From assembly GCA_017461425.1 (NCBI GenBank), contig JAFTXY010000006.1, positions 1-64,000 on the forward strand: 64,000 nt of DNA, given 5' to 3'. Made by a program: the position numbers and the translations under genes. Position 1 is the first letter of the stretch; each line of letters opens with the position of its first letter. Origin of the DNA: Candidatus Gastranaerophilales bacterium. Its GTDB lineage: Bacteria > Cyanobacteriota > Vampirovibrionia > Gastranaerophilales > Gastranaerophilaceae. The notes under the pieces were generated by a model. The model did not search any database and was not told the origin of the DNA. It saw only the letters and a list, made by a program, of their open reading frames with translations. Positions 1 to 64,000 of the stretch are shown in pieces.

Positions 1-41
1 CCATCATCATCTCTTGGGTGTTTATTTTCATCCCAGCTCAT
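1..41 (-). CDS. 5' end of an unidentified gene (truncated by window edge)
   Basis: Only the first 13 codons are inside the window, reading MSWDENKHPRDDD. The start is supported by a GGAGG ribosome-binding site at about 50-54, an upstream leader hairpin and a consensus promoter on the same strand. The visible piece is hydrophilic with no signal peptide. Too little is present to name the product. Confidence 0.6.
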   Translation of the reverse strand, partial: MSWDENKHPRDDD

Positions 42-69
42 TTTTTTAATCCTCCATTTTTAAAATAAA

Positions 70-119
70 ATATAGAGAGCCGATTAAATCATATTTTGAT
101 TTTAATCAACTCTCTATAT
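70..119 (-). promoter_or_regulatory. Long leader hairpin upstream of the truncated gene
   Basis: An inverted repeat of about 22 bp (ATATAGAGAG arms plus GATTAAA arms, AT-rich loop) lies between the minus-strand promoter and the gene start. Two positions that mismatch on the plus strand become G-U pairs in minus-strand RNA, so the structure suits the minus transcript. A U-rich stretch follows it. It may be an attenuator, a 5' stability stem or a read-through terminator; the sequence does not decide between these. Confidence 0.55.
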
Positions 120-145
120 TCTTTAATGTATTAACTTATATTTTT

Positions 146-173
146 ATTATAGTCTTTTTTATTTTATTGTCAA
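146..173 (-). promoter_or_regulatory. Sigma70-type promoter, TTGACA-16-TATAAT
   Basis: On the minus strand a perfect TTGACA (173-168) is followed after 16 bases by a perfect TATAAT (151-146). Transcription would start near 139 and run through the hairpin at 70-119 into the gene at 41. It is one of the two best promoter matches in the window. Confidence 0.7.
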
Positions 174-250
174 GTTATTATGTATAAAATACATTATTAA
201 TTTACTAAATTGTTTGCTTAAGTTCCTATCTGACTTTATTTGCGCAAAAT

Positions 251-273
251 AAAACCGCCTAAAAGGCGGTTTT
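251..273 (-). terminator. Intrinsic terminator after the zinc-ribbon gene
   Basis: A 9-bp perfect stem (AAAACCGCC / GGCGGTTTT) with a 5-base loop begins just beyond the stop codon of the zinc-ribbon gene and is followed on the minus strand by a U-rich tail. Confidence 0.85.
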
Positions 274-278
274 AAAAC

Positions 279-551
279 TTATTCTTGTTCTTTTCTTTTT
301 TGGAAGCATTCTTTACAGAAAATTTCTTTACCTTCCATTGGTTTAAAAGGAACTTTCGTTTCTGCTCCGCATTGAGAACAAACTGCATCATACATTTTTT
401 TTCTCGATTTGTGTCTTCTTGCTTTTCTACATTCCGGGCATCTTTTTGGTGTGTTTACCAAACCTTTTTGAGAGTAAAACTCTTGTTCTCCTGCGCTAAA
501 GACAAATTCTTTTGAACAATCTTCGCAAATCAGGGTTTGATCTTCAAACAT
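279..551 (-). CDS. Small zinc-ribbon protein
   Basis: This 90-residue protein has four CxxC knuckles: CEDC near residue 9, CPEC near 38, CSQC near 58 and CKEC near 80. They make two probable zinc ribbons separated by a basic stretch (RKARRHKSRKK). The second half resembles the CxxC...VPF...CxxC ribbon common in small bacterial zinc-ribbon proteins. The start is backed by AAGGAG eight bases upstream, and a strong terminator follows. It may bind nucleic acid or ribosomes, but the exact role is unknown. Confidence 0.85.
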   Translation of the reverse strand: MFEDQTLICEDCSKEFVFSAGEQEFYSQKGLVNTPKRCPECRKARRHKSRKKMYDAVCSQCGAETKVPFKPMEGKEIFCKECFQKRKEQE

Positions 552-689
552 TTCTGGGTCTCCTTGTTTAATTTTGTAATTTATCAGACCACCGGTGCAA
601 AAAATTTTAAAAATTCAGGCACAAATAGTTGATTTACATCATTTTAAACTTTTTTTTCAATTTATGCAAGAAAAATCAAACAAAATAGC

Positions 690-1040
690 CTATAATTTAC
701 CAAAATAACCATATTCTTTAATAGCAATTGCTTTTAATTTTTTCATGGCTTTTTGATTATTACCAGCACATGCCAGATTGCAAACTGTTTTATTATGCTT
801 ATAAAGCTGTATATTGCAACTAGTCCCCTCTAAAAAATATTTTTTTACAATTAATTCCTTGCAATTCCCGCTTTTTAAAGCCAAAGAAAGCTTTTGATAA
901 TTCGGTTTATCTTTAATTAAAGAATTAAAAGAAGAAGTCACAATGACTTTTTGATTATTTTTATAAGTACATTCATACATTGTGCAATTTGCACTCTGCA
1001 TTCCTATTAATATTGCTATAATAAAAAATATTCTTTTCAT
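690..1040 (-). CDS. Small secreted protein of unknown function
   Basis: The 116-residue product starts with Lys-Arg followed by a hydrophobic stretch (FFIIAILIGM), a typical Sec signal peptide with likely cleavage around residues 17-20. The mature part is basic and carries six cysteines (including CTMYEC and CNLAC), suggesting disulfides outside the cytoplasm. AGGGTG lies a few bases before the ATG. No family is recognised. Confidence 0.7.
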   Translation of the reverse strand: MKRIFFIIAILIGMQSANCTMYECTYKNNQKVIVTSSFNSLIKDKPNYQKLSLALKSGNCKELIVKKYFLEGTSCNIQLYKHNKTVCNLACAGNNQKAMKKLKAIAIKEYGYFGKL

Positions 1041-1166
1041 AAAAACACCCTAAAAACCAACAATATCGTTATTTATATGCCACAAAATAATCTAAAATTA
1101 ACTATTAATCTATTAAATCTTTTATCTCCTTTTTTGTTTTTTTAAAATTTTGATAACTATTTCAAC

Positions 1167-2978
1167 CTAGCCTAATTTATAATTTGAAACCCAAGATGTT
1201 CCATATTTGCATAAATAAAGCAATAAAAGCTCTCTTGTAATTAATTGAAACACCAAAGATTTACCATAAGCAGCAAGACATTCTTTTTCACACAAATTTA
1301 CCATTTCATTCAATTCTTGCTTTGTCATACCAACAGCTTCATATCTAAATGTTGGCGAAAATTCTTCTTCTTGATACGTATTACCTTTAACACCATAAAA
1401 TTCCGGGTTTTCTCTTAATTTCGTATGTTTTCCCATCGAAAACACAGATTTTCCATAAACATTTATTATATCAGTGTTTTTGCAGATTAAATCTATTGTT
1501 TGTTTTGCATCTTCTTTTGTTTCTGCAGGAAAACCGAAAAATATAAAAGCAAAATTGAATATATCAGCCTCATGCGCTCTTCTTAAAACATTCATTCTAT
1601 CTTCGAAATCGACCCCTTTATTAATTAAGTCCATAATTTTTTTAGAGCCTGATTCTAATCCCCAAAGCACCATTTTTAAGCCAGCTTTTTTTGCTTTTTC
1701 AAGAATATCTTTTGAAAAACCACTTTCCAATCTAGCATCGCAGAAAAACGAAATGTCTAGATTATTTTCAAGAATTTTTTCTGACATCAATTCTAAGTAT
1801 TTTGGACTTATGGCTTCATCAATAAATTCAAATTTTGTGATGCCATATTTTTCTTTTATATATTTAAGCTGTTCAATTAATTTATCGACATTTTTGATAT
1901 TGTATTTCATACCAAAATCATGATCACAAAAACTACATTTGCCCCAATAACAACCTCTTGAAGCCTGAAAAGGCATTACGATTTCTGGCATAAAATATTT
2001 TTTTAAATTAAACCCCTCCAAAGATATTGGTTTCATATCGTCTAATTTAATTGGCTCTTTATTTTCATTTGAAACAACTTTTCCGCCTTTTAAATACATT
2101 AAATTAGAAACATCTTCTATTTTTCGATTACCTGCCAAATAATCAGTAAGTTCTATGACTGGTCTTTCACCCTCTTTTACAAGCAACGTATCGCAAAATA
2201 ATTCAAAAAATTCTGGAATATTTTTAATCGTATCAGTTAATCTTGTAAAATAATTACCACCAATACTTATATGGGCATCGGTTTCTTTTTTTAACATATT
2301 TGCCAATGTTAATCCAGGAACAACTTGGCAATATGAATTTATAGAAATACCAATGCTATCGGGGTTTTTTTCTTTTATTTTTGGAAGCATTTCTCGATAA
2401 AAATCGATAAACATATTTGTTTCTTTATCAAAAACATGATATTTAATGCTTTCCCAATTCATTTCAAGATGCTGGTTATGATAACTTCCAATTGTTAAAA
2501 CCGAAGGATAATAAGGCATCGAAGCAATATCGAGTGCAATATTAATGATATTTAAAATTTGAGCAAGAATTTTTGGATTATAAAAATGCTTTTCTTCCCT
2601 AATCATTTTTACCATGTCTTCAATCAAAACAGGGATTGCAGAAGCATCTTTTTCATATTTTGCAAAAAAAGATTTTATCATAACATGTTTTGCTAATTTG
2701 TTTTTTTGAGGCAAAGTGTATGTATTAAAATCCTTTGTTCTATCATAAAATCCAACAATTTCTTCATAAAGTGATTTTTCTAATTCACGAGCTTTTTTTA
2801 GCGAATCACTTATATATTTTCTTTTTAAAACATGGCAATAAAATTCAAGATTAATATCCAAAACATCTAACTTATGAGGACTATCAACAAATTGCCCCAT
2901 TAAAGATGGAATTGCATAATGAGGGCTTATTGGCATCCATTGAGGAGGAAAAATATATAAAATATTTAAATTTTTCAT
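1167..2978 (-). CDS. Radical SAM protein with N-terminal B12-binding-like domain
   Basis: The first part (MKNLNILYIFPPQW...) looks like the cobalamin-binding-like domain of B12-type radical SAM enzymes. The [4Fe-4S] motif CxxxCxxC appears as GCYWGKCSFCD (near nt 1930-1955), followed by radical-SAM barrel features such as ISFFCDARLESG and WGLESGS. The family includes methylthiotransferases, methyltransferases and RiPP-modifying enzymes; the substrate cannot be read from sequence. The frame extends 24 codons further upstream to 3050, but homologues normally begin at the NLNILYIFPP segment, so the ATG at 2978 is preferred. About 603 residues. Confidence 0.8.
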   Translation of the reverse strand: MKNLNILYIFPPQWMPISPHYAIPSLMGQFVDSPHKLDVLDINLEFYCHVLKRKYISDSLKKARELEKSLYEEIVGFYDRTKDFNTYTLPQKNKLAKHVMIKSFFAKYEKDASAIPVLIEDMVKMIREEKHFYNPKILAQILNIINIALDIASMPYYPSVLTIGSYHNQHLEMNWESIKYHVFDKETNMFIDFYREMLPKIKEKNPDSIGISINSYCQVVPGLTLANMLKKETDAHISIGGNYFTRLTDTIKNIPEFFELFCDTLLVKEGERPVIELTDYLAGNRKIEDVSNLMYLKGGKVVSNENKEPIKLDDMKPISLEGFNLKKYFMPEIVMPFQASRGCYWGKCSFCDHDFGMKYNIKNVDKLIEQLKYIKEKYGITKFEFIDEAISPKYLELMSEKILENNLDISFFCDARLESGFSKDILEKAKKAGLKMVLWGLESGSKKIMDLINKGVDFEDRMNVLRRAHEADIFNFAFIFFGFPAETKEDAKQTIDLICKNTDIINVYGKSVFSMGKHTKLRENPEFYGVKGNTYQEEEFSPTFRYEAVGMTKQELNEMVNLCEKECLAAYGKSLVFQLITRELLLLYLCKYGTSWVSNYKLG

Positions 2979-3065
2979 TTCCATCACCATTTTCAATATA
3001 TCTTTTTTAGCTAAAATCCGCATCAAATAGATAAATGAAATGTATGACATAATAATTCATTTTTA

Positions 3066-3098
3066 AATCAAAAGCGGGTTAAGTACCCGCTTTTGATT
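3066..3098 (-). terminator. Perfect 14-bp hairpin after the tagged protein gene
   Basis: Arms AATCAAAAGCGGGT / ACCCGCTTTTGATT with a 5-base loop directly overlap the stop codon of the upstream minus-strand gene. The 3' arm is U-rich, but there is no long separate U-run on the minus strand, so termination may be partial and the radical SAM gene could be reached by read-through. Confidence 0.65.
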
Positions 3099-3501
3099 AT
3101 TTATTTAAATCTTCATCAGTTGCAATAAACAAATGTGCCTCATAAATATTTGTCATATTTTCAACAGAGCCAAATCTATCCCCAACAACTACACAAATAC
3201 CAACCTTGTTTTGAAGATTGTAAGTATTTACTTTATCTCCCAAAAATTTAGGTAAATCTTTTTGATTAACCACTTGCAAACCAACAGACCTAACACCTAA
3301 AGATTGATATTTTTCAATCATTCTAGACATTGTACTTTCTAATTCAGCAATAGAAAATCTCTCATGTACTTCTGGTTGAACTTTTTTTAATCGTTCTATA
3401 ACAATATCGTAAGTTTTTTCGCTTTGTTCGCCTTTAAATGATGGGGTATTATTTTGTTTTACATTTTTATAGTTTGATAATCTTACTGGTGATATTTGCA
3501 T
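3097..3501 (-). CDS. Hypothetical protein with MQISPV...SFKG N-terminal tag
   Basis: The 134-residue product starts MQISPVRLSNYKN and reaches PSFKG around residue 20. This short head resembles those of the proteins at 27260, 51796 and 61277 in this window. The rest is a compact alpha/beta segment (SVGLQVVNQKDLP, VGICVVVGDRFGS, EAHLFIATDED) with no recognised family. The ATG at 3501 is chosen because AGGAGA precedes it; a frame extension to 3525 has no such site. It has no signal peptide. A perfect hairpin follows the stop. Confidence 0.75.
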   Translation of the reverse strand: MQISPVRLSNYKNVKQNNTPSFKGEQSEKTYDIVIERLKKVQPEVHERFSIAELESTMSRMIEKYQSLGVRSVGLQVVNQKDLPKFLGDKVNTYNLQNKVGICVVVGDRFGSVENMTNIYEAHLFIATDEDLNK

Positions 3502-3616
3502 GGCTTTCTCCTTATGATTATACAAGGATTATAAAAAATTTTTTTTGCGCTACTTTGCCAAACTAGATATTTTAAAAACAACCCTTTAGGTTACTTTAAA
3601 GCGCAATCTTTGCAAT

Positions 3617-3751
3617 TTAATCCCAAATAAACACTCTACCGAAGAAAAATGCGAACCGTTGAGCATTTTTCGAGAGGGCAAAAGCGGCGGATTTTGCGTA
3701 GGCTGAAGCTGTATATTGTCTTGCAGTTTGAGTATAAATATCAGTATTCAT
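3617..3751 (-). CDS. Possible 44-residue small protein
   Basis: An ATG at 3751 is preceded by GGGGGAG and opens a 44-codon frame, starting MNTDIYTQTARQYTASAYAK and ending FFFGRVFIWD. The middle is Ala/Ser-rich. A 9-bp hairpin (GAAAAATGC / GCATTTTTC, 3644-3671) lies within it, so the stretch could instead be a structured RNA or decayed sequence. No family is recognised. Confidence 0.3.
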   Translation of the reverse strand: MNTDIYTQTARQYTASAYAKSAAFALSKNAQRFAFFFGRVFIWD

Positions 3752-4063
3752 GAGAATCTCCCCCAAGTCGGAAACGAACCAATGTGATTTATAGTGGGGA
3801 AGGAGGGATTCTAACTCATTTTTAAAATTATGATTTTTTAAAATTTGCAACTTTCAAAAAATATTTTTTACATATACGCATTAACTCTGTTTTAATCATA
3901 TTTCAAGTCCCTGAACATCTTCTTAATATCATTTAATAATAATTATGCAAAAGGCAGTTTGTCAAACACTCACTATATTATAGGCTAATTTTTGAAAAAT
4001 TTGAGAGCTAAATTTTTCGTTTAAAATCTGCATAATTATTACGAAGGAATGTTAAAACATTAA
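3752..4063. other. Gene-poor stretch at island edge with a tRNA-like relic and an inverted repeat
   Basis: No convincing gene is visible. Near 3760-3790 the minus strand carries GGTTCGTTTCC, which resembles a tRNA T-arm but lacks the conserved loop adenine, next to a G-rich acceptor-like tail. This could be a decayed tRNA 3' half. Further on, TAATAATTATGCA (3937-3949) is matched by its reverse complement at 4029-4041. The Fic gene ends at 4064. Confidence 0.35.
3937..4041. repeat. 13-bp perfect inverted repeat enclosing 79 bp
   Basis: TAATAATTATGCA at 3937-3949 and its exact reverse complement at 4029-4041 bracket a 79-base AT-rich spacer with no coding capacity. The arrangement could be a miniature element with terminal repeats or a long-range RNA stem. 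No target-site duplication is obvious. Confidence 0.4.
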
Positions 4064-5239
4064 TTATTCGAATAATTTTATGTATTTTTCAAACTTTATT
4101 CCTTGCTGATTTCTTGTTAATTTTTCTGCTTTTACTTTTAATATACAAGGTTTTACAATGCCCAATTTAACTAAGTCATCAGCTAAATTTTTAGCAGTTT
4201 GTCTTGTTATATCTAATTTTTTAGAAATATAATTTAATGACATATATGGATGATCATATAAAACGTGTAATAAATTTTGTGCATTAGCCGCTTTTGCACC
4301 TAAATTTATTATTTTTTCACTACACTCATTTTGTAATTTATTAAACTCGTGGTAAATTTTATAAGTATTTTGTGCTGCACTATTTAAAGAATCTAAGAAA
4401 AATTTAATCCATAATTCTAAATCACCGGAGCTATTAGCATTTTTTAGAGCTTCCGTATAATTATCTTTATTTCTTTCAAATATATAAGAAACGTTGAACC
4501 AAGGTTTTTCTAATAAGCCAGAATCTAATAATTGTGCCAGAATTAATAATCTTCCAATCCTACCATTACCATCTTTAAATGGATGAATAGTTTCAAATTG
4601 GTAGTGAAATAAAGCAATCTTAACCAGTATTGGCAATTTTAGCTCATCATTACTCCAAAATTCGCATAAATCCTTTAACAATAGTGGGAGTTCATTCCAG
4701 TGAGGAGGAATAAATTTTGCACTTTTTATTGTATGACCTCCAATCCAGTTTTGAACTTTTCTTATTTCTCCAGGATTTTTATCAGCTCCTCTTACACTAT
4801 CTAGTAATATCGAATGAAGATTTGATATAAATCTCTCACTTATAGGCAATTTTTGTAAATTTTCTTTTAGTTGAAAGGTCGCATTAACATAATTAATAAC
4901 TTCTGCTCTATCTTGCTTTTGTGAAAAATCTGCACTTGAATCTTCTGGAAGTAGGATATCACTAAATGTTGTTCGTGTTCCTTCAATAGAAGAAGATTTA
5001 ACAGCTTCTTGATTTATTAACATTCTAATAAATATATCAATATTTTTTAAATTTCTTGAATCTGCATTTAATTCAGCAATAGCCTTTATTACTTTTTCCG
5101 ATAAAACGTATATTTCAGGGTCATGTATAATAAATCCTTTATTTAAAATGTTTGGCATAAAATATTCATAAGAGACATTCTCATATTCACCGTTTTCGTT
5201 TTTAAATAATTCTTGTGCTTTTTTTAATTCTCCGTACAT
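4064..5239 (-). CDS. Fic-family protein (putative AMP-transferase) with C-terminal winged helix
   Basis: This 391-residue protein carries the Fic catalytic motif HPFKDGNGRIGRLL (about residue 215), matching HxFx(D/E)GNGRxxR; Fic enzymes usually transfer AMP onto target hydroxyls. Around residue 80, SSSIEG matches the class II inhibitory helix motif (S/T)xxxE(G/N), so the enzyme should be self-inhibited. The C-terminal part (SLNYISKKLDITRQTAKNLADD) reads as a winged helix-turn-helix, suggesting DNA binding or autoregulation. GAGGA precedes the ATG. It lies downstream of the DUF2075 gene on the same strand, separated by a hairpin cluster. Both may form a stress or phage-defence unit, which is inference. 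Confidence 0.88.
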   Translation of the reverse strand: MYGELKKAQELFKNENGEYENVSYEYFMPNILNKGFIIHDPEIYVLSEKVIKAIAELNADSRNLKNIDIFIRMLINQEAVKSSSIEGTRTTFSDILLPEDSSADFSQKQDRAEVINYVNATFQLKENLQKLPISERFISNLHSILLDSVRGADKNPGEIRKVQNWIGGHTIKSAKFIPPHWNELPLLLKDLCEFWSNDELKLPILVKIALFHYQFETIHPFKDGNGRIGRLLILAQLLDSGLLEKPWFNVSYIFERNKDNYTEALKNANSSGDLELWIKFFLDSLNSAAQNTYKIYHEFNKLQNECSEKIINLGAKAANAQNLLHVLYDHPYMSLNYISKKLDITRQTAKNLADDLVKLGIVKPCILKVKAEKLTRNQQGIKFEKYIKLFE

Positions 5240-5255
5240 ATATTATTCCTCATGA

Positions 5256-5332
5256 AAAATCATCATCAGAAAAGTTTTCATGATGATTTTACATTAAAAA
5301 TCATCATGAGTCAAATTTTGGTGATGATTTTT
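5256..5332 (-). promoter_or_regulatory. Four-segment alternative-pairing hairpin cluster between helicase and fic genes
   Basis: Four AAAATCATCA-type segments alternate in orientation. The outer pairs form two 11-bp hairpins (5256-5290 and 5296-5332). The inner two form an exclusive, perfect 13-bp hairpin (5278-5290 with 5297-5309, 6-base loop). The cluster spans the stop codon of the DUF2075 gene (5294) and ends just before the fic ribosome-binding site. Mutually exclusive stems of this kind are typical of attenuators, or could be a protein-binding operator. Confidence 0.5.
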
Positions 5333-7321
5333 GTCGATTTTATACAAACCTATATCAATCAAATATTCCCATAATTCATCATAATACTTGCACAGCCTTG
5401 TATTATCAGAATTATCACCCTTAGGAACAAAAATAATAAAACCTTCGCGTGCGCGGGTTAATAATACACGATATGCATTTTTGAGATAACGCCTGTTATC
5501 CTCTTTATTTATAGTTTGCCATTTTGAGCCACTTGGTTTATAACATTCAAAATGCCCGTTTTCATAACGATAATCTGCATCCCAACCAACAAGCGCATAA
5601 TCTATTTCTAAACCTTGAATATCAAATTCTGTTGCAACTTCTTCCATAAAATACGAGGATTTTATATCGTTTTTTTCTTCTAAAAACCATTTTTCTGGTT
5701 TGCATTTATATTCCACCCAAATGCCTTCGGCACGGAGACGTTTAGCTTGTGAACTTGCAATAAGACCATACCTGCAATTTTTACCTTCTGTCTGTTTTTT
5801 AATCCATTCTTTAGCGGTATTCAAATCTCTTGTCATACAGATTGGATAAACCTTTTTAATTTCTTGGTATATCGCTGCAGCTTGTTCTTTTTCATTATTC
5901 AACAAATGATGAACAAAATTAGCGACTTTTTCACTTCTAAATGATCTTAAAGAAATAGATAAATGTAGTTCTCCAACGGTTTTACAATTTAAGCCCTCAA
6001 TTAATGCATCAAAAGAGTTATTGCCAACATACTCTTCTTCTATAATCTTATTTGATACATAAACTTTCCAATCAGGATATGAACGGCGCAAAGAATCAAA
6101 CCATTCTTGAATACCTGCTTCACCTGTGTTTATATCTTGCCCACCGCCAACAAGACAAACTATAACGGCCCAATCCTGATGTCTATTCATATATTCAATA
6201 AGCAATTCAGGTTCACTCATTGAAAGAATTTTATGTCGTTTATCATCTGGTAATTTATTAAGTATTGCGGCTTTCTTTTCATTCATAAAATTTGAAAGTT
6301 GCGCTTGCTGCCAAGCTCTTTGTGCTTCGTCAAAAATTACAACGTTGTCAACCGGCGGAATGTCTAAATTTTTAAGTGATTCGTCCCTAAAATGGTGAAT
6401 TATTTGAATAAAAGATTTTACATTGTCCCTTGCTTCGCCAATAGGAATACCCGTTCTTTTATTATCATCACGAGCTAAAGCTTCTCTTAAAACTGAAACA
6501 AGCGGTTGATTTCCTGTTAAAAAACAAGAATAATTTTTACCTGTCGTTTTTTGATTCTCTATTGCGATATTCAAGCCTGCTAATGTTTTGCCAGCGCCAG
6601 GAACTCCTGTGATAAAGCAAATAGACTTTTGATGATTTTGTTTTGAATATTCAATTATTTTTTGCACTGCAGTAGATGTTTTTGTTAAATTTTCTGCCGC
6701 TTCATTTTTGGAAATATCATCAACTGAATGATTATTATATAAAATCTCAGCCGCTTCAATAATTGTAGGAATCGGAACATAACGGGAATTTAGCCACTTA
6801 TCAAGTTGAATTTGACTACTAAATAATTTTTTGAATTTATCAAAAATTTTAATTAAATTATTGCCATTTGTATAGATTACATCATAAACATTGTTTTTAT
6901 ATTTATTAATCTGCAAATCGCATTCTGAAGCGTCTGTTGCAATAAGTATTGGAACAATTGTTTTATTGTGGCTTTCTTCATGAAAATTTGCCAAGTCTAT
7001 TGCATAAGTTCTTGCTTGTGTAGCTGCAGATCCCGCATAAACTTCATTCCCAACCTTAAATTCTAAAACAAAAATTGTACCATCAAGTAGAACAACATTA
7101 TCTATTCGGCCGCCAACGCGTGGAATGGTGTATTCAAAAATAACACTGCCGTAAGAATATCTATTTAACACATTTTTTAGTAATCTAATTTGAGCAATCC
7201 ATGCATCTTTCTGCTTACAAGCAGAATCAAACTCATCATTTTTAGCAATAATGCCAAATATTTCATCTTCATTTTGATTTAAAAATGTTTTAATATCATT
7301 ACTATAAAAAGCGCTACACAT
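5294..7321 (-). CDS. DUF2075 / Schlafen group 3-type helicase with N-terminal nuclease-like domain
   Basis: The 675-residue protein has a Walker A motif GVPGAGKT near residue 240 and a Walker B-like VVIFDEAQRAW near 330. The tail LLTRAREGFIIFVP matches superfamily I helicase motif VI and the DUF2075 (Schlafen group 3) family. The N-terminal segment GGRIDNVVLLDG...FVLEFKVG (about 70-92) fits a PD-(D/E)xK nuclease core. Such nuclease-helicase proteins are frequent in prokaryotic defence islands. GGAAG precedes the start. It sits upstream of fic with an unusual hairpin cluster between. Family call is firm; the defence role is inferred. Confidence 0.82.
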   Translation of the reverse strand: MCSAFYSNDIKTFLNQNEDEIFGIIAKNDEFDSACKQKDAWIAQIRLLKNVLNRYSYGSVIFEYTIPRVGGRIDNVVLLDGTIFVLEFKVGNEVYAGSAATQARTYAIDLANFHEESHNKTIVPILIATDASECDLQINKYKNNVYDVIYTNGNNLIKIFDKFKKLFSSQIQLDKWLNSRYVPIPTIIEAAEILYNNHSVDDISKNEAAENLTKTSTAVQKIIEYSKQNHQKSICFITGVPGAGKTLAGLNIAIENQKTTGKNYSCFLTGNQPLVSVLREALARDDNKRTGIPIGEARDNVKSFIQIIHHFRDESLKNLDIPPVDNVVIFDEAQRAWQQAQLSNFMNEKKAAILNKLPDDKRHKILSMSEPELLIEYMNRHQDWAVIVCLVGGGQDINTGEAGIQEWFDSLRRSYPDWKVYVSNKIIEEEYVGNNSFDALIEGLNCKTVGELHLSISLRSFRSEKVANFVHHLLNNEKEQAAAIYQEIKKVYPICMTRDLNTAKEWIKKQTEGKNCRYGLIASSQAKRLRAEGIWVEYKCKPEKWFLEEKNDIKSSYFMEEVATEFDIQGLEIDYALVGWDADYRYENGHFECYKPSGSKWQTINKEDNRRYLKNAYRVLLTRAREGFIIFVPKGDNSDNTRLCKYYDELWEYLIDIGLYKIDKNHHQNLTHDDF

Positions 7322-7464
7322 CTTTCATTCTTCCTTTATGCCTATTTTAACATGAATATTTATATCTTTTTTATGCAATACGTGTCTTTTTGTAAAATCT
7401 TTCCTGCTTTTTCGCTTTTCTGATTCCTTTCATGTATTGTGTTTCGTGATGTTAGGAAGGGATT

Positions 7465-7722
7465 ATGCAAGAAGTTGGATACAATATTACAAATAAAGAA
7501 TTTAAGCAAATTAGCAAATGGGCAGAAAACATTTATAATATATCCGTTATTGTTTATTATTTCGTAAGCAATCAACCTGAAATAGAAGAATGTTACAACC
7601 TCACGCCTGTTATTAAAACTTTAAGAGATAACGCAGATTTATTAAATGCGTTTTTATTGATAACGAAAAATAATTTCGACTTCAGACCTTTTGCAAAAAA
7701 TTTCCGACCAAGAAAAATTTGA
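7465..7722 (+). CDS. Small hypothetical protein, divergent from the helicase-fic pair
   Basis: An 85-residue, mostly helical product begins MQEVGYNITNKEFKQ, preceded by AGGAAGGG. There is no signal peptide or membrane segment. It is transcribed away from the DUF2075 gene from a shared intergenic region of about 140 bp. Acidic-helical small proteins at such sites are sometimes antitoxins or regulators, but no family is recognised. Confidence 0.55.
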   Translation: MQEVGYNITNKEFKQISKWAENIYNISVIVYYFVSNQPEIEECYNLTPVIKTLRDNADLLNAFLLITKNNFDFRPFAKNFRPRKI

Positions 7723-8145
7723 ACTTAAAAAACAATAAAATTTTAATACAACAAAACCAACGAATAGTACTTTCAAGCGTACAAAATGCCGGAAAGGTTC
7801 AAAATCGCAAAAACTCTTTTGCGGACAGAATTAGGACACAAGTTCTAACCTATCGGACTCGTTGGTTCAAAAAATGGACTTTCAGGACTGAGCTATGTTA
7901 CTATTCGTTGGTTACTTCCAACGGCAGAAACCTTTACACAACGGGCAAAAAGGCAAAAATAGTATTTAACTGTACAGATACACTGTCCTGAAAAAATACA
8001 GAAGCGAAGCGAAATGCCGAAGTAGCAAAAACAAAAAACGAGTCAAATTGACGAGTGGCTTGTTTTTGTGAAGCAATAATCCAAGAAAAGCGGTTGCTCC
8101 GAGACGCCTGTCTTATAAATCTACTTTAATTAAAAACAAAAAATT
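7723..8145. other. 423-bp stretch without a convincing gene
   Basis: A frame of 90 codons exists on the plus strand but starts at a TTG overlapping the previous stop, has no ribosome-binding site and a composition unlike a folded protein. A hairpin (CAAAAACAA / TTGTTTTTG arms) lies at about 8026-8079. Base composition is more GC-rich than the neighbours. It looks like decayed accessory DNA or an uncharacterised structured RNA beside tRNA-Phe. Confidence 0.4.
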
Positions 8146-8218
8146 TGCCGCGTCTCGGAATCGAACCAAGGACACAGGGATTTTCAGTCCCTTGCTCTAC
8201 CAACTGAGCTAACGCGGC
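8146..8218 (-). tRNA. tRNA-Phe (GAA)
   Basis: The minus strand folds into a 73-base cloverleaf: acceptor GCCGCGT / ACGCGGC with discriminator A, D-arm GCTCAGTTGGTAGAGC, anticodon loop CTGAAAA with anticodon GAA, and T-arm with GGTTCGATTCC. No CCA is encoded. Its 5' end is duplicated 100 bp away. Confidence 0.95.
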
Positions 8219-8325
8219 AAATCTATTTAATTTTCAAACTTATGGACTCAGCTGGCAGAGCCATGCTCTACGTTTCTTTATCCGTTCCGCTTTGCTCCAC
8301 TTTGAGAGCTAACGCGGCAAATCTA
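8206..8325. repeat. 20-bp direct repeat of the tRNA-Phe 5' end, plus a tRNA D-arm-like fragment
   Basis: The 20 bases GAGCTAACGCGGCAAATCTA at 8206-8225 (the tRNA-Phe 5' end and flank) recur exactly at 8306-8325, an offset of exactly 100 bp. Between the copies, CTCAGCTGGCAGAGC at about 8244-8260 looks like the D-arm of another tRNA on the plus strand. This is what remains after integration or recombination at a tRNA gene, and it marks one side of the accessory region. Confidence 0.6.
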
Positions 8326-8368
8326 CATCTGCAAAATTAATAATAGCAAATCAACATGATTAGTCAAG

Positions 8369-9406
8369 TTAATTTTCAAGCAATATTTTTATAGCTTCAC
8401 CATCCCTATGCATTTCAATTGCTTTTTTAGCATATTTCATATCCATTTTCTTGGTAATTAATTTTTCTATATCCATTTCACCTTTAGAAATTATATCCAA
8501 AGCCTCTTTAAAATATTTTGGAGTATGATGGAACGAACTAATAATCTTTACTTCATCATAATGAAGCCTTTTAGTATCAAGACTAACACTACTTCCAGAA
8601 GCACATCCGCCAAAGAAATGCACATATCCACCTTTTCTAACCAGAGAAAACATTTTTTCCCACATAGATGGCAATCCAACACATTCTATTGCAACATCCA
8701 ATCCTCTTCCTTCGTTTGTATAACTCATAATCAATTGTGTTGGATCTTGGTGTTTTGTAATGTCTATTACAATATCGGCTTGCGCAAATTCTTTTGCAAG
8801 TTTTAATTTTAAAGGATTTCTTCCCATTGCGATGACCTTTGCGCCTTTTAATTTTGCTAATTTCGCAAACATTAATCCAATCGGACCAATTCCCATAACG
8901 CCAACTACATCACCTTTTTTAATTGGAGTTTTGGCTATTCCATGCACAACATTTGACAATGGTTCCGAAAAAGCTGCTTGTGCAAAAGAAAGATTATCAG
9001 GAATTATCAAAGTATTTTTTTCTACAATCCTTTGCGGCACAACAATATATTCTGCATACGCACCGTTTAATAAATCAAGATTTTCACAAAGTTCATATTC
9101 TTCACGTTTGCAATAAAAACATTCACCACATGGCGCACTATTTGCGCAAACTACTCTATCTCCAATATTGAATTTTTCAACATTTTCGCCAATTTTAGAA
9201 ACAATTCCAGAAAACTCATGTCCAAAACCAGACGGAGTTTTTTTAATTAAAACGGGATGTCCACGCCTAAATGTTTTAACATCGGTTCCACATGTAAGAG
9301 CTGCTTCAACTTTAACAAGAATTTCTCCCTCTTGAAGTTCAGGGATTTTAATTTCTTCATATCTTATATCATTTGGCGCATAATAGCGAATAGCTTTCAT
9401 TTTCAT
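8369..9406 (-). CDS. Zinc-dependent alcohol dehydrogenase (medium-chain family)
   Basis: At 345 residues this has the usual length for the family. It shows the catalytic zinc site (TCGTDVKTFRRGHP and GHEFSG), the structural zinc cysteines CGECFYCKREEYELC, and the NAD(P)-binding GVMGIGPIGLMFAK. Sequence style is close to threonine/sorbitol dehydrogenase-type members. Its ATG overlaps the TGA of the upstream dehydrogenase by four bases, so the two are co-translated and may act on the same polyol or sugar. Substrate cannot be set from sequence. Confidence 0.88.
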   Translation of the reverse strand: MKMKAIRYYAPNDIRYEEIKIPELQEGEILVKVEAALTCGTDVKTFRRGHPVLIKKTPSGFGHEFSGIVSKIGENVEKFNIGDRVVCANSAPCGECFYCKREEYELCENLDLLNGAYAEYIVVPQRIVEKNTLIIPDNLSFAQAAFSEPLSNVVHGIAKTPIKKGDVVGVMGIGPIGLMFAKLAKLKGAKVIAMGRNPLKLKLAKEFAQADIVIDITKHQDPTQLIMSYTNEGRGLDVAIECVGLPSMWEKMFSLVRKGGYVHFFGGCASGSSVSLDTKRLHYDEVKIISSFHHTPKYFKEALDIISKGEMDIEKLITKKMDMKYAKKAIEMHRDGEAIKILLEN

Positions 9407-10395
9407 ATTTTTATATATGCCTTAAAAACTTTATTGTTAAAACTATCATTTACCGCTTGTTCTAAATTGTCAAGAGAATAATAAGTGCTCAATTTTGCTA
9501 CATCAACTTTTTTTTCGTTTAACAAAATTGATGATAACTCAATATCTTCAACTCCAGGCGAATAACTTGATATTATAGATAATTCCCTATAATATATATC
9601 GTTATTTGAAAAACCTGCTTCATCTAATTCAACAGATGAAAATACAATAATTTTTCCGCCATTAATCACACAATCTAAAGCTGTTTTAATGGCTTTAGAA
9701 TTACCTGCAGTTAAAAATATGCAATCGTATTTTTTATTTTCATCAAATTTGAAACCATGTTCTAGCGCTAAATTCATTCTATCTTGCGATATATCAAAAC
9801 CATATGCATTAACATCAAATGCTTTTAGCGCTTTCATCATCAAGAGCCCAATTGAACCAAGTCCAATTGTTAATGTGTTGTATTTTTTATTATCAATTCC
9901 GTATTCAAAACCCGCTCTTTTAATTGCTCTGATGCAACAAGATAGAGGCTCTAAAAATGCTTTTTCGTCTTCTTTTAAAGAACTATTCATTTTATAAACA
10001 GTGTATTTTAAATGATTTTCATCAACTTTTATATATTCACTAAAACCTGATGGAAAAATATTTGATTTTTTAAATGTTGGACACATTGAATACGACTTAT
10101 TTTTACAAAAATCACAATTTTTTGTATCCAAACAAGGATAATGATGTCCAAGCGCAACAATATCTCCTATTTTATAATTTTTTATATCCGTATTTATCTC
10201 CTCAATTCTTCCAACAACTTCGTGCCCTAAAATAATATTTTGTTCATTTTCTTTGGTCGCATGTTTAATTTTAACCAAATCTGACCCACACAATCCGCAA
10301 CCTATTACCTTGATAATTGCACCTTTTGCATTAAGAACAGGCTTGTTAACATCAATAATTTTTACTTTGCCATCAATTAATTTTGCACTTTTCAT
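9403..10395 (-). CDS. Second zinc-dependent dehydrogenase, sorbitol/threonine-dehydrogenase-like
   Basis: The 330-residue product has GCGLCGSDLVKI (zinc ligand), GHEVVGRI, a structural zinc lobe CDFCKNKSYSMC and a Rossmann segment TIGLGSIGLLMMK. It is a divergent paralogue of the following gene, which it overlaps by ATGA. The ATG at 10395 is chosen over an upstream TTG at 10407. Only 49 bp separate it from the divergent iron-sulfur gene, so the promoters must overlap. Confidence 0.85.
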   Translation of the reverse strand: MKSAKLIDGKVKIIDVNKPVLNAKGAIIKVIGCGLCGSDLVKIKHATKENEQNIILGHEVVGRIEEINTDIKNYKIGDIVALGHHYPCLDTKNCDFCKNKSYSMCPTFKKSNIFPSGFSEYIKVDENHLKYTVYKMNSSLKEDEKAFLEPLSCCIRAIKRAGFEYGIDNKKYNTLTIGLGSIGLLMMKALKAFDVNAYGFDISQDRMNLALEHGFKFDENKKYDCIFLTAGNSKAIKTALDCVINGGKIIVFSSVELDEAGFSNNDIYYRELSIISSYSPGVEDIELSSILLNEKKVDVAKLSTYYSLDNLEQAVNDSFNNKVFKAYIKI

Positions 10396-10444
10396 TTCTA
10401 TATCCAAGTTTTAAATTATCAGCTTTTAAATTATACTATAAACT

Positions 10445-11497
10445 ATGCTTGATGAAGAAATTAAAAAAAATATTATTAAATGTTCAAGATGTGCGCTATG
10501 CGTGCAAAACTGTCCAATTTATGAAATAACAAAAGATGAAAACAATACAAGCAGAGGACTGATTTGCAAATTATTAGGGTTTGAAAACAAACAACTCCAA
10601 GAAAAAGAAATTAAAAAAGACTTAAAAATATGTCTTAATTGTTCAAAATGTAAAACAAATTGCCCATCAAAAATAGATACATCTTTAGTTTTTGCATATA
10701 AAAATGCAAAATTAAGCCCATCAAAAATTAGCCAAAGAATATTTTTATCAATTAAATTATTGCCAATAAAAATATTATATTTTTTAAACTTTTTCAAAAG
10801 AAAACACATAAATAAAAATTCTTCAAAAATAATTTATTTCAAAGGTTGTATAGCTCGTGCTCAACATAAAAAAACATTTCTAGACAATTTCCAAACCCCA
10901 GAATTTTTATGCTGCGGATTACCTTATTTATCAAGCGGAGATTTAAAAAACTATAATAAAGTTAAATCAAAAAATATAGAAATTATAAAATCCGCAAATC
11001 AAGTAATTTTTGATTGCGCAAGCTGTAAAAGCGCTATTGAAGAATATATTGAATTAGAAAAAATAGATAAAGAAAAGCTTGTATTCTTTAGTGATATTTT
11101 AAATAAAAATAAATATAAATTAAAAAATAATTCAAAATTCAAAAATAAAACAATAACCTTTCACAAACCTTGCCATCTTAATAAAAACGATTTTGAAAAT
11201 ATTGAAAATTTCCTATCAAATATCGAAAATTTAAACTACAAAAGACTAGAAGATATTGAATCCTGTTGTGGTTTTGGTGGAAGTTATTTTATTTTTCATC
11301 CAATTATTTCAACAAAAATCGCTCTTAAAAAAGCAAAAACTATTAAAAATTCAAACGCGGATTTAATTTTAACAACATGTCCTTCTTGCACTATTGGACT
11401 AAGATATAATCAACTAATCTCACATAATTTCAAAAAAACTATGGAATTAAGAGATTTTATAGAAGAAAATCTTGAGGTAAAAAATCATGAAAAATAG
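10445..11497 (+). CDS. Iron-sulfur oxidoreductase subunit (GlcF / HdrD-like, two 4Fe-4S and two CCG domains)
   Basis: The N-terminal part carries two ferredoxin motifs, CSRCALCVQNCP and CLNCSKCKTNCP. The C-terminal part has CCG-type sites (FLCCGLP and ESCCGFGGSY) typical of glycolate/lactate oxidase iron-sulfur subunits and heterodisulfide reductase HdrD. Such proteins pass electrons between a flavin dehydrogenase and carriers. No flavin partner lies adjacent; the divergent dehydrogenases may be linked. It overlaps the start of nadE by 11 bases. No clear ribosome-binding site precedes the ATG, so a leaderless start is possible. Confidence 0.82.
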   Translation: MLDEEIKKNIIKCSRCALCVQNCPIYEITKDENNTSRGLICKLLGFENKQLQEKEIKKDLKICLNCSKCKTNCPSKIDTSLVFAYKNAKLSPSKISQRIFLSIKLLPIKILYFLNFFKRKHINKNSSKIIYFKGCIARAQHKKTFLDNFQTPEFLCCGLPYLSSGDLKNYNKVKSKNIEIIKSANQVIFDCASCKSAIEEYIELEKIDKEKLVFFSDILNKNKYKLKNNSKFKNKTITFHKPCHLNKNDFENIENFLSNIENLNYKRLEDIESCCGFGGSYFIFHPIISTKIALKKAKTIKNSNADLILTTCPSCTIGLRYNQLISHNFKKTMELRDFIEENLEVKNHEK

Positions 11498-13166
11498 CCA
11501 AAATAAAATCGCAATAGCACAAACAAATACAATTATAGGTAACATTGAATACAACAAAAATAAAGCAATAGAAAATATCAAAAAAGCTATTGAAAATAAT
11601 ATGGATTTAATTGTTTTTCCTGAGTTATATTTAGTTGGAAATCCTGTTGGTAATATTATCGAAAGATATTCATTTATCTCAAATCAAATTCAAGAAGCAA
11701 TTAATGAAATAAAAGAATATTCTTCAGAAATTGAAATTTTAATTGGATATATTGATAAAAATAATATTTCATCAATCGCATATTTAAAGAATAATGAAAT
11801 AAATAAAATTATAAAAAAAGATGATTTTAGCGATAGAAAAATTTCAATAAATAATACAAACTATGAAATTTTAATTGGCGAAGAATTATTTTTAGAAAAA
11901 ACTCTAAACTCTAATATAGACGCAATCATATGCCCATCTTCATTTATTTCAAGATTAAATAGCGAACAAAAAATTCATAATGCTATTATTTCAAACATTC
12001 AAAAAAATAATATCGATTTTATTTATGTTAATCAAATCGGCGCAAATGACGAATTGGTTTTCAATGGTTTTTCAAGAATATACAACAAAAATTCTAAAAT
12101 CACTGCTTGTGCTAAAAATTTTGAAGAAGATTTATTATTTATAGATTTTAATCCCACAAACACAATTGATTTTATAGAAGAGTTAACCATTCCAATTCAA
12201 GAAAATTTTTCTCTAGACTACAAAAATGATTTAAAAAGAACATATAATTCCTTGGTTTTATCTATTAAAGATTACTTTTCAAAAAATGGCTTTAAAAGAG
12301 CTGTTTTAGGTTTATCAGGCGGTCTAGACAGTACAATTTGTGCTGTTTTATTAGCTGACGCACTTGGCAGTGAAAATGTTTTAGGAATTTCTATGCCGTC
12401 AAAATTAACATCTCCTGAAAGTAAAAATGACGCAAAAGAACTTGCTCAAAATTTAAAAATAAACTTTATTGAAACCCCAATTAAAGATATGCAAGATATT
12501 TTAGGTGAAAAATTTAATAAAAATTTTAAAGAAATTTCTAATTTTTGGGAAAACGAATCCCATCAATCATACACGCAAGATAATATTCAAGCAAGGACTA
12601 GAGCTACAATAATTTGGGGGGTTGCAAATGAATACTCTAAAGCCTTGCCTATCGCAACTTCTGATAAATCAGAAGCATATATGGGTTATGCGACAATAAA
12701 TGGCGATATGTCAGGCGGATTTGCGCCAATATTAGATGTCGTTAAAACAAAATTATTTGCTCTTGCCAATTGGATGAATGAAAATCGCCCAAATAAAAAC
12801 GCTATTCCAAAATCGATAATCCTAAAAAGACCAGGAGCTGAATTAGCAATTAACCCTGAAACAGGAAAAACTTTGTTAGCAGAAGAGGCTCTTATGCCGT
12901 ATGAATTTTTAGATGAAGTCATCTGGAGAATAGAAAATTTCAACCAATCAATCGATAATATGATGAAATTTGAATTCTTATATGAGAAAAAGAATATATT
13001 AGACAAGGAAACTAAAAAAGCTTGGCTAGAAAAATTCTTCAGAAGGTTAAATACGGCATTATATAAATGGCATATTGTCCCACCTTCACCAATCATTGAT
13101 TCAAAATCAATAAACTCGATAGAATTTAAACAAGCTATTACTTCAAACATAAATTATTCAAAATAA
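11487..13166 (+). CDS. nadE: NAD+ synthetase with degenerate glutaminase domain
   Basis: The C-terminal synthetase has the pyrophosphatase loop LGLSGGLDST and the deamido-NAD/ATP site around IATSDKSEAYMGYATINGD. The N-terminal 250 residues are a nitrilase-fold glutaminase domain with Glu46 (FPELY) and YVNQIGANDELVF conserved. At the position of the nucleophile, the usual ICEDLW block reads LIGEELF, placing Gly131 where Cys should be. The domain should therefore not hydrolyse glutamine, and the enzyme may use free ammonia. It joins nicotinate ribotide to NAD synthesis. Translationally coupled to the upstream gene; the OmpH-like gene follows 11 bases on. Confidence 0.88.
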   Translation: MKNSQNKIAIAQTNTIIGNIEYNKNKAIENIKKAIENNMDLIVFPELYLVGNPVGNIIERYSFISNQIQEAINEIKEYSSEIEILIGYIDKNNISSIAYLKNNEINKIIKKDDFSDRKISINNTNYEILIGEELFLEKTLNSNIDAIICPSSFISRLNSEQKIHNAIISNIQKNNIDFIYVNQIGANDELVFNGFSRIYNKNSKITACAKNFEEDLLFIDFNPTNTIDFIEELTIPIQENFSLDYKNDLKRTYNSLVLSIKDYFSKNGFKRAVLGLSGGLDSTICAVLLADALGSENVLGISMPSKLTSPESKNDAKELAQNLKINFIETPIKDMQDILGEKFNKNFKEISNFWENESHQSYTQDNIQARTRATIIWGVANEYSKALPIATSDKSEAYMGYATINGDMSGGFAPILDVVKTKLFALANWMNENRPNKNAIPKSIILKRPGAELAINPETGKTLLAEEALMPYEFLDEVIWRIENFNQSIDNMMKFEFLYEKKNILDKETKKAWLEKFFRRLNTALYKWHIVPPSPIIDSKSINSIEFKQAITSNINYSK

Positions 13167-13177
13167 AGGAGTATCTT

Positions 13178-13642
13178 ATGAAAAAAAGTTTATTAACATT
13201 AGTTCTATGCTCATTCGCTTTTGGACTAGGTTTCGGAATTAATAACATAGCTTTTTCTGATGTTCAAGCTTCAAAAGTTGCTTATGTAAATGTTGGAAAA
13301 TTATTAGCTTCTTCAAAATCAATCAAAGCAGCAGAAGATGCTAGAGCAAAACAAACGCAAGACATGCTCAAATGGTATGATACAGCTAGTGCTGACATTG
13401 CAAAACAACAAAGTGCTGCTGGTAAACAAGCTTTAATTAAAAAATATGAAGCACAATTAACTGCTAAAAAGAAATCTATTAAAGATGCTTACGCAAAAAA
13501 AATCAACGAAGTTGACACACAATTAGATAATGCTATCAAAACTAAAGCTAAAGCCATGGGCTACGATTTAGTATTTAGAAGCGATGCACTACTTTTTGGA
13601 GGCACAGATATTACAAGTTCGATTTTGCCCTTAGTAAAATAA
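13178..13642 (+). CDS. OmpH/Skp-like periplasmic chaperone
   Basis: The 154-residue product opens with a signal peptide (KKSLLTLVLCSFAFGLGFG), then SKVAYVNVGKLLASSKSIKAAED. That is the OmpH-family start, followed by a long charged coiled coil and a short C-terminal beta segment (MGYDLVFRSDALLFGG, then ITSSILPLVK). Skp-family proteins hold outer-membrane proteins in the periplasm, supporting a diderm cell envelope. AAGGAG precedes the ATG. A terminator follows at 13683. Confidence 0.82.
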   Translation: MKKSLLTLVLCSFAFGLGFGINNIAFSDVQASKVAYVNVGKLLASSKSIKAAEDARAKQTQDMLKWYDTASADIAKQQSAAGKQALIKKYEAQLTAKKKSIKDAYAKKINEVDTQLDNAIKTKAKAMGYDLVFRSDALLFGGTDITSSILPLVK

Positions 13643-13682
13643 ATTTGTAAAGTTAATTTTTGAAAATTTAAAATAAAAAGGT

Positions 13683-13711
13683 AAAAATCACTCCCCATAT
13701 GAGTGGTTTTT
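13683..13711 (+). terminator. Intrinsic terminator after the Skp-like gene
   Basis: A 10-bp stem (AAAAATCACT / AGTGGTTTTT with one G-U pair) and 9-base loop is followed by ATCTTTT. It lies 41 bp beyond the stop codon. Confidence 0.7.
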
Positions 13712-13807
13712 ATCTTTTAAAAAATAAATAATGTTATCATCTAAATAATTGTGCCCATGCCTTAAAATTTATAGTAAAATAATAAAAATAAGATAAAGAC
13801 TTATTTA

Positions 13808-13868
13808 ACCGAAGCAGAAATATCATCGGTGAGCTAGAAAAAATACGGGAAGCATTTTCATCAAATGC
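13808..13868 (+). promoter_or_regulatory. Possible structured leader of nrdD
   Basis: Two small stems can form in the nrdD 5' leader: ACCGA (13808-13812) with TCGGT (13826-13830), and GCATTT (13852-13857) with AAATGC (13863-13868). The second ends five bases before the AGGAGG of nrdD and could limit its access. It matches no riboswitch class that I recognise. Confidence 0.3.
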
Positions 13869-13883
13869 ATTTAGGAGGAATTA

Positions 13884-16139
13884 ATGCAAAAGGTTTCAAA
13901 CGATATAAATATAGATAGTGTAGCATCGAGCACATCTCATGCACCAGTAACTGATGCTATCAAAAATAATCATGAAACTTTAAGTAATATTCTTAATTTT
14001 TCAAGAAGAAATTTAAGTAATATTACAATCATTAAAAAAGATGGTACAAAAGAAAAATACAACATAGAAAAAGTTGTAGATGCCATCAAAAAATCTGCTA
14101 CAAGAATGCTTGTTGATTTCACAGAAAAAGAAATTAAAGATATTTGCAATTTTGTTAATAAATCCGTATTAGATATGAACACTGATAATGTTCAAATAGC
14201 TCAAATGCATAATATTGTAGAAGCAGCCCTACAAGCATTAAGTCCACAAGTTGCTGAAAGCTATAGAAACTATAGAAACTATAAAACTGATTTTGTACAT
14301 ATGCTTGATAAAGTTTATCAAGAATCTCAAAGAATCATGTACATTGGCGACAAAGAAAATGCTAATGCAGATTCTACATTAGTTTCTACAAAACGTTCAT
14401 TAATTTTTAATGAATTAAACAAAGAATTATACAAAAAATTCTTCTTAACAGTAGAAGATAAACAAGCCATAAAAGAAGGCTATATTTATATCCATGACAT
14501 GTCTGCTCGTCGTGACACAATGAACTGTTGTTTATTTGATGTTGCAACAGTTTTAAAAGGTGGCTTTGAAATGGGCAACATTTGGTATAATGAACCAAAA
14601 AGCCTTGATGTTGCATTCGATGTTATCGGTGACATCGTTATGGCAGCAGCAAGTCAACAATATGGTGGTTTTACTGTTCCAGAAGTAGACAAAATTCTTG
14701 CTCCTTATGCTCAAAAAACATATGAAAGACAATATGACAGATATATCTGTATGGGGCTTTCTTTTGAAAAAGCTAGAGAAGAAGCAATGAAGGATGTTCA
14801 AAATGATTATGAACAAGGTTTCCAAGGTTGGGAATACAAATTTAATACAGTAGCTTCATCTCGTGGAGATTATCCATTCATAACTGTTACAACTGGTTTG
14901 GGTCAAAGCGAATTTGAAGTAATGGCTTCAATGGCTTGTTTGAAAACTCGCCAAGGTGGTCAAGGTAAAAAAGATTGCAAAAAACCTGTATTATTCCCAA
15001 AAATTGTTTTCTTGTATGACGAAGAATTGCATGGCGAAGGAAAACCATTAGAAAAATTATTCCAAGCTGGCGTTGAATGTTCTAAGAAAACAATGTATCC
15101 AGATTGGTTAAGTTTATCTGGAGATGGTTATGTTGCTTCTATGTATAAAAAATACAAAAGAGTAATTTCGCCAATGGGCTGCAGAGCTTTCCTTTCTCCT
15201 TGGTTTGAAAAAGGTGGTATGGAACCTGCTGATGAAAATGATAAACCAATTTTCGTTGGAAGATTCAATATTGGTGCAATAAGCTTACATTTACCAATGA
15301 TATATGCAAAAGCACAACAAGAAAGCAAAGATTTCTACGAAGTTCTAGATTATTATATGAATTTAATTAGAAAAATTCATATCAGAACTTATGAATATCT
15401 TGGAGAAATGAGAGCTTCTGTTAATCCTTTAGCTTATTGTGAAGGTGGTTTCTATGGTGGTCATTTGCAATTACATGACAAAATAAAACCACTATTAAAA
15501 GCTGCTACTGCTTCTTTTGGTATTACTGCTCTAAATGAATTACAAGAATTATACAATGGTAAATCATTAGTAGAAGATGGTGATTTTGCTATTGAAGTTA
15601 TGGAATATATCAACAAAAAAGTTGAAGAATTCAAAAAAGAAGATGGCTGGTTATATGCTCTATATGGCACACCTGCTGAAAATCTTTGCGGGCTTCAAGT
15701 AAAACAATTTAGAAAAAAATATGGAATTATTGGAAATGTTTCTGATAAACCATATGTTTCAAATTCTTTCCACTGCCATGTTTCAGAGCAAATCAGCCCA
15801 ATCGAAAAACAAAATTGCGAAGGAAGATTTTGGAACTTAATGAATGGCGGAAAAATCCAATATGTTAAATATCCAATTTCATACAACACAAAAGCTGTTG
15901 AAACATTAATCAGACGTGCTATGAAAATGGGCTTTTACGAAGGAGTTAACCTTTCATTATCATATTGTGATGATTGCGGACACCAAGAATTAAATATGGA
16001 TGTTTGTCCAAAATGTGGCTCTAAAAATCTTACAAAAATCGATAGAATGAACGGCTATCTTGCATATTCAAGAGTAAAAGGTGATTCTCGTTTAGCAGAT
16101 CACAAAATGGAAGAAATTAAAGATAGAGTTTCAATGTAA
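13884..16139 (+). CDS. nrdD: Anaerobic (class III) ribonucleoside-triphosphate reductase
   Basis: The 751-residue enzyme begins with an ATP-cone allosteric domain (IIKKDGTKEKYNIEKVVDAI) and continues through the class III barrel (NCCLFDVATVLKGGFEMGN, VNPLAYCEGGFYGG). It ends with the zinc site CDDCGHQELNMDVCPKCG and the glycyl-radical loop RMNGYLAYSR. It reduces ribonucleotides to deoxyribonucleotides without oxygen and needs the NrdG activase, encoded 5.7 kb away on the other strand (21844). AGGAGG precedes the start and a terminator follows. It implies anaerobic growth. Confidence 0.97.
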   Translation: MQKVSNDINIDSVASSTSHAPVTDAIKNNHETLSNILNFSRRNLSNITIIKKDGTKEKYNIEKVVDAIKKSATRMLVDFTEKEIKDICNFVNKSVLDMNTDNVQIAQMHNIVEAALQALSPQVAESYRNYRNYKTDFVHMLDKVYQESQRIMYIGDKENANADSTLVSTKRSLIFNELNKELYKKFFLTVEDKQAIKEGYIYIHDMSARRDTMNCCLFDVATVLKGGFEMGNIWYNEPKSLDVAFDVIGDIVMAAASQQYGGFTVPEVDKILAPYAQKTYERQYDRYICMGLSFEKAREEAMKDVQNDYEQGFQGWEYKFNTVASSRGDYPFITVTTGLGQSEFEVMASMACLKTRQGGQGKKDCKKPVLFPKIVFLYDEELHGEGKPLEKLFQAGVECSKKTMYPDWLSLSGDGYVASMYKKYKRVISPMGCRAFLSPWFEKGGMEPADENDKPIFVGRFNIGAISLHLPMIYAKAQQESKDFYEVLDYYMNLIRKIHIRTYEYLGEMRASVNPLAYCEGGFYGGHLQLHDKIKPLLKAATASFGITALNELQELYNGKSLVEDGDFAIEVMEYINKKVEEFKKEDGWLYALYGTPAENLCGLQVKQFRKKYGIIGNVSDKPYVSNSFHCHVSEQISPIEKQNCEGRFWNLMNGGKIQYVKYPISYNTKAVETLIRRAMKMGFYEGVNLSLSYCDDCGHQELNMDVCPKCGSKNLTKIDRMNGYLAYSRVKGDSRLADHKMEEIKDRVSM

Positions 16140-16156
16140 GAAATAATAAAATATTT

Positions 16157-16186
16157 AAAAACCCTTGCATCTAGGCAAGGGTTTTT
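16157..16186. terminator. Bidirectional terminator between nrdD and the AbrB-like gene
   Basis: ACCCTTGC / GCAAGGGT arms with flanking A and T runs and a 6-base loop. It serves nrdD on the plus strand and the small AbrB-like gene ending at 16191 on the minus strand. Confidence 0.85.
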
Positions 16187-16190
16187 TATT

Positions 16191-16367
16191 TTATGACTTT
16201 TTCTTTTCAACCTTTTTATCGCTCTTTGTAATAATCAATTTATTATTTTCAATAACATAATTAACCATATCGACTTCAGGATTTACATCTAAAAAGCCAA
16301 GTATTGTTGAATTTATACTTAGCGCCCAACCGTTTCCATTTCTAATTAATTTTCTATCGACTGTCAT
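16191..16367 (-). CDS. Small AbrB/MazE-like DNA-binding protein
   Basis: A 58-codon frame reads MTVDRKLIRNGNGWALSINS and continues TILGFLDVNPEVD...VIENNKLIITKS. This pattern (basic start, GNGWALSI, then a hydrophobic turn and a final IITKS strand) matches the SpoVT-AbrB fold of MazE-type antitoxins and transition regulators. It ends against the shared terminator. The start lacks a close ribosome-binding site. No MazF-like toxin is adjacent; the small gene at 16455 runs divergently. The family match is by pattern only. Confidence 0.55.
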   Translation of the reverse strand: MTVDRKLIRNGNGWALSINSTILGFLDVNPEVDMVNYVIENNKLIITKSDKKVEKKKS

Positions 16368-16454
16368 ACAAATACCATTACTATGTCCTTGACAATATAA
16401 TATAACTTGTATATATTGATTTCTAATATTACATTGTAAGGTTATTTGTATATA

Positions 16455-16706
16455 ATGAAAAACAAGTGTAAAGCTTCAAAAAAAGAAATAAGATACATTA
16501 AATATCTTTTTAATGAGTTAGAATATTTGCATTTAGAATTATATAAATTAATGGATAAAATAAAAAACAATTTATATGGGGAAAATAATTTAATGCAAAT
16601 TTATGCACTAAATTTTAATAATATAGTCTACGATATCATCCCATACTATAAAACAATTATTCAAGAATTTATAAAAATCTATTATAAAACTGAAAAAGAA
16701 AAATAA
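16455..16706 (+). CDS. Small helical protein of unknown function
   Basis: An 83-residue, Lys/Tyr-rich helical product starts MKNKCKASKKEIRYIKYLFN. It is divergent from the AbrB-like gene, with 87 bp between. AAGG lies 13 bases before this ATG and 4 bases before an in-frame TTG at 16446, so the start is uncertain. It resembles no toxin family I recognise, though the divergent pairing invites comparison with toxin-antitoxin modules. Confidence 0.45.
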   Translation: MKNKCKASKKEIRYIKYLFNELEYLHLELYKLMDKIKNNLYGENNLMQIYALNFNNIVYDIIPYYKTIIQEFIKIYYKTEKEK

Positions 16707-16733
16707 TTTAATTTCTTATGCTAAACTTGTTTT

Positions 16734-17864
16734 ATGAAAACAAATCAAATGAAATTTGATATTACAAATAATATAGAAAAAGCAAAATATTACACAGCTT
16801 TTTCATATTTGAATGTTCGCCCATTATTTAAAGCAAAATTATTTGAATTTTTTGATTACGATATAAAAAGAGCATTTAATGCAGATAAAAACGATTTAAC
16901 TAATCTAAGAGAATATTATGACATCACAATTCCGAAAGATTTCTTAGAAAAAAGAGATAAATTAAATATCGAAAAATGTTATACAGATGCATTTCTAGAT
17001 AAAGAAGTTAAACTTTTAACATATGAAGATGAAAAATATCCACAATATTTAAAAGAAATTCCAGATTTTCCTTTATCTTTATTTTATAAAGGAAATCTAG
17101 ACTTATTAGAACCCGATTTTAATCTTGCAGTTGTAGGCTCAAGAAATGCGTCGCAAAATGCGCTCTTAGCTCTTGATAGCATAATTTCAAATTTTAAAAA
17201 TTCAAATATAACAATAGTTTCGGGTCTTGCATATGGAATTGATACGCAAGCACATAAAAGCGCTATTGAAAATAATCTTAAGACAATAGCTGTTGTTGGC
17301 TGTGGATTAGATATAGTTTATCCATCTCAAAATAAAAAATTATTTGAAGATATAAAAAATACCTATGGAATTATTTTTAGTGAATATCCATTAAAAACCC
17401 AACCCTTATCATACAATTTTCCACAAAGAAATAGAATTGTTGTTGGCATGAGTAAAGGAACCTTAGTTGCCGAAGCTCAAATAAAATCAGGAGCAATGAT
17501 AAGCGCAAATTTAACTCTTGATTATAATAGAGAATTAATGTGCATACCTGGAAACATATTAAATCCAAATACATCAGGCATATATCATCTGATAAAAAAT
17601 GGCGCAGGAATTGTTTCTGATGCAAAAGATTTGTTAAATTACATGGATTGGGATATTATACTGAATGAAGAAAAATTCAAAGACAACAATCTTGATGGTT
17701 TACAAAAAGAAATCTTAGATATATTAGCTCTTGAAGATAAAAGTTTTGATGAAATAATAAATATAACAAACTCAGATACATCTCAAATAATGATTACATT
17801 AACAGAATTAGAGTTAAAAGGCTTAATCAAGCAATCAAATAATAAATATTACAAGTGCAAATAG
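16734..17864 (+). CDS. dprA: DNA-processing protein DprA (Smf)
   Basis: The Rossmann-like DprA core is clear: LAVVGSRNAS, SGLAYGIDTQAHKSAI, AVVGCGLDIVYPSQN, NFPQRNRIVVGMSKGTLVAE and the CIPGNILNPNTSG segment. A C-terminal winged helix (ILDILALEDKSFDEII) follows, as in many DprA proteins. DprA loads RecA onto incoming single-stranded DNA during transformation. It is followed 6 bases later by topA, a common pairing. Confidence 0.95.
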   Translation: MKTNQMKFDITNNIEKAKYYTAFSYLNVRPLFKAKLFEFFDYDIKRAFNADKNDLTNLREYYDITIPKDFLEKRDKLNIEKCYTDAFLDKEVKLLTYEDEKYPQYLKEIPDFPLSLFYKGNLDLLEPDFNLAVVGSRNASQNALLALDSIISNFKNSNITIVSGLAYGIDTQAHKSAIENNLKTIAVVGCGLDIVYPSQNKKLFEDIKNTYGIIFSEYPLKTQPLSYNFPQRNRIVVGMSKGTLVAEAQIKSGAMISANLTLDYNRELMCIPGNILNPNTSGIYHLIKNGAGIVSDAKDLLNYMDWDIILNEEKFKDNNLDGLQKEILDILALEDKSFDEIINITNSDTSQIMITLTELELKGLIKQSNNKYYKCK

Positions 17865-17870
17865 GTTGAT

Positions 17871-20159
17871 ATGGCAAGCAAAACTACGGATAAAAAAGAG
17901 AATAATAAAACAGGTGAAAAAACTCTGGTTATAGTTGAGTCTCCTGCAAAATCTAAAACAATAGGAAAAATCTTAGGAAGTAATTATATAATCCAAGCTT
18001 CTATGGGACATGTTAGGGATTTAGCTTCCAAAGGACTTGGCTTTGACATAGAAAATAATTTTAAACCAACTTTTGAAGTTATTCCCGAAAAGAAAAAAGT
18101 TATTACGGAATTAAATAAAATAGCAAAAACCGTAGACAGAATCTATCTTGCATCGGACCCTGACCGTGAGGGGGAAGCTATCGCATGGCATGTTAAAGAA
18201 TGCCTCAAATTTCCAGAAGACAAAATTTTCAGAATTGTTTTTAACGAAATCACACCAAATGCAATTAAAGAAGCGGTTGCGAACTATCATCAAATTGATA
18301 TGTTAAAGGTTGAAGCTCAAAAAACAAGACAAATCCTAGATAAACTTGTAGGTTTTAAAATCTCCCCTATTCTTTGGGAAACAATGAAAAACTATAAACT
18401 TTCAGCAGGTCGCGTGCAATCTGTTGCTCTTAAGATGATTTGCGAAAGAGAAGACGAAATAGAAGCTTTTGTTCCACAAGAATATTGGAGCGTTGAAGCT
18501 TTATTAAATAAAAATAAATTTGAATTCTCTGCTGAATTATCAAGAATAATCAATGGTTCAAAAGATGAAAAACTTGAACTTCATGATGAAAAAGAAGTAC
18601 AAGAAGTATTAAAAAATCTTGAAAAAGCAAAATATACAGTTTCTAAAATTACACCAAGAGATACAACCAGAAAAGCGCAACCTCCTTTTATTACTTCAAC
18701 TCTTCAAAGGGAAGCAAGCTCAAAATTAGGCTATGGCGTATCAAAAACAATGCAAATAGCGCAAAAACTATATGAAGGTATTGATTTGGGTGATGGTTCT
18801 GTTGGTTTAATAACATACATGAGAACAGATTCAACTCGTATATCAGATGATGCTCAAATAGCTGCAAAAGAATTTATTACCCAAAATTTTGGAGAAGAAT
18901 ATTATCCAAAAACTCCAAACATTTACGCAAAGAAAAAACAAAATACACAAGATGCTCACGAAGCAATTCGTCCATCTTATATTGAAAAAACTCCTGAAAG
19001 TATAAAAAAATATTTAACTGCTGAACAATACAAACTTTATAAATTAATTTGGGATAGATTTATGGCTTCTCAAATGTCTAATGCAAAAGTTAAAAATCTA
19101 ACTGTTGATATCACAGCAGACAAATATATTTTCAAAATGGGTTCATCAAAAATTGTATTTGATGGTTTTACAAAAATTTATCGTGATGAAGAAGAAGAAA
19201 TTATTCAAAAATTCCCTGATTTATCAGTTGGTGATGAATTAGATTTAATTAAATTAAATCCTGAGCAACATTTTACACAACCTCCTTCAAGATTTTCTGA
19301 AGCAAGCTTAGTAAAACAACTTGAAGAATATGGAATCGGTCGTCCATCTACATATGCTCCAATTATTACAAAAATTCAACAAAGAAATTATGTTGAAAAA
19401 ATTGATAATAAAGCACTAAAACCAACTCCATTAGGAAGAGCTGTCTGCAAACAATTGAACGACAATTTTATTGATATTATGGATTATAAATTCACGGCAA
19501 AAATGGAAGCTAGTCTTGATGATATCGCAGAAGATAAGCAAGATGGAGTTAAATTTTTAAATGGTTTTTGGAAACCTTTTTCAAAAACATTAGATGAAGC
19601 TCAAAAAAATATGAAACGAGTAGATGTTGAAACCGATAAAACTTGTCCAAATTGCGGCAAAAAAATGGTAGTAAAATTATCTCGTTATGGAAAACAATTC
19701 CTAGCCTGCAGTGGATATCCAGAATGTAAAACTGCATTGCCTATGGAAGGTGAAGCAAAAAAAGTTGAAATTCCTGAAGATGAACCAACAGATAAAAAAT
19801 GTGAAAAATGCAATGGTGATATGGTTATTAAAACAGGTCCATACGGAAAATATTACCAATGTTTAAATGATAAATGTAAAAAACGTTTTTCAATTGTTGA
19901 ATCGTCAGGTGTCAAATGTCCTGAATGTGAAAAAGCAGGAAAAGATGGAGAATTGGTAAAAAGAAAATCAAGATATGGAACATTTTTCTGGGGGTGTTCT
20001 AAATATCCAGATTGCTCTTTTGCGCTTTGGGCAGAACCAACTGGCGAAAAATGCCCTGAATGTAAAAGTTTATTAGTTAAAAAATTCCTAAAAAGAGGAA
20101 ATAAAATAGACTGTTCAAACAAAAACTGCAAATATTCAAGACCGATGGAAGAAGAATAA
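17871..20159 (+). CDS. topA: DNA topoisomerase I
   Basis: The 762-residue protein has the Toprim domain (LVIVESPAKSKTIGKILG, DPDREGEAIAWH), the active-site tyrosine in GLITYMRTDSTRIS (about residue 315) and the RPSTYAPIITKIQQRNYV motif. The tail has a series of zinc fingers starting at CPNCGKKMVVK. It relaxes negative supercoils. The N-terminus has a short Lys-rich extension (about 18 residues). Only two bases separate it from aroE. Confidence 0.97.
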   Translation: MASKTTDKKENNKTGEKTLVIVESPAKSKTIGKILGSNYIIQASMGHVRDLASKGLGFDIENNFKPTFEVIPEKKKVITELNKIAKTVDRIYLASDPDREGEAIAWHVKECLKFPEDKIFRIVFNEITPNAIKEAVANYHQIDMLKVEAQKTRQILDKLVGFKISPILWETMKNYKLSAGRVQSVALKMICEREDEIEAFVPQEYWSVEALLNKNKFEFSAELSRIINGSKDEKLELHDEKEVQEVLKNLEKAKYTVSKITPRDTTRKAQPPFITSTLQREASSKLGYGVSKTMQIAQKLYEGIDLGDGSVGLITYMRTDSTRISDDAQIAAKEFITQNFGEEYYPKTPNIYAKKKQNTQDAHEAIRPSYIEKTPESIKKYLTAEQYKLYKLIWDRFMASQMSNAKVKNLTVDITADKYIFKMGSSKIVFDGFTKIYRDEEEEIIQKFPDLSVGDELDLIKLNPEQHFTQPPSRFSEASLVKQLEEYGIGRPSTYAPIITKIQQRNYVEKIDNKALKPTPLGRAVCKQLNDNFIDIMDYKFTAKMEASLDDIAEDKQDGVKFLNGFWKPFSKTLDEAQKNMKRVDVETDKTCPNCGKKMVVKLSRYGKQFLACSGYPECKTALPMEGEAKKVEIPEDEPTDKKCEKCNGDMVIKTGPYGKYYQCLNDKCKKRFSIVESSGVKCPECEKAGKDGELVKRKSRYGTFFWGCSKYPDCSFALWAEPTGEKCPECKSLLVKKFLKRGNKIDCSNKNCKYSRPMEEE

Positions 20160-20161
20160 TT

Positions 20162-21022
20162 ATGGAAAACTACAAATTAGCTTTAATTGGCTATCCTTTA
20201 GGACATTCCTTAAGCCCAACGTTATACAAAACAGCTTTTAGGGAATTTAATATTCAAGGAACTTACGAGCTTCTTGCCACAAAAAGCGAAGATTTAATCT
20301 CTCAAATCAAACACCTAAGAACACACGGTTACTATGGTTTTAATGTAACAATTCCCCATAAAGTTCCCCTAACGTTATTCTTATCAAAATATGATGAATA
20401 CGTTAATATGACTGGGTCAGTTAACACGATAAAGATTGAAGAAGATTTATCGTTATCTGGATATAATACGGATGTTATGGGCTTCTATGAAGCAATACCC
20501 AAGGATGTCGATTTGAAAAATAAAAAAGCAGCAGTTTTAGGTACAGGCGGCGCAGCAAGAGCTGTGTGTGCTGGGTTATACAAAGCAGGAATTAGCGAGA
20601 TAGATATCTATACTCGTAACGTTATCAATTCAAAAGAAGTAATTGATACTTTAAGAAATAGATTTGACAAAATAAAAATCAATGCAATTCAAAATTCACT
20701 GATGAATTCATTGAATGATATCGACATTTTAGTTAACACAACTCCTGTTGGCATGAAAAATTACGACGAGCAAAATTCTCCAATTGATGATGAGAAATTT
20801 GAAACCCTAAAAGAAGATGCTTTAGTTTACGATATTGTTTACAATCCTTTAAGAACACCATTAATTTCAAAAGCAATAAAAAATAATAAAAGATATATTT
20901 GCGGTCTGGATATGCTTGTACATCAAGCATGTTGCGCTTTTGAAATATGGACAGGCAAAAAACCAGATTTTAAAAATTTAAAAATTGCAGTTTTAGAAGA
21001 ATTTTTAATAAATTATCATTAA
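20162..21022 (+). CDS. aroE: Shikimate dehydrogenase
   Basis: The substrate-binding start GYPLGHSLSP, catalytic Lys67 in NVTIPHK and the NADP-binding loop GTGGAARAV identify AroE at 286 residues. It reduces 3-dehydroshikimate to shikimate in aromatic amino-acid synthesis. It ends the dprA-topA-aroE run, with two bases from the topA stop. Confidence 0.95.
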   Translation: MENYKLALIGYPLGHSLSPTLYKTAFREFNIQGTYELLATKSEDLISQIKHLRTHGYYGFNVTIPHKVPLTLFLSKYDEYVNMTGSVNTIKIEEDLSLSGYNTDVMGFYEAIPKDVDLKNKKAAVLGTGGAARAVCAGLYKAGISEIDIYTRNVINSKEVIDTLRNRFDKIKINAIQNSLMNSLNDIDILVNTTPVGMKNYDEQNSPIDDEKFETLKEDALVYDIVYNPLRTPLISKAIKNNKRYICGLDMLVHQACCAFEIWTGKKPDFKNLKIAVLEEFLINYH

Positions 21023-21107
21023 AAAGTAGTATTTTTTTAAAAATTCCTGTACAATAATTATGTTTTAATATAAATTAGTGATAGATGTTATAGTAGAATA
21101 GTAAAAG

Positions 21108-21770
21108 ATGATTAGTAGCACAAGAGATTTCAAAAGAAGAGGTTTTACATTAGCCGAAGCGTTGGTAACTTTGGTTATCATTGGTGTTATTGCAGCTTTG
21201 ACAATTCCTGGTATCTTGGTAAATACAGAACAACACGAATATAAATCTGCTCTTAAAAAGGCTCTTTCTGTTTTAAACCAAGTAATCGAATTAAACATCG
21301 CTTTGGACTCATATGGTCCATTGGAAACTGTTAGTATGGCTACCCCTGAAGATGAAAACAGTTTATTTTCAATGTTTAAAAACAGAATGAACGTTATTTC
21401 AACATCAAATAAATACGGTCGTGGCGGTACTGATAATTACGCATTCTTTACAGCAGACGGTATGAGATTTGAATTTCCTAAAACTCCAACTGTGACAGGC
21501 GGAACTTTTGTTGATGGCAACTTTGAATGCGCAAGACCTGGTGTAAAAGTTCAAAACGAACTTGGTGTAGACAAAAGCACACCTTGTTTAATCATTGTTG
21601 ATGTAAACGGACAAAGAAAACCAAACCCAAGAGAAGATGGTAAATCATACAAAGTTCCAAAAGCTTCAGGTCGTTCAAGAATTCTTGACGTATTCCCAAT
21701 TATCATCACAGATATCAACGCATATCCATATGGTGTAGTTGGTCAACGTGCGATGTTCCAACACGATTAG
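21108..21770 (+). CDS. Prepilin-type pilin-like protein
   Basis: The N-terminus KRRGFTLAEALVTLVIIG is a canonical type IV prepilin signal: cleavage after Gly, Phe at +1, Glu at +5 and a hydrophobic helix. The remaining 180 residues form a globular domain with GTFVDGNFECARPG...TPCLIIVDVNGQRKPN, a pattern seen in many small pseudopilins. It probably becomes a minor pilin or secretion pseudopilin. It is monocistronic, with a strong terminator. Confidence 0.85.
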   Translation: MISSTRDFKRRGFTLAEALVTLVIIGVIAALTIPGILVNTEQHEYKSALKKALSVLNQVIELNIALDSYGPLETVSMATPEDENSLFSMFKNRMNVISTSNKYGRGGTDNYAFFTADGMRFEFPKTPTVTGGTFVDGNFECARPGVKVQNELGVDKSTPCLIIVDVNGQRKPNPREDGKSYKVPKASGRSRILDVFPIIITDINAYPYGVVGQRAMFQHD

Positions 21771-21791
21771 TATGAAAAAGTTTAATATAAT

Positions 21792-21823
21792 AAAAAACTC
21801 TTGAAATTATTCAAGAGTTTTTT
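21792..21823. terminator. Bidirectional terminator between pilin-like gene and nrdG
   Basis: A perfect 14-bp stem (AAAAAACTCTTGAA with TTCAAGAGTTTTTT) and a 4-base loop, 22 bp after the pilin-like stop and 21 bp beyond the nrdG stop. Confidence 0.9.
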
Positions 21824-21843
21824 ATTTATCAATGTAATTTTAA

Positions 21844-22335
21844 TTAACTTTTATGCAAAACAATATTGCCTTGTTCTAATGTCTTTTTAACATCAATGAT
21901 TCTTTGATTAGAACTTCCAACCCATAACAAATTATTATCATTTAATTCTTTTTTAAATTCACCATCGATTAATACATCAATATAGTCTAGTTCGATTTTA
22001 TCCTTAACTTCTTCCCAAAGAAAACCAGTATACAACCAAACAGTTTTATTAGGATATGTTTCTTTAACTTTTTTTGCCAATCTTAAGACAGTTTCTCTAT
22101 TAAATGGATGTAATGGGTCACCGCCTGAGAATGTTATACCTGAAATATGCTCTTGAGATAATGCCTCAAACAATTCTTCTTCTGCAGCATTATCAAATTC
22201 TATACCACTTGCCACATCCCAAGTTTCAGGATTATGACACCCATCACAACAATGTGTACAACCTGCAGTCCAAAGAACAACCCTTAAACCATCTCCGTTT
22301 AACATGTCGTCTTTTGTAATATTATGATAATTCAT
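21844..22335 (-). CDS. nrdG: Anaerobic ribonucleotide reductase-activating protein
   Basis: The 163-residue radical SAM enzyme begins MNYHNITKDDMLNGDGLR and has the cluster motif AGCTHCCDGCHNPETW and GITFSGGDPL. NrdG uses S-adenosylmethionine to install the glycyl radical on NrdD. It is unlinked from nrdD here, on the opposite strand. GGGGAG precedes the ATG. Confidence 0.95.
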   Translation of the reverse strand: MNYHNITKDDMLNGDGLRVVLWTAGCTHCCDGCHNPETWDVASGIEFDNAAEEELFEALSQEHISGITFSGGDPLHPFNRETVLRLAKKVKETYPNKTVWLYTGFLWEEVKDKIELDYIDVLIDGEFKKELNDNNLLWVGSSNQRIIDVKKTLEQGNIVLHKS

Positions 22336-22415
22336 TTCTACTCCCCTTATTTATAAGCATGATTTTACTCTTTTAAAATAGTCATGGCAAATAACTTCAT
22401 ATAGTTTAAAAGAGG

Positions 22416-23342
22416 TTAACCTTTTTGCATTTCTTTGTATTCATTTTTAACCAAATTAATATCAAAAGTTAAAGTTTTTTGATTTTCAATTGCAAATTCA
22501 AGACAATCTCTTCTTGAATCAATATCATCATTAAGTTCAAATATTTTAGACATTAAATAATAAATATCGCCATTTTCTTGTTTTTCTGATAATTCGCTCA
22601 ACATTTCCATAGCATCATCTTGTTTGTTATTATTTATCATAATTTGAGCCAAAATTTTATATGCTTCGATATCATTAGGATTTTTTTCAATTGTTTTTTG
22701 AAGCATAACAATCGCATCATCAACTCTATTTAATTCAAAATAAATCTGAGCAATATTAAAATAAGCCCATGAATAATCACTAGATAATTCTATTACTTTT
22801 CGATATTCAGCAAGAGCAAAATCATACTCTTTAATTTTTTTATATTCACCAGCCAAATAAAAATGTGAAAAATAATCACTATAATTATATTCAATTGCCT
22901 TTTTAAAACATTTTATAGCAGTATACGGTTCGTTTTTCTTAGAATACAATAAACCTATCGAGAAAAACGCATTAGAATCTTCATTTTTATAATAGATAAC
23001 TTTTTTCAAATTATCCATTGCTAAATCTATTTCGCCTTTTTGCTCATAACATAATGCTAAATTATACAAAAAATCAGGGTCATCTGGCTTTAATTCAACC
23101 GCTTTTTCATAGGCAATTAAAGCGTTATCAATATTTTTCAATTTTTCCCAACAAATGCCAGTATTAAAATATAAATTAGCATCATCAGGAAAAATATTCA
23201 AAAGATATTTTATATGGGATAATGCGGCGCTCTCAAAACCTAAATCCAAGCAAAGCATAATTAATTCACGTCTTGCTTGGAAATTTTTTGGATTTAATTT
23301 TATTGTAGTTTGAAGATTTTCAAACTTTTCAATATCATTCAT
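22416..23342 (-). CDS. Tetratricopeptide-repeat protein
   Basis: The 308-residue product is almost entirely TPR units: NLYFNTGICWEKLKNIDNAL, DFLYNLALCYEQKGEIDLAM, AYFNIAQIYFELNRVDDAI and others. There is no signal peptide, so it probably acts as a cytoplasmic scaffold. Its ATG overlaps the preceding SRWYD-repeat gene by eight bases, indicating coupled translation. Confidence 0.88.
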   Translation of the reverse strand: MNDIEKFENLQTTIKLNPKNFQARRELIMLCLDLGFESAALSHIKYLLNIFPDDANLYFNTGICWEKLKNIDNALIAYEKAVELKPDDPDFLYNLALCYEQKGEIDLAMDNLKKVIYYKNEDSNAFFSIGLLYSKKNEPYTAIKCFKKAIEYNYSDYFSHFYLAGEYKKIKEYDFALAEYRKVIELSSDYSWAYFNIAQIYFELNRVDDAIVMLQKTIEKNPNDIEAYKILAQIMINNNKQDDAMEMLSELSEKQENGDIYYLMSKIFELNDDIDSRRDCLEFAIENQKTLTFDINLVKNEYKEMQKG

Positions 23343-23778
23343 CTTCTTCGCTTAAAATCTTATCTAAATCTAAATCAATGATTTTTCCATCAATTTCATT
23401 TTCTTGCTCTTCTTGTTCAATTTCATCCTTATCTTCATCTTGGATAATTTTTTCGATAACAATCTGAGCCATATCTAGAGCAACTTTTTTCTTTGTTTCA
23501 GGAGAGCATTTTTCAAGCATTTGTATTGCTGTTCTAACCGTCGAATCAATATCATACCATCTTGAATGCCCTCTTTGAATTCTGCCATCCTCAACAGCAG
23601 ACATAATATCTTCAACATTTTCATATTTATTATCTTGAATATTATGTTCAATAATAACTTTAATTAAATTAAGAGCAACTGCAATCTGTCTTTCATCAGA
23701 AGAATTAGCCAATGTTCTCATTGACATCGATAAAACAGGATCTTTATCATACCATCTTGAATAATATTGATTATCCAT
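23335..23778 (-). CDS. Two-repeat SRWYD protein of unknown function
   Basis: This 147-residue acidic protein contains two related copies of about 43 residues: SRWYDKDPVLSMSMRTLA...VIIEHNIQD and SRWYDIDSTVRTAIQMLE...IVIEKIIQD. An Asp/Glu-rich tail follows (DLDLDKILSEEDE). AAGGAG precedes the ATG. It is coupled to the TPR gene, so the two products probably work together. I recognise no named family. Confidence 0.7.
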   Translation of the reverse strand: MDNQYYSRWYDKDPVLSMSMRTLANSSDERQIAVALNLIKVIIEHNIQDNKYENVEDIMSAVEDGRIQRGHSRWYDIDSTVRTAIQMLEKCSPETKKKVALDMAQIVIEKIIQDEDKDEIEQEEQENEIDGKIIDLDLDKILSEEDE

Positions 23779-23796
23779 ATTTGCTCCTTGAATAAT

Positions 23797-24093
23797 TTAA
23801 CTGTGTTTAAATACTACTCCGCTTCCGGACTCTGGGTATTCCCATTTTATTGTACCATAAGGACAAGCAATTCTACATGCGCCACATTCTAAACAATTCT
23901 CATATTGAACAATTGTTTCGCCACTAACTTCATCAACACTATAAACCCCCGCAGGACATATTATAGTACAGGTTTTTTCTTTACATTTTAAACATTTTTT
24001 TTGATTTACTTCCAAATGCGATTTTTCTGAACAATTGTATTTCAATGTCGCCAATTTGTCTTGTATTGATTTTTTATTTTCTTTATCTTGCAT
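23797..24093 (-). CDS. fixX: Ferredoxin-like protein FixX
   Basis: At 98 residues this has the FixX layout: KCLKCKEKTCTIICPAGVY, then NCLECGACRIACPYGTIKWEYP, holding one or two Fe-S clusters. It starts two bases after the fixC stop (a frame extension to 24126 would overlap fixC). FixX accepts electrons from FixC in the ETF-quinone oxidoreductase branch. Confidence 0.9.
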   Translation of the reverse strand: MQDKENKKSIQDKLATLKYNCSEKSHLEVNQKKCLKCKEKTCTIICPAGVYSVDEVSGETIVQYENCLECGACRIACPYGTIKWEYPESGSGVVFKHS

Positions 24094-24095
24094 TA

Positions 24096-25424
24096 TTATT
24101 TTCCAAAAAATACATCCATAACACATTTAAAAATTGAAGAAAAATCTTTAAACAAATCTGAAAATTTTCTATCTTTAAAAATACTGAAAACAAATTTTCT
24201 TATTTGAACACTTTTTGAAACGCAATTAGCACTTGTAATTATTTCAAAAAATTGCTTTATTTTTTTAGGATAATATATTGCAATAGAATCTGAACGAGAG
24301 TACAAGCGTTCTATTACATTTCTATACGAATATAAATCTTTTAAAATAAATGATTTTTCTAGTTTTTTTCTATAAACCGATAAACTTCTTTCGCTAAAAT
24401 CATTATTATTTAGAGCGTTTATTGCAGATTCGCCCGCTAATTTTCCAGATATTAAAGCAAAATTTGTACCTTCAAAATGAACTCCGTTAACAAATCCTGC
24501 TGCATCTCCAACAACAATAACCCCATTTGAAGTTAATTTAGGAATTTTTTTATAACCACCCTCAGGAATTAAATGTGCGCTATATTCAATTATTTCACCA
24601 TCTTTAATTAAAGGTGAGATATCAGGATGTTTTTTAACTTCGTCTAAAATTTGATTAATATTTAATTTATTTCTAGTTAAGTCAGCAAGATTTACGCCAA
24701 CGCCAAGCATTAAAGTATCTTTAAATGTATACAAATAAGTCATCATAAAAAGATTTCTAATGCCCTTTATTGAACCAAAATCTGTACCAAAATACTGTTT
24801 ATTAACACCCATAGAGCCGTCATCAGATAGATGGAATCTTTCTTCTATGGTTTTTTTATCAAGCTTAATAACTTCTTTTACTGATAAAATAATATCTTTT
24901 GAATCAAATTTATTTCTTAAACCAATTTCTTTTGCTAATAAAGAATTAGCGCCATCTGCAATAATTGTAATTGGTGCATAGTAATCTTCTAATTCTGTTT
25001 TTATTCCATAAACTATTCCGTTTTCTTGAATTAAATTTTTAACTAAAGTATTTGGAATATAATAAACTCCATGCCTTTTAACAACATCAATCATCCATTT
25101 TTCAAGATTAAATCTTTTAATTGCTAAAGCATCTTTTGTATTGTAGTCATTATTTGTAATATTAAATGAGCCATTATCACTCAAAAATGCCCAAGTATGA
25201 GAGTTGATTACTCTTTCATAAGGAATTGCATCAAAATCTTCTCTAAAAACTTCTTTTAAGGCGGTTGTATAAACCGCTCCGCCATACATGTTTTTAGAGC
25301 CAGGATATTGTGCTCTTTCAACAAGAACAACTTTTTTTCCTGAGCGAGCAACTTCTAATGCTGCACTAATTCCACTTGGACCTGCGCCAACAACTATAAC
25401 ATCCGCATTATATTTTTTATCCAT
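24096..25424 (-). CDS. fixC: FixC-like electron-transfer flavoprotein:quinone oxidoreductase
   Basis: FAD binding is shown by VIVVGAGPSGISAALEVA and VVLVERAQYPG. The typical FixC segments GAVYTTALKEVF, VVGDAAGFVNGVHFEGTN and ALISGKLAGESA follow in order. At 442 residues the length fits. With FixX it moves electrons between an electron-transfer flavoprotein and the quinone pool or ferredoxin. FixA and FixB are not in this window, so the bifurcating complex, if any, is completed elsewhere. Confidence 0.92.
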   Translation of the reverse strand: MDKKYNADVIVVGAGPSGISAALEVARSGKKVVLVERAQYPGSKNMYGGAVYTTALKEVFREDFDAIPYERVINSHTWAFLSDNGSFNITNNDYNTKDALAIKRFNLEKWMIDVVKRHGVYYIPNTLVKNLIQENGIVYGIKTELEDYYAPITIIADGANSLLAKEIGLRNKFDSKDIILSVKEVIKLDKKTIEERFHLSDDGSMGVNKQYFGTDFGSIKGIRNLFMMTYLYTFKDTLMLGVGVNLADLTRNKLNINQILDEVKKHPDISPLIKDGEIIEYSAHLIPEGGYKKIPKLTSNGVIVVGDAAGFVNGVHFEGTNFALISGKLAGESAINALNNNDFSERSLSVYRKKLEKSFILKDLYSYRNVIERLYSRSDSIAIYYPKKIKQFFEIITSANCVSKSVQIRKFVFSIFKDRKFSDLFKDFSSIFKCVMDVFFGK

Positions 25425-25527
25425 AATTTAATAATACAAGCTATTGATTTAAAAAACAATACGAATACCGGTGGGTAAATTTTTTTAACAAAATAGCCTT
25501 TTAAAAATATTTTTCTATAATAAAAAT

Positions 25528-26637
25528 ATGAAAACATTGAGCCTTATAATACCCATATATAATGAAGCCAAAACTTTAGACAATATTGTTCAAAAAATTT
25601 TATTACTAGAAAATGACGAATACATAAAGGCTAATGATATAAAATTAGAGCTTTTATTGGTTGATGATGCTTCAAGTGATGGAAGTTTTGAAATAGCACA
25701 GAAAATAGCCATAAAAGATAATAGAATAAAGGCATTTAAACACCAAAAAAATCAAGGCAAAGGAGCTGCTCTAAAGACTGGTTTTAATTATGCAACAGGG
25801 GATTTTATAGGCATACAAGATGCTGATGATGAATATAACCCATTAGAATATTCTAAATTATTAAAAACATTAATCGAAAATAACGCTGATGTTTGTTATG
25901 GCTCAAGATATTTAAAACAAGATAACAGACGTGTTTTATATTTTTGGCATACATTTATGAATAAAGGGCTGACTTTATTAACAAATATGTATACAAATCT
26001 AGATATCACAGATATGGAAACTTGTTATAAATTGTTTAAAAAAGATGTTATTAAATATATAGCGCCAAAATTAAAAGAAAATCGTTTTGGTTTCGAGCCT
26101 GAAATTACAATTCACGTTGCAAAAGGAAAATACAGTCTTTATGAATGCGCTATAAGCTATAATCCAAGAACATATGAAGAAGGTAAAAAAATAAAAGCAA
26201 AAGATGGTCTAAGAGCTCTTTATTGCATTTTCCATTATGGCGCTAATACTGCACCTTTACCTATGCAATTTCTCTTATATATTTTTATTGGCGGATTAAG
26301 CGCAATAATAAATATTTTAGCATTTTTAATTTTCGCAAAATTCAATTCAAACTTAATTTTAAATGTTGCACTCGCATTTATAGTCTCTGCTTTAGTAAAC
26401 TATTTGTTATGTATATCGATTTTATTTAGACATAAAGCTCGATGGAACTCTTTTGGTGAAATTTTGACTTATGTAATTACTCTTTGCATAATGGGTTTTG
26501 TTGATTATTATTGCACACATGGGCTTCTTTTGTTTGGCTTAAGTGCATTTTGGGCAAAAACATGTTCAAATTTCGTTGGAATAATAGGAAATTTCTTGTT
26601 AAGAAAATATTTTGTTTTTCCAGAAAAAAATAAATAA
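25528..26637 (+). CDS. Glycosyltransferase family 2 with C-terminal GtrA-like membrane domain
   Basis: Residues 1-230 are a dolichyl-phosphate-mannose-synthase-like GT-A domain (LIIPIYNEAKTLDNIV, VDDASSDGS, QDADDEYNP, FGFEPEITIHVAKG). The remaining 130 residues form four hydrophobic helices typical of GtrA flippase domains (YIFIGGLSAIINILAFLIF, NFLLRKYFVFPEK). Such fusions make and flip lipid-linked sugars for surface glycans or protein glycosylation. Monocistronic. Confidence 0.88.
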   Translation: MKTLSLIIPIYNEAKTLDNIVQKILLLENDEYIKANDIKLELLLVDDASSDGSFEIAQKIAIKDNRIKAFKHQKNQGKGAALKTGFNYATGDFIGIQDADDEYNPLEYSKLLKTLIENNADVCYGSRYLKQDNRRVLYFWHTFMNKGLTLLTNMYTNLDITDMETCYKLFKKDVIKYIAPKLKENRFGFEPEITIHVAKGKYSLYECAISYNPRTYEEGKKIKAKDGLRALYCIFHYGANTAPLPMQFLLYIFIGGLSAIINILAFLIFAKFNSNLILNVALAFIVSALVNYLLCISILFRHKARWNSFGEILTYVITLCIMGFVDYYCTHGLLLFGLSAFWAKTCSNFVGIIGNFLLRKYFVFPEKNK

Positions 26638-26647
26638 CATGTTAAAA

Positions 26648-26689
26648 AATTATCTATCGTGGAATATATAAGCTAAGGAATAGATAATT
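26648..26689 (+). promoter_or_regulatory. Inverted repeat just upstream of the small repeat peptide
   Basis: AATTATCTAT (26648-26657) and ATAGATAATT (26680-26689) are a perfect 10-bp inverted repeat with a 22-base gap, directly before the GGAAAG ribosome-binding site of the next gene. It could be an operator or an RNA stem controlling translation. Confidence 0.4.
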
Positions 26690-26703
26690 ATTGGAAAGAG
26701 AAA

Positions 26704-26925
26704 ATGGGACTACATTTTAAACCAAATGGACAAAATCAAACTCAAAAAACCAAAGAGGTTGAATCCAATAACAATAACGTAAATTCTCAAAATGCAGAAA
26801 CTATAGGAACTATTGCTCTGTTTGAACCTGTTGCAGAAACAGCAGGAACAATCGCCTGTAACAATAGTAGCAATTCTGGTGGCGGAAGCGCAGGCGCAAG
26901 CGGCGGATTTAGTGCTATTGGATAA
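26704..26925 (+). CDS. Small Gly/Ser-rich repeat peptide (ETxGTIA)
   Basis: A 73-residue product starts MGLHFKPNGQNQTQK and has two copies of ETxGTIA (AETIGTIALFEP, AETAGTIACNN). It ends in a Gly/Ser-rich tail, SGGGSAGASGGFSAIG. There is one cysteine. GGAAAG lies 8 bases before the ATG. A leader-like first half with a small-residue tail suggests either a RiPP-type precursor or a secreted/processed peptide. No modifying enzyme is adjacent, so this remains unproven. Confidence 0.6.
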   Translation: MGLHFKPNGQNQTQKTKEVESNNNNVNSQNAETIGTIALFEPVAETAGTIACNNSSNSGGGSAGASGGFSAIG

Positions 26926-27021
26926 TTAGACAAAAGCACTATAGGATATAGCCTAAATGCTGAATTTTAAATAATAAATTTACCTCTATAATAACAAAGT
27001 TATTTAAAGGAGAAATTTATT

Positions 27022-27237
27022 ATGAATTTTTTAAAATGGTTAACATTCTCATTAGTATTAATTGGAGCACTAAATTGGGGCTTAATTGGAGCATTTGATT
27101 TTGATTTAGTTAGCTTTATTTTTGGCGATATGACATCTATGACAAGAATAATTTATACAATTGTTGGTTTATCAGCAATTGGATATTTAATTTTTCAAAT
27201 TAGAGATAATATGGAATGTTCAAGTTGCAATTATTAA
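27022..27237 (+). CDS. DUF378 family small membrane protein
   Basis: This 71-residue protein has two transmembrane segments (LTFSLVLIGALNWGLIGAF and IIYTIVGLSAIGYLIFQI), with the LIGALNWGL signature of DUF378 (YuzA-like). AAAGGAG precedes the ATG. It ends CSSCNY. Function of the family is unknown. Confidence 0.88.
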   Translation: MNFLKWLTFSLVLIGALNWGLIGAFDFDLVSFIFGDMTSMTRIIYTIVGLSAIGYLIFQIRDNMECSSCNY

Positions 27238-27261
27238 AAAAGCCCCATTTGGGGCTTTTTT
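27236..27261. terminator. Bidirectional terminator shared by two convergent genes
   Basis: AAAAAAGCCCC / GGGGCTTTTTT with a 4-base loop overlaps the stop codons of both the DUF378 gene (27235-27237) and the convergent gene ending at 27260. Confidence 0.92.
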
Positions 27262-27742
27262 ACTTTTTAAATGAAGTTAAAAATTGCAACCACATATCAA
27301 CGGTTTGCGGATTAAATTTTTTATCATCAATATCAATATGGCATTGCGGAATATTACTCATATACGAAGAATTATTTTTGGAATTACTTTCATATTCTAA
27401 ATATGGCATTGCACCGCAATTTGAAGAAAAAATTGCAGGAGTGTGTAATGTAACTGTATCATGTTTTGGAAGTTTTGATATGGTTTTTTGAACATCATTT
27501 CTATGCATATACTTCATTAAATCAAGAGTCATTACTCTTGCGTTATCTAACATTTCATAACCTTGCTGAAGTGATTGAAGTTTTTTAGCTTCTTGCTCGC
27601 ATATTGAAATTTGTTTATTAATATGATATCGCTGATTAAACAATGCTCCTTGATAATATTCTTCAACTTGAGCGGGAGTAACTCGAGAAGCGGTTTTATA
27701 GTCAGCTTTAAAATGTTGATTAGATATAGAATTTATTCTCAT
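27260..27742 (-). CDS. Hypothetical protein with MRINSISNQHFKA N-terminal tag
   Basis: The 160-residue product begins with a head like those of the genes at 3097 and 51796 (short polar lead ending FKA), then a helical region (TPAQVEEYYQGALFNQRYHI...SICEQEAKKLQSLQQGYEML) and a polar C-terminus. The start at 27742 is chosen for AAAGGA upstream; the frame extends 7 codons further without such a site. No signal peptide. No family is recognised. Confidence 0.7.
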   Translation of the reverse strand: MRINSISNQHFKADYKTASRVTPAQVEEYYQGALFNQRYHINKQISICEQEAKKLQSLQQGYEMLDNARVMTLDLMKYMHRNDVQKTISKLPKHDTVTLHTPAIFSSNCGAMPYLEYESNSKNNSSYMSNIPQCHIDIDDKKFNPQTVDMWLQFLTSFKK

Positions 27743-27798
27743 AACTTTTCCTTTATTTAGCATTTATAGAACGTATGAAAATAAAATTTTTTGCACAA

Positions 27799-27830
27799 AA
27801 AAACGTCGAAGAAAAATCTTCGACGTTTTT
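27799..27830 (-). terminator. Terminator of the tRNA-tuf operon
   Basis: A perfect 13-bp stem (AAAAACGTCGAAG / CTTCGACGTTTTT) with a 6-base loop and seven Us in the minus transcript lies 23 bp beyond the tuf stop. Confidence 0.93.
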
Positions 27831-27852
27831 AAATATTTATGCAGTTTGTAGA

Positions 27853-29061
27853 CTATTCAATAATTTTATCTACAACACCAGCACCAACTGTTCTTCCGCC
27901 TTCACGAATAGCGAATCTCATACCTTGTTCGATAGCAACTGGGTTGATTAATTCAACTTCCATTACTACGTTATCACCAGGCATTACCATTTCGCCGTCG
28001 AATTTGATTGAACCAGTTACGTCAGTTGTTCTGATATAGAATTGAGGACGGTATCCTGGGAAGAATGGAGTGTGACGTCCACCTTCTTCTTTTTTCAATA
28101 CATAAACGTTAGCAGTGAATTTTTTGTGAGGTGTAATTGAACCAGGTTTTGCTAAAACTTGACCACGTTGGATTTCAGTTTTATCAACACCACGTAGTAA
28201 AGCACCTACGTTGTCACCTGCTTGACCTTGGTCAAGAGATTTTCTGAACATTTCTACACCAGTAACAGTTGTTTTTTTAGTTTCGCCTAAACCAACTAAT
28301 TCAACTTCGTCACCAACTTTAACGATACCACGTTCTACTCTACCAGTAGCAACTGTACCACGACCTGTGATTGAGAATACGTCTTCAACAGGCATTAAGA
28401 ATGGTTTGTCTAAGTCACGAACAGGTTCTGGGAAGTAAGAATCGATAGCATCCATAAGTTCCCAAATTTTATCAACCCATTTATCTTGACCACGAGTAAC
28501 TGAACCATTAGCTTGAACTGCTTCTAATGCTTTTAAAGCTGAACCTCTGATGAAAGGAATGTTGTCACCGTCGAATTCATAAGAAGATAATAATTCTCTA
28601 GCTTCCATTTCAACTAAGTCTAATAATTCTTCGTCATCAACCATGTCGCATTTGTTTAAGAATACAACTAAGTTTGGAACACCAACTTGGCGAGCAAGAA
28701 GGATGTGTTCACGAGTTTGAGGCATAGGACCATCAGTACCTGCGATTACAAGAATAGCACCGTCCATTTGAGCAGCACCAGTAATCATATTTTTAACATA
28801 GTCAGCGTGGCCTGGGCAGTCAACGTGAGCATAGTGACGTGTTTCAGTTTCATATTCAACGTGAGCAGTTGAAATGGTGATACCACGTGCTTTTTCTTCT
28901 GGAGCAGCATCGATTTCATCGAATTTTTTTGCTTCAGCTTGACCAGCAGCAGCCATACAACCTGTAATAGCAGCTGTTAAAGTTGTTTTACCGTGGTCAA
29001 CGTGACCAATAGTACCAACGTTAACGTGTGGCTTGGTTCTTTCGTATTTTTCTCTAGCCAT
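27853..29061 (-). CDS. tuf: Elongation factor Tu
   Basis: The 402-residue GTPase shows [35 protein letters not shown] and [10 protein letters not shown]. It is slightly longer than the 394 residues of E. coli EF-Tu because of inserts in domain 1 ([16 protein letters not shown]). It delivers aminoacyl-tRNA to the ribosome. Its start has AAGGAGA upstream, and three tRNA genes lie before it on the same strand. Unlike its neighbours, it has marked codon choice for high expression. Confidence 0.98.
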
Positions 29062-29195
29062 AAGATAAATTCTCCTTTTTTCTTATTTTTTGTTTAATTT
29101 TTATTCTTGTTTTGAGGGTTGAATGGAACATGTAATGTTCCTGCTTTTATAATTTTGGCCAAGTTCAAAGAACTATGGCAAAATTTTAAAAGATA

Positions 29196-29278
29196 TGGGC
29201 AGAGGTGGATTCGAACCACCGTACCCTCGCGGGAACAGATTTACAGTCTGTCGCCTTTAGCCACTCGGCCATCTACCC
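29196..29278 (-). tRNA. tRNA-Tyr (GTA)
   Basis: An 83-base minus-strand cloverleaf with acceptor GGGTAGA / TCTGCCC, anticodon GTA in CTGTAAA and a long variable arm typical of bacterial tRNA-Tyr. It is nearest to tuf in the operon. Confidence 0.95.
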
Positions 29279-29341
29279 ATATCTAAAATTTTTATTAGAT
29301 AAATTATTGAATATTTAATTGTCAATTTACAATGTATAAAT

Positions 29342-29413
29342 TGCCCTCGATGAGATTTGAACTCACGGCCTCTCCCTTACCAAGGGAGTGCGCTACCCCT
29401 GCGCCACGAGGGC
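29342..29413 (-). tRNA. tRNA-Thr (GGT)
   Basis: A 72-base minus-strand cloverleaf: acceptor GCCCTCG / CGAGGGC, anticodon loop TTGGTAA with GGT, and T-arm GAGTTCAAATCTC. It is the middle tRNA of the operon. Confidence 0.95.
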
Positions 29414-29529
29414 GTCATTTTATCTGCTGCACAATAAGTGTTAAAAAGATATCAATCTTTTTTGCAGTATTCTTGCGCCACAATAGCACAACTCTATAAT
29501 CAAATCTAAGGTGCAATCTTATTAAAAAA

Positions 29530-29601
29530 AGCCGATGATGGGACTCGAACCCGCAACCTACGGTTTACAAAACCGTTGCTCTACCATTGAGCTACATCGG
29601 C
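29530..29601 (-). tRNA. tRNA-Thr (TGT)
   Basis: A 72-base minus-strand cloverleaf: acceptor GCCGATG / CATCGGC, anticodon loop TTTGTAA with TGT, and T-arm GGGTTCGAGTCCC. It is the first gene of the operon. Confidence 0.95.
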
Positions 29602-29615
29602 AATTTTATATTTTT

Positions 29616-29644
29616 ATATTATAAAGGACATATTAAACTGTCAA
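29616..29644 (-). promoter_or_regulatory. Probable promoter of the tRNA-Thr/Thr/Tyr-tuf operon
   Basis: On the minus strand TTGACA (29644-29639) is followed by TATAAT after 15 bases, or by TAATAT after 17. It lies about 15 bases before the first tRNA, as expected for a stable-RNA promoter. The spacing ambiguity lowers confidence. Confidence 0.55.
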
Positions 29645-29803
29645 GCATTAAATTCTAAAATAATAAAATTCCATCAAAAAATTTATTTAATTGCATGAAA
29701 TATATTTTTTTTGTAATATAAAAATACTAATATTCTACCGAAAATATTGGATTAAAATAGATTTATTGTTATAATTAATTGAGATTTGTAGAAAGTTTAT
29801 TTA

Positions 29804-32326
29804 ATGCAAGTAGCTAATGCACTAAACAATAGTATAAGAATTCTTTTTAACCCCCGAGTTGAGGCTTTTAAACTGTTTGATTTTTTAATTGTTAAATCTG
29901 ACAGCGATAGATACATGGCACAAATTATAGAAATTTATGATGACAAATTTGATTCATCTCAAAATGTTGCCAAAATAAAATTATTCTACAAAATCGCAGA
30001 AAACAACGAAGTAATGCCTTATGATAATTTCACTCCAAATAGAGAATGTGAAATTATCAAAATAAAACAAGAAGAAGTTGAAACTTTTATCAATAACAAT
30101 AAAAAAACTTTTATTTTCGGAACAAATGCAAAAAGCTCAACATCATTAAATTTAAAATACGATTTATTTGAAAATAATTGTATAATCATGGCCGATAAAG
30201 TTGAACAAGCTAATTTAGTTTCTCATAATTTAGCTAAAAACTTATCAAGTGAAAAAAACGTAGTTGTTATAGATTCTACAGGAATAATTGATTTTGATGG
30301 TGCAAAAAAAATAAAAGCATCAAAAAACTTCAAACTTCCGCTAAACTATACAACTATCAATTATGTTTTCCAAAGATGCCTAGCAGATGCAAGTCTAGAA
30401 TTTCAAGCAATTGGCGGTGAAATATTAAATGAAATTAAAAAATTCGCAAGAAAACAAGAAGGTGAATTTATTCCATTTAATGCATTCACAAGAGTTTTAT
30501 TAGAGCAATACAAAGTTACTCCTTATGTTGAGTTAAAACTTTTATTATCAAGACTTAAAAAATATCAAATGGATGAAATTTTTGCAAGAAATAAAAAGGA
30601 TGTTGATGTTTTATTTAAAAACATTGAAAAAAACCCTATAACAATTCTTGATTTATCAAGTGTTGATATTTCTTGGCAAAAAGCATATTTAAAATATTTC
30701 ATCAACGACATTCAGCAAAACATATATTTATTAGCAAGAGTCAACGATGATAATTGCGATGTTGACATGCTAAATCAAATATATTGTCAAAAAGAAAACA
30801 TTAAGTTCATACCTAGTGTTTCATACAACTACAAAAAATTACCTACAATAATCCAATATTGTAAAAACTATATTTTATTACCAAGCCTATTCCAAAGAGC
30901 AGATTTCCTAGATGCAAATTTTGCACTATCAAATCTTATTTCAGATGGCTGTGTAATATTTGGACAAGATACAGACAACTTCTTGTATCTTGCAAGAGAT
31001 TATGAACTTGCAATGCAAGAACAAAGAAAAAATTACAGAAAAATTGCTCTAACTTTAGTTGAAAAAGATGAAGAAATCGCAAAACAAAATCTTGGCGAAA
31101 AGGGTGATTATTTTGAAGCTCAACAAAAACAAGAACAAACTCATTCTCAAAAATTAATTGAAGAGCTATCTAATTTTGAAAAAGAACAATTAGAAAATAG
31201 CAAAAAAGATTCTGAGGAAGTTTTTGAAGAAATTAAAAACCCTGAAGAAATCAAAAAACCTGAAGAAAATGTTTCAACGGATGAATTTGATGTTTTAGAT
31301 GAAAAAACACAAGAAGAAACTAAAGAACAAGAAATAAAAAAAGAAGCTCAAGATGATTTCCAAGAATTAACAGAAACAAAAGAAGAAGTTAAAGAAGAAA
31401 TCAAAGAAGAACCTATAAGTGAAGTTCAAGAAGAAACTATAGAGGAAACTCAAGAAGAAGTTAAAGACGTTTCTGAATTAACTCCTGAAGAAATTCAACA
31501 AAACGTTAATGAAATTTTCGATGTTAAAGAAGAAGAAAAAACAGAAGTTAAAGAAGAAAAACCTGCTAGAGATATGCATGAAGAACCTTTAACTTTTGCT
31601 GAGATTTTTGAAGAAGAAGATGAAGAAGAAACTTCTGAACAATTACAAGAAGAAATTGAAGAAAAAATTGAAATAGAAGAAAACAAAGAAACTGAAATAA
31701 CAAAAGAAGAAATACAAGAAGAAGAAATTGATATCTCAGATGAAGAACTTGATTTCTTCCAATTAGCAAAAGATAGTTCTTTTGAAGAAGAAACTTCTGA
31801 ACAACCACAAGAAATAACAAGCTCAGAAGAAGAAATACAAGAAGAAGAAAAAGAACCAGAAGAAAATAAAGAAGAAACTACTTCTAAAAAAGAGACTGAA
31901 AAAAAAGAGGAAGAAAATATTATTGTAGATGATATCGAATATAAAACTTCCAACACAGAAGATGATGAAGATATTAATCTATCAGAAGCTGCAACAAATT
32001 CTATAGACAATAATTTTAATGAAATTATTAATTCAAAACCACAACAAACATCTCAAACAATAACTATTGATGAAAATACTAAAATAAATCTAGACAAACT
32101 AGAAACATCATCAAGCGAAGAATTGCCAATATTTAAAGAAGAAAACGAAGAAGAAATTCAACAATATGCTATGGGAGATGTTGTAATTCATCAAACATAC
32201 GGAAGAGGTAGAATTGTCAGCATAAAAATGCATCCATATGAAAAAAGACAATTACTACAAATTGAATTTGAAGAAATAGGCAAAAAACTATTAGACCCCG
32301 AAATAGCAAACCTTATATTAGAATAA
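29804..32326 (+). CDS. Pseudo-HerA-like protein with Glu-rich linker and UvrD/PcrA-type C-terminal domain
   Basis: Residues 1-65 look like a HAS-barrel (IRILFNPRVEAFKLFDFLIV). Then CIIMADKVEQANLVSHNLAK, followed by VVVIDSTGIIDF, occupies the place of the HerA ATPase core, but the Walker A GxxGxGKS is missing, so it should not bind ATP normally. Residues about 440-760 are an extremely Glu/Lys-rich, low-complexity stretch. The final 55 residues (AMGDVVIHQTYGRGRIVSI and KKLLDPEIANLILE) match the tudor-like tail of UvrD/PcrA helicases, which binds RNA polymerase. flhB follows 6 bases on. Function unknown; the domain reading is from pattern recognition. Confidence 0.5.
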   Translation: MQVANALNNSIRILFNPRVEAFKLFDFLIVKSDSDRYMAQIIEIYDDKFDSSQNVAKIKLFYKIAENNEVMPYDNFTPNRECEIIKIKQEEVETFINNNKKTFIFGTNAKSSTSLNLKYDLFENNCIIMADKVEQANLVSHNLAKNLSSEKNVVVIDSTGIIDFDGAKKIKASKNFKLPLNYTTINYVFQRCLADASLEFQAIGGEILNEIKKFARKQEGEFIPFNAFTRVLLEQYKVTPYVELKLLLSRLKKYQMDEIFARNKKDVDVLFKNIEKNPITILDLSSVDISWQKAYLKYFINDIQQNIYLLARVNDDNCDVDMLNQIYCQKENIKFIPSVSYNYKKLPTIIQYCKNYILLPSLFQRADFLDANFALSNLISDGCVIFGQDTDNFLYLARDYELAMQEQRKNYRKIALTLVEKDEEIAKQNLGEKGDYFEAQQKQEQTHSQKLIEELSNFEKEQLENSKKDSEEVFEEIKNPEEIKKPEENVSTDEFDVLDEKTQEETKEQEIKKEAQDDFQELTETKEEVKEEIKEEPISEVQEETIEETQEEVKDVSELTPEEIQQNVNEIFDVKEEEKTEVKEEKPARDMHEEPLTFAEIFEEEDEEETSEQLQEEIEEKIEIEENKETEITKEEIQEEEIDISDEELDFFQLAKDSSFEEETSEQPQEITSSEEEIQEEEKEPEENKEETTSKKETEKKEEENIIVDDIEYKTSNTEDDEDINLSEAATNSIDNNFNEIINSKPQQTSQTITIDENTKINLDKLETSSSEELPIFKEENEEEIQQYAMGDVVIHQTYGRGRIVSIKMHPYEKRQLLQIEFEEIGKKLLDPEIANLILE

Positions 32327-32332
32327 TACTAA

Positions 32333-33511
32333 ATGGGTGACGAAAATAAACAATTTGAAGCGAGCCAACAAAAGCTCAGAAAAGCAAGAGAGCAAGGTCA
32401 AGTTGTAAAATCCAAAGATTTATCAACAGCTATTGCGATTATCGTAATGTTTAGTTTTATTTACCTCATTTCTCCAATAATTTGGGGGCAATTAAGCGCA
32501 TTATTCACAATTATTTATGAACAAATTCCAAACAAACACTTAGACGAAATAGGTTATGCTTATTTATTTACAAAAACAATAATTCCATCAGCCCTTATTG
32601 TTCTTCCTATTTTAGTTTTAGCTTCATTTGTTGGAATTTTAGGAGATATGATTCAAATTGGTCCGTTATTCACAACAAAACCAATGGAATTTAACGCAGA
32701 AAAATTTAATCCAACAAAATATTTTAAAAATCTTGCAAGCCCTAAAACATTATTTGATTTATTCAAAAACATAGCAAAAGTTATAGTTCTTGGCATAATT
32801 GGCTGGATGGTATATTCAAGCCATTTTGAAGATATTTTGATGCTTGCTGCAATTGATAATCATTTTGCAATATTGATACAATTTGGTTCTTTAGTGCTTG
32901 ATTTTATTATTAAAGCAGGAATTGCATTCTTAATTATTGCAGCAGCAGACTATGGCGTAACAAAATGGAAATTTTTACAAGACCAAAAAATGTCTTTTAA
33001 AGAAGTAAAAGATGAATATAAAAACTCAGAAGGCGATCCGAACGTTAAAGCGGCACTTCGTCAAAGAAGACAACAACTTTTGCAGCAAAAAATGATGGAT
33101 GCTGTTACGACATGTGATTTCGTGGTCACAAACCCTACACATGTGGCATGTGCCATTAAATATGATGCACAAAAAATGGAATCCCCAATGCTTGTCGCAA
33201 AAGGAACAGAATTATTTGCACAAAAAATTAAAGAAATCGCACGTGAACACAATATCCCCGTTATTGAAAATCCACCAGTTGCAAGAGCGTTGTTTAGATT
33301 AGTTGAAATCAATAGACAAATTCCACCAGATTTGTACAAAGCGATAGCTGAAATCCTTATTTTTGTATACAAACTCAAAAAAACAACCACAAAAGAACAA
33401 GAGCGTATACAAAAAGCTGCGCAAGAAAAAGGCGATACACAAGCGCAACAAGAATTACAAAAAAAGAGAGAAAAATCGCTTGAAAAATTTAGAACAAAAG
33501 AAGAAGAATAA
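32333..33511 (+). CDS. flhB: Flagellar-type export switch protein FlhB
   Basis: The 392-residue protein has four N-terminal membrane helices and the cytoplasmic autocleavage motif NPTH (about residue 267, in VVTNPTHVACAIKYD). The C-terminal part has PVIENPPVARALF and ends in a charged tail. FlhB sets substrate specificity of the type III export gate. The other apparatus genes are 10-14 kb away (43.4-50 kb). FlhB is shared by flagella and, as YscU/SctU, injectisomes; co-occurrence with FliE/FliF favours a flagellar type. Confidence 0.93.
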   Translation: MGDENKQFEASQQKLRKAREQGQVVKSKDLSTAIAIIVMFSFIYLISPIIWGQLSALFTIIYEQIPNKHLDEIGYAYLFTKTIIPSALIVLPILVLASFVGILGDMIQIGPLFTTKPMEFNAEKFNPTKYFKNLASPKTLFDLFKNIAKVIVLGIIGWMVYSSHFEDILMLAAIDNHFAILIQFGSLVLDFIIKAGIAFLIIAAADYGVTKWKFLQDQKMSFKEVKDEYKNSEGDPNVKAALRQRRQQLLQQKMMDAVTTCDFVVTNPTHVACAIKYDAQKMESPMLVAKGTELFAQKIKEIAREHNIPVIENPPVARALFRLVEINRQIPPDLYKAIAEILIFVYKLKKTTTKEQERIQKAAQEKGDTQAQQELQKKREKSLEKFRTKEEE

Positions 33512-33593
33512 AATCTTTATTTAATCTTAATAAGCATATCCTTAAAATTATGGTAGTATTAACATATACCAAAATAGTTTTGAGGAGAAAAAA

Positions 33594-34718
33594 ATGAAAA
33601 TTCCTATTATTAATTCGAAAAGACAATACGAAACCATTGCCACAAAAGCAGAAAGCGCTGTTCTAGAAGTTATGAGATCAGGTTCTTATATTCTTGGTGC
33701 TAACAATAAAGAATTTGAAAATGAAATGTGTAATTATTTAGATTGCAAATACTCAGTAGCACTAAACTCAGGAACTGACGCACTTCATTTGGCTTTAAGA
33801 GCCCTAGATATAGGCGAAGGCGATGAAGTAATATCAACAGCTTTCACTTTTGTTGCAACATCTGAATCAATAGGAATTGTTGGCGCAAAACCTGTTTTTG
33901 TTGATATTGACCCAGATACATTTAACATTGACCCAGCAAAAATCGAAGCTGCAATAACACCAAAAACAAAAGCAATCATCCCTGTACATTTATATGGTCA
34001 ACCTTGCGATATGGACCCAATTATGGACATTGCAAAACGTCATAATTTATTTGTAATCGAAGATGCTTGCCAAGCAATTGGTGCTGAATATAAAGGCAAA
34101 AAAGTAGGCACAATTGGAGATGTTGGTTGCTTTAGCTTCTATCCAACTAAAAATCTTGGCACAATGGGTGATGGTGGTTTGTTATCAACTAATAGTCAAT
34201 ATATTAAAGATAGAGTAATTGCTCTAAGAAACCATGGTGGCGCAATTAGATATCATCACGATGAAATCGGCGTAAACTCAAGATTAGATGAAATTCAAGC
34301 AGCTATCTTAAGAGTTAAACTTCCATATATTGATAAATGGAACCAAGCAAGAAGAGAGCATGCAAAATTATATAATGAATTATTTGCAAATTGCGACTTA
34401 ATCGAAACTCCAAAAGAATTAGATTCAACATATTGTGTATATCATCAATACACTGTTAAAATTCCAAACAGAGACGAAGTACATAAAATGTTAGCAGAAG
34501 CTGGAATTGGCGCAATGATTTATTATCCAATTCCATTACATTTGCAAAAAGTTCATGATAAATACAACTTTAAAGAAGGTATGCTTCCAATTACAGAAGA
34601 AAATACAAAACTTGTTCTTTCTCTACCAATGTTTGCTGAAATTACAGAAGAAGAACAAAGAGAAGTTGCTCGTGCATTAATAGAATGCACAGAAAAAAGC
34701 ATGGCAACAACAGTTTAA
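33594..34718 (+). CDS. DegT/DnrJ/EryC1/StrS-family aminotransferase
   Basis: This PLP enzyme (374 residues) has ALNSGTDALHLAL, PVHLYGQPCDM, the DACQAIGAEYKGKKVG segment and the catalytic lysine in CFSFYPTKNLGTMGDGG. The family makes amino-sugars for surface polysaccharides or glycoproteins. The nearby formyltransferase-like gene at 41643 could act on such amino-sugars, but no operon links them. GAGGAG precedes the start. Confidence 0.92.
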   Translation: MKIPIINSKRQYETIATKAESAVLEVMRSGSYILGANNKEFENEMCNYLDCKYSVALNSGTDALHLALRALDIGEGDEVISTAFTFVATSESIGIVGAKPVFVDIDPDTFNIDPAKIEAAITPKTKAIIPVHLYGQPCDMDPIMDIAKRHNLFVIEDACQAIGAEYKGKKVGTIGDVGCFSFYPTKNLGTMGDGGLLSTNSQYIKDRVIALRNHGGAIRYHHDEIGVNSRLDEIQAAILRVKLPYIDKWNQARREHAKLYNELFANCDLIETPKELDSTYCVYHQYTVKIPNRDEVHKMLAEAGIGAMIYYPIPLHLQKVHDKYNFKEGMLPITEENTKLVLSLPMFAEITEEEQREVARALIECTEKSMATTV

Positions 34719-34737
34719 TATACTAAACAAAATATTT

Positions 34738-34763
34738 TAAAGGCTCCCTATTGGGAGCCTTTA
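34738..34763. terminator. Bidirectional terminator between the aminotransferase and thioredoxin-like genes
   Basis: TAAAGGCTCCC / GGGAGCCTTTA with a 4-base loop, followed by TTTTTA. The convergent genes end at 34718 and 34784. Confidence 0.88.
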
Positions 34764-34783
34764 TTTTTATATTCTTATAAGAA

Positions 34784-35290
34784 CTATTCAATTACTTTAT
34801 ATGCTTCTTCAATGATTGCATCTTTAGCGTTTGGAGAGAATAACATGCCATTATCCAGATGAACTTTTTTATCTCCTTTTACAACATAAACTGTAGGATA
34901 TCCATCTACTCCATATTCTTGAGCATATTTCGCATTATCCTGATTTTCACAATTTACATATGCAACAGCGAAATCTTTTTTGAATTTTCTATCTTTTGAT
35001 ACTTTATCAAAAGTTGGAACAAATCTTTGACAGAAACCGCACCAATCTGTATAGAAGAAAATAATCATTGGTTTTTCTGTTTTAATTGCTTTTTCAAGAC
35101 TTCTTCCTTTATCGTATTGTTTTGAAATTACAACAGGTTTATTTCCGCCTTGTGATGGTGCTTTGTCACCAAAATATGCGCATAGAGAAAAACCTAGTGC
35201 AACTATTGAAACAATTAAAGCCAAAACTGAAAGTTTTTTTGAACAACATTTTTCAGATGGTTGGTTTTCGATTTTTTGTTCTTCTGACAT
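34784..35290 (-). CDS. Membrane-anchored thioredoxin-like protein
   Basis: After a cytoplasmic start the protein has one membrane helix (LSVLALIVSIVALGFSLCAYF). A thioredoxin fold follows with the redox site FYTDWCGFCQRF and cis-Pro region GVDGYPTVYVV. At 168 residues it should face the periplasm and reduce or isomerise disulfides. AAAAGGAG precedes the ATG. It is last in the minus-strand run. A possible link to the cysteine-rich proteins at 54-59 kb is inference. Confidence 0.85.
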   Translation of the reverse strand: MSEEQKIENQPSEKCCSKKLSVLALIVSIVALGFSLCAYFGDKAPSQGGNKPVVISKQYDKGRSLEKAIKTEKPMIIFFYTDWCGFCQRFVPTFDKVSKDRKFKKDFAVAYVNCENQDNAKYAQEYGVDGYPTVYVVKGDKKVHLDNGMLFSPNAKDAIIEEAYKVIE

Positions 35291-35348
35291 TTTTAAACTC
35301 CTTTTAATTACAAATTACATATAACATAAATTTCTATTTTTTAAAAGA

Positions 35349-36614
35349 TTAATTCTTACCACAACATTTTTTATATTTTAAACCAGAGCCACATGGACAA
35401 AGGTCATTTCTTCCGGCAACCACTGGTTTTTCTTCAGATTTTTTTTCTTCTTTTTCTTCAATGCCAATCAATGTTGAAAATAATTCAGAATTAAATAAAA
35501 CTACAACAGGAGAAAATACTCCACTATCAACAAAAACCGCTTTTGTATTAAATAAAAGCTCTTCCAAAGTTGAAAAGTCAGTTTTTAAAATTTCATTTAC
35601 TATATCAAAGAAATTTTCATTATTTTCACAAACATATTTAATAACGCTTGGTGGTATCTTATCGCTTGTTAGAAATTCTTTTATACATTCATTTTTTCCA
35701 TCAATATCTTCTTTAAATGATTTAACAAACGATTCAAAAAACGGAATAATATACAATCCACGTTTTTTATCAACCCATAGAGCAACATCATATGTTTCTT
35801 TATGAGAAGAAAAGCCACCTATTGCATTTTGCATAAAGTTTTCTTCATCTGATTCAAACTCATCTATCTTTAAAAATCTGTTAACTTCGACTTTTTCAAT
35901 TAAATCTTCATAAGATTTTTTTTGTCCATCAAGTCTAAAATTATTAAAATATTCTATTAATTTATCTACTTTTTTATTAGTTGTTACAACAAAATTTGCA
36001 CCAAAGCAATCGTTGAATTTTTCCCAAAATTCATTAGCACTTTTTTCCAGAATTTGTTTTTTCTCGTCATTTTTATAATACGCGCTTTTTGGATTTTGAA
36101 GCATATATCTGATAGCATTTGCAGTTGCTTTGTAAACATTAAATTCAGAAATCACATCATAAATTTCTAAAATATATTGAGTATTATTTAATTCAAATAT
36201 TCTTGCTTGAATATAATCATACTTGCCAATTTGTTTTAAATGGCTCATTTTAACCATTGGAATTAAAGTCAAATCAACATTTGATGTTAAACATTTAACT
36301 TCAAAAGCATTAGATAAAACTTTTTCAACCTTAAACACTCCACAAAAAGAATTTTGCAAGGCGTCAATTATTTCATCATATGATTTATTATTTCGTCTAT
36401 AATATTCTAAAACTCTGAGCCCATTTTGCATTTTCATATCGAGCATATATTGAATTATTACATTATTAAATTCTCGTTCTGTTTCAATTTCTATTTCATT
36501 TATTTCTAAATATTGTCGAAAATCATTTGATAATGTTTCATCTTGAGCAACAAAATCTAAAATATCTTCCATCGTTTTACTTATATAACTTAAGCTTTCA
36601 ACAACGCTTGCCAT
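35349..36614 (-). CDS. SEC-C metal-binding motif protein
   Basis: The last 20 residues are a SEC-C zinc site (DLCPCGSGLKYKKCCG) as at the SecA C-terminus. The preceding 390 residues have no recognised fold; they are rich in Asn, Asp, Glu and Lys and look globular-helical. The start overlaps the tlyA stop by one base (TAATG). Related SEC-C proteins bind ribosomes or SecB-like partners, but the role here is unknown. Confidence 0.8.
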   Translation of the reverse strand: MASVVESLSYISKTMEDILDFVAQDETLSNDFRQYLEINEIEIETEREFNNVIIQYMLDMKMQNGLRVLEYYRRNNKSYDEIIDALQNSFCGVFKVEKVLSNAFEVKCLTSNVDLTLIPMVKMSHLKQIGKYDYIQARIFELNNTQYILEIYDVISEFNVYKATANAIRYMLQNPKSAYYKNDEKKQILEKSANEFWEKFNDCFGANFVVTTNKKVDKLIEYFNNFRLDGQKKSYEDLIEKVEVNRFLKIDEFESDEENFMQNAIGGFSSHKETYDVALWVDKKRGLYIIPFFESFVKSFKEDIDGKNECIKEFLTSDKIPPSVIKYVCENNENFFDIVNEILKTDFSTLEELLFNTKAVFVDSGVFSPVVVLFNSELFSTLIGIEEKEEKKSEEKPVVAGRNDLCPCGSGLKYKKCCGKN

Positions 36615-37396
36615 TATTCTCCCCTTTTTAAATAAATTAAATATTCAGTATTTTTGCTTTTAGCACCCTGAATAGGACTTTCTATCACACCAAGCGATGT
36701 AAAACCAATACTTTGAGCATATTGTTTTACATCTTCTATTATTTTTTTTCTGACTTTTTCGTCTTTGACGACTCCACCTTTTTCTATTTCATCTTTTCCT
36801 GCTTCAAATTGTGGCTTAATCAACAAAACACAAGTTGCATTTTTTGAAATCAAATTTTTGCAATTTTCAAGAACTTTTTTGATTGATATAAAAGATAAAT
36901 CCATACTCATAAAACTTGGGAGTTCTTCATCAGGCAATGTTTGCACTTGATAAACATCTTCAAAAGTACAGTTTTTAACATTTATTTTTTCAATAGATTT
37001 AACTTTTGGCTCATTTCTTAATTTCCAAGCTAATTGATTATACCCGCAATCAAGCGCATAGACAAACTTTGCGCCAAATTGCAACATACAATCAACAAAC
37101 CCGCCAGTAGATGCTCCCATATCAATACAGATTTTGTCTTTTAAATCTATATTAAATGTTTTTAGCGCATGTTCTAATTTTAAGCCACCTCTTGAAACAT
37201 ATGGAATTGAATCTATTTCAATTAATGCAGGATTTTTTTTATCAAAAAGAACTTTTTCATCAAACATTTCACCGGCTTTTGAAACAACATTTCCATTTAT
37301 TTTAACATTATGTGCAATAATATTTGCACTTGCAGACGATTTTGTATCAAAATATCCGTGTTCAAATAAAATTAAGTCCAATCTTTTTTTTGCCAC
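36614..37396 (-). CDS. tlyA: TlyA-family rRNA 2'-O-methyltransferase
   Basis: An N-terminal S4 RNA-binding domain (KKRLDLILFEHGYFDTKSSA) is followed by the FtsJ-type methyltransferase core (ICIDMGASTGGFVDCMLQ, FVYALDCGYNQL, LLIKPQFEAGKDEI). TlyA methylates ribosomal RNA and, in some bacteria, affects membrane lysis. It is translationally coupled to the SEC-C gene downstream. Confidence 0.93.
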   Translation of the reverse strand: MAKKRLDLILFEHGYFDTKSSASANIIAHNVKINGNVVSKAGEMFDEKVLFDKKNPALIEIDSIPYVSRGGLKLEHALKTFNIDLKDKICIDMGASTGGFVDCMLQFGAKFVYALDCGYNQLAWKLRNEPKVKSIEKINVKNCTFEDVYQVQTLPDEELPSFMSMDLSFISIKKVLENCKNLISKNATCVLLIKPQFEAGKDEIEKGGVVKDEKVRKKIIEDVKQYAQSIGFTSLGVIESPIQGAKSKNTEYLIYLKRGE

Positions 37397-37401
37397 AACA
37401 A

Positions 37402-37659
37402 TTAACCTTGAACTAAATATTGTTCTTCTTGAAGCGCAACTCCAATAATTCTATCTGATAAAACTGCAGCTTTTTTAATTGGTCCTAATGGTTCAAATTC
37501 AACCATTTTCACTTCTGTTGAATTAATTAGGTTTTTTAAGTCATCATAAACTTTTTGAGCATTATCAAAATATAAAACCATAGGACTTGTCATATCTTTG
37601 CAAAATACTAAAAGCGCTGTTCTGATTTGAATTTGTCCTTGAATTTGTTGTTGTGACAT
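37402..37659 (-). CDS. Small hypothetical protein between tatD and tlyA
   Basis: An 85-residue product starts MSQQQIQGQIQIRTALLVFC and reads as a mixed alpha/beta fold (SPMVLYFDNAQKVYDDLKNL and VKMVEFEPLGPIKKAAVL). AAGGAG precedes the ATG. Its tight spacing (5 bases to tlyA, 11 to tatD) puts it in the same operon. No family is recognised. Confidence 0.7.
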   Translation of the reverse strand: MSQQQIQGQIQIRTALLVFCKDMTSPMVLYFDNAQKVYDDLKNLINSTEVKMVEFEPLGPIKKAAVLSDRIIGVALQEEQYLVQG

Positions 37660-37670
37660 ATTAAAACTCC

Positions 37671-38420
37671 TTATATATTAAAAAATTCCTTAGCATTTTT
37701 TGTAGTTTGTACTACAACACTATCATAAGGTATATTTCTCAATTTAGCAATTTCTTTTGCTGTAAATCCTATATATTTTGGGGAATTTTCATACCCTCTA
37801 AAAGGATGCGGTGTTAAATATGGACAATCTGTTTCAAGCATTAAATCTTCCATTTTAATTTCTTGCGCAACTTCTTTTGGAACTTTTGCATTTTTAAATG
37901 TTACAACCCCGCCAAGAGCGATTTTATAACCCAAAGAACAGCATTCTTTCATAAATTCAACACTGCCAGAAAAACAATGCAATAAAACTTTTTGAAGCTT
38001 ATTTGATTTTAAAATCTCCAAAACATCATAATGCGCATCCCTATCATGCACGACCAAAGGCAAATTTAGCATTTTGGCTATTTCAATTTGTGTTTGAAAA
38101 CATCTTTTTTGAATATCTTTATTTTCTTTTGTATAGTGATAATCTAAGCCGCATTCGCCAATTCCAATTACCTTTTTGTCTTTCGATAATTCAATTATTT
38201 TTTTTGCAGTGTTGTCATTAAATTTTTCACAATCCTCTGGATGCACTCCTAAAAGTGCATAAACATCTTCAAATTTATGACAAATTTCAAGTATTTTTTC
38301 AAAATCATCCTCACTTGCAGCAGGGATAATAATTTCTTTAACTCCAGCTTGTCTTGCCTCTTTAATCCCTAATTCCGGATTTTCAAGCATATTTATATGT
38401 GCATGTGTGTCTATTAACAT
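37671..38420 (-). CDS. tatD: TatD-family metal-dependent deoxyribonuclease
   Basis: The 249-residue TIM-barrel hydrolase has LIDTHAHINM at the start and IGECGLDYHY. The metal site continues through LVVHDRDAHYDVLEI, LLHCFSGS and LETDCPYLTPHPFRG. TatD enzymes act as 3'-5' DNA exonucleases in DNA repair. Same operon as the genes around it. Confidence 0.92.
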   Translation of the reverse strand: MLIDTHAHINMLENPELGIKEARQAGVKEIIIPAASEDDFEKILEICHKFEDVYALLGVHPEDCEKFNDNTAKKIIELSKDKKVIGIGECGLDYHYTKENKDIQKRCFQTQIEIAKMLNLPLVVHDRDAHYDVLEILKSNKLQKVLLHCFSGSVEFMKECCSLGYKIALGGVVTFKNAKVPKEVAQEIKMEDLMLETDCPYLTPHPFRGYENSPKYIGFTAKEIAKLRNIPYDSVVVQTTKNAKEFFNI

Positions 38421-38458
38421 AATTATATTTTAGCAAATGAAAAGAAAATTAAAATATT

Positions 38459-38908
38459 TTATTCGCCTTTTGAATAAACAACAAAAGAAGGTGGTTTAAT
38501 AACAGTCCTAGCCATTAATTCGCCTTTATTATTATATGTTGTCAAAATAATCATATTTGCCTTATCATCAAATTCCACACTATTGCAACCCTTGCAAGTT
38601 GTTTCAAATGTATATGCCTGGGCTTTTTTATTATATGGATTTTGTGTTGTTAAATTTAATTCGCCAGCAACTTTTTGAGCCACTTGTGATGGTTTTATAT
38701 TAGAATTTGCCGCAAATTCTTCTAGCGCTTTAGATGTAAATATAGCACCATCCGCCTTAATTTTTGCCGCCATCATCACTTCTTGTTTATTCATGAAATT
38801 AGGAGAATAATATATTCCAATACCAACAAGTGCTAAAAGTATAACACTTAGTTCAATTGCTGTTATTTTTTTAATTTTGCAGAAATTGATATTATCTAAT
38901 AATTTCAT
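38459..38908 (-). CDS. Pilin-like membrane-anchored protein
   Basis: The 149-residue product has a long N-terminal hydrophobic helix (ITAIELSVILLALVGIGIYY) preceded by a Lys-rich segment. This looks like a pseudopilin N-terminus with a glutamate near the start (AIEL), but the classical Gly-Phe cleavage site is absent. The rest is extracytoplasmic, with a CKGC pair. It is preceded by a phosphodiester glycosidase and followed by tatD. Confidence 0.65.
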   Translation of the reverse strand: MKLLDNINFCKIKKITAIELSVILLALVGIGIYYSPNFMNKQEVMMAAKIKADGAIFTSKALEEFAANSNIKPSQVAQKVAGELNLTTQNPYNKKAQAYTFETTCKGCNSVEFDDKANMIILTTYNNKGELMARTVIKPPSFVVYSKGE

Positions 38909-38911
38909 ATA

Positions 38912-39715
38912 TTACCTTTCAACAACTAGGAATGATTTAACTCTTCTTTGATATTTACCTAAAGAACCAATTGAAACATCTTTATAGTTTATTGCAGTTG
39001 ATAAACCACCATCAAAAGCCATTGCTTTTTTAACTTTTAAGTTTTCTTTCATATATTGAGCCATTTCATGGGCATCAACTTTATAGTCTTTTGTAAATAA
39101 TACTATGTATAGATATTTTCCTTTTAGCCCAATTGCGGTTCTTTCTCTTCTTTTTAAAATATCAACACTTTGAGATTTTACCATATCGCCATCATATACA
39201 ACAAACCCCTCCTTAACTAAATCCATTGTTGGATATAACATTGGACCAGCCTGCAGGGAATGCTTGATTTGATATCCTTTTTTAATTGGGTCATTATGAT
39301 ATGCAATATCAAATTTTAATTTATGATTTTTATTTTCTAAAATTCTTAATTCGCTACGCAACAAAACATTTTCTAAACGCCCTTCTTCTTTTAAGCTTTG
39401 AGCTAATTGAAAATGTTTTTCAACATCTGCTTTTAATTCATTATCAATAGTTACATAAGAAACGCTTTTGCCATTTTTTACATCAAAAAAACCGCCATTA
39501 ACAACTAAATCAAAACAATTGTCGTCATATACTTTTTTTGGAGTTGTAAGTCTTTTTGTTATAAATGGTTTTATTTTATTGCCATATTTTTTTGTATCAA
39601 TTTTGAATACCCATATTCCAAAATCGTCGTTTATAACTTCGATTTTTTCTTTTGCTAAAACTGGACAAAAACTAAAAATCAATAAAAAAATTATGGTTAA
39701 TATTTTCTTTTTCAT
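38912..39715 (-). CDS. Phosphodiester glycosidase-like (NAGPA domain) exported protein
   Basis: The 267-residue protein starts with a signal peptide (KKKILTIIFLLIFSFCPVLA). The conserved core has NGGFFDV, RRERTAIGLKGKYLYIV and AMAFDGGLSTAI, typical of the NAGPA domain that removes N-acetylglucosamine from phosphodiesters. It is probably periplasmic, acting on envelope glycans. Its ATG overlaps the lptF/G stop (TAATG). Confidence 0.85.
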   Translation of the reverse strand: MKKKILTIIFLLIFSFCPVLAKEKIEVINDDFGIWVFKIDTKKYGNKIKPFITKRLTTPKKVYDDNCFDLVVNGGFFDVKNGKSVSYVTIDNELKADVEKHFQLAQSLKEEGRLENVLLRSELRILENKNHKLKFDIAYHNDPIKKGYQIKHSLQAGPMLYPTMDLVKEGFVVYDGDMVKSQSVDILKRRERTAIGLKGKYLYIVLFTKDYKVDAHEMAQYMKENLKVKKAMAFDGGLSTAINYKDVSIGSLGKYQRRVKSFLVVER

Positions 39716-40842
39716 TATAAATCCTTCACTTTTTTAATTATAAAAATAGATATTATAAATAAAATCATTGGGAAGCTTGCAGCCAAAAATGGAGTTAATA
39801 CACCCTTTTGGGCCAACAAATCAAAAAATGGAAGCGTTATATAATATCCAAAAATCATTCCAACAGCAATTGTAAATCCAACAAGTCTTTGAGAACGAGG
39901 AGGAGCAAATCCTAATAAACATCCAATTATTGCAAACAAAATACAAGTAAATGGATGAAGATATCTTTGATAAAGCTTTGCTTTAAAATATCTATAATCA
40001 TCAGAAAAATTGGCTTTTTTCAATAATTTTGTATACGTTTTTATTTGATGATTAGTGAAAACTCTTTCTTTTCTTGTTGCATTAAGCATTAAATCATAAA
40101 CTTCTTTTGCTTTATTTTTTTCTTCTAAAATTGGGTATTTATCTACTCTTTTTGTTTTTCTATATATGCCATCATCATCAATTTCATATATCAAAGCGTC
40201 ATACAGCATCCAGCAATTTTCTTCTTTTTTAGTTATTGGTGCAAAAACTATACTTTTGAACATAACAGCATCTGAATATTTTTCGCTTGCAAAATTCATA
40301 ACCGTTATATTTTCAATAACTTCTGTATCAAATCTTGATACAATTATGTTTTGTTTTGGAGTTTTATCAGGATTTTCAACAATATAAACAAAATGACTTC
40401 CACCACCTCTTGATTCACCAAGTTTTTGGCTTGCGACAGGAACTAATTTATCATTTACTCCGTAACAAAAAAACGATAAAACACATCCAAAACAAATAAC
40501 TGGAAGCATAATTCTATTAAAAGAAAGTCCAATTCCTCTTAAAATTGCAAGTTCGGAATTTTTTGAAAGCCTATCAAAAGTAAAAATAGAACCCAATAAA
40601 ATTCCAACAGGAATAGCTTTTGCTAAAACTTTTGGAATTTCAAGAATTAACTTTTTAATTCCTTGCTCAAAAGTCATAACATCTGTAAGAATTTTTTTGA
40701 TAATTTTAAATAATGTTTCAGGCGCTATCCAAACAATGATAAATAAAATTAAGCATACCATTGTTGCACCAAAAACTTGAGATAAAATAAATTTATCTAG
40801 TAAGGTTAATTTAAAGTTTTTTATTTTATCTATCAAAATCAT
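39715..40842 (-). CDS. LptF/LptG-family LPS transport permease
   Basis: At 375 residues the protein has the six-helix permease layout, with three hydrophobic segments at each end and a soluble middle domain (about 130-270). The first helices (LLDKFILSQVFGATMVCLI) and ELAILRGIGLS match YjgP/YjgQ. With LptB, three bases upstream, it powers lipopolysaccharide extraction from the inner membrane. E. coli needs both LptF and LptG; only one gene is present here. Confidence 0.88.
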   Translation of the reverse strand: MILIDKIKNFKLTLLDKFILSQVFGATMVCLILFIIVWIAPETLFKIIKKILTDVMTFEQGIKKLILEIPKVLAKAIPVGILLGSIFTFDRLSKNSELAILRGIGLSFNRIMLPVICFGCVLSFFCYGVNDKLVPVASQKLGESRGGGSHFVYIVENPDKTPKQNIIVSRFDTEVIENITVMNFASEKYSDAVMFKSIVFAPITKKEENCWMLYDALIYEIDDDGIYRKTKRVDKYPILEEKNKAKEVYDLMLNATRKERVFTNHQIKTYTKLLKKANFSDDYRYFKAKLYQRYLHPFTCILFAIIGCLLGFAPPRSQRLVGFTIAVGMIFGYYITLPFFDLLAQKGVLTPFLAASFPMILFIISIFIIKKVKDL

Positions 40843-40845
40843 AAC

Positions 40846-41586
40846 TTATAGAACAAAATCTTTTCCTAAATAAAACTCTTTTGCAACAGGATCAACAGCA
40901 ACATCAGTACTTTTGCCTGAAATTTTAATTTTTCCATCAAATATAACATTTGCTCTATCTGTAATCGACAATGTTGCTTTTGGGTTATGGTCAGTAATTA
41001 ATATACCAATACCTTTTTCTTTTGCTAATTTATAAATATTTTCTTTAATTTCGCCTATTGCAATAGGGTCAATTCCCGTAAAAGGTTCATCTAAAAGAAT
41101 AAATGAAGGTGTCGCAGCTAATGCTCTAGCGATTTCAACCCTTCTTCTTTCTCCTCCAGATAAAGCAACAGAAGATGCTTTTCTTAATTTTGCAACACCA
41201 AATTCTGTTAATAAATTTTCTAATAATTCATCTTTTTGTTCTTGATTTAATTTATCATTCATTTCAAGAACAAGTTTTAAATTATCTTCAACATTTAATT
41301 TTCTAAAAATCGAAGTTTCTTGCGGAAGATAACCTATTCCAAGTTTTGCTCTTTCATTCATCGGAAGATTTGTAATATCAATTATATTTCCATTATCTTC
41401 TTCTATTAAAACTTGCCCACTATTAGCCCTGACAAGACCAACAACCATATAAAATGTTGTTGTTTTACCAGCGCCATTTGGACCTAAAAGACCAACAACT
41501 TCCCCTTTATTAACATCGAAAGATACATCATTAACAACCGATCTATCTCCGTAAATTTTAACAAGATTTTTAGTTATTATTCTCAT
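40846..41586 (-). CDS. lptB: LPS export ABC transporter ATP-binding protein
   Basis: A canonical ABC ATPase of 246 residues with Walker A GPNGAGKTT, signature ALSGGERRRVEIARALA, Walker B FILLDEPFTGID and the switch histidine in ILITDHNP. The high similarity to LptB and the adjacent permease fix the assignment. It shows the cell makes an outer membrane with lipopolysaccharide or a similar lipid. Confidence 0.93.
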   Translation of the reverse strand: MRIITKNLVKIYGDRSVVNDVSFDVNKGEVVGLLGPNGAGKTTTFYMVVGLVRANSGQVLIEEDNGNIIDITNLPMNERAKLGIGYLPQETSIFRKLNVEDNLKLVLEMNDKLNQEQKDELLENLLTEFGVAKLRKASSVALSGGERRRVEIARALAATPSFILLDEPFTGIDPIAIGEIKENIYKLAKEKGIGILITDHNPKATLSITDRANVIFDGKIKISGKSTDVAVDPVAKEFYLGKDFVL

Positions 41587-41642
41587 ATTTACTCTCTTTT
41601 ATAGATATAAACAATTATATTATAAAATTAATTTTTAAAATA

Positions 41643-42512
41643 TTATTTATATATTTTTATTAAAAAGTCGCTTCCTTTTAGAATTAGGTATTTTTTATTT
41701 TTTTCAACTATTTCATATGTTTTTCGATTTTTTGTTTTTTCATCTAATTCAATAAACTCATACTTTGAAAATTCGAAATAATATCTAAAAACTTTTACAA
41801 AAGGATTGCACCAAGGGTACAATGCTCTTAAATGGCGATACACGTCTTCTTTTGATTTATTTAAATCGATAACCATTTCTTTTGCGCTTATTTGTTTTTC
41901 ATAAGTGGCAAAATCTTCGTTTTGCTTAATTGGTTGTATTTGTTTTGTTTCAAACAAATCTAATAATTCTTTTACCATTACTTTTGCAAGCCTTGTGGTT
42001 TTCTCTTTTAAGCTTGCTCCTGTTTCATTTTCATCAATCGTTATTGCTTCTTGAAGAATAATATCGCCTCTATCGAATTTCTCATTCATAAAATGAATTG
42101 TAAGTCCTGATACTTTTTGATTTAAATATATGGACCAAAAATATGGATTTGCTCCTCTATTTTTTGGCAAAAGTGCTGGATGAAAATTTATACAAGGCAC
42201 CAAATTTAAAATATCAGATTTAAATTTTTCACTCCAAGAACCAACAATTATCATATCAGGGTTTAATTTTTCAATTTCTTGATAAAATTTAGCCCCATTA
42301 ACACTATTTCCTTTAATGTCATATAGCTTTTTAGATTTTATAACTGTATAGTCTTTTGAAGGATTAAAAATATCCTTAAAGAACAATTTAAATCTAGAAT
42401 TTCTAATTCTATCTAGTCTAAAAACTCCAAGAATTTCATCACCCCTTGATTGAACACCCTCAATCAAAGAATAAAGCATTTTATCGTATCCTACTATAAC
42501 AACTTTTGCCAT
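41643..42512 (-). CDS. Formyltransferase-family protein (Fmt/ArnA-like)
   Basis: The catalytic block NFHPALLPKNRGANP identifies a 10-formyl-THF-dependent formyltransferase; GLTIHFMNEKFDRGDII follows as in Fmt/ArnA. A C-terminal domain of about 90 residues is degenerate. The start ATG at 42512 (MAKVVIVGYDKM) is preferred over an upstream extension to 42617. It may formylate initiator tRNA or an amino-sugar nucleotide; the sugar role fits the envelope genes nearby. Sequence alone does not decide. Confidence 0.8.
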   Translation of the reverse strand: MAKVVIVGYDKMLYSLIEGVQSRGDEILGVFRLDRIRNSRFKLFFKDIFNPSKDYTVIKSKKLYDIKGNSVNGAKFYQEIEKLNPDMIIVGSWSEKFKSDILNLVPCINFHPALLPKNRGANPYFWSIYLNQKVSGLTIHFMNEKFDRGDIILQEAITIDENETGASLKEKTTRLAKVMVKELLDLFETKQIQPIKQNEDFATYEKQISAKEMVIDLNKSKEDVYRHLRALYPWCNPFVKVFRYYFEFSKYEFIELDEKTKNRKTYEIVEKNKKYLILKGSDFLIKIYK

Positions 42513-42603
42513 TAAATTTATTATACAATAATTAAATGAAAATATAGAATTAACCTTTTTAAAAGAAAAATTTGATATATAATAAAGAAAAAAAGGATAA
42601 ACT

Positions 42604-43212
42604 ATGTACGGAATCAACGAGTATAAAATTTTAGACTATGTGCCAACAGTTGTTGAAGCTTCAAGCAGAGGAGAAAGATCATTTGATATTTTCTCAAGAT
42701 TATTAAGAGAAAGAATTATTTTCTTAGGTTCTGAAATTGATGATGATGCTGCAAATTCAATCGTTGCACAATTATTACTATTAGATAGTGAAAATTCAGA
42801 AAAAGATATTATGTTGTATATTAATTCTCCAGGCGGAGTTATTACTGCTGGTATGGCAATATATGACACAATGAAACTGATTAAAGCTGATGTTTCTACA
42901 ATTTGTCTTGGCGATGCTGCTTCTATGGGCGCATTTTTGTTGTCAGGCGGAACAAAAGGGAAAAGATTAGCATTACCTAATTCAAGAATAATGATTCACC
43001 AACCATTAGGCGGTGCTAAAGGTCAAGCAACTGATATTGAAATTGAAGCAAAAGAAATTCTAAGAATGAAATCTATGTTAAATGGTCTTTTAGCAGAACA
43101 TACTGGACAAAAAATCGAAAAAATAGCAAAAGATACAGAACGTGATAACTTTATGACTGCCCAAGAAGCACTTGAATATGGCTTAATTGATAAAATTATC
43201 ACAAAAGATTAA
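42604..43212 (+). CDS. clpP: ATP-dependent Clp protease proteolytic subunit
   Basis: The 202-residue serine peptidase has Ser107 in [14 protein letters not shown], His132 in MIHQPLGG and the Asp in the DTERD segment (177-181). It assembles as a 14-mer with a ClpA/C/X unfoldase, not in this window. AAAGGA precedes the ATG. A terminator follows. Confidence 0.95.
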
Positions 43213-43227
43213 TAAAATATTTAATAT

Positions 43228-43258
43228 AAAAAAGGCCTCTAAAAAGAGGTCTTTTTTT
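43228..43258 (+). terminator. Terminator after clpP
   Basis: A hairpin of GGCCTCT / AGAGGTC with flanking A and T runs lies 16 bases beyond the clpP stop; a run of eight Ts follows. Confidence 0.85.
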
Positions 43259-43403
43259 TGGACTTTTTTAAAAAAATCATTATAAAAAATATGAATTCCC
43301 TTAAAAATAAAAAACTAACTACATCAATTGTATGATTTTTTAAAATTAAATTTAATCTTAAAAAATCAAAGACGACATTAATTACAGGGGAAACGGGTAA
43401 ATT

Positions 43404-44066
43404 ATGTTCAGTCCACAAATTCAAAATTATATAAATACATCTTCTCATGCGTCGGCATTAAATCGTGCGCAAGAGATTAACAACTACATAAATTCAATTT
43501 ACCCTCAAACAAATGTTCAGGAAAATAATAAATTAAGTGCTTTTGAAGAAATATTAGCTGAATCAAAACAAGATGTTCAATCAAATAGTATTTTCAAGCT
43601 CGATTCTCCGCCAAACGTTAAAAAAACATCTCTAAATCTTCCTTTTGGTTCATTATCCAAGATAAGCACAAACGAAAAACCATCAAGCACAAAAGAAGCA
43701 ATCTTAGGATATGTAAAAAATGCTTGTGAAAAATATGGAGTAGAAGAAAAACTAATCAAAGCATTGATTAAACAGGAATCTGGTTTTAATCCAAACGCAA
43801 TTTCAAAAGCAGGTGCTCAAGGTTTAATGCAATTAATGCCAGCAACTGCAAAATCTTTAGGAGTTAAAGATGCAATGAACCCACAACAAAATATTGAAGG
43901 TGGGGTTAAATACTTGAAACAGATGTTAGATAAATATCACGGAAACAAAATACTTGCACTTGCTGCTTATAATGCAGGACCAGGAGCAGTAGATAAATAT
44001 GATGGAGTTCCTCCATATAAAGAAACTCAAAATTATGTTAAATCAATTTTGGCAAATTACCTATAA
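43404..44066 (+). CDS. SLT-type lytic transglycosylase, first gene of the flagellar operon
   Basis: Residues 110-220 form a Slt70-like domain: ALIKQESGFNPNAISKAGA, GLMQLMPATAKSLGV and ALAAYNAGPGAVDKY, with the catalytic glutamate in KQESG. The first 100 residues are polar and unstructured with no signal peptide, like FlgJ-related enzymes that travel through the flagellar export gate. It probably opens peptidoglycan for the rod. fliE follows 11 bases on. Confidence 0.9.
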   Translation: MFSPQIQNYINTSSHASALNRAQEINNYINSIYPQTNVQENNKLSAFEEILAESKQDVQSNSIFKLDSPPNVKKTSLNLPFGSLSKISTNEKPSSTKEAILGYVKNACEKYGVEEKLIKALIKQESGFNPNAISKAGAQGLMQLMPATAKSLGVKDAMNPQQNIEGGVKYLKQMLDKYHGNKILALAAYNAGPGAVDKYDGVPPYKETQNYVKSILANYL

Positions 44067-44077
44067 AGGAATAAAAA

Positions 44078-44392
44078 ATGAACAAAATAAACAAAGTTAA
44101 TTTTTATCAAATGAATAATATCGAACCAATGCATTTAAATGGAAATATTTCTATAAATGCACAAGATACAAATGTTAAAAGTTTTAAAGATGTTGTATGT
44201 GACATGATGGGCGAAATCAATGAAATCACAAACAAACCAGAACAATTAACAAAAGATGCTATGCAAGGAAAAGCTGATATTCATGATGTTATGGCAGCAA
44301 TTGCGCAAAGCGAATTAACTGTACAAGCAGCATCAACCATCACTGGAAAAATCCTACAAACATATGAGAAAATCATGCAAATACAAATCTAA
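44078..44392 (+). CDS. fliE: Flagellar hook-basal body protein FliE
   Basis: The 104-residue product ends in the FliE domain (ADIHDVMAAIAQSELTVQAA...ILQTYEKIMQIQI), which links the MS ring to the rod. The N-terminus is short and divergent (MNKINKVNFYQMNN). AAAGGA precedes the ATG. It lies between the transglycosylase and fliF in the same operon. Confidence 0.88.
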   Translation: MNKINKVNFYQMNNIEPMHLNGNISINAQDTNVKSFKDVVCDMMGEINEITNKPEQLTKDAMQGKADIHDVMAAIAQSELTVQAASTITGKILQTYEKIMQIQI

Positions 44393-44443
44393 TCTTAACT
44401 TTCAGAAATTATAATAGTATAATTTTAATTAAAGAATAAGCCT

Positions 44444-46159
44444 ATGCAAAAATTTGACCTAAAACAAATCACAGAAAACAAACCATTATTTTACACAATT
44501 ATATGTTGTGTAAGTATTGCTGCAATTATGTTTATTATAATGATTGCAACATTAGCAAGTGTTAATAATTCAACAAGCAACAATCCTCAAAAACAATTAA
44601 AAGCTTCTGAAAAAATCATTAAAAACGATCCTGTTACATTGTTCACAACAGAAAACACAGGTAAAGCTATTGAGGTACAAGCTCTTTTGGCTCGTGAACA
44701 AATTGTTGCTTCAAGAGTTGATACAGGTTCAAAAACAAGTGTTATCTTAAAAGAATATACCCAAGATCAAAGAGATAGAGCACTTTTGGCAATTGTTAAA
44801 AGTGGATTATTAGATGAACACACAGGCTTAGAAATTTTTGACAAAGGCGATTTTACATCAACCAAAGATGATAAAAAAATCAGATTAATTAGAGCAATCA
44901 ACGGAGAATTAGCAAGATTAATTAGAAAAATTCCTCCAATTGAAAATGCTCAAGTATTTATTTCAATTCCAGAACAAACATTCTTTGCTCAAAATCAAAA
45001 ACCAATTACTGCAACAGTACAAATCACAATGCCTTCAGGCGATAGATTAGATAATATGAAAGTAAAAGCAATCTCAAATCTTTTACTTGGTGCGGTTCAT
45101 GGTCTTGAAGCAGATAATATCTCAATTACAGATACTAATGGAACAGTATATAATTCAATCATTGGCGCATCTGATGATGCAATTGCAAAAATCGAAGAAA
45201 ACGATAAATACATGCAATCCAAAGTTAATGCCCAACTTGATAAACTTCTTGGTAAAGGCAATTATATTGCAACAGTTTCAACATTTTTAACACAAGCCCC
45301 TGTTGAAAAATCAAGCATTTTATACGACCCTAACCAAAAAACTTCAGTTAGCGAACAAAAATTCAGAGAAAATCTTGGAGATAATCATAATGATACATCT
45401 TCAACAGGCATAAATCCTGTTAGCATGTATGTTCCAAATGGCATTAAAACATCAGTTTCAGCTGGCTCATCTTCACAAGATAGACAATATTCTAGAACAG
45501 CAACAGAAACACAATTTGGAGTTTCAAAAACACAAATAAACGAATATATGTCAGCAGGCATTATTGAAGAAATATCAATCGCTGTATCTATTGAAGAAAG
45601 TGCAATTCCTGCGAATATGAGCTTATATGAACTAAAAACATTAATTGCTCATGCGGCAAGTCCAAAAGTTGAGCCCGAAAACGTTTCAATTGCATTTGTT
45701 GAATCAAATAGCTTGATATTAGCTCCAGATAAAGAAAATGAACTTCCGAAACCAGAAGAATCAGGAAATCCTTGGTGGGTTGTTGGCGCATTACTTCTTG
45801 GTGGATTGATATTTGGCTTAACACACATAGGTAAAAAAGTTAAAAAAGAAGCTAAAAAACAAGAAGAAGAACTTGAATACCTAAGACAAATTGCAGCAAG
45901 CCAAGAACAACAATTAAAAGATGTTACAAAACAAGCATCAACATTAATTGCACAACAAGAACAAATGGCTCAAAGTTTTATAGAACAAAAAAATCAATAT
46001 GCTCTTGCTCTAGAACAAGCAAAATCAATGGCAAGTGCACCTAGCTCAAATGATAAATATAATTTATCAGAAGCGATAGATGAATTAGAATCAGATTTTA
46101 ATTCATTAGATGAAAATGAAGCAATAGAAAAAATTAAAAACTGGATTGAAAGCGCATAG
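44444..46159 (+). CDS. fliF: Flagellar MS-ring protein FliF
   Basis: The 571-residue protein has an N-terminal membrane helix (YTIICCVSIAAIMFIIMI), the ring-building YscJ/FliF domain (GLEIFDKGDFTSTKDD, RLIRAINGELARLIRKI and ARVQIT-like strands), a second helix (WWVVGALLLGGLIFGLTHI) and a C-terminal tail ending IEKIKNWIESA. That tail is where FliG docks. The presence of this tail implies a FliG-type partner. Confidence 0.92.
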   Translation: MQKFDLKQITENKPLFYTIICCVSIAAIMFIIMIATLASVNNSTSNNPQKQLKASEKIIKNDPVTLFTTENTGKAIEVQALLAREQIVASRVDTGSKTSVILKEYTQDQRDRALLAIVKSGLLDEHTGLEIFDKGDFTSTKDDKKIRLIRAINGELARLIRKIPPIENAQVFISIPEQTFFAQNQKPITATVQITMPSGDRLDNMKVKAISNLLLGAVHGLEADNISITDTNGTVYNSIIGASDDAIAKIEENDKYMQSKVNAQLDKLLGKGNYIATVSTFLTQAPVEKSSILYDPNQKTSVSEQKFRENLGDNHNDTSSTGINPVSMYVPNGIKTSVSAGSSSQDRQYSRTATETQFGVSKTQINEYMSAGIIEEISIAVSIEESAIPANMSLYELKTLIAHAASPKVEPENVSIAFVESNSLILAPDKENELPKPEESGNPWWVVGALLLGGLIFGLTHIGKKVKKEAKKQEEELEYLRQIAASQEQQLKDVTKQASTLIAQQEQMAQSFIEQKNQYALALEQAKSMASAPSSNDKYNLSEAIDELESDFNSLDENEAIEKIKNWIESA

Positions 46160-46179
46160 CGCACAATTAATAGGGGAAA

Positions 46180-47133
46180 ATGGCGGAAAACGATATAAAA
46201 AGTTTTGATTTTGATGGCTTTGCCAAAGACTTGTCTGGACAAGCTGGACAAGTTATACCTGCAGATTTAAAACCACAAGACAAAGCTTTTATTATTGATA
46301 TTATTTATCGTTTTTGCAAAATGGCAGGAGAAGCCTTAACAAAAGAAGAAAATTCAAAGCTTAATGCTGACGAAGCAGGTCTTATTACGCAATTCATAGG
46401 CGAATGGATTTTTCATAAGTCGGTTGACGTTACAAGAGCAAATATAGATATAAAATATCGTGAAGGAATTTTGCAAAAAGTTGCTTTCACGGTCTTTGAT
46501 ATTGCAAAAAAAGCCGTTGAAAAACAAATGCCACAAGAGCAATTGATTAACTTGGTTGAAGCGCAAGTTAAAAAATGTTTTGCAAAAACAATGGATGAAT
46601 TAAAAGAAAAAGGAATTCTAACCGAAGAAGTTGCAAAAAATGCTCTGTTGCAATCAAACATTGATGCAATGGCTCAAGAACAAGTGCAAGAAGAAATAGA
46701 ACAAGAATCCGCTTGTATAAGTGACGAAAAAATGATTAAATTGGCATCCTTGGCTGTTTTAATGAAAGGCTTCACAAGCGAAAAAATGAAAAACATCTTG
46801 CAAAAATTCGAAAAACCAGAAAGAGATGTTTTAATAAAGTATCTTAAATTACCTGATTTAGAAGAAAAATTGGATGCAAAAGCTATGATTAGATGTTTTG
46901 AAGAAATGAAAAACACATTACCTGAAACAGTTGTTGTTAGCAACGAAAAAATATTCAAAAAAATGTGTAAAATTGTAAAAAATTCGGACAAAACCAAAAT
47001 TTTGAATATCATAGAAAAAGAAAGACCTGTTGTGCATGATTATGTTCTTTCTTGTTACGAAAGAAGAAGAAAAAACATACCGCCGCACATCGCAGATGTT
47101 ATATCTAAATATTTAGAAGAAAACGCTTCATGA
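46180..47133 (+). CDS. FliG-like protein (divergent), between fliF and fliH
   Basis: By position this is fliG. The 317-residue protein has only faint FliG character (LAVLMKGFTSEKMKNILQKF) and an end like IPPHIADVISKYLE. I cannot see the EHPQ motif or the charged torque-helix block of classical FliG C-terminal domains. It overlaps fliH by four bases (ATGA), so it belongs to the operon. It may be a strongly diverged switch protein or a different adaptor. Confidence 0.55.
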   Translation: MAENDIKSFDFDGFAKDLSGQAGQVIPADLKPQDKAFIIDIIYRFCKMAGEALTKEENSKLNADEAGLITQFIGEWIFHKSVDVTRANIDIKYREGILQKVAFTVFDIAKKAVEKQMPQEQLINLVEAQVKKCFAKTMDELKEKGILTEEVAKNALLQSNIDAMAQEQVQEEIEQESACISDEKMIKLASLAVLMKGFTSEKMKNILQKFEKPERDVLIKYLKLPDLEEKLDAKAMIRCFEEMKNTLPETVVVSNEKIFKKMCKIVKNSDKTKILNIIEKERPVVHDYVLSCYERRRKNIPPHIADVISKYLEENAS

Positions 47134-47948
47134 TAATAAGAAAAAAAAATTCTCAATCTAAAAAACAATCATCTTCAAATCCGCAAAAAGCGGTTTCCAA
47201 AGGAAACATTATAAAAAAAGAAGATGTTATTTTGGACAATAAAAATATAAAAGACACCAATTCTGAAAAAAAAGTACCTCTTTCAAAAGAACCAATAAAG
47301 CCAGAAAATAGCGAACCTATGATGGCAGAAACTTTTGAAAAAATTGATATTTCATCTATTGAATTTAAAGAAAGGGTTGAAAGAAGAAGAGGAGATAGAA
47401 GAAGGGGCTACAGAAGAATTGACGAAAGATCGCTTGTCACTCGTGCGCAGCAAGAAGCTCATACAATTAAAGAACTTGCAGCAAGAGAAGGCTATCAAAA
47501 CGGACTAAAAAAAGCCGAAAAAGAAGTTGAAAATCTAAAAGAATCATTATGTGAATTTTTAGCATTAAAAGATAATATGTATGAAAACTTTTATCCACAT
47601 ATTATGGAAATTTCACTAGAAATTGCAAAAAAAATCATTAAAAAAGAAGTAGAAATGTCACAAGATGTGCTAAAAAATACAATCATGTCAGTTCTAGATG
47701 AAATTAATTCAGATGCTCAAAAAATAGAAATAAAAGTAAACCCAGATGATTATGAGTTTGCCAAAGTTTCGTTGCCTGAAATCATAGAATCAAAAAGATT
47801 AACAGCTAAAGTTTCAATTGGACAAGATGGAACAATTGAAACAGGCAGTTGTATAGTTATAGCAAATAATGGAGTTATTGATGCTAATTTCAAAACCCAA
47901 CTTGCAGTATTGCAAAATGCCTTTGGAATATACAAAGGAGGGGTTTAA
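47130..47948 (+). CDS. fliH: Flagellar export regulator FliH-like
   Basis: The 272-residue protein has a low-complexity, Lys/Ser-rich first third, an Arg-rich block (RRRGDRRRGYRRID) and then the FliH/YscL stalk and C-terminal domain (EISLEIAKKIIKKEV, KIEIKVNPDDYEF, DGTIETGSCIVIANNGVIDA). It binds the FliI ATPase. Translationally coupled to the upstream gene; flhA starts three bases later. Confidence 0.85.
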   Translation: MIIRKKNSQSKKQSSSNPQKAVSKGNIIKKEDVILDNKNIKDTNSEKKVPLSKEPIKPENSEPMMAETFEKIDISSIEFKERVERRRGDRRRGYRRIDERSLVTRAQQEAHTIKELAAREGYQNGLKKAEKEVENLKESLCEFLALKDNMYENFYPHIMEISLEIAKKIIKKEVEMSQDVLKNTIMSVLDEINSDAQKIEIKVNPDDYEFAKVSLPEIIESKRLTAKVSIGQDGTIETGSCIVIANNGVIDANFKTQLAVLQNAFGIYKGGV

Positions 47949-47951
47949 TAA

Positions 47952-50033
47952 ATGGGCCCAAGAGAGCAATCTAATCCATTATCAGAGATAGCTTTAGCCA
48001 CATTTGTCATAATAGCAATTTTAATTTTGCTTTTAGAAATGCCTACTTGGGTTGTAAACTTTTCAATAAGTTTTAATATCACTCTTGGTATCGTACTTTT
48101 AATGATATCATTATACGTTAACAAACCATTAGAACTTGCTGCATTCCCATCAATTTTGCTTATTGGTACAGTTTTTAGATTAGTTTTATCAATTGCATCA
48201 ACCCGTTTAATTTTGGCAAAAGGTGATGCCGGCGAAGTTGTAGAAGCGTTCGGAAACTTCGTAACAGGCGGAAATATGGTTGTTGGTGGTGTAATTTTCT
48301 TAATTATCACCGTTGTACAATTTATGGTAATCACAAAAGGTGCTGAACGTATCGCCGAAGTTTCTGCTCGTTTTGCACTGGACGCTATGCCTGGTAAGCA
48401 GATGACAATTGATGCTGACTTTAACGCAGGTTTAATTTCTCCAGAAGAAGCTGTCAAACGTCGTGAAGACTTGCAAAGAGAATCAAGTTTATATGGTTCT
48501 ATGGATGGTGCGATGAAATTCGTTAAAGGTGATACCATTGCAGGTATCATTATTACTTTAATTAATATCATTGGCGGTTTAATCATTGGTATTTTATTAA
48601 ATGGAATGCAACCAGCAGATGCTGTTCAAAAATACACTATTTTAACAATTGGTGATGGTCTTGCAGCACAAGTTCCATCGTTATTAATGGCAATTTCATC
48701 AGGTATCGTTATGACTCGTGCAACAGGCGGTGGCGTTGCATTGGGTTCTGATTTAGCTGTTCAAATTTTATCTAAACCAACAAGTTTATTTTTAGCAGCA
48801 GGGTTCCTATTATTAATTGCAGTTACTTCAGGAATAACAGGACTACCTTGGTTCCCATTTGTAATATTTGCAGCAGTTCTTATTATGGGTGGTTTATCGG
48901 TTTTGGTAAACCAAGATGTTCAACAACAATTGGGTCAATTAGACGCTGTTAAACAAAATATGCAAGATTTAGTTAATCCAAACAAAATGTATGAAAGACT
49001 TGGTGTTGACGTTTTATCTTTACAAGTTGGTGCAGGATTATTAGTTATTGCAGACCCTGAACAAGATGGACAATTGTTAGCTAAAATTGCAGCTTTAAGA
49101 CAAAGAGTTACTGATGACCTTGGTTATATTATTCCAAACATAAGAATTATGGATTCGTCAGCAATCGGCGATAATGAATATTTGATTTCTATTCGTGGCA
49201 ACCCAGTTGCAACAGGAACAGTTTATCCTGGTAAATTAATGGTTATTGCTGATCAATATGAAGCTTTAGGTAAAACTTTACCTGAAACAGCTATTGTATC
49301 AGTTGAACCAACATTCCAATCGCAAGCATATTGGTTAAATCCACAACATATTAATAAAAATGATAAACTTCAAGCGGTTGATGCGGTTGATGTTATCGTA
49401 ACGCATTTACAAGAATGCGTACGTAAATATGTTGATGAAGTTATGACAAAAACAGATGTCTTAAAATTAATGGAACTTGTAAAATCACAAGACCCAACAT
49501 TAGTTAACGACCTTGTTCCAACAATCATTTCTACCTCAGATTTAAGAAAAATCTTCGTAAATCTAATTAGAGAAAAAGTTTCTATAAAAGACGTTATCTT
49601 TATATTTGAAAGATTATGTGATTATGCAAGATTTTCTAAAGAACCTGATATCTTATCAGAACGTTTAAGAGCAGCTTTAGGTAGACAAATATGCTTATCA
49701 AATGCTAATAAAGAAAAGGTTCTATATGCGCTAACTTTATCATCTGAATGGGAAAAAATATTAGATGATAGCTGTCAAAGAACAGAATTGGGAACAATGT
49801 TCTTGTTAAATCCAATGCAAGTTCAAGAATTGATTGAATCAACAGCAAATACCCTAATGCGTGCACAAGCAGCAGTTGGCGCTCAACCTGTTATTTTATG
49901 TTCGCCTAGAATTCGCTTGCCTTTATATCAAATGCTTGAAAGACATATTCCAACAATAGTTGTTATATCTTATTCTGAATTAATTACTGACATCAGAGTT
50001 GAAGCAATTGATACAATTGGAGAAGGATATTAA
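47952..50033 (+). CDS. flhA: Flagellar export gate protein FlhA
   Basis: The 693-residue protein has about eight membrane helices in its first half (ILILLLEMPTWVVNFSISFN, PSILLIGTVFRLVLSIAS) and the conserved FHIPEP-like cytoplasmic loop (ARFALDAMPGKQMTIDADFN). The large C-terminal domain follows. It forms the export gate with FlhB. The family is very conserved, so the assignment is firm. Its stop overlaps the convergent activase gene by four bases. Confidence 0.96.
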   Translation: MGPREQSNPLSEIALATFVIIAILILLLEMPTWVVNFSISFNITLGIVLLMISLYVNKPLELAAFPSILLIGTVFRLVLSIASTRLILAKGDAGEVVEAFGNFVTGGNMVVGGVIFLIITVVQFMVITKGAERIAEVSARFALDAMPGKQMTIDADFNAGLISPEEAVKRREDLQRESSLYGSMDGAMKFVKGDTIAGIIITLINIIGGLIIGILLNGMQPADAVQKYTILTIGDGLAAQVPSLLMAISSGIVMTRATGGGVALGSDLAVQILSKPTSLFLAAGFLLLIAVTSGITGLPWFPFVIFAAVLIMGGLSVLVNQDVQQQLGQLDAVKQNMQDLVNPNKMYERLGVDVLSLQVGAGLLVIADPEQDGQLLAKIAALRQRVTDDLGYIIPNIRIMDSSAIGDNEYLISIRGNPVATGTVYPGKLMVIADQYEALGKTLPETAIVSVEPTFQSQAYWLNPQHINKNDKLQAVDAVDVIVTHLQECVRKYVDEVMTKTDVLKLMELVKSQDPTLVNDLVPTIISTSDLRKIFVNLIREKVSIKDVIFIFERLCDYARFSKEPDILSERLRAALGRQICLSNANKEKVLYALTLSSEWEKILDDSCQRTELGTMFLLNPMQVQELIESTANTLMRAQAAVGAQPVILCSPRIRLPLYQMLERHIPTIVVISYSELITDIRVEAIDTIGEGY

Positions 50034-50683
50034 TTATCCATTAAAGCTAAGCCATCAACCAAAACAAATCTCCCCAAAGGAACAACTTCGCAATATTGAT
50101 TTAAGCTATCTAAAAAACATTTGTTTTCACAAAAACCACCAGAAATACAGATTTTTTGAGGATTTTTTGTAAAATTATATGCGTTAAATGCAATCCCATG
50201 AATAAATTTAGAAATAGCAATGCTAGGCTCTAAACCCATTGCAACATCATCCATAATTTTTTCTAAACCAAAAATTCCACAAGTAATTGCATATTTTTCC
50301 TGAGTATATTTTAAGTCTTCAATTTTTACATTATAAAATTTTAAAAGCATTTCAATCGTTGCCCCCGTAGCAGAAGCACAAGAACAATTCCAATCCATAT
50401 CTTTAAATTTTTTATTTTGATATTGAACATATTTAATATCTCGTGAACCTAAATCTAAGGCAATAAAATTATCTTCTAAGTATTTTTTTGCACCATACGC
50501 CAATGCAACTACTTCATTTTCATATGTTTCTTTTGATTTATTTAAACTATGACCAGTCGATTTATTATAAATTAAATCTAAATCTTTCAATTGACGAGTC
50601 GATATAACGCTATAATCTCGAATATCATTTTCAATTTTTAAAATTTTAGTCCAAGTTGTGCCTGCATCAATATATATTTTCAT
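50030..50683 (-). CDS. BadF/HgdC-type acyl-CoA dehydratase activase
   Basis: The 217-residue ASKHA ATPase has DAGTTWTKILKI, FIALDLGSRDIKYV, the cluster cysteine in NCSCASATGATIEML and a second in YAITCGIFGLEKIM. GGFCENKC ends the ATP site. Activases of this type reduce 2-hydroxyacyl-CoA dehydratases using ATP. It is shorter than the usual 260 residues. It is coupled to the gene upstream (three bases apart), which is not a standard dehydratase subunit. Confidence 0.82.
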   Translation of the reverse strand: MKIYIDAGTTWTKILKIENDIRDYSVISTRQLKDLDLIYNKSTGHSLNKSKETYENEVVALAYGAKKYLEDNFIALDLGSRDIKYVQYQNKKFKDMDWNCSCASATGATIEMLLKFYNVKIEDLKYTQEKYAITCGIFGLEKIMDDVAMGLEPSIAISKFIHGIAFNAYNFTKNPQKICISGGFCENKCFLDSLNQYCEVVPLGRFVLVDGLALMDN

Positions 50684-50686
50684 AAC

Positions 50687-51421
50687 TTACCTTAATTTTA
50701 AAAATGCCTCAATTTTTGCTTTTGCGCTATTAGATGGAATTGCATCAATGTCAATATAAAGACCTTGATATTTATTTGCAAGATATTTTGCCAAATTTGT
50801 TTTTGAACAAAATGCCTGAGTAAAAAAGATTGTTGGTAAATTTTCATCAACATAAGTTTCTATTTCAAAATCACCAGGAAATCCTGCTTCGACTGCCCTT
50901 GTCCAACCAAAAACTTCTGTAGTATTTGGAAATAATTCTAATATTGATAAATCATTTGGTGGAACGCCCCAAAAGCCAAATTTGGCTTCACATGCCTCTA
51001 GATTAGAATAATCTTTTTGTTCAACAATATTTTTTGTAATTAATTCAATTTTCTCTCTTAAGGGCAATTTACTTTTTGAAATAGGAAACTTTAGAAGGCT
51101 TTTATCATGGCATTTATCTTCAAATACTGTTTGAACAATATTAAATCCATGTTCTTTTAATATTTCAGACACAAAATAAGCGCTGTCGCATTTATCTTTA
51201 CCAATTGGAGCTAAAATCGTAATTAATCTATCTTTTAAATAAAAAGCATTATTACATATATTTTTTATAATAACGCAATAGGCGTCTGGGGTAAATTTAA
51301 CATCAGGATAGTTGTAATCAATATCTAAATCAATCCATGTTGCGCATGGAAATAGCTTTTTATATTTATTAATTACATCTATATGAGGATAACCCCAAAA
51401 ACCTATGATATCTTTATTCAT
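50687..51421 (-). CDS. Unknown partner of the activase with duplicated GFWGxP motif
   Basis: The 244-residue protein has two related halves: GFWGYPHIDVINKYKKLFP at the start, and GFWGVPPNDLSILELFPNTT from about residue 150, each followed by a strand and a charged segment. It contains scattered cysteines (CATW, CVIIKNIC, CDSA). It lies three bases from the activase and was probably selected as its substrate or partner, possibly a diverged dehydratase-like cluster protein. No known family is recognised. Confidence 0.6.
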   Translation of the reverse strand: MNKDIIGFWGYPHIDVINKYKKLFPCATWIDLDIDYNYPDVKFTPDAYCVIIKNICNNAFYLKDRLITILAPIGKDKCDSAYFVSEILKEHGFNIVQTVFEDKCHDKSLLKFPISKSKLPLREKIELITKNIVEQKDYSNLEACEAKFGFWGVPPNDLSILELFPNTTEVFGWTRAVEAGFPGDFEIETYVDENLPTIFFTQAFCSKTNLAKYLANKYQGLYIDIDAIPSNSAKAKIEAFLKLR

Positions 51422-51450
51422 GGTTTTTATTGTACCATAGATATTTTTTA

Positions 51451-51474
51451 ATAAAAAAAAGGGGCCAAAGCCCC
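51451..51474 (-). terminator. Orphan intrinsic terminator upstream of the GFWG gene
   Basis: On the minus strand GGGGC-TTTG-GCCCC is followed by eight Us, with no gene ending nearby. It lies 30 bp before the start of the GFWG gene, so it must end a short leader or small RNA, or act as an attenuator. The plus strand has no U-run. Confidence 0.6.
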
Positions 51475-51697
51475 AAACTGTCTGGAATTAAGAATAGCTG
51501 GAAGTATGAAAAAGATTAATTATATAATTCTATATTTATATGCCTAATACAATTACTCACATGGGTAATATTTTAGGATTATTTAAAAAATACTCCTCAT
51601 GGAGGAATAAGTGTATATTTGACAGTTATTCGTATTTTTTATACACAATTAGCTAAAATGCAAATATATTAAGAAAAAAATATTTTAAATATAGGGG
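51475..51697. other. Intergenic stretch with no gene; possible minus-strand leader or small RNA
   Basis: No frame of useful length is visible. The segment feeds the orphan terminator on the minus strand and contains a short stem CTCC/GGAG at 51592-51605. The divergent promoter of the tagged small protein lies at its right edge. Confidence 0.4.
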
Positions 51698-51726
51698 TTG
51701 ACAAAAAATATTTTTAGGTGCATAAT
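51698..51726 (+). promoter_or_regulatory. Sigma70-type promoter, TTGACA-17-CATAAT
   Basis: Perfect TTGACA (51698-51703), 17-base spacer, CATAAT (51721-51726). It is the second clear promoter of the window. Transcription would start near 51733, 63 bases before the ATG at 51796. Confidence 0.8.
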
Positions 51727-51795
51727 AAAAATATAAAGATAAAGTGTTAATCAAACACTAATTACTAAATAAAAACAAGAGGTGAGACAACCAAA

Positions 51796-52053
51796 ATGTT
51801 AACAATTAGTCCGATAAAAAATGTACAAAGTACAATTAATAACAACATAAGCTTCAAAGCTGGTGTTCGTTCTAACTACGGTGCTAATGTTATCAACAAT
51901 ACAACCGACGTTAGAAAAGAAGGAAGTTTCCTAGGGGATTTCCTTGGAACAATAAAACAATCTCCGCTATTCTATGAAACATTTATGCAAAGACAAGCAA
52001 GCATCGAAAAAGGATTAGAAGCGGAACAAAATAAAATTAACGCAATTGCGTAA
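51796..52053 (+). CDS. Small tagged protein (MLTISPIKN...SFKA)
   Basis: The 85-residue product starts MLTISPIKNVQSTINNNISF and continues KAGVRSN, a head shared with the genes at 3097 and 27260. The rest is polar and helical, ending QNKINAIA. GAGGTGA lies 11 bases before the ATG, with a consensus promoter and a strong terminator, so it is a well-expressed single gene. No family is recognised. Confidence 0.8.
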   Translation: MLTISPIKNVQSTINNNISFKAGVRSNYGANVINNTTDVRKEGSFLGDFLGTIKQSPLFYETFMQRQASIEKGLEAEQNKINAIA

Positions 52054-52108
52054 AAAAGCATTATCAACACCTAACAACACAATCTCGAAGCATAAACAAC
52101 AAAACAAC

Positions 52109-52136
52109 AGCCTTATCAATACTGATAAGGCTTTTT
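52109..52136 (+). terminator. Terminator of the small tagged gene
   Basis: AGCCTTATCA / TGATAAGGCT with a 4-base loop, followed by TTTTAATT, 56 bases after the stop. Confidence 0.9.
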
Positions 52137-52142
52137 AATTTA

Positions 52143-52175
52143 AAAAAGGCTCAAGTTACAATCTTAAGCCTTTTT
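52143..52175 (-). terminator. Terminator for the minus-strand gene at 52198
   Basis: AAAAAGGCTCAAG pairs with CTTAAGCCTTTTT. The single C/A mismatch becomes a G-U pair in the minus transcript, which shows it serves that strand. It lies 22 bases beyond the stop codon. Confidence 0.8.
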
Positions 52176-52197
52176 ATTTTTTAAAATTTACGATTTA

Positions 52198-52743
52198 CTA
52201 TTGCTCGTGCTTAGCTTCAATATATGCAGCATTTGCACTTATGGTTTTTGGCAACGCCATAGAGCACAATCCAATTAAAGAAGCTGCAACCGTAGCACCT
52301 ACTTTCACAGGAGCAGGAAGAGCCTTGAATTTTTTATAAATTCCTGATTGCGCAATGGTTTCTCTTAATGTTTTATCATCATATTTAATTTTACCGGCAA
52401 AATCTGCAATATTATTTTTGACACCAGCAAAGAATTTTTTAGCATTCTTAGAGCATAATGTAACCAAACCAACTCCCGTGCCTACAACGCCTGAATCAAA
52501 TACTACTTCGCCAATTTGCTTGTATCTATCTTTTTTAATTTCTTTTACAACTTCATCTTTTTCTTGAGATGATAATTTTTTGTTTGTAGTTATATGATAT
52601 ACATCCCCAGGAATTCCAGTGGTGTATTTTGCATTTTCACCAGTTTTTTTAAGCATTTTATAAGTAATGCCATCTAATATCTTGTTTTCTAATGCTAATG
52701 CAGCAGCCGCTCCAGCAATACTAGCAACATGAACAGGTTTCAT
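52198..52743 (-). CDS. Hypothetical membrane-associated protein
   Basis: The 181-residue product begins MKPVHVASIAGAAAALALEN, a hydrophobic alanine-rich segment. It has a second hydrophobic segment near the end (VGATVAASLIGLCSMALP). The middle is charged. The ATG at 52743 follows AAAGGA; a frame extension to 52767 has none. No family is recognised. Confidence 0.65.
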   Translation of the reverse strand: MKPVHVASIAGAAAALALENKILDGITYKMLKKTGENAKYTTGIPGDVYHITTNKKLSSQEKDEVVKEIKKDRYKQIGEVVFDSGVVGTGVGLVTLCSKNAKKFFAGVKNNIADFAGKIKYDDKTLRETIAQSGIYKKFKALPAPVKVGATVAASLIGLCSMALPKTISANAAYIEAKHEQ

Positions 52744-52858
52744 AAATATTCCTTTCTTTATCAACACACTAATTATATAAATAAAGAAATCATAACTATA
52801 AAAATTGCCTTTTGATGAACAAAATATTAATTTTTTTGCATTTAAAGATATTTGATTT

Positions 52859-53248
52859 TTACCTATTTAAAATCAAATACCCGAAATTCAAATATGTTGC
52901 AAATAAAATCCAAACTAAATATGGAATTAATAAAATTCCAGACCATTTAGAAACAGAAAAGAACTTCCAAATAGTTAATAAAACAAAAATATCCAATAAA
53001 ATTATCAAAATAAGCGCAGCTAAAATATTTCTTGAAGCAAAGAAAACAGGACTCCAAATAAGATTTAAAGCCATCTGAATGATAAAATACATATAGCCCA
53101 TTTCTTTATCTTCATCTATTTTTAAAATATAAATAGCTAAAGAAAGAAAAATCAAAAGATACAATCCGACCCATACTGGAGCAAAAACCCAATTTGGCGG
53201 AGATAAGGGTGGTTTTATAAGACTTTGATACCATATTGAATCAAACAT
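52859..53248 (-). CDS. tspO: TspO/MBR family protein
   Basis: The 129-residue protein shows five membrane helices with the TspO signature: KPPLSPPNWVFAPVW at the start, then NLIWSPVFF and PYLVWILFATYLNF. TspO binds tetrapyrroles and sterols in membranes. The ATG at 53248 is used; a TTG five codons earlier lacks a ribosome-binding site. It is divergent from the tRNA-Arg gene. Confidence 0.9.
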   Translation of the reverse strand: MFDSIWYQSLIKPPLSPPNWVFAPVWVGLYLLIFLSLAIYILKIDEDKEMGYMYFIIQMALNLIWSPVFFASRNILAALILIILLDIFVLLTIWKFFSVSKWSGILLIPYLVWILFATYLNFGYLILNR

Positions 53249-53334
53249 GTTTTTATATTGCAAAATTTAAAAAAGAAATTCAACTAGCTAAATAACTTAA
53301 TTCTTATAAACTTTGTGATAAAATAATAACAAAT

Positions 53335-53408
53335 GTCCACGTAGTTCAGCTGGATAGAACGCAGCCCTCCTAAGGCTGATGTCGGAGGTTCGAATCCTCT
53401 CGCGGACA
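53335..53408 (+). tRNA. tRNA-Arg (CCT)
   Basis: A 74-base cloverleaf: D-arm GTTCAGCTGGATAGAAC, anticodon stem CAGCC with loop CTCCTAA (CCT), T-arm GGAGGTTCGAATCCTCT. In the acceptor stem GTCCACG / CGCGGAC, position 5 (A) opposes C, a mismatch. No CCA is encoded. Confidence 0.92.
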
Positions 53409-53479
53409 TTTTATGCTATTTCCATTTTTAAACAAACGTTTTTTATTTTGTAACTCAATTTACCTGCCGAGATTTTGCT

Positions 53480-53977
53480 ATGATAAAAACCATTAAAATT
53501 AAACCGAAAGACTCTTATAAACTTATTGATTTATGCAAAATGATTAAATATTTCTGGGTTGAATACTATAAAAATACATCGCCAAGAAACCAGTTAAAAT
53601 ATATTTTAAAATTCATTTCTCCTGAAACTATAAAAATTGAAATAAAACTAGATAATAAAGAATATTTTTTCATTGAAAAAGATGAAAAAATTGTTGGTTT
53701 TTATCAAACTAAAACACAAGAAAATACCTTAAAAATAGGCTATTTCTTTATTTATGAAAAATATAGAAATAAAAAGTATGGAAAAACTATTTTTGAAAAA
53801 ATAAAAGCCCAAGCAAAAGAAAATAATATAGATAAAATAATCTCTTATGTAAATCAAGACCATAAAAATTCAATTGAAATATTTAAACATTTTGGTTTCA
53901 AAAAAATCAAACCCATGGCGATATACCTTGGGTCTGATAATTTTCAATTTGTTTATTTGATGGAGCGCAAGATTTAA
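53480..53977 (+). CDS. GNAT-family N-acetyltransferase
   Basis: The 165-residue protein has the acetyl-CoA loop YEKYRNKKYGKTIFEKIKA and the C-terminal strand VNQDHKNSIEIFKHFGFK typical of GNAT enzymes. The substrate is unknown. It converges with the cysteine-rich operon, ending 8 bases from the last gene of that set. Confidence 0.85.
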   Translation: MIKTIKIKPKDSYKLIDLCKMIKYFWVEYYKNTSPRNQLKYILKFISPETIKIEIKLDNKEYFFIEKDEKIVGFYQTKTQENTLKIGYFFIYEKYRNKKYGKTIFEKIKAQAKENNIDKIISYVNQDHKNSIEIFKHFGFKKIKPMAIYLGSDNFQFVYLMERKI

Positions 53978-53984
53978 AATATTT

Positions 53985-55712
53985 TTAACTATTCTTTTTG
54001 CACCAGCTACTGTTTAACGTATAACCATCATAACATCCTGTGCATTTAACTCCGCTACCATCTGATTTTGGTGTGCACCATAAACACCAAGACCACCAAT
54101 CCCAACATGATGCACATGCCCATTTGCCACTTGTAAAATTACCGCTACCACCGTCAAAAGTAGCTTTTGAATAAACGGTTCCACCATAAGTAGTACCCCA
54201 AGCAGGTGTTGCTGCGCATCCTGCTGATGTGCATCCATTAGCATCACATGCTGTACATTTTGAACCATATACTTCGCTACAAGATACACATTGTCCGTTA
54301 ATATATGATTGACCAGCAGTACATGTTTGGCATTCGCTTGAACTTGTTGCGCCTGTTCCTGTTGTTGTAGCACCTGTTGGACAAGGAGTACAAGAATATT
54401 GACCAGACCATGGGTTATATGTATCTTTTGGACATGGAGTACAAGTAGTTCCATTTATATACGTACCAGCGCCACAAGTATAGCATTTACCACCACTTAA
54501 ATAATATCCGCTTTGACAAGCGGTGCAAGTATTCAAATCTGTGCATTCAGCACAAGCTGTTAACACACTTGAACATTTTGTGCATGATGTTGATTTTTTA
54601 TTAGCGCCATAACCTGTTTCGCAGCTATATTTATTCATACCATCGCATTTTGTATCTATAGGGCAATCCGTACATACTTTGTTTAATATATATTGACCAT
54701 TATCAGGACATTTTATTTGTTTACAACCCGTATTAGATGCTTTTTGATACATATCACCATATACAGCCTTACATAGTTTACATTCAGATTGCGCAGTTGC
54801 ATCTTGAAATTCATCTGCACCGGAACATGCAACTCTATTTTTACCATCACACTTATATCCTGCCTCACAAGCAACACATTTACCGCTTGATAAATAATAT
54901 CCAGCTTTACATTGTATACAAGTACTTAAATCAGTGCATTCTAAACAATTTGAAGTAAGGGCAGAAACTGTAGAACATACAGTACAAGACGCAGAATTAG
55001 CATTAGCACCTTGTCCACCACCACATTGAATTTGAGATTTGCCATCACAATAATTATCAATTGCACATCCTGAACATTCATTATTTGAATTTAAATAATA
55101 TCCAGCATCACATTGTATACATTTTTGGTCTTTAAAATCAATACATTCATAACAATGTACTAAAGCCGGAACATTTCTACATACGGCACAGTAATTTGAA
55201 CCTAAATTAGAGCCTTGTTGTTCAGGGCAATGTTCCTTACTGGTTAAGGTGCAACTGTGATCTAATGGGCATAGTTTACAAGTTGTTTGTCCTTCAATAT
55301 CTTGATAACTTGTTGCAGGGCATGGTTCACATTTATTTGTTGTCGTATTTAATTTGTAACCAACAGTACATTTTTTACATTTATCTTTTTCGCATAAAAT
55401 ACAACCTGCACCAACTGATGCTGAACAATCTATACATTTACAAGAAGCTGTGTCTTTATATTCTGTTGGTTTACAATTTTTATTACAAGAATAACATGTG
55501 TTTTTCTTGCATAAAGAACAATCTTCATCAATATGATCGCAACTTGTTTTAATTGTGTTTGTAGTTAAAGCAGGGTTTTTTAACCTCTTTGTCATAACAG
55601 GAGCAAACGCTGCTGTAGCTATAGATACGATTATAAGCATCCCTAGCATTTCAAACATCGAAAAAGCTTTTGAAAATTTCATTTTTGCATTTATTTTCTT
55701 AATTAATTGCAT
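53985..55712 (-). CDS. Cysteine-rich surface protein with prepilin-type anchor (third copy)
   Basis: The 575-residue protein begins KFSKAFSMFEMLGMLIIV, a prepilin-like signal (Ala-Phe cleavage, Glu at +5) and helix, then FAPVMTKRLKNP. From residue 40 on it is a string of CxxC modules such as GYYLSSGKCVACEAGYKCDG, CSGADEFQDATAQSECKLC and CTACQSGYYLSGGKCYTCG. It ends with an aromatic block CWDWWSWCLWCTPKSDG. It resembles the next copy upstream over the C-terminal third. GGAAG precedes the ATG. It is the last gene of the operon, 32 bases after the second copy. No signal peptidase I site is seen. Confidence 0.8.
   Translation of the reverse strand: MQLIKKINAKMKFSKAFSMFEMLGMLIIVSIATAAFAPVMTKRLKNPALTTNTIKTSCDHIDEDCSLCKKNTCYSCNKNCKPTEYKDTASCKCIDCSASVGAGCILCEKDKCKKCTVGYKLNTTTNKCEPCPATSYQDIEGQTTCKLCPLDHSCTLTSKEHCPEQQGSNLGSNYCAVCRNVPALVHCYECIDFKDQKCIQCDAGYYLNSNNECSGCAIDNYCDGKSQIQCGGGQGANANSASCTVCSTVSALTSNCLECTDLSTCIQCKAGYYLSSGKCVACEAGYKCDGKNRVACSGADEFQDATAQSECKLCKAVYGDMYQKASNTGCKQIKCPDNGQYILNKVCTDCPIDTKCDGMNKYSCETGYGANKKSTSCTKCSSVLTACAECTDLNTCTACQSGYYLSGGKCYTCGAGTYINGTTCTPCPKDTYNPWSGQYSCTPCPTGATTTGTGATSSSECQTCTAGQSYINGQCVSCSEVYGSKCTACDANGCTSAGCAATPAWGTTYGGTVYSKATFDGGSGNFTSGKWACASCWDWWSWCLWCTPKSDGSGVKCTGCYDGYTLNSSWCKKNS
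54298..54374 (-). repeat. 77-bp identical tract, copy in the third Cys-rich gene
   Basis: Every base from 54298 to 54374 matches 56034-56110 in the neighbouring gene (offset 1736). It encodes part of the shared CPSGATTTGTGATSSSECQ and CTAGQSYING stretch. Flanks differ, pointing to recent gene conversion or duplication. Confidence 0.9.
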
Positions 55713-55744
55713 TTAATACTTCCATATCTTTTAATTTATACTTA

Positions 55745-57430
55745 CTACAAGTGACAATCATGTCCATCATAACATTTTTTACATTTAACCCCGTCCGTTT
55801 TAGGAGTGCACCACAAACACCATGTCCACCAATCCCAACATGGTGCACACGCCCATTTATCATCTGTAAGATGATTATTGGTACTTGTATATGTAGCTAT
55901 TGCATAAACTGTTCCACCATACCAACCAGTACCACCTTGCGCAACAGCATTACATCCGGCTGATGTACATCCATTACTATCACATGCTGTACATTTTTCA
56001 CCATATACTTCGCTACATGTTACACATTCTCCATTAATATATGATTGACCAGCAGTACATGTTTGGCATTCGCTTGAACTTGTTGCGCCTGTTCCTGTTG
56101 TTGTAGCACCACTTGGACAATTTGTACAAGATGTTGCAGCATATGAAGAATTATATGTATCTTTTGGACAAGCATAGCAAGTACCACCACTTAAATACTT
56201 ACCAGCACCGCAACCATAGCACTGACCACCACTTAAATAATATCCACTTTGGCAAGCTATACATGCACCATTATTATTGCATTTGGTGCAGGCTGAAATC
56301 GTACATTTCTGACAAGCGCATGAACCAGCTGGAGCATACTCATCAGAAGCACAAATTGCGGGACCAGCAGTTCCGCCAATACATTTACTTCCTGCTGGAC
56401 ATAGTTCGCAAAGTCCGCCATTATAATATCTGCCACAATCACATCCTAAATCATTACATGCTGTTCTTGACTCATTTGCCTCTGTTCCTGATGGACAAGG
56501 TTCACAAGTTGCTTGTCCAGTATTTGGTTGTATATATCCTGCAGGACATTTTGTTGGAGTTGTAGCCCCTTGTGGACATTTATGCCCAACAGGACATTCT
56601 ATACATTTGCCATTACTTTTATATGTACCCTCTTCGCAATCAACACATGTTGATAAATTTGTACATTCAAGACAACGACCTAAACCATCAGCCGTTCTAC
56701 AAATATCACATTTAGCGCTTCCGGCATCTGCACCGGTTCCAGCTGGACAATTTTCACAAGCAACACCATCGGAAGATTTTTGATCCTCGCCACATTTCTG
56801 ACATTTGCCACCTGTAATATAATAACCTGCTGCACATTTTGTACATACACTTGTATTTGAACATTCTTTGCATTGCTCATGAATCTTTACGGAGCAAAAT
56901 TCGCATGTAGCAGCGCCCTCATCTGAACCTTTCCCTGCAAGGCAAGGTTTATTTTCTGAACCATCTACAGCCTGACATTCATAATCTTCAGGACATTTAA
57001 TACAAGATAATTGTCCTTCTAAATTTTGATATGTACCAGCTGCGCATTTTGTACAAGTTTTATCAGCGTTTAAATAATATCCAGCAGCACATTTTGCACA
57101 AGTATTTTTACTAGCACAAGCTTTACAAGCCTCAATACCGCAATCTTCACATCTACATATTTCCGTATCATTAATTTCTGGGGGTTTGCATTCATTTGTG
57201 CAAGCATAACAAGTATCTTTTTTACATAAAGCACAAGCTGAACTTATATGTTCACAATTTGTTGTTACTTTAACATTAATTTTATTTGTTGTAGTTAATT
57301 TTTTTGTTAAAACTGGGGTAAAAGCAGCCATAATACCACCAACGACCATTAAAGACAACACTATTTCCATTAAAGAAAAAGCTTTTGAATCTTTTATTTT
57401 ATTTAATATATTTTTTATTTTATTAAACAT
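55745..57430 (-). CDS. Cysteine-rich surface protein with prepilin-type anchor (second copy)
   Basis: The 561-residue protein has a 16-residue leader, KDSKAFSLMEIVLSLMVVGG, then FTPVLTKKLTT, and again hundreds of residues of CxxC repeats (CAKCAAGYYLNADKTCTKC, CPAGTGADAGSAKC). It ends CWDWWTWCLWCTPKTDG. Its ATG directly follows the TAG of the first copy, with AAGGAGG 10 bases upstream, so it is co-translated. A 77-bp stretch is identical to the third copy. Confidence 0.82.
   Translation of the reverse strand: MFNKIKNILNKIKDSKAFSLMEIVLSLMVVGGIMAAFTPVLTKKLTTTNKINVKVTTNCEHISSACALCKKDTCYACTNECKPPEINDTEICRCEDCGIEACKACASKNTCAKCAAGYYLNADKTCTKCAAGTYQNLEGQLSCIKCPEDYECQAVDGSENKPCLAGKGSDEGAATCEFCSVKIHEQCKECSNTSVCTKCAAGYYITGGKCQKCGEDQKSSDGVACENCPAGTGADAGSAKCDICRTADGLGRCLECTNLSTCVDCEEGTYKSNGKCIECPVGHKCPQGATTPTKCPAGYIQPNTGQATCEPCPSGTEANESRTACNDLGCDCGRYYNGGLCELCPAGSKCIGGTAGPAICASDEYAPAGSCACQKCTISACTKCNNNGACIACQSGYYLSGGQCYGCGAGKYLSGGTCYACPKDTYNSSYAATSCTNCPSGATTTGTGATSSSECQTCTAGQSYINGECVTCSEVYGEKCTACDSNGCTSAGCNAVAQGGTGWYGGTVYAIATYTSTNNHLTDDKWACAPCWDWWTWCLWCTPKTDGVKCKKCYDGHDCHL
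56034..56110 (-). repeat. 77-bp identical tract, copy in the second Cys-rich gene
   Basis: Partner of 54298-54374, with the same bases throughout. The two genes are otherwise clearly diverged outside the C-terminal third. Confidence 0.9.
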
Positions 57431-59053
57431 CTAGCTGCATCCTCCTTGTTTGCAACCCCTATTGCCAGTGCATTTATACCAACCGTTTGTTTCCCAACAA
57501 TCATCACATTCATATGCACCATTTTCTCCATTTGCCCCACATTTACCACATTGCTTCCAATAAGAAGGGCAATAATCACAAGACCACTTACCTGCTGTTG
57601 CATTGCTATTTGTTACAGTTGCAATACCATACACAATCGTATATTTATCATCAGTTACATCACAACCTGATTTACTACAACCATTGGTTGCATCACATTT
57701 TGTGCAATATTTTCCAAATTTTGTACAACTTAAACAAGAGGTCCCACTCTTATATTGTCCTGATGGGCATTCTGGACATGTTGTCATTGCAACAGTTTCT
57801 GCATTAGCGCAAGCTATGCAGCTTGTTTGACCAGTATTTGGTTGATATGTACCAATGCTGCAAGCTGTTTTTGATATACCATCACAATAATATCCAGCAG
57901 GACATATTGTACAACCTGTTCCATTTTTATAATACCCTGAATTACAACGAGTACAAGTTGATGAACTAGAACAAACACTGCAATTTGCAATGTTTGAACA
58001 AGCATCACAATTACAACCATTTAAATAGGATACTGAGTTGCATGATGTACAGCAATTTAAACTAGAACATTTTTCACAATTTTCAAGTCTAGTATTACAT
58101 TTTGAACAAACAGTTGCACCTGCATCTGAACTATAACCAGAAGAGCATGAATACATATCTTTTCCATCAGGACAATATGTTCCAATTTCACATTGTTTAC
58201 AAGCACCATCAGTTTGTTTATATTGTCCTGCTGGACATGTTGTTGGAACATTTTTTTTACATTTTCCATTAGTTAACGTATAACCACTTTCACAAGCAGT
58301 ACAGCTTGTTGGACTAGAACATGCGGTGCAATACGGAATTAAAATATTACATGCAGTGCAAGATGTACTTCCAGCAAGCGAAGTTGTACCGCCAGAACAT
58401 TTAGTTCGACTAACTCCATTACACCAATATTCTGCTGTGCATTCAACACAACTTCCACTGCTGACATAATGCGTACTTATGCATTTAGTACAAGCGGACG
58501 TGCTTTTACATTCAATACAATTTGTTTTTTGACTATTACAAGGATGGCAATAGCTATTACCTGCGTTTGAACCATAACCTAAGCCACAAAGAATTTTTTC
58601 TTTTGTTGTACAAGAATGCCCCTCATCACAAGATTTACAAGTAGTTTGACCGGGAGCATCTTGATATGTTCCACCTGTTGCTGTTGCGCTGTTAGCCGAC
58701 ATTGTGCAAGCAACACAATTATTTCCGGATTTTTTATATCCAACATCACATCTTTGACAAACACCACCAGCACCGCATTCTAAACAACCTTCTGAACAAT
58801 CTACGCATTTGCAATTAACCGTATCTTTATACTGGTTAATTCCGCAGTCTATTTTGCAATGGTAACAAGTATTCCCCTTGCATAAAGTACAAAAGGCATT
58901 AATTGCACCACAATCTGTCTTAATTGAATTTTGCGCTATTGCCTTTTTTTGATGTTTTTTTGTCATAGAAGGCGCAAACGCAGTTATTATAACTGAAACA
59001 ATTATTAAAGATATGAGAACTTCAACTAATGAAAAAGCTTTTAAAAATTTCAC
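57431..59053 (-). CDS. Cysteine-rich surface protein with prepilin-type anchor (first copy)
   Basis: The 540-residue protein starts at a GTG with GAGGT upstream. The leader MKFLKAFSLVEVLISLIIV has the prepilin pattern (Ala-Phe cleavage, Glu at +5) and an N-terminal helix, then FAPSMTKKHQKK. I count about 78 cysteines, 14% of the residues, in modules such as CTKCISTHYVSSGSCVEC, CTACESGYTLTNGKCKK and CPAGYYCDGISKTACSIG. The end has an aromatic block (CDYCPSYWKQCGKCG). The CxxC repeats recall GCC2/GCC3 or furin-like repeats and Giardia variable surface proteins. It is probably extracellular and disulfide-rich. Confidence 0.82.
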   Translation of the reverse strand: MKFLKAFSLVEVLISLIIVSVIITAFAPSMTKKHQKKAIAQNSIKTDCGAINAFCTLCKGNTCYHCKIDCGINQYKDTVNCKCVDCSEGCLECGAGGVCQRCDVGYKKSGNNCVACTMSANSATATGGTYQDAPGQTTCKSCDEGHSCTTKEKILCGLGYGSNAGNSYCHPCNSQKTNCIECKSTSACTKCISTHYVSSGSCVECTAEYWCNGVSRTKCSGGTTSLAGSTSCTACNILIPYCTACSSPTSCTACESGYTLTNGKCKKNVPTTCPAGQYKQTDGACKQCEIGTYCPDGKDMYSCSSGYSSDAGATVCSKCNTRLENCEKCSSLNCCTSCNSVSYLNGCNCDACSNIANCSVCSSSSTCTRCNSGYYKNGTGCTICPAGYYCDGISKTACSIGTYQPNTGQTSCIACANAETVAMTTCPECPSGQYKSGTSCLSCTKFGKYCTKCDATNGCSKSGCDVTDDKYTIVYGIATVTNSNATAGKWSCDYCPSYWKQCGKCGANGENGAYECDDCWETNGWYKCTGNRGCKQGGCS

Positions 59054-59173
59054 GAGACCTCTTGGCTATCCGTTAACAATATCCCATTGTTATTATATGC
59101 CCAAAAAGTCGATAACGCAAACAAAATCGTTCTTTTAATATAATAAAATTATCAAAAATTTAAAATAAAAATT

Positions 59174-59770
59174 TTAAATTTCTATTCTTCCCTCTAAGGC
59201 CCTTGCAAGAGTAATTTCATCAGCATATTCAAGCTCGGAACCAATTGGAATTCCAAAAGCAATTCTTGTAATCTTTATATTAAAAGGTTTTAATAATTTA
59301 TTAAGATATAAACTTGTCGCCTCACCCTCAACAGATGGATTTAATGCTAAAATAACTTCTTTTATATCATTTTGATTAATTCTATATAAAAGTTCTTTTA
59401 TTCTAATATCATCTGGTCCAATACCATCAATGGGAGAAATTAAACCTTGTAAGACATGATATTGCCCATGGTATTCGTTTGTTTTTTCTATTGCCATCAA
59501 ATCTTTTGTTTCGCCAACAACGCAAATTACAGATTTATTTCTTGTTGGGTCAGAACATATTTCACAAGGGTTAGAACAAGACATGTTAAAACAATTTTGA
59601 CAATAAGCGATTTTTGTTTTTGCATCAATTAAGGCATTAGAAAAATTTTGAACTTCGTTTTCGCTCATTTTAATAATATGCAAAGCTAACCTCATAGCCG
59701 TTTTAGGACCTATTGAGGGTAGCTTTTGAAAATATTCTATTAATCTTGCAAGCGGTTTTGTGTATTCCAT
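59174..59770 (-). CDS. recR: Recombination protein RecR
   Basis: The 198-residue protein has the helix-hairpin-helix start (LPSIGPKTAMRLALHI), the C4 zinc finger CQNCFNMSCSNPCEIC, the Toprim domain (VICVVGETKDLMAIE) and the ending TLARALEGRIEI. It works with RecO/RecF in daughter-strand gap repair. It is the second gene of the ybaB-recR pair. Confidence 0.95.
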   Translation of the reverse strand: MEYTKPLARLIEYFQKLPSIGPKTAMRLALHIIKMSENEVQNFSNALIDAKTKIAYCQNCFNMSCSNPCEICSDPTRNKSVICVVGETKDLMAIEKTNEYHGQYHVLQGLISPIDGIGPDDIRIKELLYRINQNDIKEVILALNPSVEGEATSLYLNKLLKPFNIKITRIAFGIPIGSELEYADEITLARALEGRIEI

Positions 59771-59794
59771 ATCAATCCATACACCGACTATATC

Positions 59795-60130
59795 CTAGAA
59801 TAATCCAGGAATAGAAATACCACCTGTAATTGATTTCATTTTAGCTTCCATTTGATTTGTTGCTTTGTTTGTAGCATCAGATAAAGCTTCTGTTAATAAA
59901 TCTTCCAACATTTCAATTGTATCAGCATCAACTGAAGCAGGGTTTGATGGATTAATTGCTTCAGGAGTTAATTTTATTGATTTAAATTTTCCTTGTCCAT
60001 TCAAAACGGCAGTAACAGCGCCATTTCCAGATGTTGAAATAACCTCTATATTCTCAAGCTCGCCTTGTGTTTCTTTGAATTTTTTTTGCATTTTTTGAGC
60101 TTGTTGCATAATTTGCATCATATTCATCAT
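59795..60130 (-). CDS. YbaB/EbfC nucleoid-associated protein
   Basis: The 111-residue product has MQIMQQAQKMQKKFKETQGE, NGQGKFKSIKLTPEA and the helical C-terminus LEDLLTEALSDATNKAT, all typical of YbaB. It binds DNA as a dimer. It precedes recR by 24 bases, the widespread arrangement. Confidence 0.93.
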   Translation of the reverse strand: MMNMMQIMQQAQKMQKKFKETQGELENIEVISTSGNGAVTAVLNGQGKFKSIKLTPEAINPSNPASVDADTIEMLEDLLTEALSDATNKATNQMEAKMKSITGGISIPGLF

Positions 60131-60195
60131 AATTTTATGTTTCTCCCTGGTATCTAGTTTATATCTTTATACATTATATGCTATTATATTTTTAT

Positions 60196-60981
60196 ATGCA
60201 AACAATTACTTATCTAGATGACTGTTTTAATAAAGGAAAATTGTCCAGATGGGCAGATAATGTCATGCCTTTAAAAGTTTTCATAGGTAAATTTAATTGG
60301 TACAAATCTGCAGGCGCATCTGATGAATATAAATACACTCAAATGATTATTGATGGATTTAATCTTTGGGAAAGTTTATCTGGCGGATTGGTTTCATTTG
60401 AACGCACAATGAATTTATATGATTCAAATATAAATATTGAATGGAAAAGAGTAGAAAGAAAATCGCTTGGCTCTTGCACATTTAATTTCGATAAACAAGG
60501 AAGATATTATTCAGCAGAACTATCAATCGGATTATCTGATGGAATTATTCATCACCAATATATGGATGAAAACGAAGTTTTTCACACAATAATCCATGAA
60601 ATTGGACACTCGATTGGTTTGGGACATTCTAAAACAAAAGGCGATATCATGTATGTTCCACATGAATATGGAGTCGTTAATATTTCTGATAATGACCTTG
60701 AAACCCTGAAATGGCTTTATAAATTTCCTGTTGGAAAAACCGAGGGTGAAATTTTAGCACAATATGCAAATTATAACGCCAAAAGTTTAGATGAATTAGT
60801 TTACAAAATCAACAAAGAAGGATATAAATCCGATTTTGAAAAAACAAAAGAAGAAATCTTAAAAACAAGCGAACCAACAAAAGATTTACTGCAAGAAAAT
60901 GAAAATATTGGCGATTTAAAAAAATATTTAATGCAAATAAACAATTTAAATTTAAATGTTAACTATAAGCCAAAAAAATAG
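60196..60981 (+). CDS. Matrixin-like zinc metalloprotease
   Basis: The zinc motif HEIGHSIGLGH, followed by GDIMYVPHEYG (Met-turn), matches the HExxHxxGxxH metzincin pattern of matrixins. About 261 residues, with a C-terminal helical extension of roughly 70 residues. No signal peptide is seen, so export is unclear, which is odd for a matrixin. An ATG at 60178 is also in frame; neither start has a good ribosome-binding site. It is divergent from ybaB. Confidence 0.82.
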   Translation: MQTITYLDDCFNKGKLSRWADNVMPLKVFIGKFNWYKSAGASDEYKYTQMIIDGFNLWESLSGGLVSFERTMNLYDSNINIEWKRVERKSLGSCTFNFDKQGRYYSAELSIGLSDGIIHHQYMDENEVFHTIIHEIGHSIGLGHSKTKGDIMYVPHEYGVVNISDNDLETLKWLYKFPVGKTEGEILAQYANYNAKSLDELVYKINKEGYKSDFEKTKEEILKTSEPTKDLLQENENIGDLKKYLMQINNLNLNVNYKPKK

Positions 60982-61191
60982 TTACTCTTCAATCAAACTA
61001 AAGCGCAAAGTACCTTTATCATCAATTATTTCATTCCACATATTTTTTGGACGCACCCAAGTCTGTCCATCTTTAATTGCCTGATAAACAATCATTTCTT
61101 CATCAGTTTCCGAGTGTTTTGCAAAAGCAATTATTTTATAAACATTTCCCTTGTAATGTTTATAGGTTTTTCCTATTGTTATTTCTTGCAT
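60982..61191 (-). CDS. DUF1653-family small protein
   Basis: The 69-residue product starts MQEITIGKTYKHYKGNVYKI and reads VYQAIKDGQTWVRPKNMW, the pattern of DUF1653. The ATG at 61191 is used; the frame extends nine codons further upstream. It converges with the metalloprotease: their stop codons abut. The family's function is unknown. Confidence 0.82.
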   Translation of the reverse strand: MQEITIGKTYKHYKGNVYKIIAFAKHSETDEEMIVYQAIKDGQTWVRPKNMWNEIIDDKGTLRFSLIEE

Positions 61192-61276
61192 AAAGCTTAG
61201 TGTAACATTTTTTATCAAAAAAGCAAAAAAAAATATTTAGAAGTTTCTTAAAAATAAGCTAGGACGAGGAAAAAAC

Positions 61277-64000
61277 ATGCTATCCCCAATAAGAAATATA
61301 ACATTCACAAAAATCTACAAAAACCAACGTACAAAACAAAATAAACCACAAAACCAAACCAATACAATTAACCAAACATTCTTAAATAATGCATATTACA
61401 TGCCATTTTTAGGAAAAGAATCATTCTTTTCAACTTTAGATAAAAATTATTTTCAATTACCTCAAATAGAATTTGAAAATGGTACAAAATATCAATTAAG
61501 ACCTGACGAATGTCAATTAGAATGTGCTAAAAAACTATATGAGGGCGATGATGTTGTTTTCTGTGCACCAACGGGAACAGGAAAAACCGCAGTTGCTCAT
61601 TATATAATGACAAAAAACCTTAACGAAGGCAAAAAAACAATATATACAACTCCTCTAAAAGCCCTAGCAAACGATAAATTAAGAGAATTTAGAAAAATTT
61701 ACGGAGAAGAAAACGTAGGTTTATTGACAGGCGATATAAAAATCAATACAACAGCGCCAATTCAAATTATGACTTGCGAAATTTATAACAACCAAACTCT
61801 TCAACTATCAAAAAATCCAAGAAATATTGCAACGGTAATTTTTGACGAAGCTCATTATTTAGGAGATAAAGAACGAGGAAATGTTTGGGAAAATTCAATC
61901 ATAAACACGCCATCTGATGATATTCAAATTCTTTGCCTATCGGCAACAATTGGCAACAGCGATGATTTACGCAATTGGATACAAAAACTAAATCCAAACA
62001 GAAACGTTTCAAAAGTTGAATTACCATCCCAAAATCGCCATGTTCCTTTGATTTGGCATCTTTATAAACCAAAAACAAAGCAACATGCAGCCTCCATTAA
62101 ACCAATTATAAAAAAACAAATAAACTTAAACGATATTAATCCAGATAATTTAACTCAAAGACAAAAAAGAGCTTGTGAAATTTTATTCAGAAATCAAAAT
62201 AATATTCAAGGATATTACGAATTAACAAGTGAAGAATACCAACAAGCAGCATATGATTTTCTTGCAAAATTTGAAGATATAAAAGACGACGAAATGAAGC
62301 TTTCTAGTTTAGAAGAAAGATTAAAAGCTCTTTATCCTAACATGCCAGAAACGCAAATCAAAGAAGTTGCACAATTTTTGGCTTCTGAAGAAACTCAAGA
62401 AATCGACGCAATTCATACAATGCATCTAGATGATGATTATGCCACTTTAATTACCGACTTAAACAAAGAAGATATGCTTCCGGCGTTGATATTTAAGCTT
62501 TCAAAAAATGCTTGTTTCAATATTGCAATGAGTTTAAAGGAACAAAAAGTTGATTTAACAACACAAGAAGAAAAAGAAGAAATTAAAAGAATTATTGATG
62601 AATATAGAAATAACGATATTTATCTTGGAAATTCTTTTGATATGGAAATGGTTTTAAATGGCTATGCATACCATCATTCAGACATTTTGCCTCATTACAA
62701 AAAATTAATTGAAGAATTATTCTCTAAAAAACTTTTAAAAACTGTTATAGCAACATCAACGCTATCTGCAGGCATCAACATGCCAGCAAGAACAGTTGTT
62801 ATTTCAGATACTTTCTACAAAAAATATAATCCTAAATCAGGTGAAATAGAATTCACTCCGCTAAGCGCAAATGATTTTCATCAAATGGCCGGAAGAGCAG
62901 GCAGAAGAGGAATTGATAAATTAGGTCATGTTGTTTTTTATAATCTTGATACCCCGCAAGACGGTTTTAAAACAGACTTAATGAAGAAAAAACAAGCAGG
63001 AGAAAAAGTTAAAACATCTAAAAACTTTGATAAATTACCTGACGAATTAGCCTTAGCTTATGAATTATTAGATTCAGACGCCAACAACTTAAGAAGTTAC
63101 TATAAGCCAGATTGGTGCTTATTAGCTCAATATATTGAAGAAAATCCAACAAACGATAAATTAAAAGATTTAATCGATTTATCGTTTAAAATTCATAGTT
63201 CAAAAGAACCTCAAAAAGACGCAAATAAACTTTTAAACAAATTCCACAACTATGAAGTTGTTCTATTAAAAAATGGCTTTATAGAAAAAGATAACAAAGG
63301 CAATATGCATCTAACTCCAAAAGGAAGAATTTTAAAAATGTGCCAAGGATTAAATCCATTAGTTTTAGCTGATTTAATCTACAATGAAAAATTTGACGGA
63401 GTTATGATGGAAAACTTATGTCAAATGGCAGCTTATATTGCAGGTTCTTCAAACCAAATTGAAGAAGAAGGCATGACAGAAGAAATAGAGAAAAAATTAA
63501 TCTCCATTTTTGGTGAAGAAGCTTGGGAAAACGACATTAAAGAAGAATATAGAAAAACTCAAAGTGCATTTTTAGAAGCGCAAGCTCCAATTTTAAGAAG
63601 CCAAACAGAAGGAAGAGTTTCCCCTGATGATATTGCTATTGCTGATAGTTTCTCAGGATTTGCAGCATTTTTATTTTCAAGATTAAATATAAGTAATAAA
63701 AATCCTAAAGATTCAATTGAAAACTTTAGAAAAATAACAGGAAGCATTCCATCTGTTGCTGTTAAAGTTAAACCAAAAGAAAGCGAAAAAGGCAAAATAA
63801 AAGAAATTTCGCCATCACAAAAAGAATTAATCAGAAAATCAGGCGAAGGAAACATCTATAAAATAATCGCCCAAACAATTTCTACATTAAAACAAATCGA
63901 CAAAATATGTGACTTTGCTTTAGAAAATAAATCTTTATATCCAAACCAAAGCTACTATGAAGATTTAAAAGAAAACGCTCTTATCTCAAGAGAACTGTTA
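61277..64000 (+). CDS. Ski2-like DExH helicase (C-terminus outside window)
   Basis: The frame is open for 908 codons to the window edge. Motifs run in order: APTGTGKTAVAHY, TPLKALANDK, FDEAHYLGD, LSATIG, TSTLSAGINMPARTVVIS, QMAGRAGRRGID. These are Ski2/Mtr4-like, RNA-helicase type. The start MLSPIRNITFTK follows a GAGGAAAAAAC stretch and resembles the N-terminal tag seen elsewhere in the window, with MPFLGKESFFS further on. Possible roles are RNA decay or DNA repair. Confidence 0.9.
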   Translation, partial: MLSPIRNITFTKIYKNQRTKQNKPQNQTNTINQTFLNNAYYMPFLGKESFFSTLDKNYFQLPQIEFENGTKYQLRPDECQLECAKKLYEGDDVVFCAPTGTGKTAVAHYIMTKNLNEGKKTIYTTPLKALANDKLREFRKIYGEENVGLLTGDIKINTTAPIQIMTCEIYNNQTLQLSKNPRNIATVIFDEAHYLGDKERGNVWENSIINTPSDDIQILCLSATIGNSDDLRNWIQKLNPNRNVSKVELPSQNRHVPLIWHLYKPKTKQHAASIKPIIKKQINLNDINPDNLTQRQKRACEILFRNQNNIQGYYELTSEEYQQAAYDFLAKFEDIKDDEMKLSSLEERLKALYPNMPETQIKEVAQFLASEETQEIDAIHTMHLDDDYATLITDLNKEDMLPALIFKLSKNACFNIAMSLKEQKVDLTTQEEKEEIKRIIDEYRNNDIYLGNSFDMEMVLNGYAYHHSDILPHYKKLIEELFSKKLLKTVIATSTLSAGINMPARTVVISDTFYKKYNPKSGEIEFTPLSANDFHQMAGRAGRRGIDKLGHVVFYNLDTPQDGFKTDLMKKKQAGEKVKTSKNFDKLPDELALAYELLDSDANNLRSYYKPDWCLLAQYIEENPTNDKLKDLIDLSFKIHSSKEPQKDANKLLNKFHNYEVVLLKNGFIEKDNKGNMHLTPKGRILKMCQGLNPLVLADLIYNEKFDGVMMENLCQMAAYIAGSSNQIEEEGMTEEIEKKLISIFGEEAWENDIKEEYRKTQSAFLEAQAPILRSQTEGRVSPDDIAIADSFSGFAAFLFSRLNISNKNPKDSIENFRKITGSIPSVAVKVKPKESEKGKIKEISPSQKELIRKSGEGNIYKIIAQTISTLKQIDKICDFALENKSLYPNQSYYEDLKENALISRELL

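What the first reader, a model, noticed from the sequence alone, without database searches (positions are those of the whole stretch)
53985..59053. Operon of three cysteine-rich proteins on prepilin-type anchors
Three consecutive genes (540, 561 and 575 residues) share a prepilin-like leader with Ala instead of Gly before the cleavage site (KAFSLVE, KAFSLME, KAFSMFE), a short helix ending in FAPSMTKK-type segments, a conserved first Cys module, and then hundreds of residues of CxxC-rich repeats resembling furin/GCC2-GCC3 repeats and protist variable surface proteins. The pieces are seen directly. Linking a pilin-type anchor to protist-like Cys repeats is unusual, and I know of no named system of this kind. 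A surface fibre or adhesin, assembled by a pilus or type II secretion machine and hardened by disulfides, is inference.
Basis: partly seen in the sequence, partly recalled or inferred. Interest (0 to 1): 0.87.

Follow-up and report, generated by a model that had tools for sequence, protein, structure and literature searches.

The report
Disulfide-rich modular pilins in gut cyanobacteria
Three neighbouring genes of an uncultured gut relative of cyanobacteria encode long cysteine-rich rods mounted on a pilus-type membrane anchor, and they belong to a large gene family in which many relatives carry a lectin-like tip, in several species visibly rewritten by a mutation-making reverse transcriptase.

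Summary
Three ORFs (575, 561, 540 aa) carry a prepilin-type leader, a pilin-type helix with Glu+5 and Pro+22, and 74/76/78 cysteines, all outside the membrane, with 29-30 CxxC each against shuffled means of 9-11. Ala before the cleavage site is ordinary. The named relatives are Candidatus Gastranaerophilales.

The family is multicopy. In loci of named relatives plus the window, 58 of 58 complete anchored ORFs also have the first Cys module (the search favoured this). Tips differ: C-type-lectin (CLec) 36, Gly-rich 6, Cys-only 14 (trio included), other 2. In relatives CLec tips are targets of diversity-generating retroelements (DGRs): TR-to-VR mismatches fall on template adenines in 19 of 20 and 24 of 26, and one template matches several anchored Cys-rich genes. 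In the window genome no reverse transcriptase and no CLec domain was found, so the trio is not a DGR target. Genes 1 and 2 share a 3' block peaking at 92% DNA identity in ~50% surroundings: module exchange.

Best reading: minor, tip-type modular pilins with a disulfide rod, an adhesin family. Pilus assembly is inferred; PilB, PilD and secretin were not found in this 78%-complete genome.

The parts
53985..55712 (-). gene 1, 575 aa: prepilin leader (cleavage predicted after KA), pilin-type helix, Cys-rich rod (74 Cys)
55745..57430 (-). gene 2, 561 aa: same architecture (76 Cys); modelled as a row of small beta-hairpin modules, last ~70 aa not modelled with confidence
57431..59053 (-). gene 3, 540 aa, GTG start, first gene of the presumed operon (78 Cys)
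58955..59053 (-). leader + pilin-type helix of gene 3 (Glu+5, Pro+22)
57296..57430 (-). leader + pilin-type helix of gene 2
   Evidence: helix in the model
55581..55712 (-). leader + pilin-type helix of gene 1
54025..54521 (-). 3' block of gene 1 shared with gene 2 (79.6% DNA identity over 505 columns, 40-codon windows up to 92%, longest identical run 77 nt); read as module exchange between paralogues
55764..56257 (-). matching 3' block of gene 2

Best explanation
The three genes encode modular type IV pilins, most likely minor, tip-type subunits. The short leader would be cut after Ala by prepilin peptidase. The hydrophobic helix with Glu+5 and Pro+22 would insert into a type IV filament. The ~500-residue ectodomain, a row of small ephrin-receptor/furin/EGF-like modules, would be oxidised by the VKOR-DsbA fusion protein into a stiff disulfide rod that displays a variable C-terminal cap outside the cell as an adhesin. 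Shown: the architecture, the family, the tip classes, the DGR signature in relatives, the shared block of genes 1 and 2, and the oxidase gene. Inferred: cleavage, filament insertion, surface exposure, disulfide state, adhesion.
For: Anchor: the columns for Glu+5 and Pro+22 are invariant in the 20-row alignment (rows were picked with Glu in the pattern, Pro was not required there). Cys: even counts, all extracellular, CxxC about threefold over shuffles. Fold: profile and model match extracellular disulfide-bonded chains: mastigoneme Mst1 (7e-27 by sequence, 1.4e-10 by Foldseek), ELAPOR1, R-spondins, thyroglobulin. Oxidase: VKOR and DSBA domains in one 404-aa protein of the window's genome. Family: 23 of 23 same-genus relatives match gene 2 at E <= 1e-3. 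Pilus machine in the genus: PilB-type ATPase, prepilin peptidase and secretin in 5 of 5 near-complete relatives, T2SSF, T2SSE and secretin ORFs adjacent in G242. Tips and DGR. Module exchange. Precedent: modular pilins with grafted adhesive domains (PMC8179133, passages).
Confidence: 0.6

Rival explanations
1. The prepilin leader serves only as a membrane anchor: the rods stand in the periplasm or reach out from the inner membrane without entering any filament.
For: No PilB, PilD or secretin found in this genome; no globular pilin head in the model; ectodomains of ~500 residues would be bulky in a filament.
Against: Glu+5 and Pro+22 are kept, which a plain anchor would not need; five of five near-complete relatives have the machine; large modular pilins are known to be pilus subunits (PMC8179133, passages).
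Confidence: 0.2
2. The proteins are structural: they polymerise into a disulfide-hardened fibre or coat, like mastigoneme protein, without a ligand-binding role.
For: The best Foldseek and sequence match is the Chlamydomonas mastigoneme filament; three similar subunits in one presumed operon.
Against: Relatives' tips are lectin-type domains, hypermutated in some species, which points to binding; gene 3's cap differs strongly from those of genes 1 and 2.
Confidence: 0.12
3. The trio are relics of the lectin-tipped family in a lineage that lost the DGR and the tips.
For: No RVT_1 and no CLec match in the window genome.
Against: Three intact ORFs with even Cys counts; Cys-only members also occur as intact ORFs in a genome that has a DGR-type RT (L129, L145, L147-L149 of the G242 assembly).
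Confidence: 0.05
4. The CxxC motifs bind metal or act in redox chemistry, not in disulfide rods.
For: CxxC is also a metal-binding motif; gut habitats are largely anaerobic (general knowledge).
Against: Exported architecture; spacing and fold match disulfide modules; 4-6 His per protein and no CxxCH; the genome has a disulfide oxidase gene.
Confidence: 0.03

Closest known systems
Modular type IV pilins (PilB and PilC of Streptococcus sanguinis; InterPro survey of >1,200 proteins and 264 architectures, PMC8179133, passages read)
   Same: Class III leader and pilin helix with an extra, non-pilin functional module displayed outward; large size; several modules per protein are known.
   Different: There a globular pilin head lies before the graft; here Cys modules follow the helix directly. 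The word cysteine does not occur in the main text of that paper (find). Multicopy families with DGR-written tips were not in the passages I read.
DGR variable proteins with CLec fold (DUF1566/Lcl_C class; Roux et al. 2021 PMC8144416, Yan et al. 2019 PMC6642488, passages read; author names recalled)
   Same: Relatives of the trio carry CLec domains with TR/VR adenine mutagenesis, an Avd-type ORF and RT; membrane-anchored targets are common, and putative pilin structures linked to DUF1566 are mentioned in PMC6642488.
   Different: The window trio has neither CLec nor DGR. In relatives the rod is Cys-rich and one template matches many paralogues. DGR targets in photosynthetic cyanobacteria are mostly predicted cytosolic, most often kinase-like (PMC7517822, passages).
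Mastigoneme protein Mst1 of Chlamydomonas (PDB 8tx1, 8wa2, 9b4h)
   Same: Long array of ephrin-receptor-like Cys modules in an extracellular fibre.
   Different: Eukaryotic, no pilin anchor; similarity may be convergent.
Giardia variant surface proteins and apicomplexan GCC2/GCC3 proteins (recalled; search listing only for the Babesia family PMC9843837)
   Same: CxxC-rich multigene surface families.
   Different: No pilin anchor; no shared descent was tested here.

Membership tests
Type IV pilin / modular pilin | Class III leader ending in Gly or Ala, then a hydrophobic helix with Glu+5 | tested here: met
   N_methyl over cut-off for gene 3 only; genes 1 and 2 by alignment
Type IV pilin / modular pilin | Globular pilin head after the helix | tested here: inconclusive
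   no head is modelled, residues 38-53 low confidence, Cys modules follow; exceptions exist in the literature (passage)
Type IV pilin / modular pilin | Assembly machine (PilB, PilD, secretin) in the same genome | tested here: inconclusive
   found in 5 of 5 near-complete relatives, not in the 77.7%-complete window genome
Type IV pilin / modular pilin | Cleavage by PilD and presence in a filament | not testable with these tools
   needs cells
Ephrin_rec_like PF07699 | Score over the curated cut-off | tested here: met
   genes 1 (58 bits) and 2 (60 bits) over 23.1; gene 3 at 22.3 just under
Furin-like repeats | Score over the curated cut-off | tested here: not met
   Furin-like_2 19.3 bits in gene 2 against 28; none reported in genes 1 and 3 at E <= 1
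DGR target protein (window trio) | CLec variable region | tested here: not met
   0 CLec matches in G000; 0 in the trio
DGR target protein (window trio) | DGR reverse transcriptase in the genome | tested here: not met
   0 RVT_1 matches in the held genome, which is 77.7% complete
DGR target protein (relatives L107, L108, L114, L115, L117, L121, L123, L130, L132, L141, L144) | VR differs from a TR of the same genome mainly at TR adenines | tested here: met
   15 VRs in 11 ORFs, from 12 of 12 down to 24 of 44 mismatches at A, p 6e-4 to 5e-12 (mismatches taken as independent); 21 family loci were given, the other 10 gave no match to the TR; L180 (20 of 45, p 0.017) and one L181 copy (12 of 43) do not show it
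Protist VSP / GCC2-GCC3 surface families | Common descent with the protist proteins | not tested
   no eukaryote genome collection at hand

The most novel reading that the evidence does not exclude
A genus of non-photosynthetic gut cyanobacteria displays on its pili a repertoire of disulfide-rod modular pilins with exchangeable tips, kept diverse by two mechanisms: one retroelement template that rewrites lectin tips across many paralogues, and exchange of Cys modules between paralogues. The window trio is the recombination-only branch.
Probability: 0.4. Interest if true: 0.88.

Novelty: new variant of a known kind. Interest (0 to 1): 0.72.

Why it matters
It joins three things not found together in my searches: a pilin anchor, a protist-like disulfide rod and, in relatives, a DGR-written lectin tip, in an uncultured lineage of gut bacteria. 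If true, it names what a DGR diversifies at the surface of a gut commensal and gives a testable display route: pilus, disulfide oxidase, template.

Tried and rejected
Phage or plasmid origin: gene 2 has no tblastn match in the phage or plasmid collections, and the family profile finds no relative in viral contigs (4 pattern matches, none confirmed).

Ala at -1 as a special class: rejected.

Conserved locus: recR lies upstream of the trio, but in 0 of 20 relatives examined does an anchored Cys-rich family gene follow recR within the 1.3-5.4 kb held. One search finds recR in 26 of 28 genus genomes, G000 included; I took 20 of the 25 others. L251 has an anchor-type ORF about 4 kb downstream, without the Cys rod. 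RecR is 78-88% identical, while the best-scoring relative of gene 2 is at 41%, so the insertion is lineage-specific or the genes turn over fast.

Neisseria-like silent cassettes: many contigs of relatives begin or end inside the conserved 5' part, which first suggested identical 5' repeats. Within genomes the shared stretches there that pass 90% identity and 80 bp are mostly 84-112 bp, several of 250-560 bp and one of 1100 bp; none in CALVET. Module exchange is supported, a silent-cassette system is not shown.

DGR in the window: looked for and not found. Of the seven loci with a DGR-type RT, an A-biased TR/VR pair was seen inside two (L178, L179); L180 is weak, L181 has a 12-of-43 copy and a partial one at 6 of 6, L177 is not A-biased, and L182 and L183 gave no such pair. 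In G009 (L177) the repeat beside the RT differs from the VR at T, not A (1 of 16 at A); I have no settled explanation. CLec genomes without a DGR-type RT found: 12 of 19.

The solved-chain profile search with the CLec alignment found nothing at E <= 0.01, and the fold search of the L104 model has no match at E <= 0.001; Lcl and Bd2740 lead it at 1.3e-3 and 5.5e-3.

Habitat of the named MAGs: one paper search gave nothing.
Full report
WHAT IS THERE. One search gives three ORFs on the - strand: gene 3 (57431-59053, 540 aa, GTG), gene 2 (55745-57430, 561 aa) and gene 1 (53985-55712, 575 aa), with gaps of 0 and 32 bp. Upstream in the same direction lie recR (59174-59770) and a YbaB-type gene (59795-60130); downstream is a convergent acetyltransferase-like ORF and a tRNA-Arg (gene names recalled from sequence). 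No - strand terminator-like site lies in the gaps; promoter-like sites are at chance level (33 found, 34.2 expected). Each protein starts with a short basic leader ending in KA, then F-S-x-x-E and a hydrophobic helix with Pro at +22. All 74, 76 and 78 cysteines lie after the helix. CxxC counts of 29, 30 and 29 compare with shuffled means of 9.3, 10.2 and 11.0 (maxima 18, 21, 20 of 2000 shuffles), so the pattern is not chance. Pfam puts Ephrin_rec_like over its cut-off in genes 1 and 2 and just under it in gene 3.

WHOSE GENOME. The window lies in a 1.45-Mb assembly of 18 contigs, 77.7% complete. The 80 loci kept (of 101 confirmed) come from MAGs titled Candidatus Gastranaerophilales bacterium or, for one assembly (CASDOW), uncultured bacterium. 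The host animals are not named in the titles that I saw; that the lineage lives in guts is from the literature (PMC5877343, passages).

THE FAMILY. Gene 2 finds matches at E <= 1e-3 in 23 of 23 same-genus relatives and in 2 of 15 genomes of other genera (26 of 39 in all, own included). In the listed rows, matches that run through the Cys module come from 14 of the 16 genus genomes (G005 and G205 show the anchor only). The listed rows of other genera come from 5 of the 26 genomes and stop at model position 87 or earlier. I looked at one locus of each of these five: Gly-rich or other ectodomains with 2-21 Cys in the stretch held (L064-L067, L069). In the loci of named relatives plus the window, 84 ORFs match the anchor, 26 are cut by contig ends and 58 are complete; all 58 have the first Cys module (the confirmation step behind these loci used that module, so this is partly by construction). 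Tips by thresholds set in that script: 36 have one to three CLec domains, 6 are Gly-rich, 14 are Cys-only (no CLec call, at least 10% Cys; three are the window trio), 2 other. In the window genome the profile finds three full members, all in the window; four prepilin-type places with anchor-level similarity sit near the end of contig 17.

THE DGR IN RELATIVES. Twelve of 28 genus genomes have RVT_1 matches; of the 18 matched loci, seven, in seven genomes, show the DGR-type motif GNLTSQ (meaning of the motif recalled). An Avd-type ORF precedes the RT in L180 (NCBIfam DivGenRetAVD 41.8 bits, under its cut-off of 80; Pfam bAvd 36.4 against 40). TR against VR: in L178 (G005), 19 of 20 mismatches are at TR adenines; in L179 (G016), 24 of 26. 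The TR of G019 was compared with nine family loci and that of G242 with twelve (one 700-base stretch each ties the named and unnamed assemblies together). Six VRs in five ORFs and nine VRs in six ORFs show A-biased mismatches, from 12 of 12 down to 24 of 44, p 6e-4 to 5e-12 with mismatches taken as independent; all 11 ORFs carry the anchor and 39-83 Cys; the other 10 loci gave no match to the TR. Rows that do not fit: L180's own neighbour (20 of 45, p 0.017), one L181 copy (12 of 43) and G009's repeat (1 of 16 at A); L182 and L183 showed no TR/VR pair in the stretch held. CLec domains occur in 19 of 28 genus genomes, from 2 to 105 matches each, and none was found in the window genome. All seven genomes with DGR-type RT are among the 19; for the other 12 no DGR-type RT was found, by loss or by assembly gaps. 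The model of one lectin-tipped relative (L104; pLDDT 82.6) matches the C-terminal domain of Legionella Lcl and Bdellovibrio Bd2740 best (E 1.3e-3 and 5.5e-3, probability 1.00; no match at E <= 0.001), and Pfam gives Lcl_C at 30.8 bits, under its 34.9 cut-off.

HOW IT MAY WORK. Shown: a VKOR-DsbA fusion in this genome and VKOR in 6 of 6 genomes tested, a route to disulfides. In five near-complete relatives a PilB-type ATPase, prepilin peptidase and secretin are all present, with T2SSF, T2SSE and secretin ORFs adjacent in G242. In the window genome only shorter T2SSE-type ATPases, PilT-like by size, were found. Whether the missing parts fall in the missing fifth of the genome cannot be told. Inferred: the leader is cut, the helix enters a filament, the rod is oxidised and holds the cap away from the cell as an adhesin.

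COMPARISON. The nearest named kind is the modular pilin: a functional domain grafted on a pilin (PMC8179133: more than 1,200 proteins, 264 architectures; passages). The trio works like one on anatomy; the absence of a modelled pilin head and the machine genes not found leave membership open. DGR surveys note membrane-anchored cellular targets (PMC8144416) and putative pilin structures linked to DUF1566 (PMC6642488), so pilin-linked DGR targets have been hinted at (passages). For Gastranaerophilales, partial sets of pilus genes are reported, and pilA, B, C, T and D in one termite-gut member (PMC5877343, passages). In photosynthetic cyanobacteria DGR targets are mostly predicted cytosolic (PMC7517822, passages). 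I found no paper that joins pilin anchor, Cys repeats and DGR in this lineage in the listings of searches; the library is open-access only.

VERDICT. The family is a new variant of a known kind (modular pilins), made more interesting by the DGR-written tips of its relatives, which were not found in the window genome itself.

Noticed in passing
L177 (G009:C3:72000-86000), 4818-5030 and 6957-7169: The repeat beside a DGR-type RT differs from the VR at T rather than A (1 of 16 at A), as if both copies had been mutated from an unseen template; G009 also has 105 CLec matches.
   Followed up: partly
L148 7119-7289 and L149 7253-7423, with matches near other CALUWJ genes: A largely non-coding stretch of ~150-170 bp, 93-99% identical, lies at or just downstream of the end of several family genes in one assembly, with small hairpins; role unknown.
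   Followed up: no
L048 (G000:C17) 5184-8286: Several prepilin-type genes at a contig end; two look Gly-rich by eye, and the one scanned matched only N_methyl, under its cut-off, in Pfam.
   Followed up: partly
window 60178-60981 (+): ORF with HEIGHSIGLGHS, a matrixin-like zinc metalloprotease motif, close to the operon (motif recalled).
   Followed up: no
window 47952-50033 (+): FlhA-like flagellar export gene (name recalled), in a lineage where motility is debated (PMC5877343, passage).
   Followed up: no
L028 (G033:C21): A 2402-aa open frame of another family matches only the Cys repeats of gene 2 in the row listed, without the anchor.
   Followed up: no
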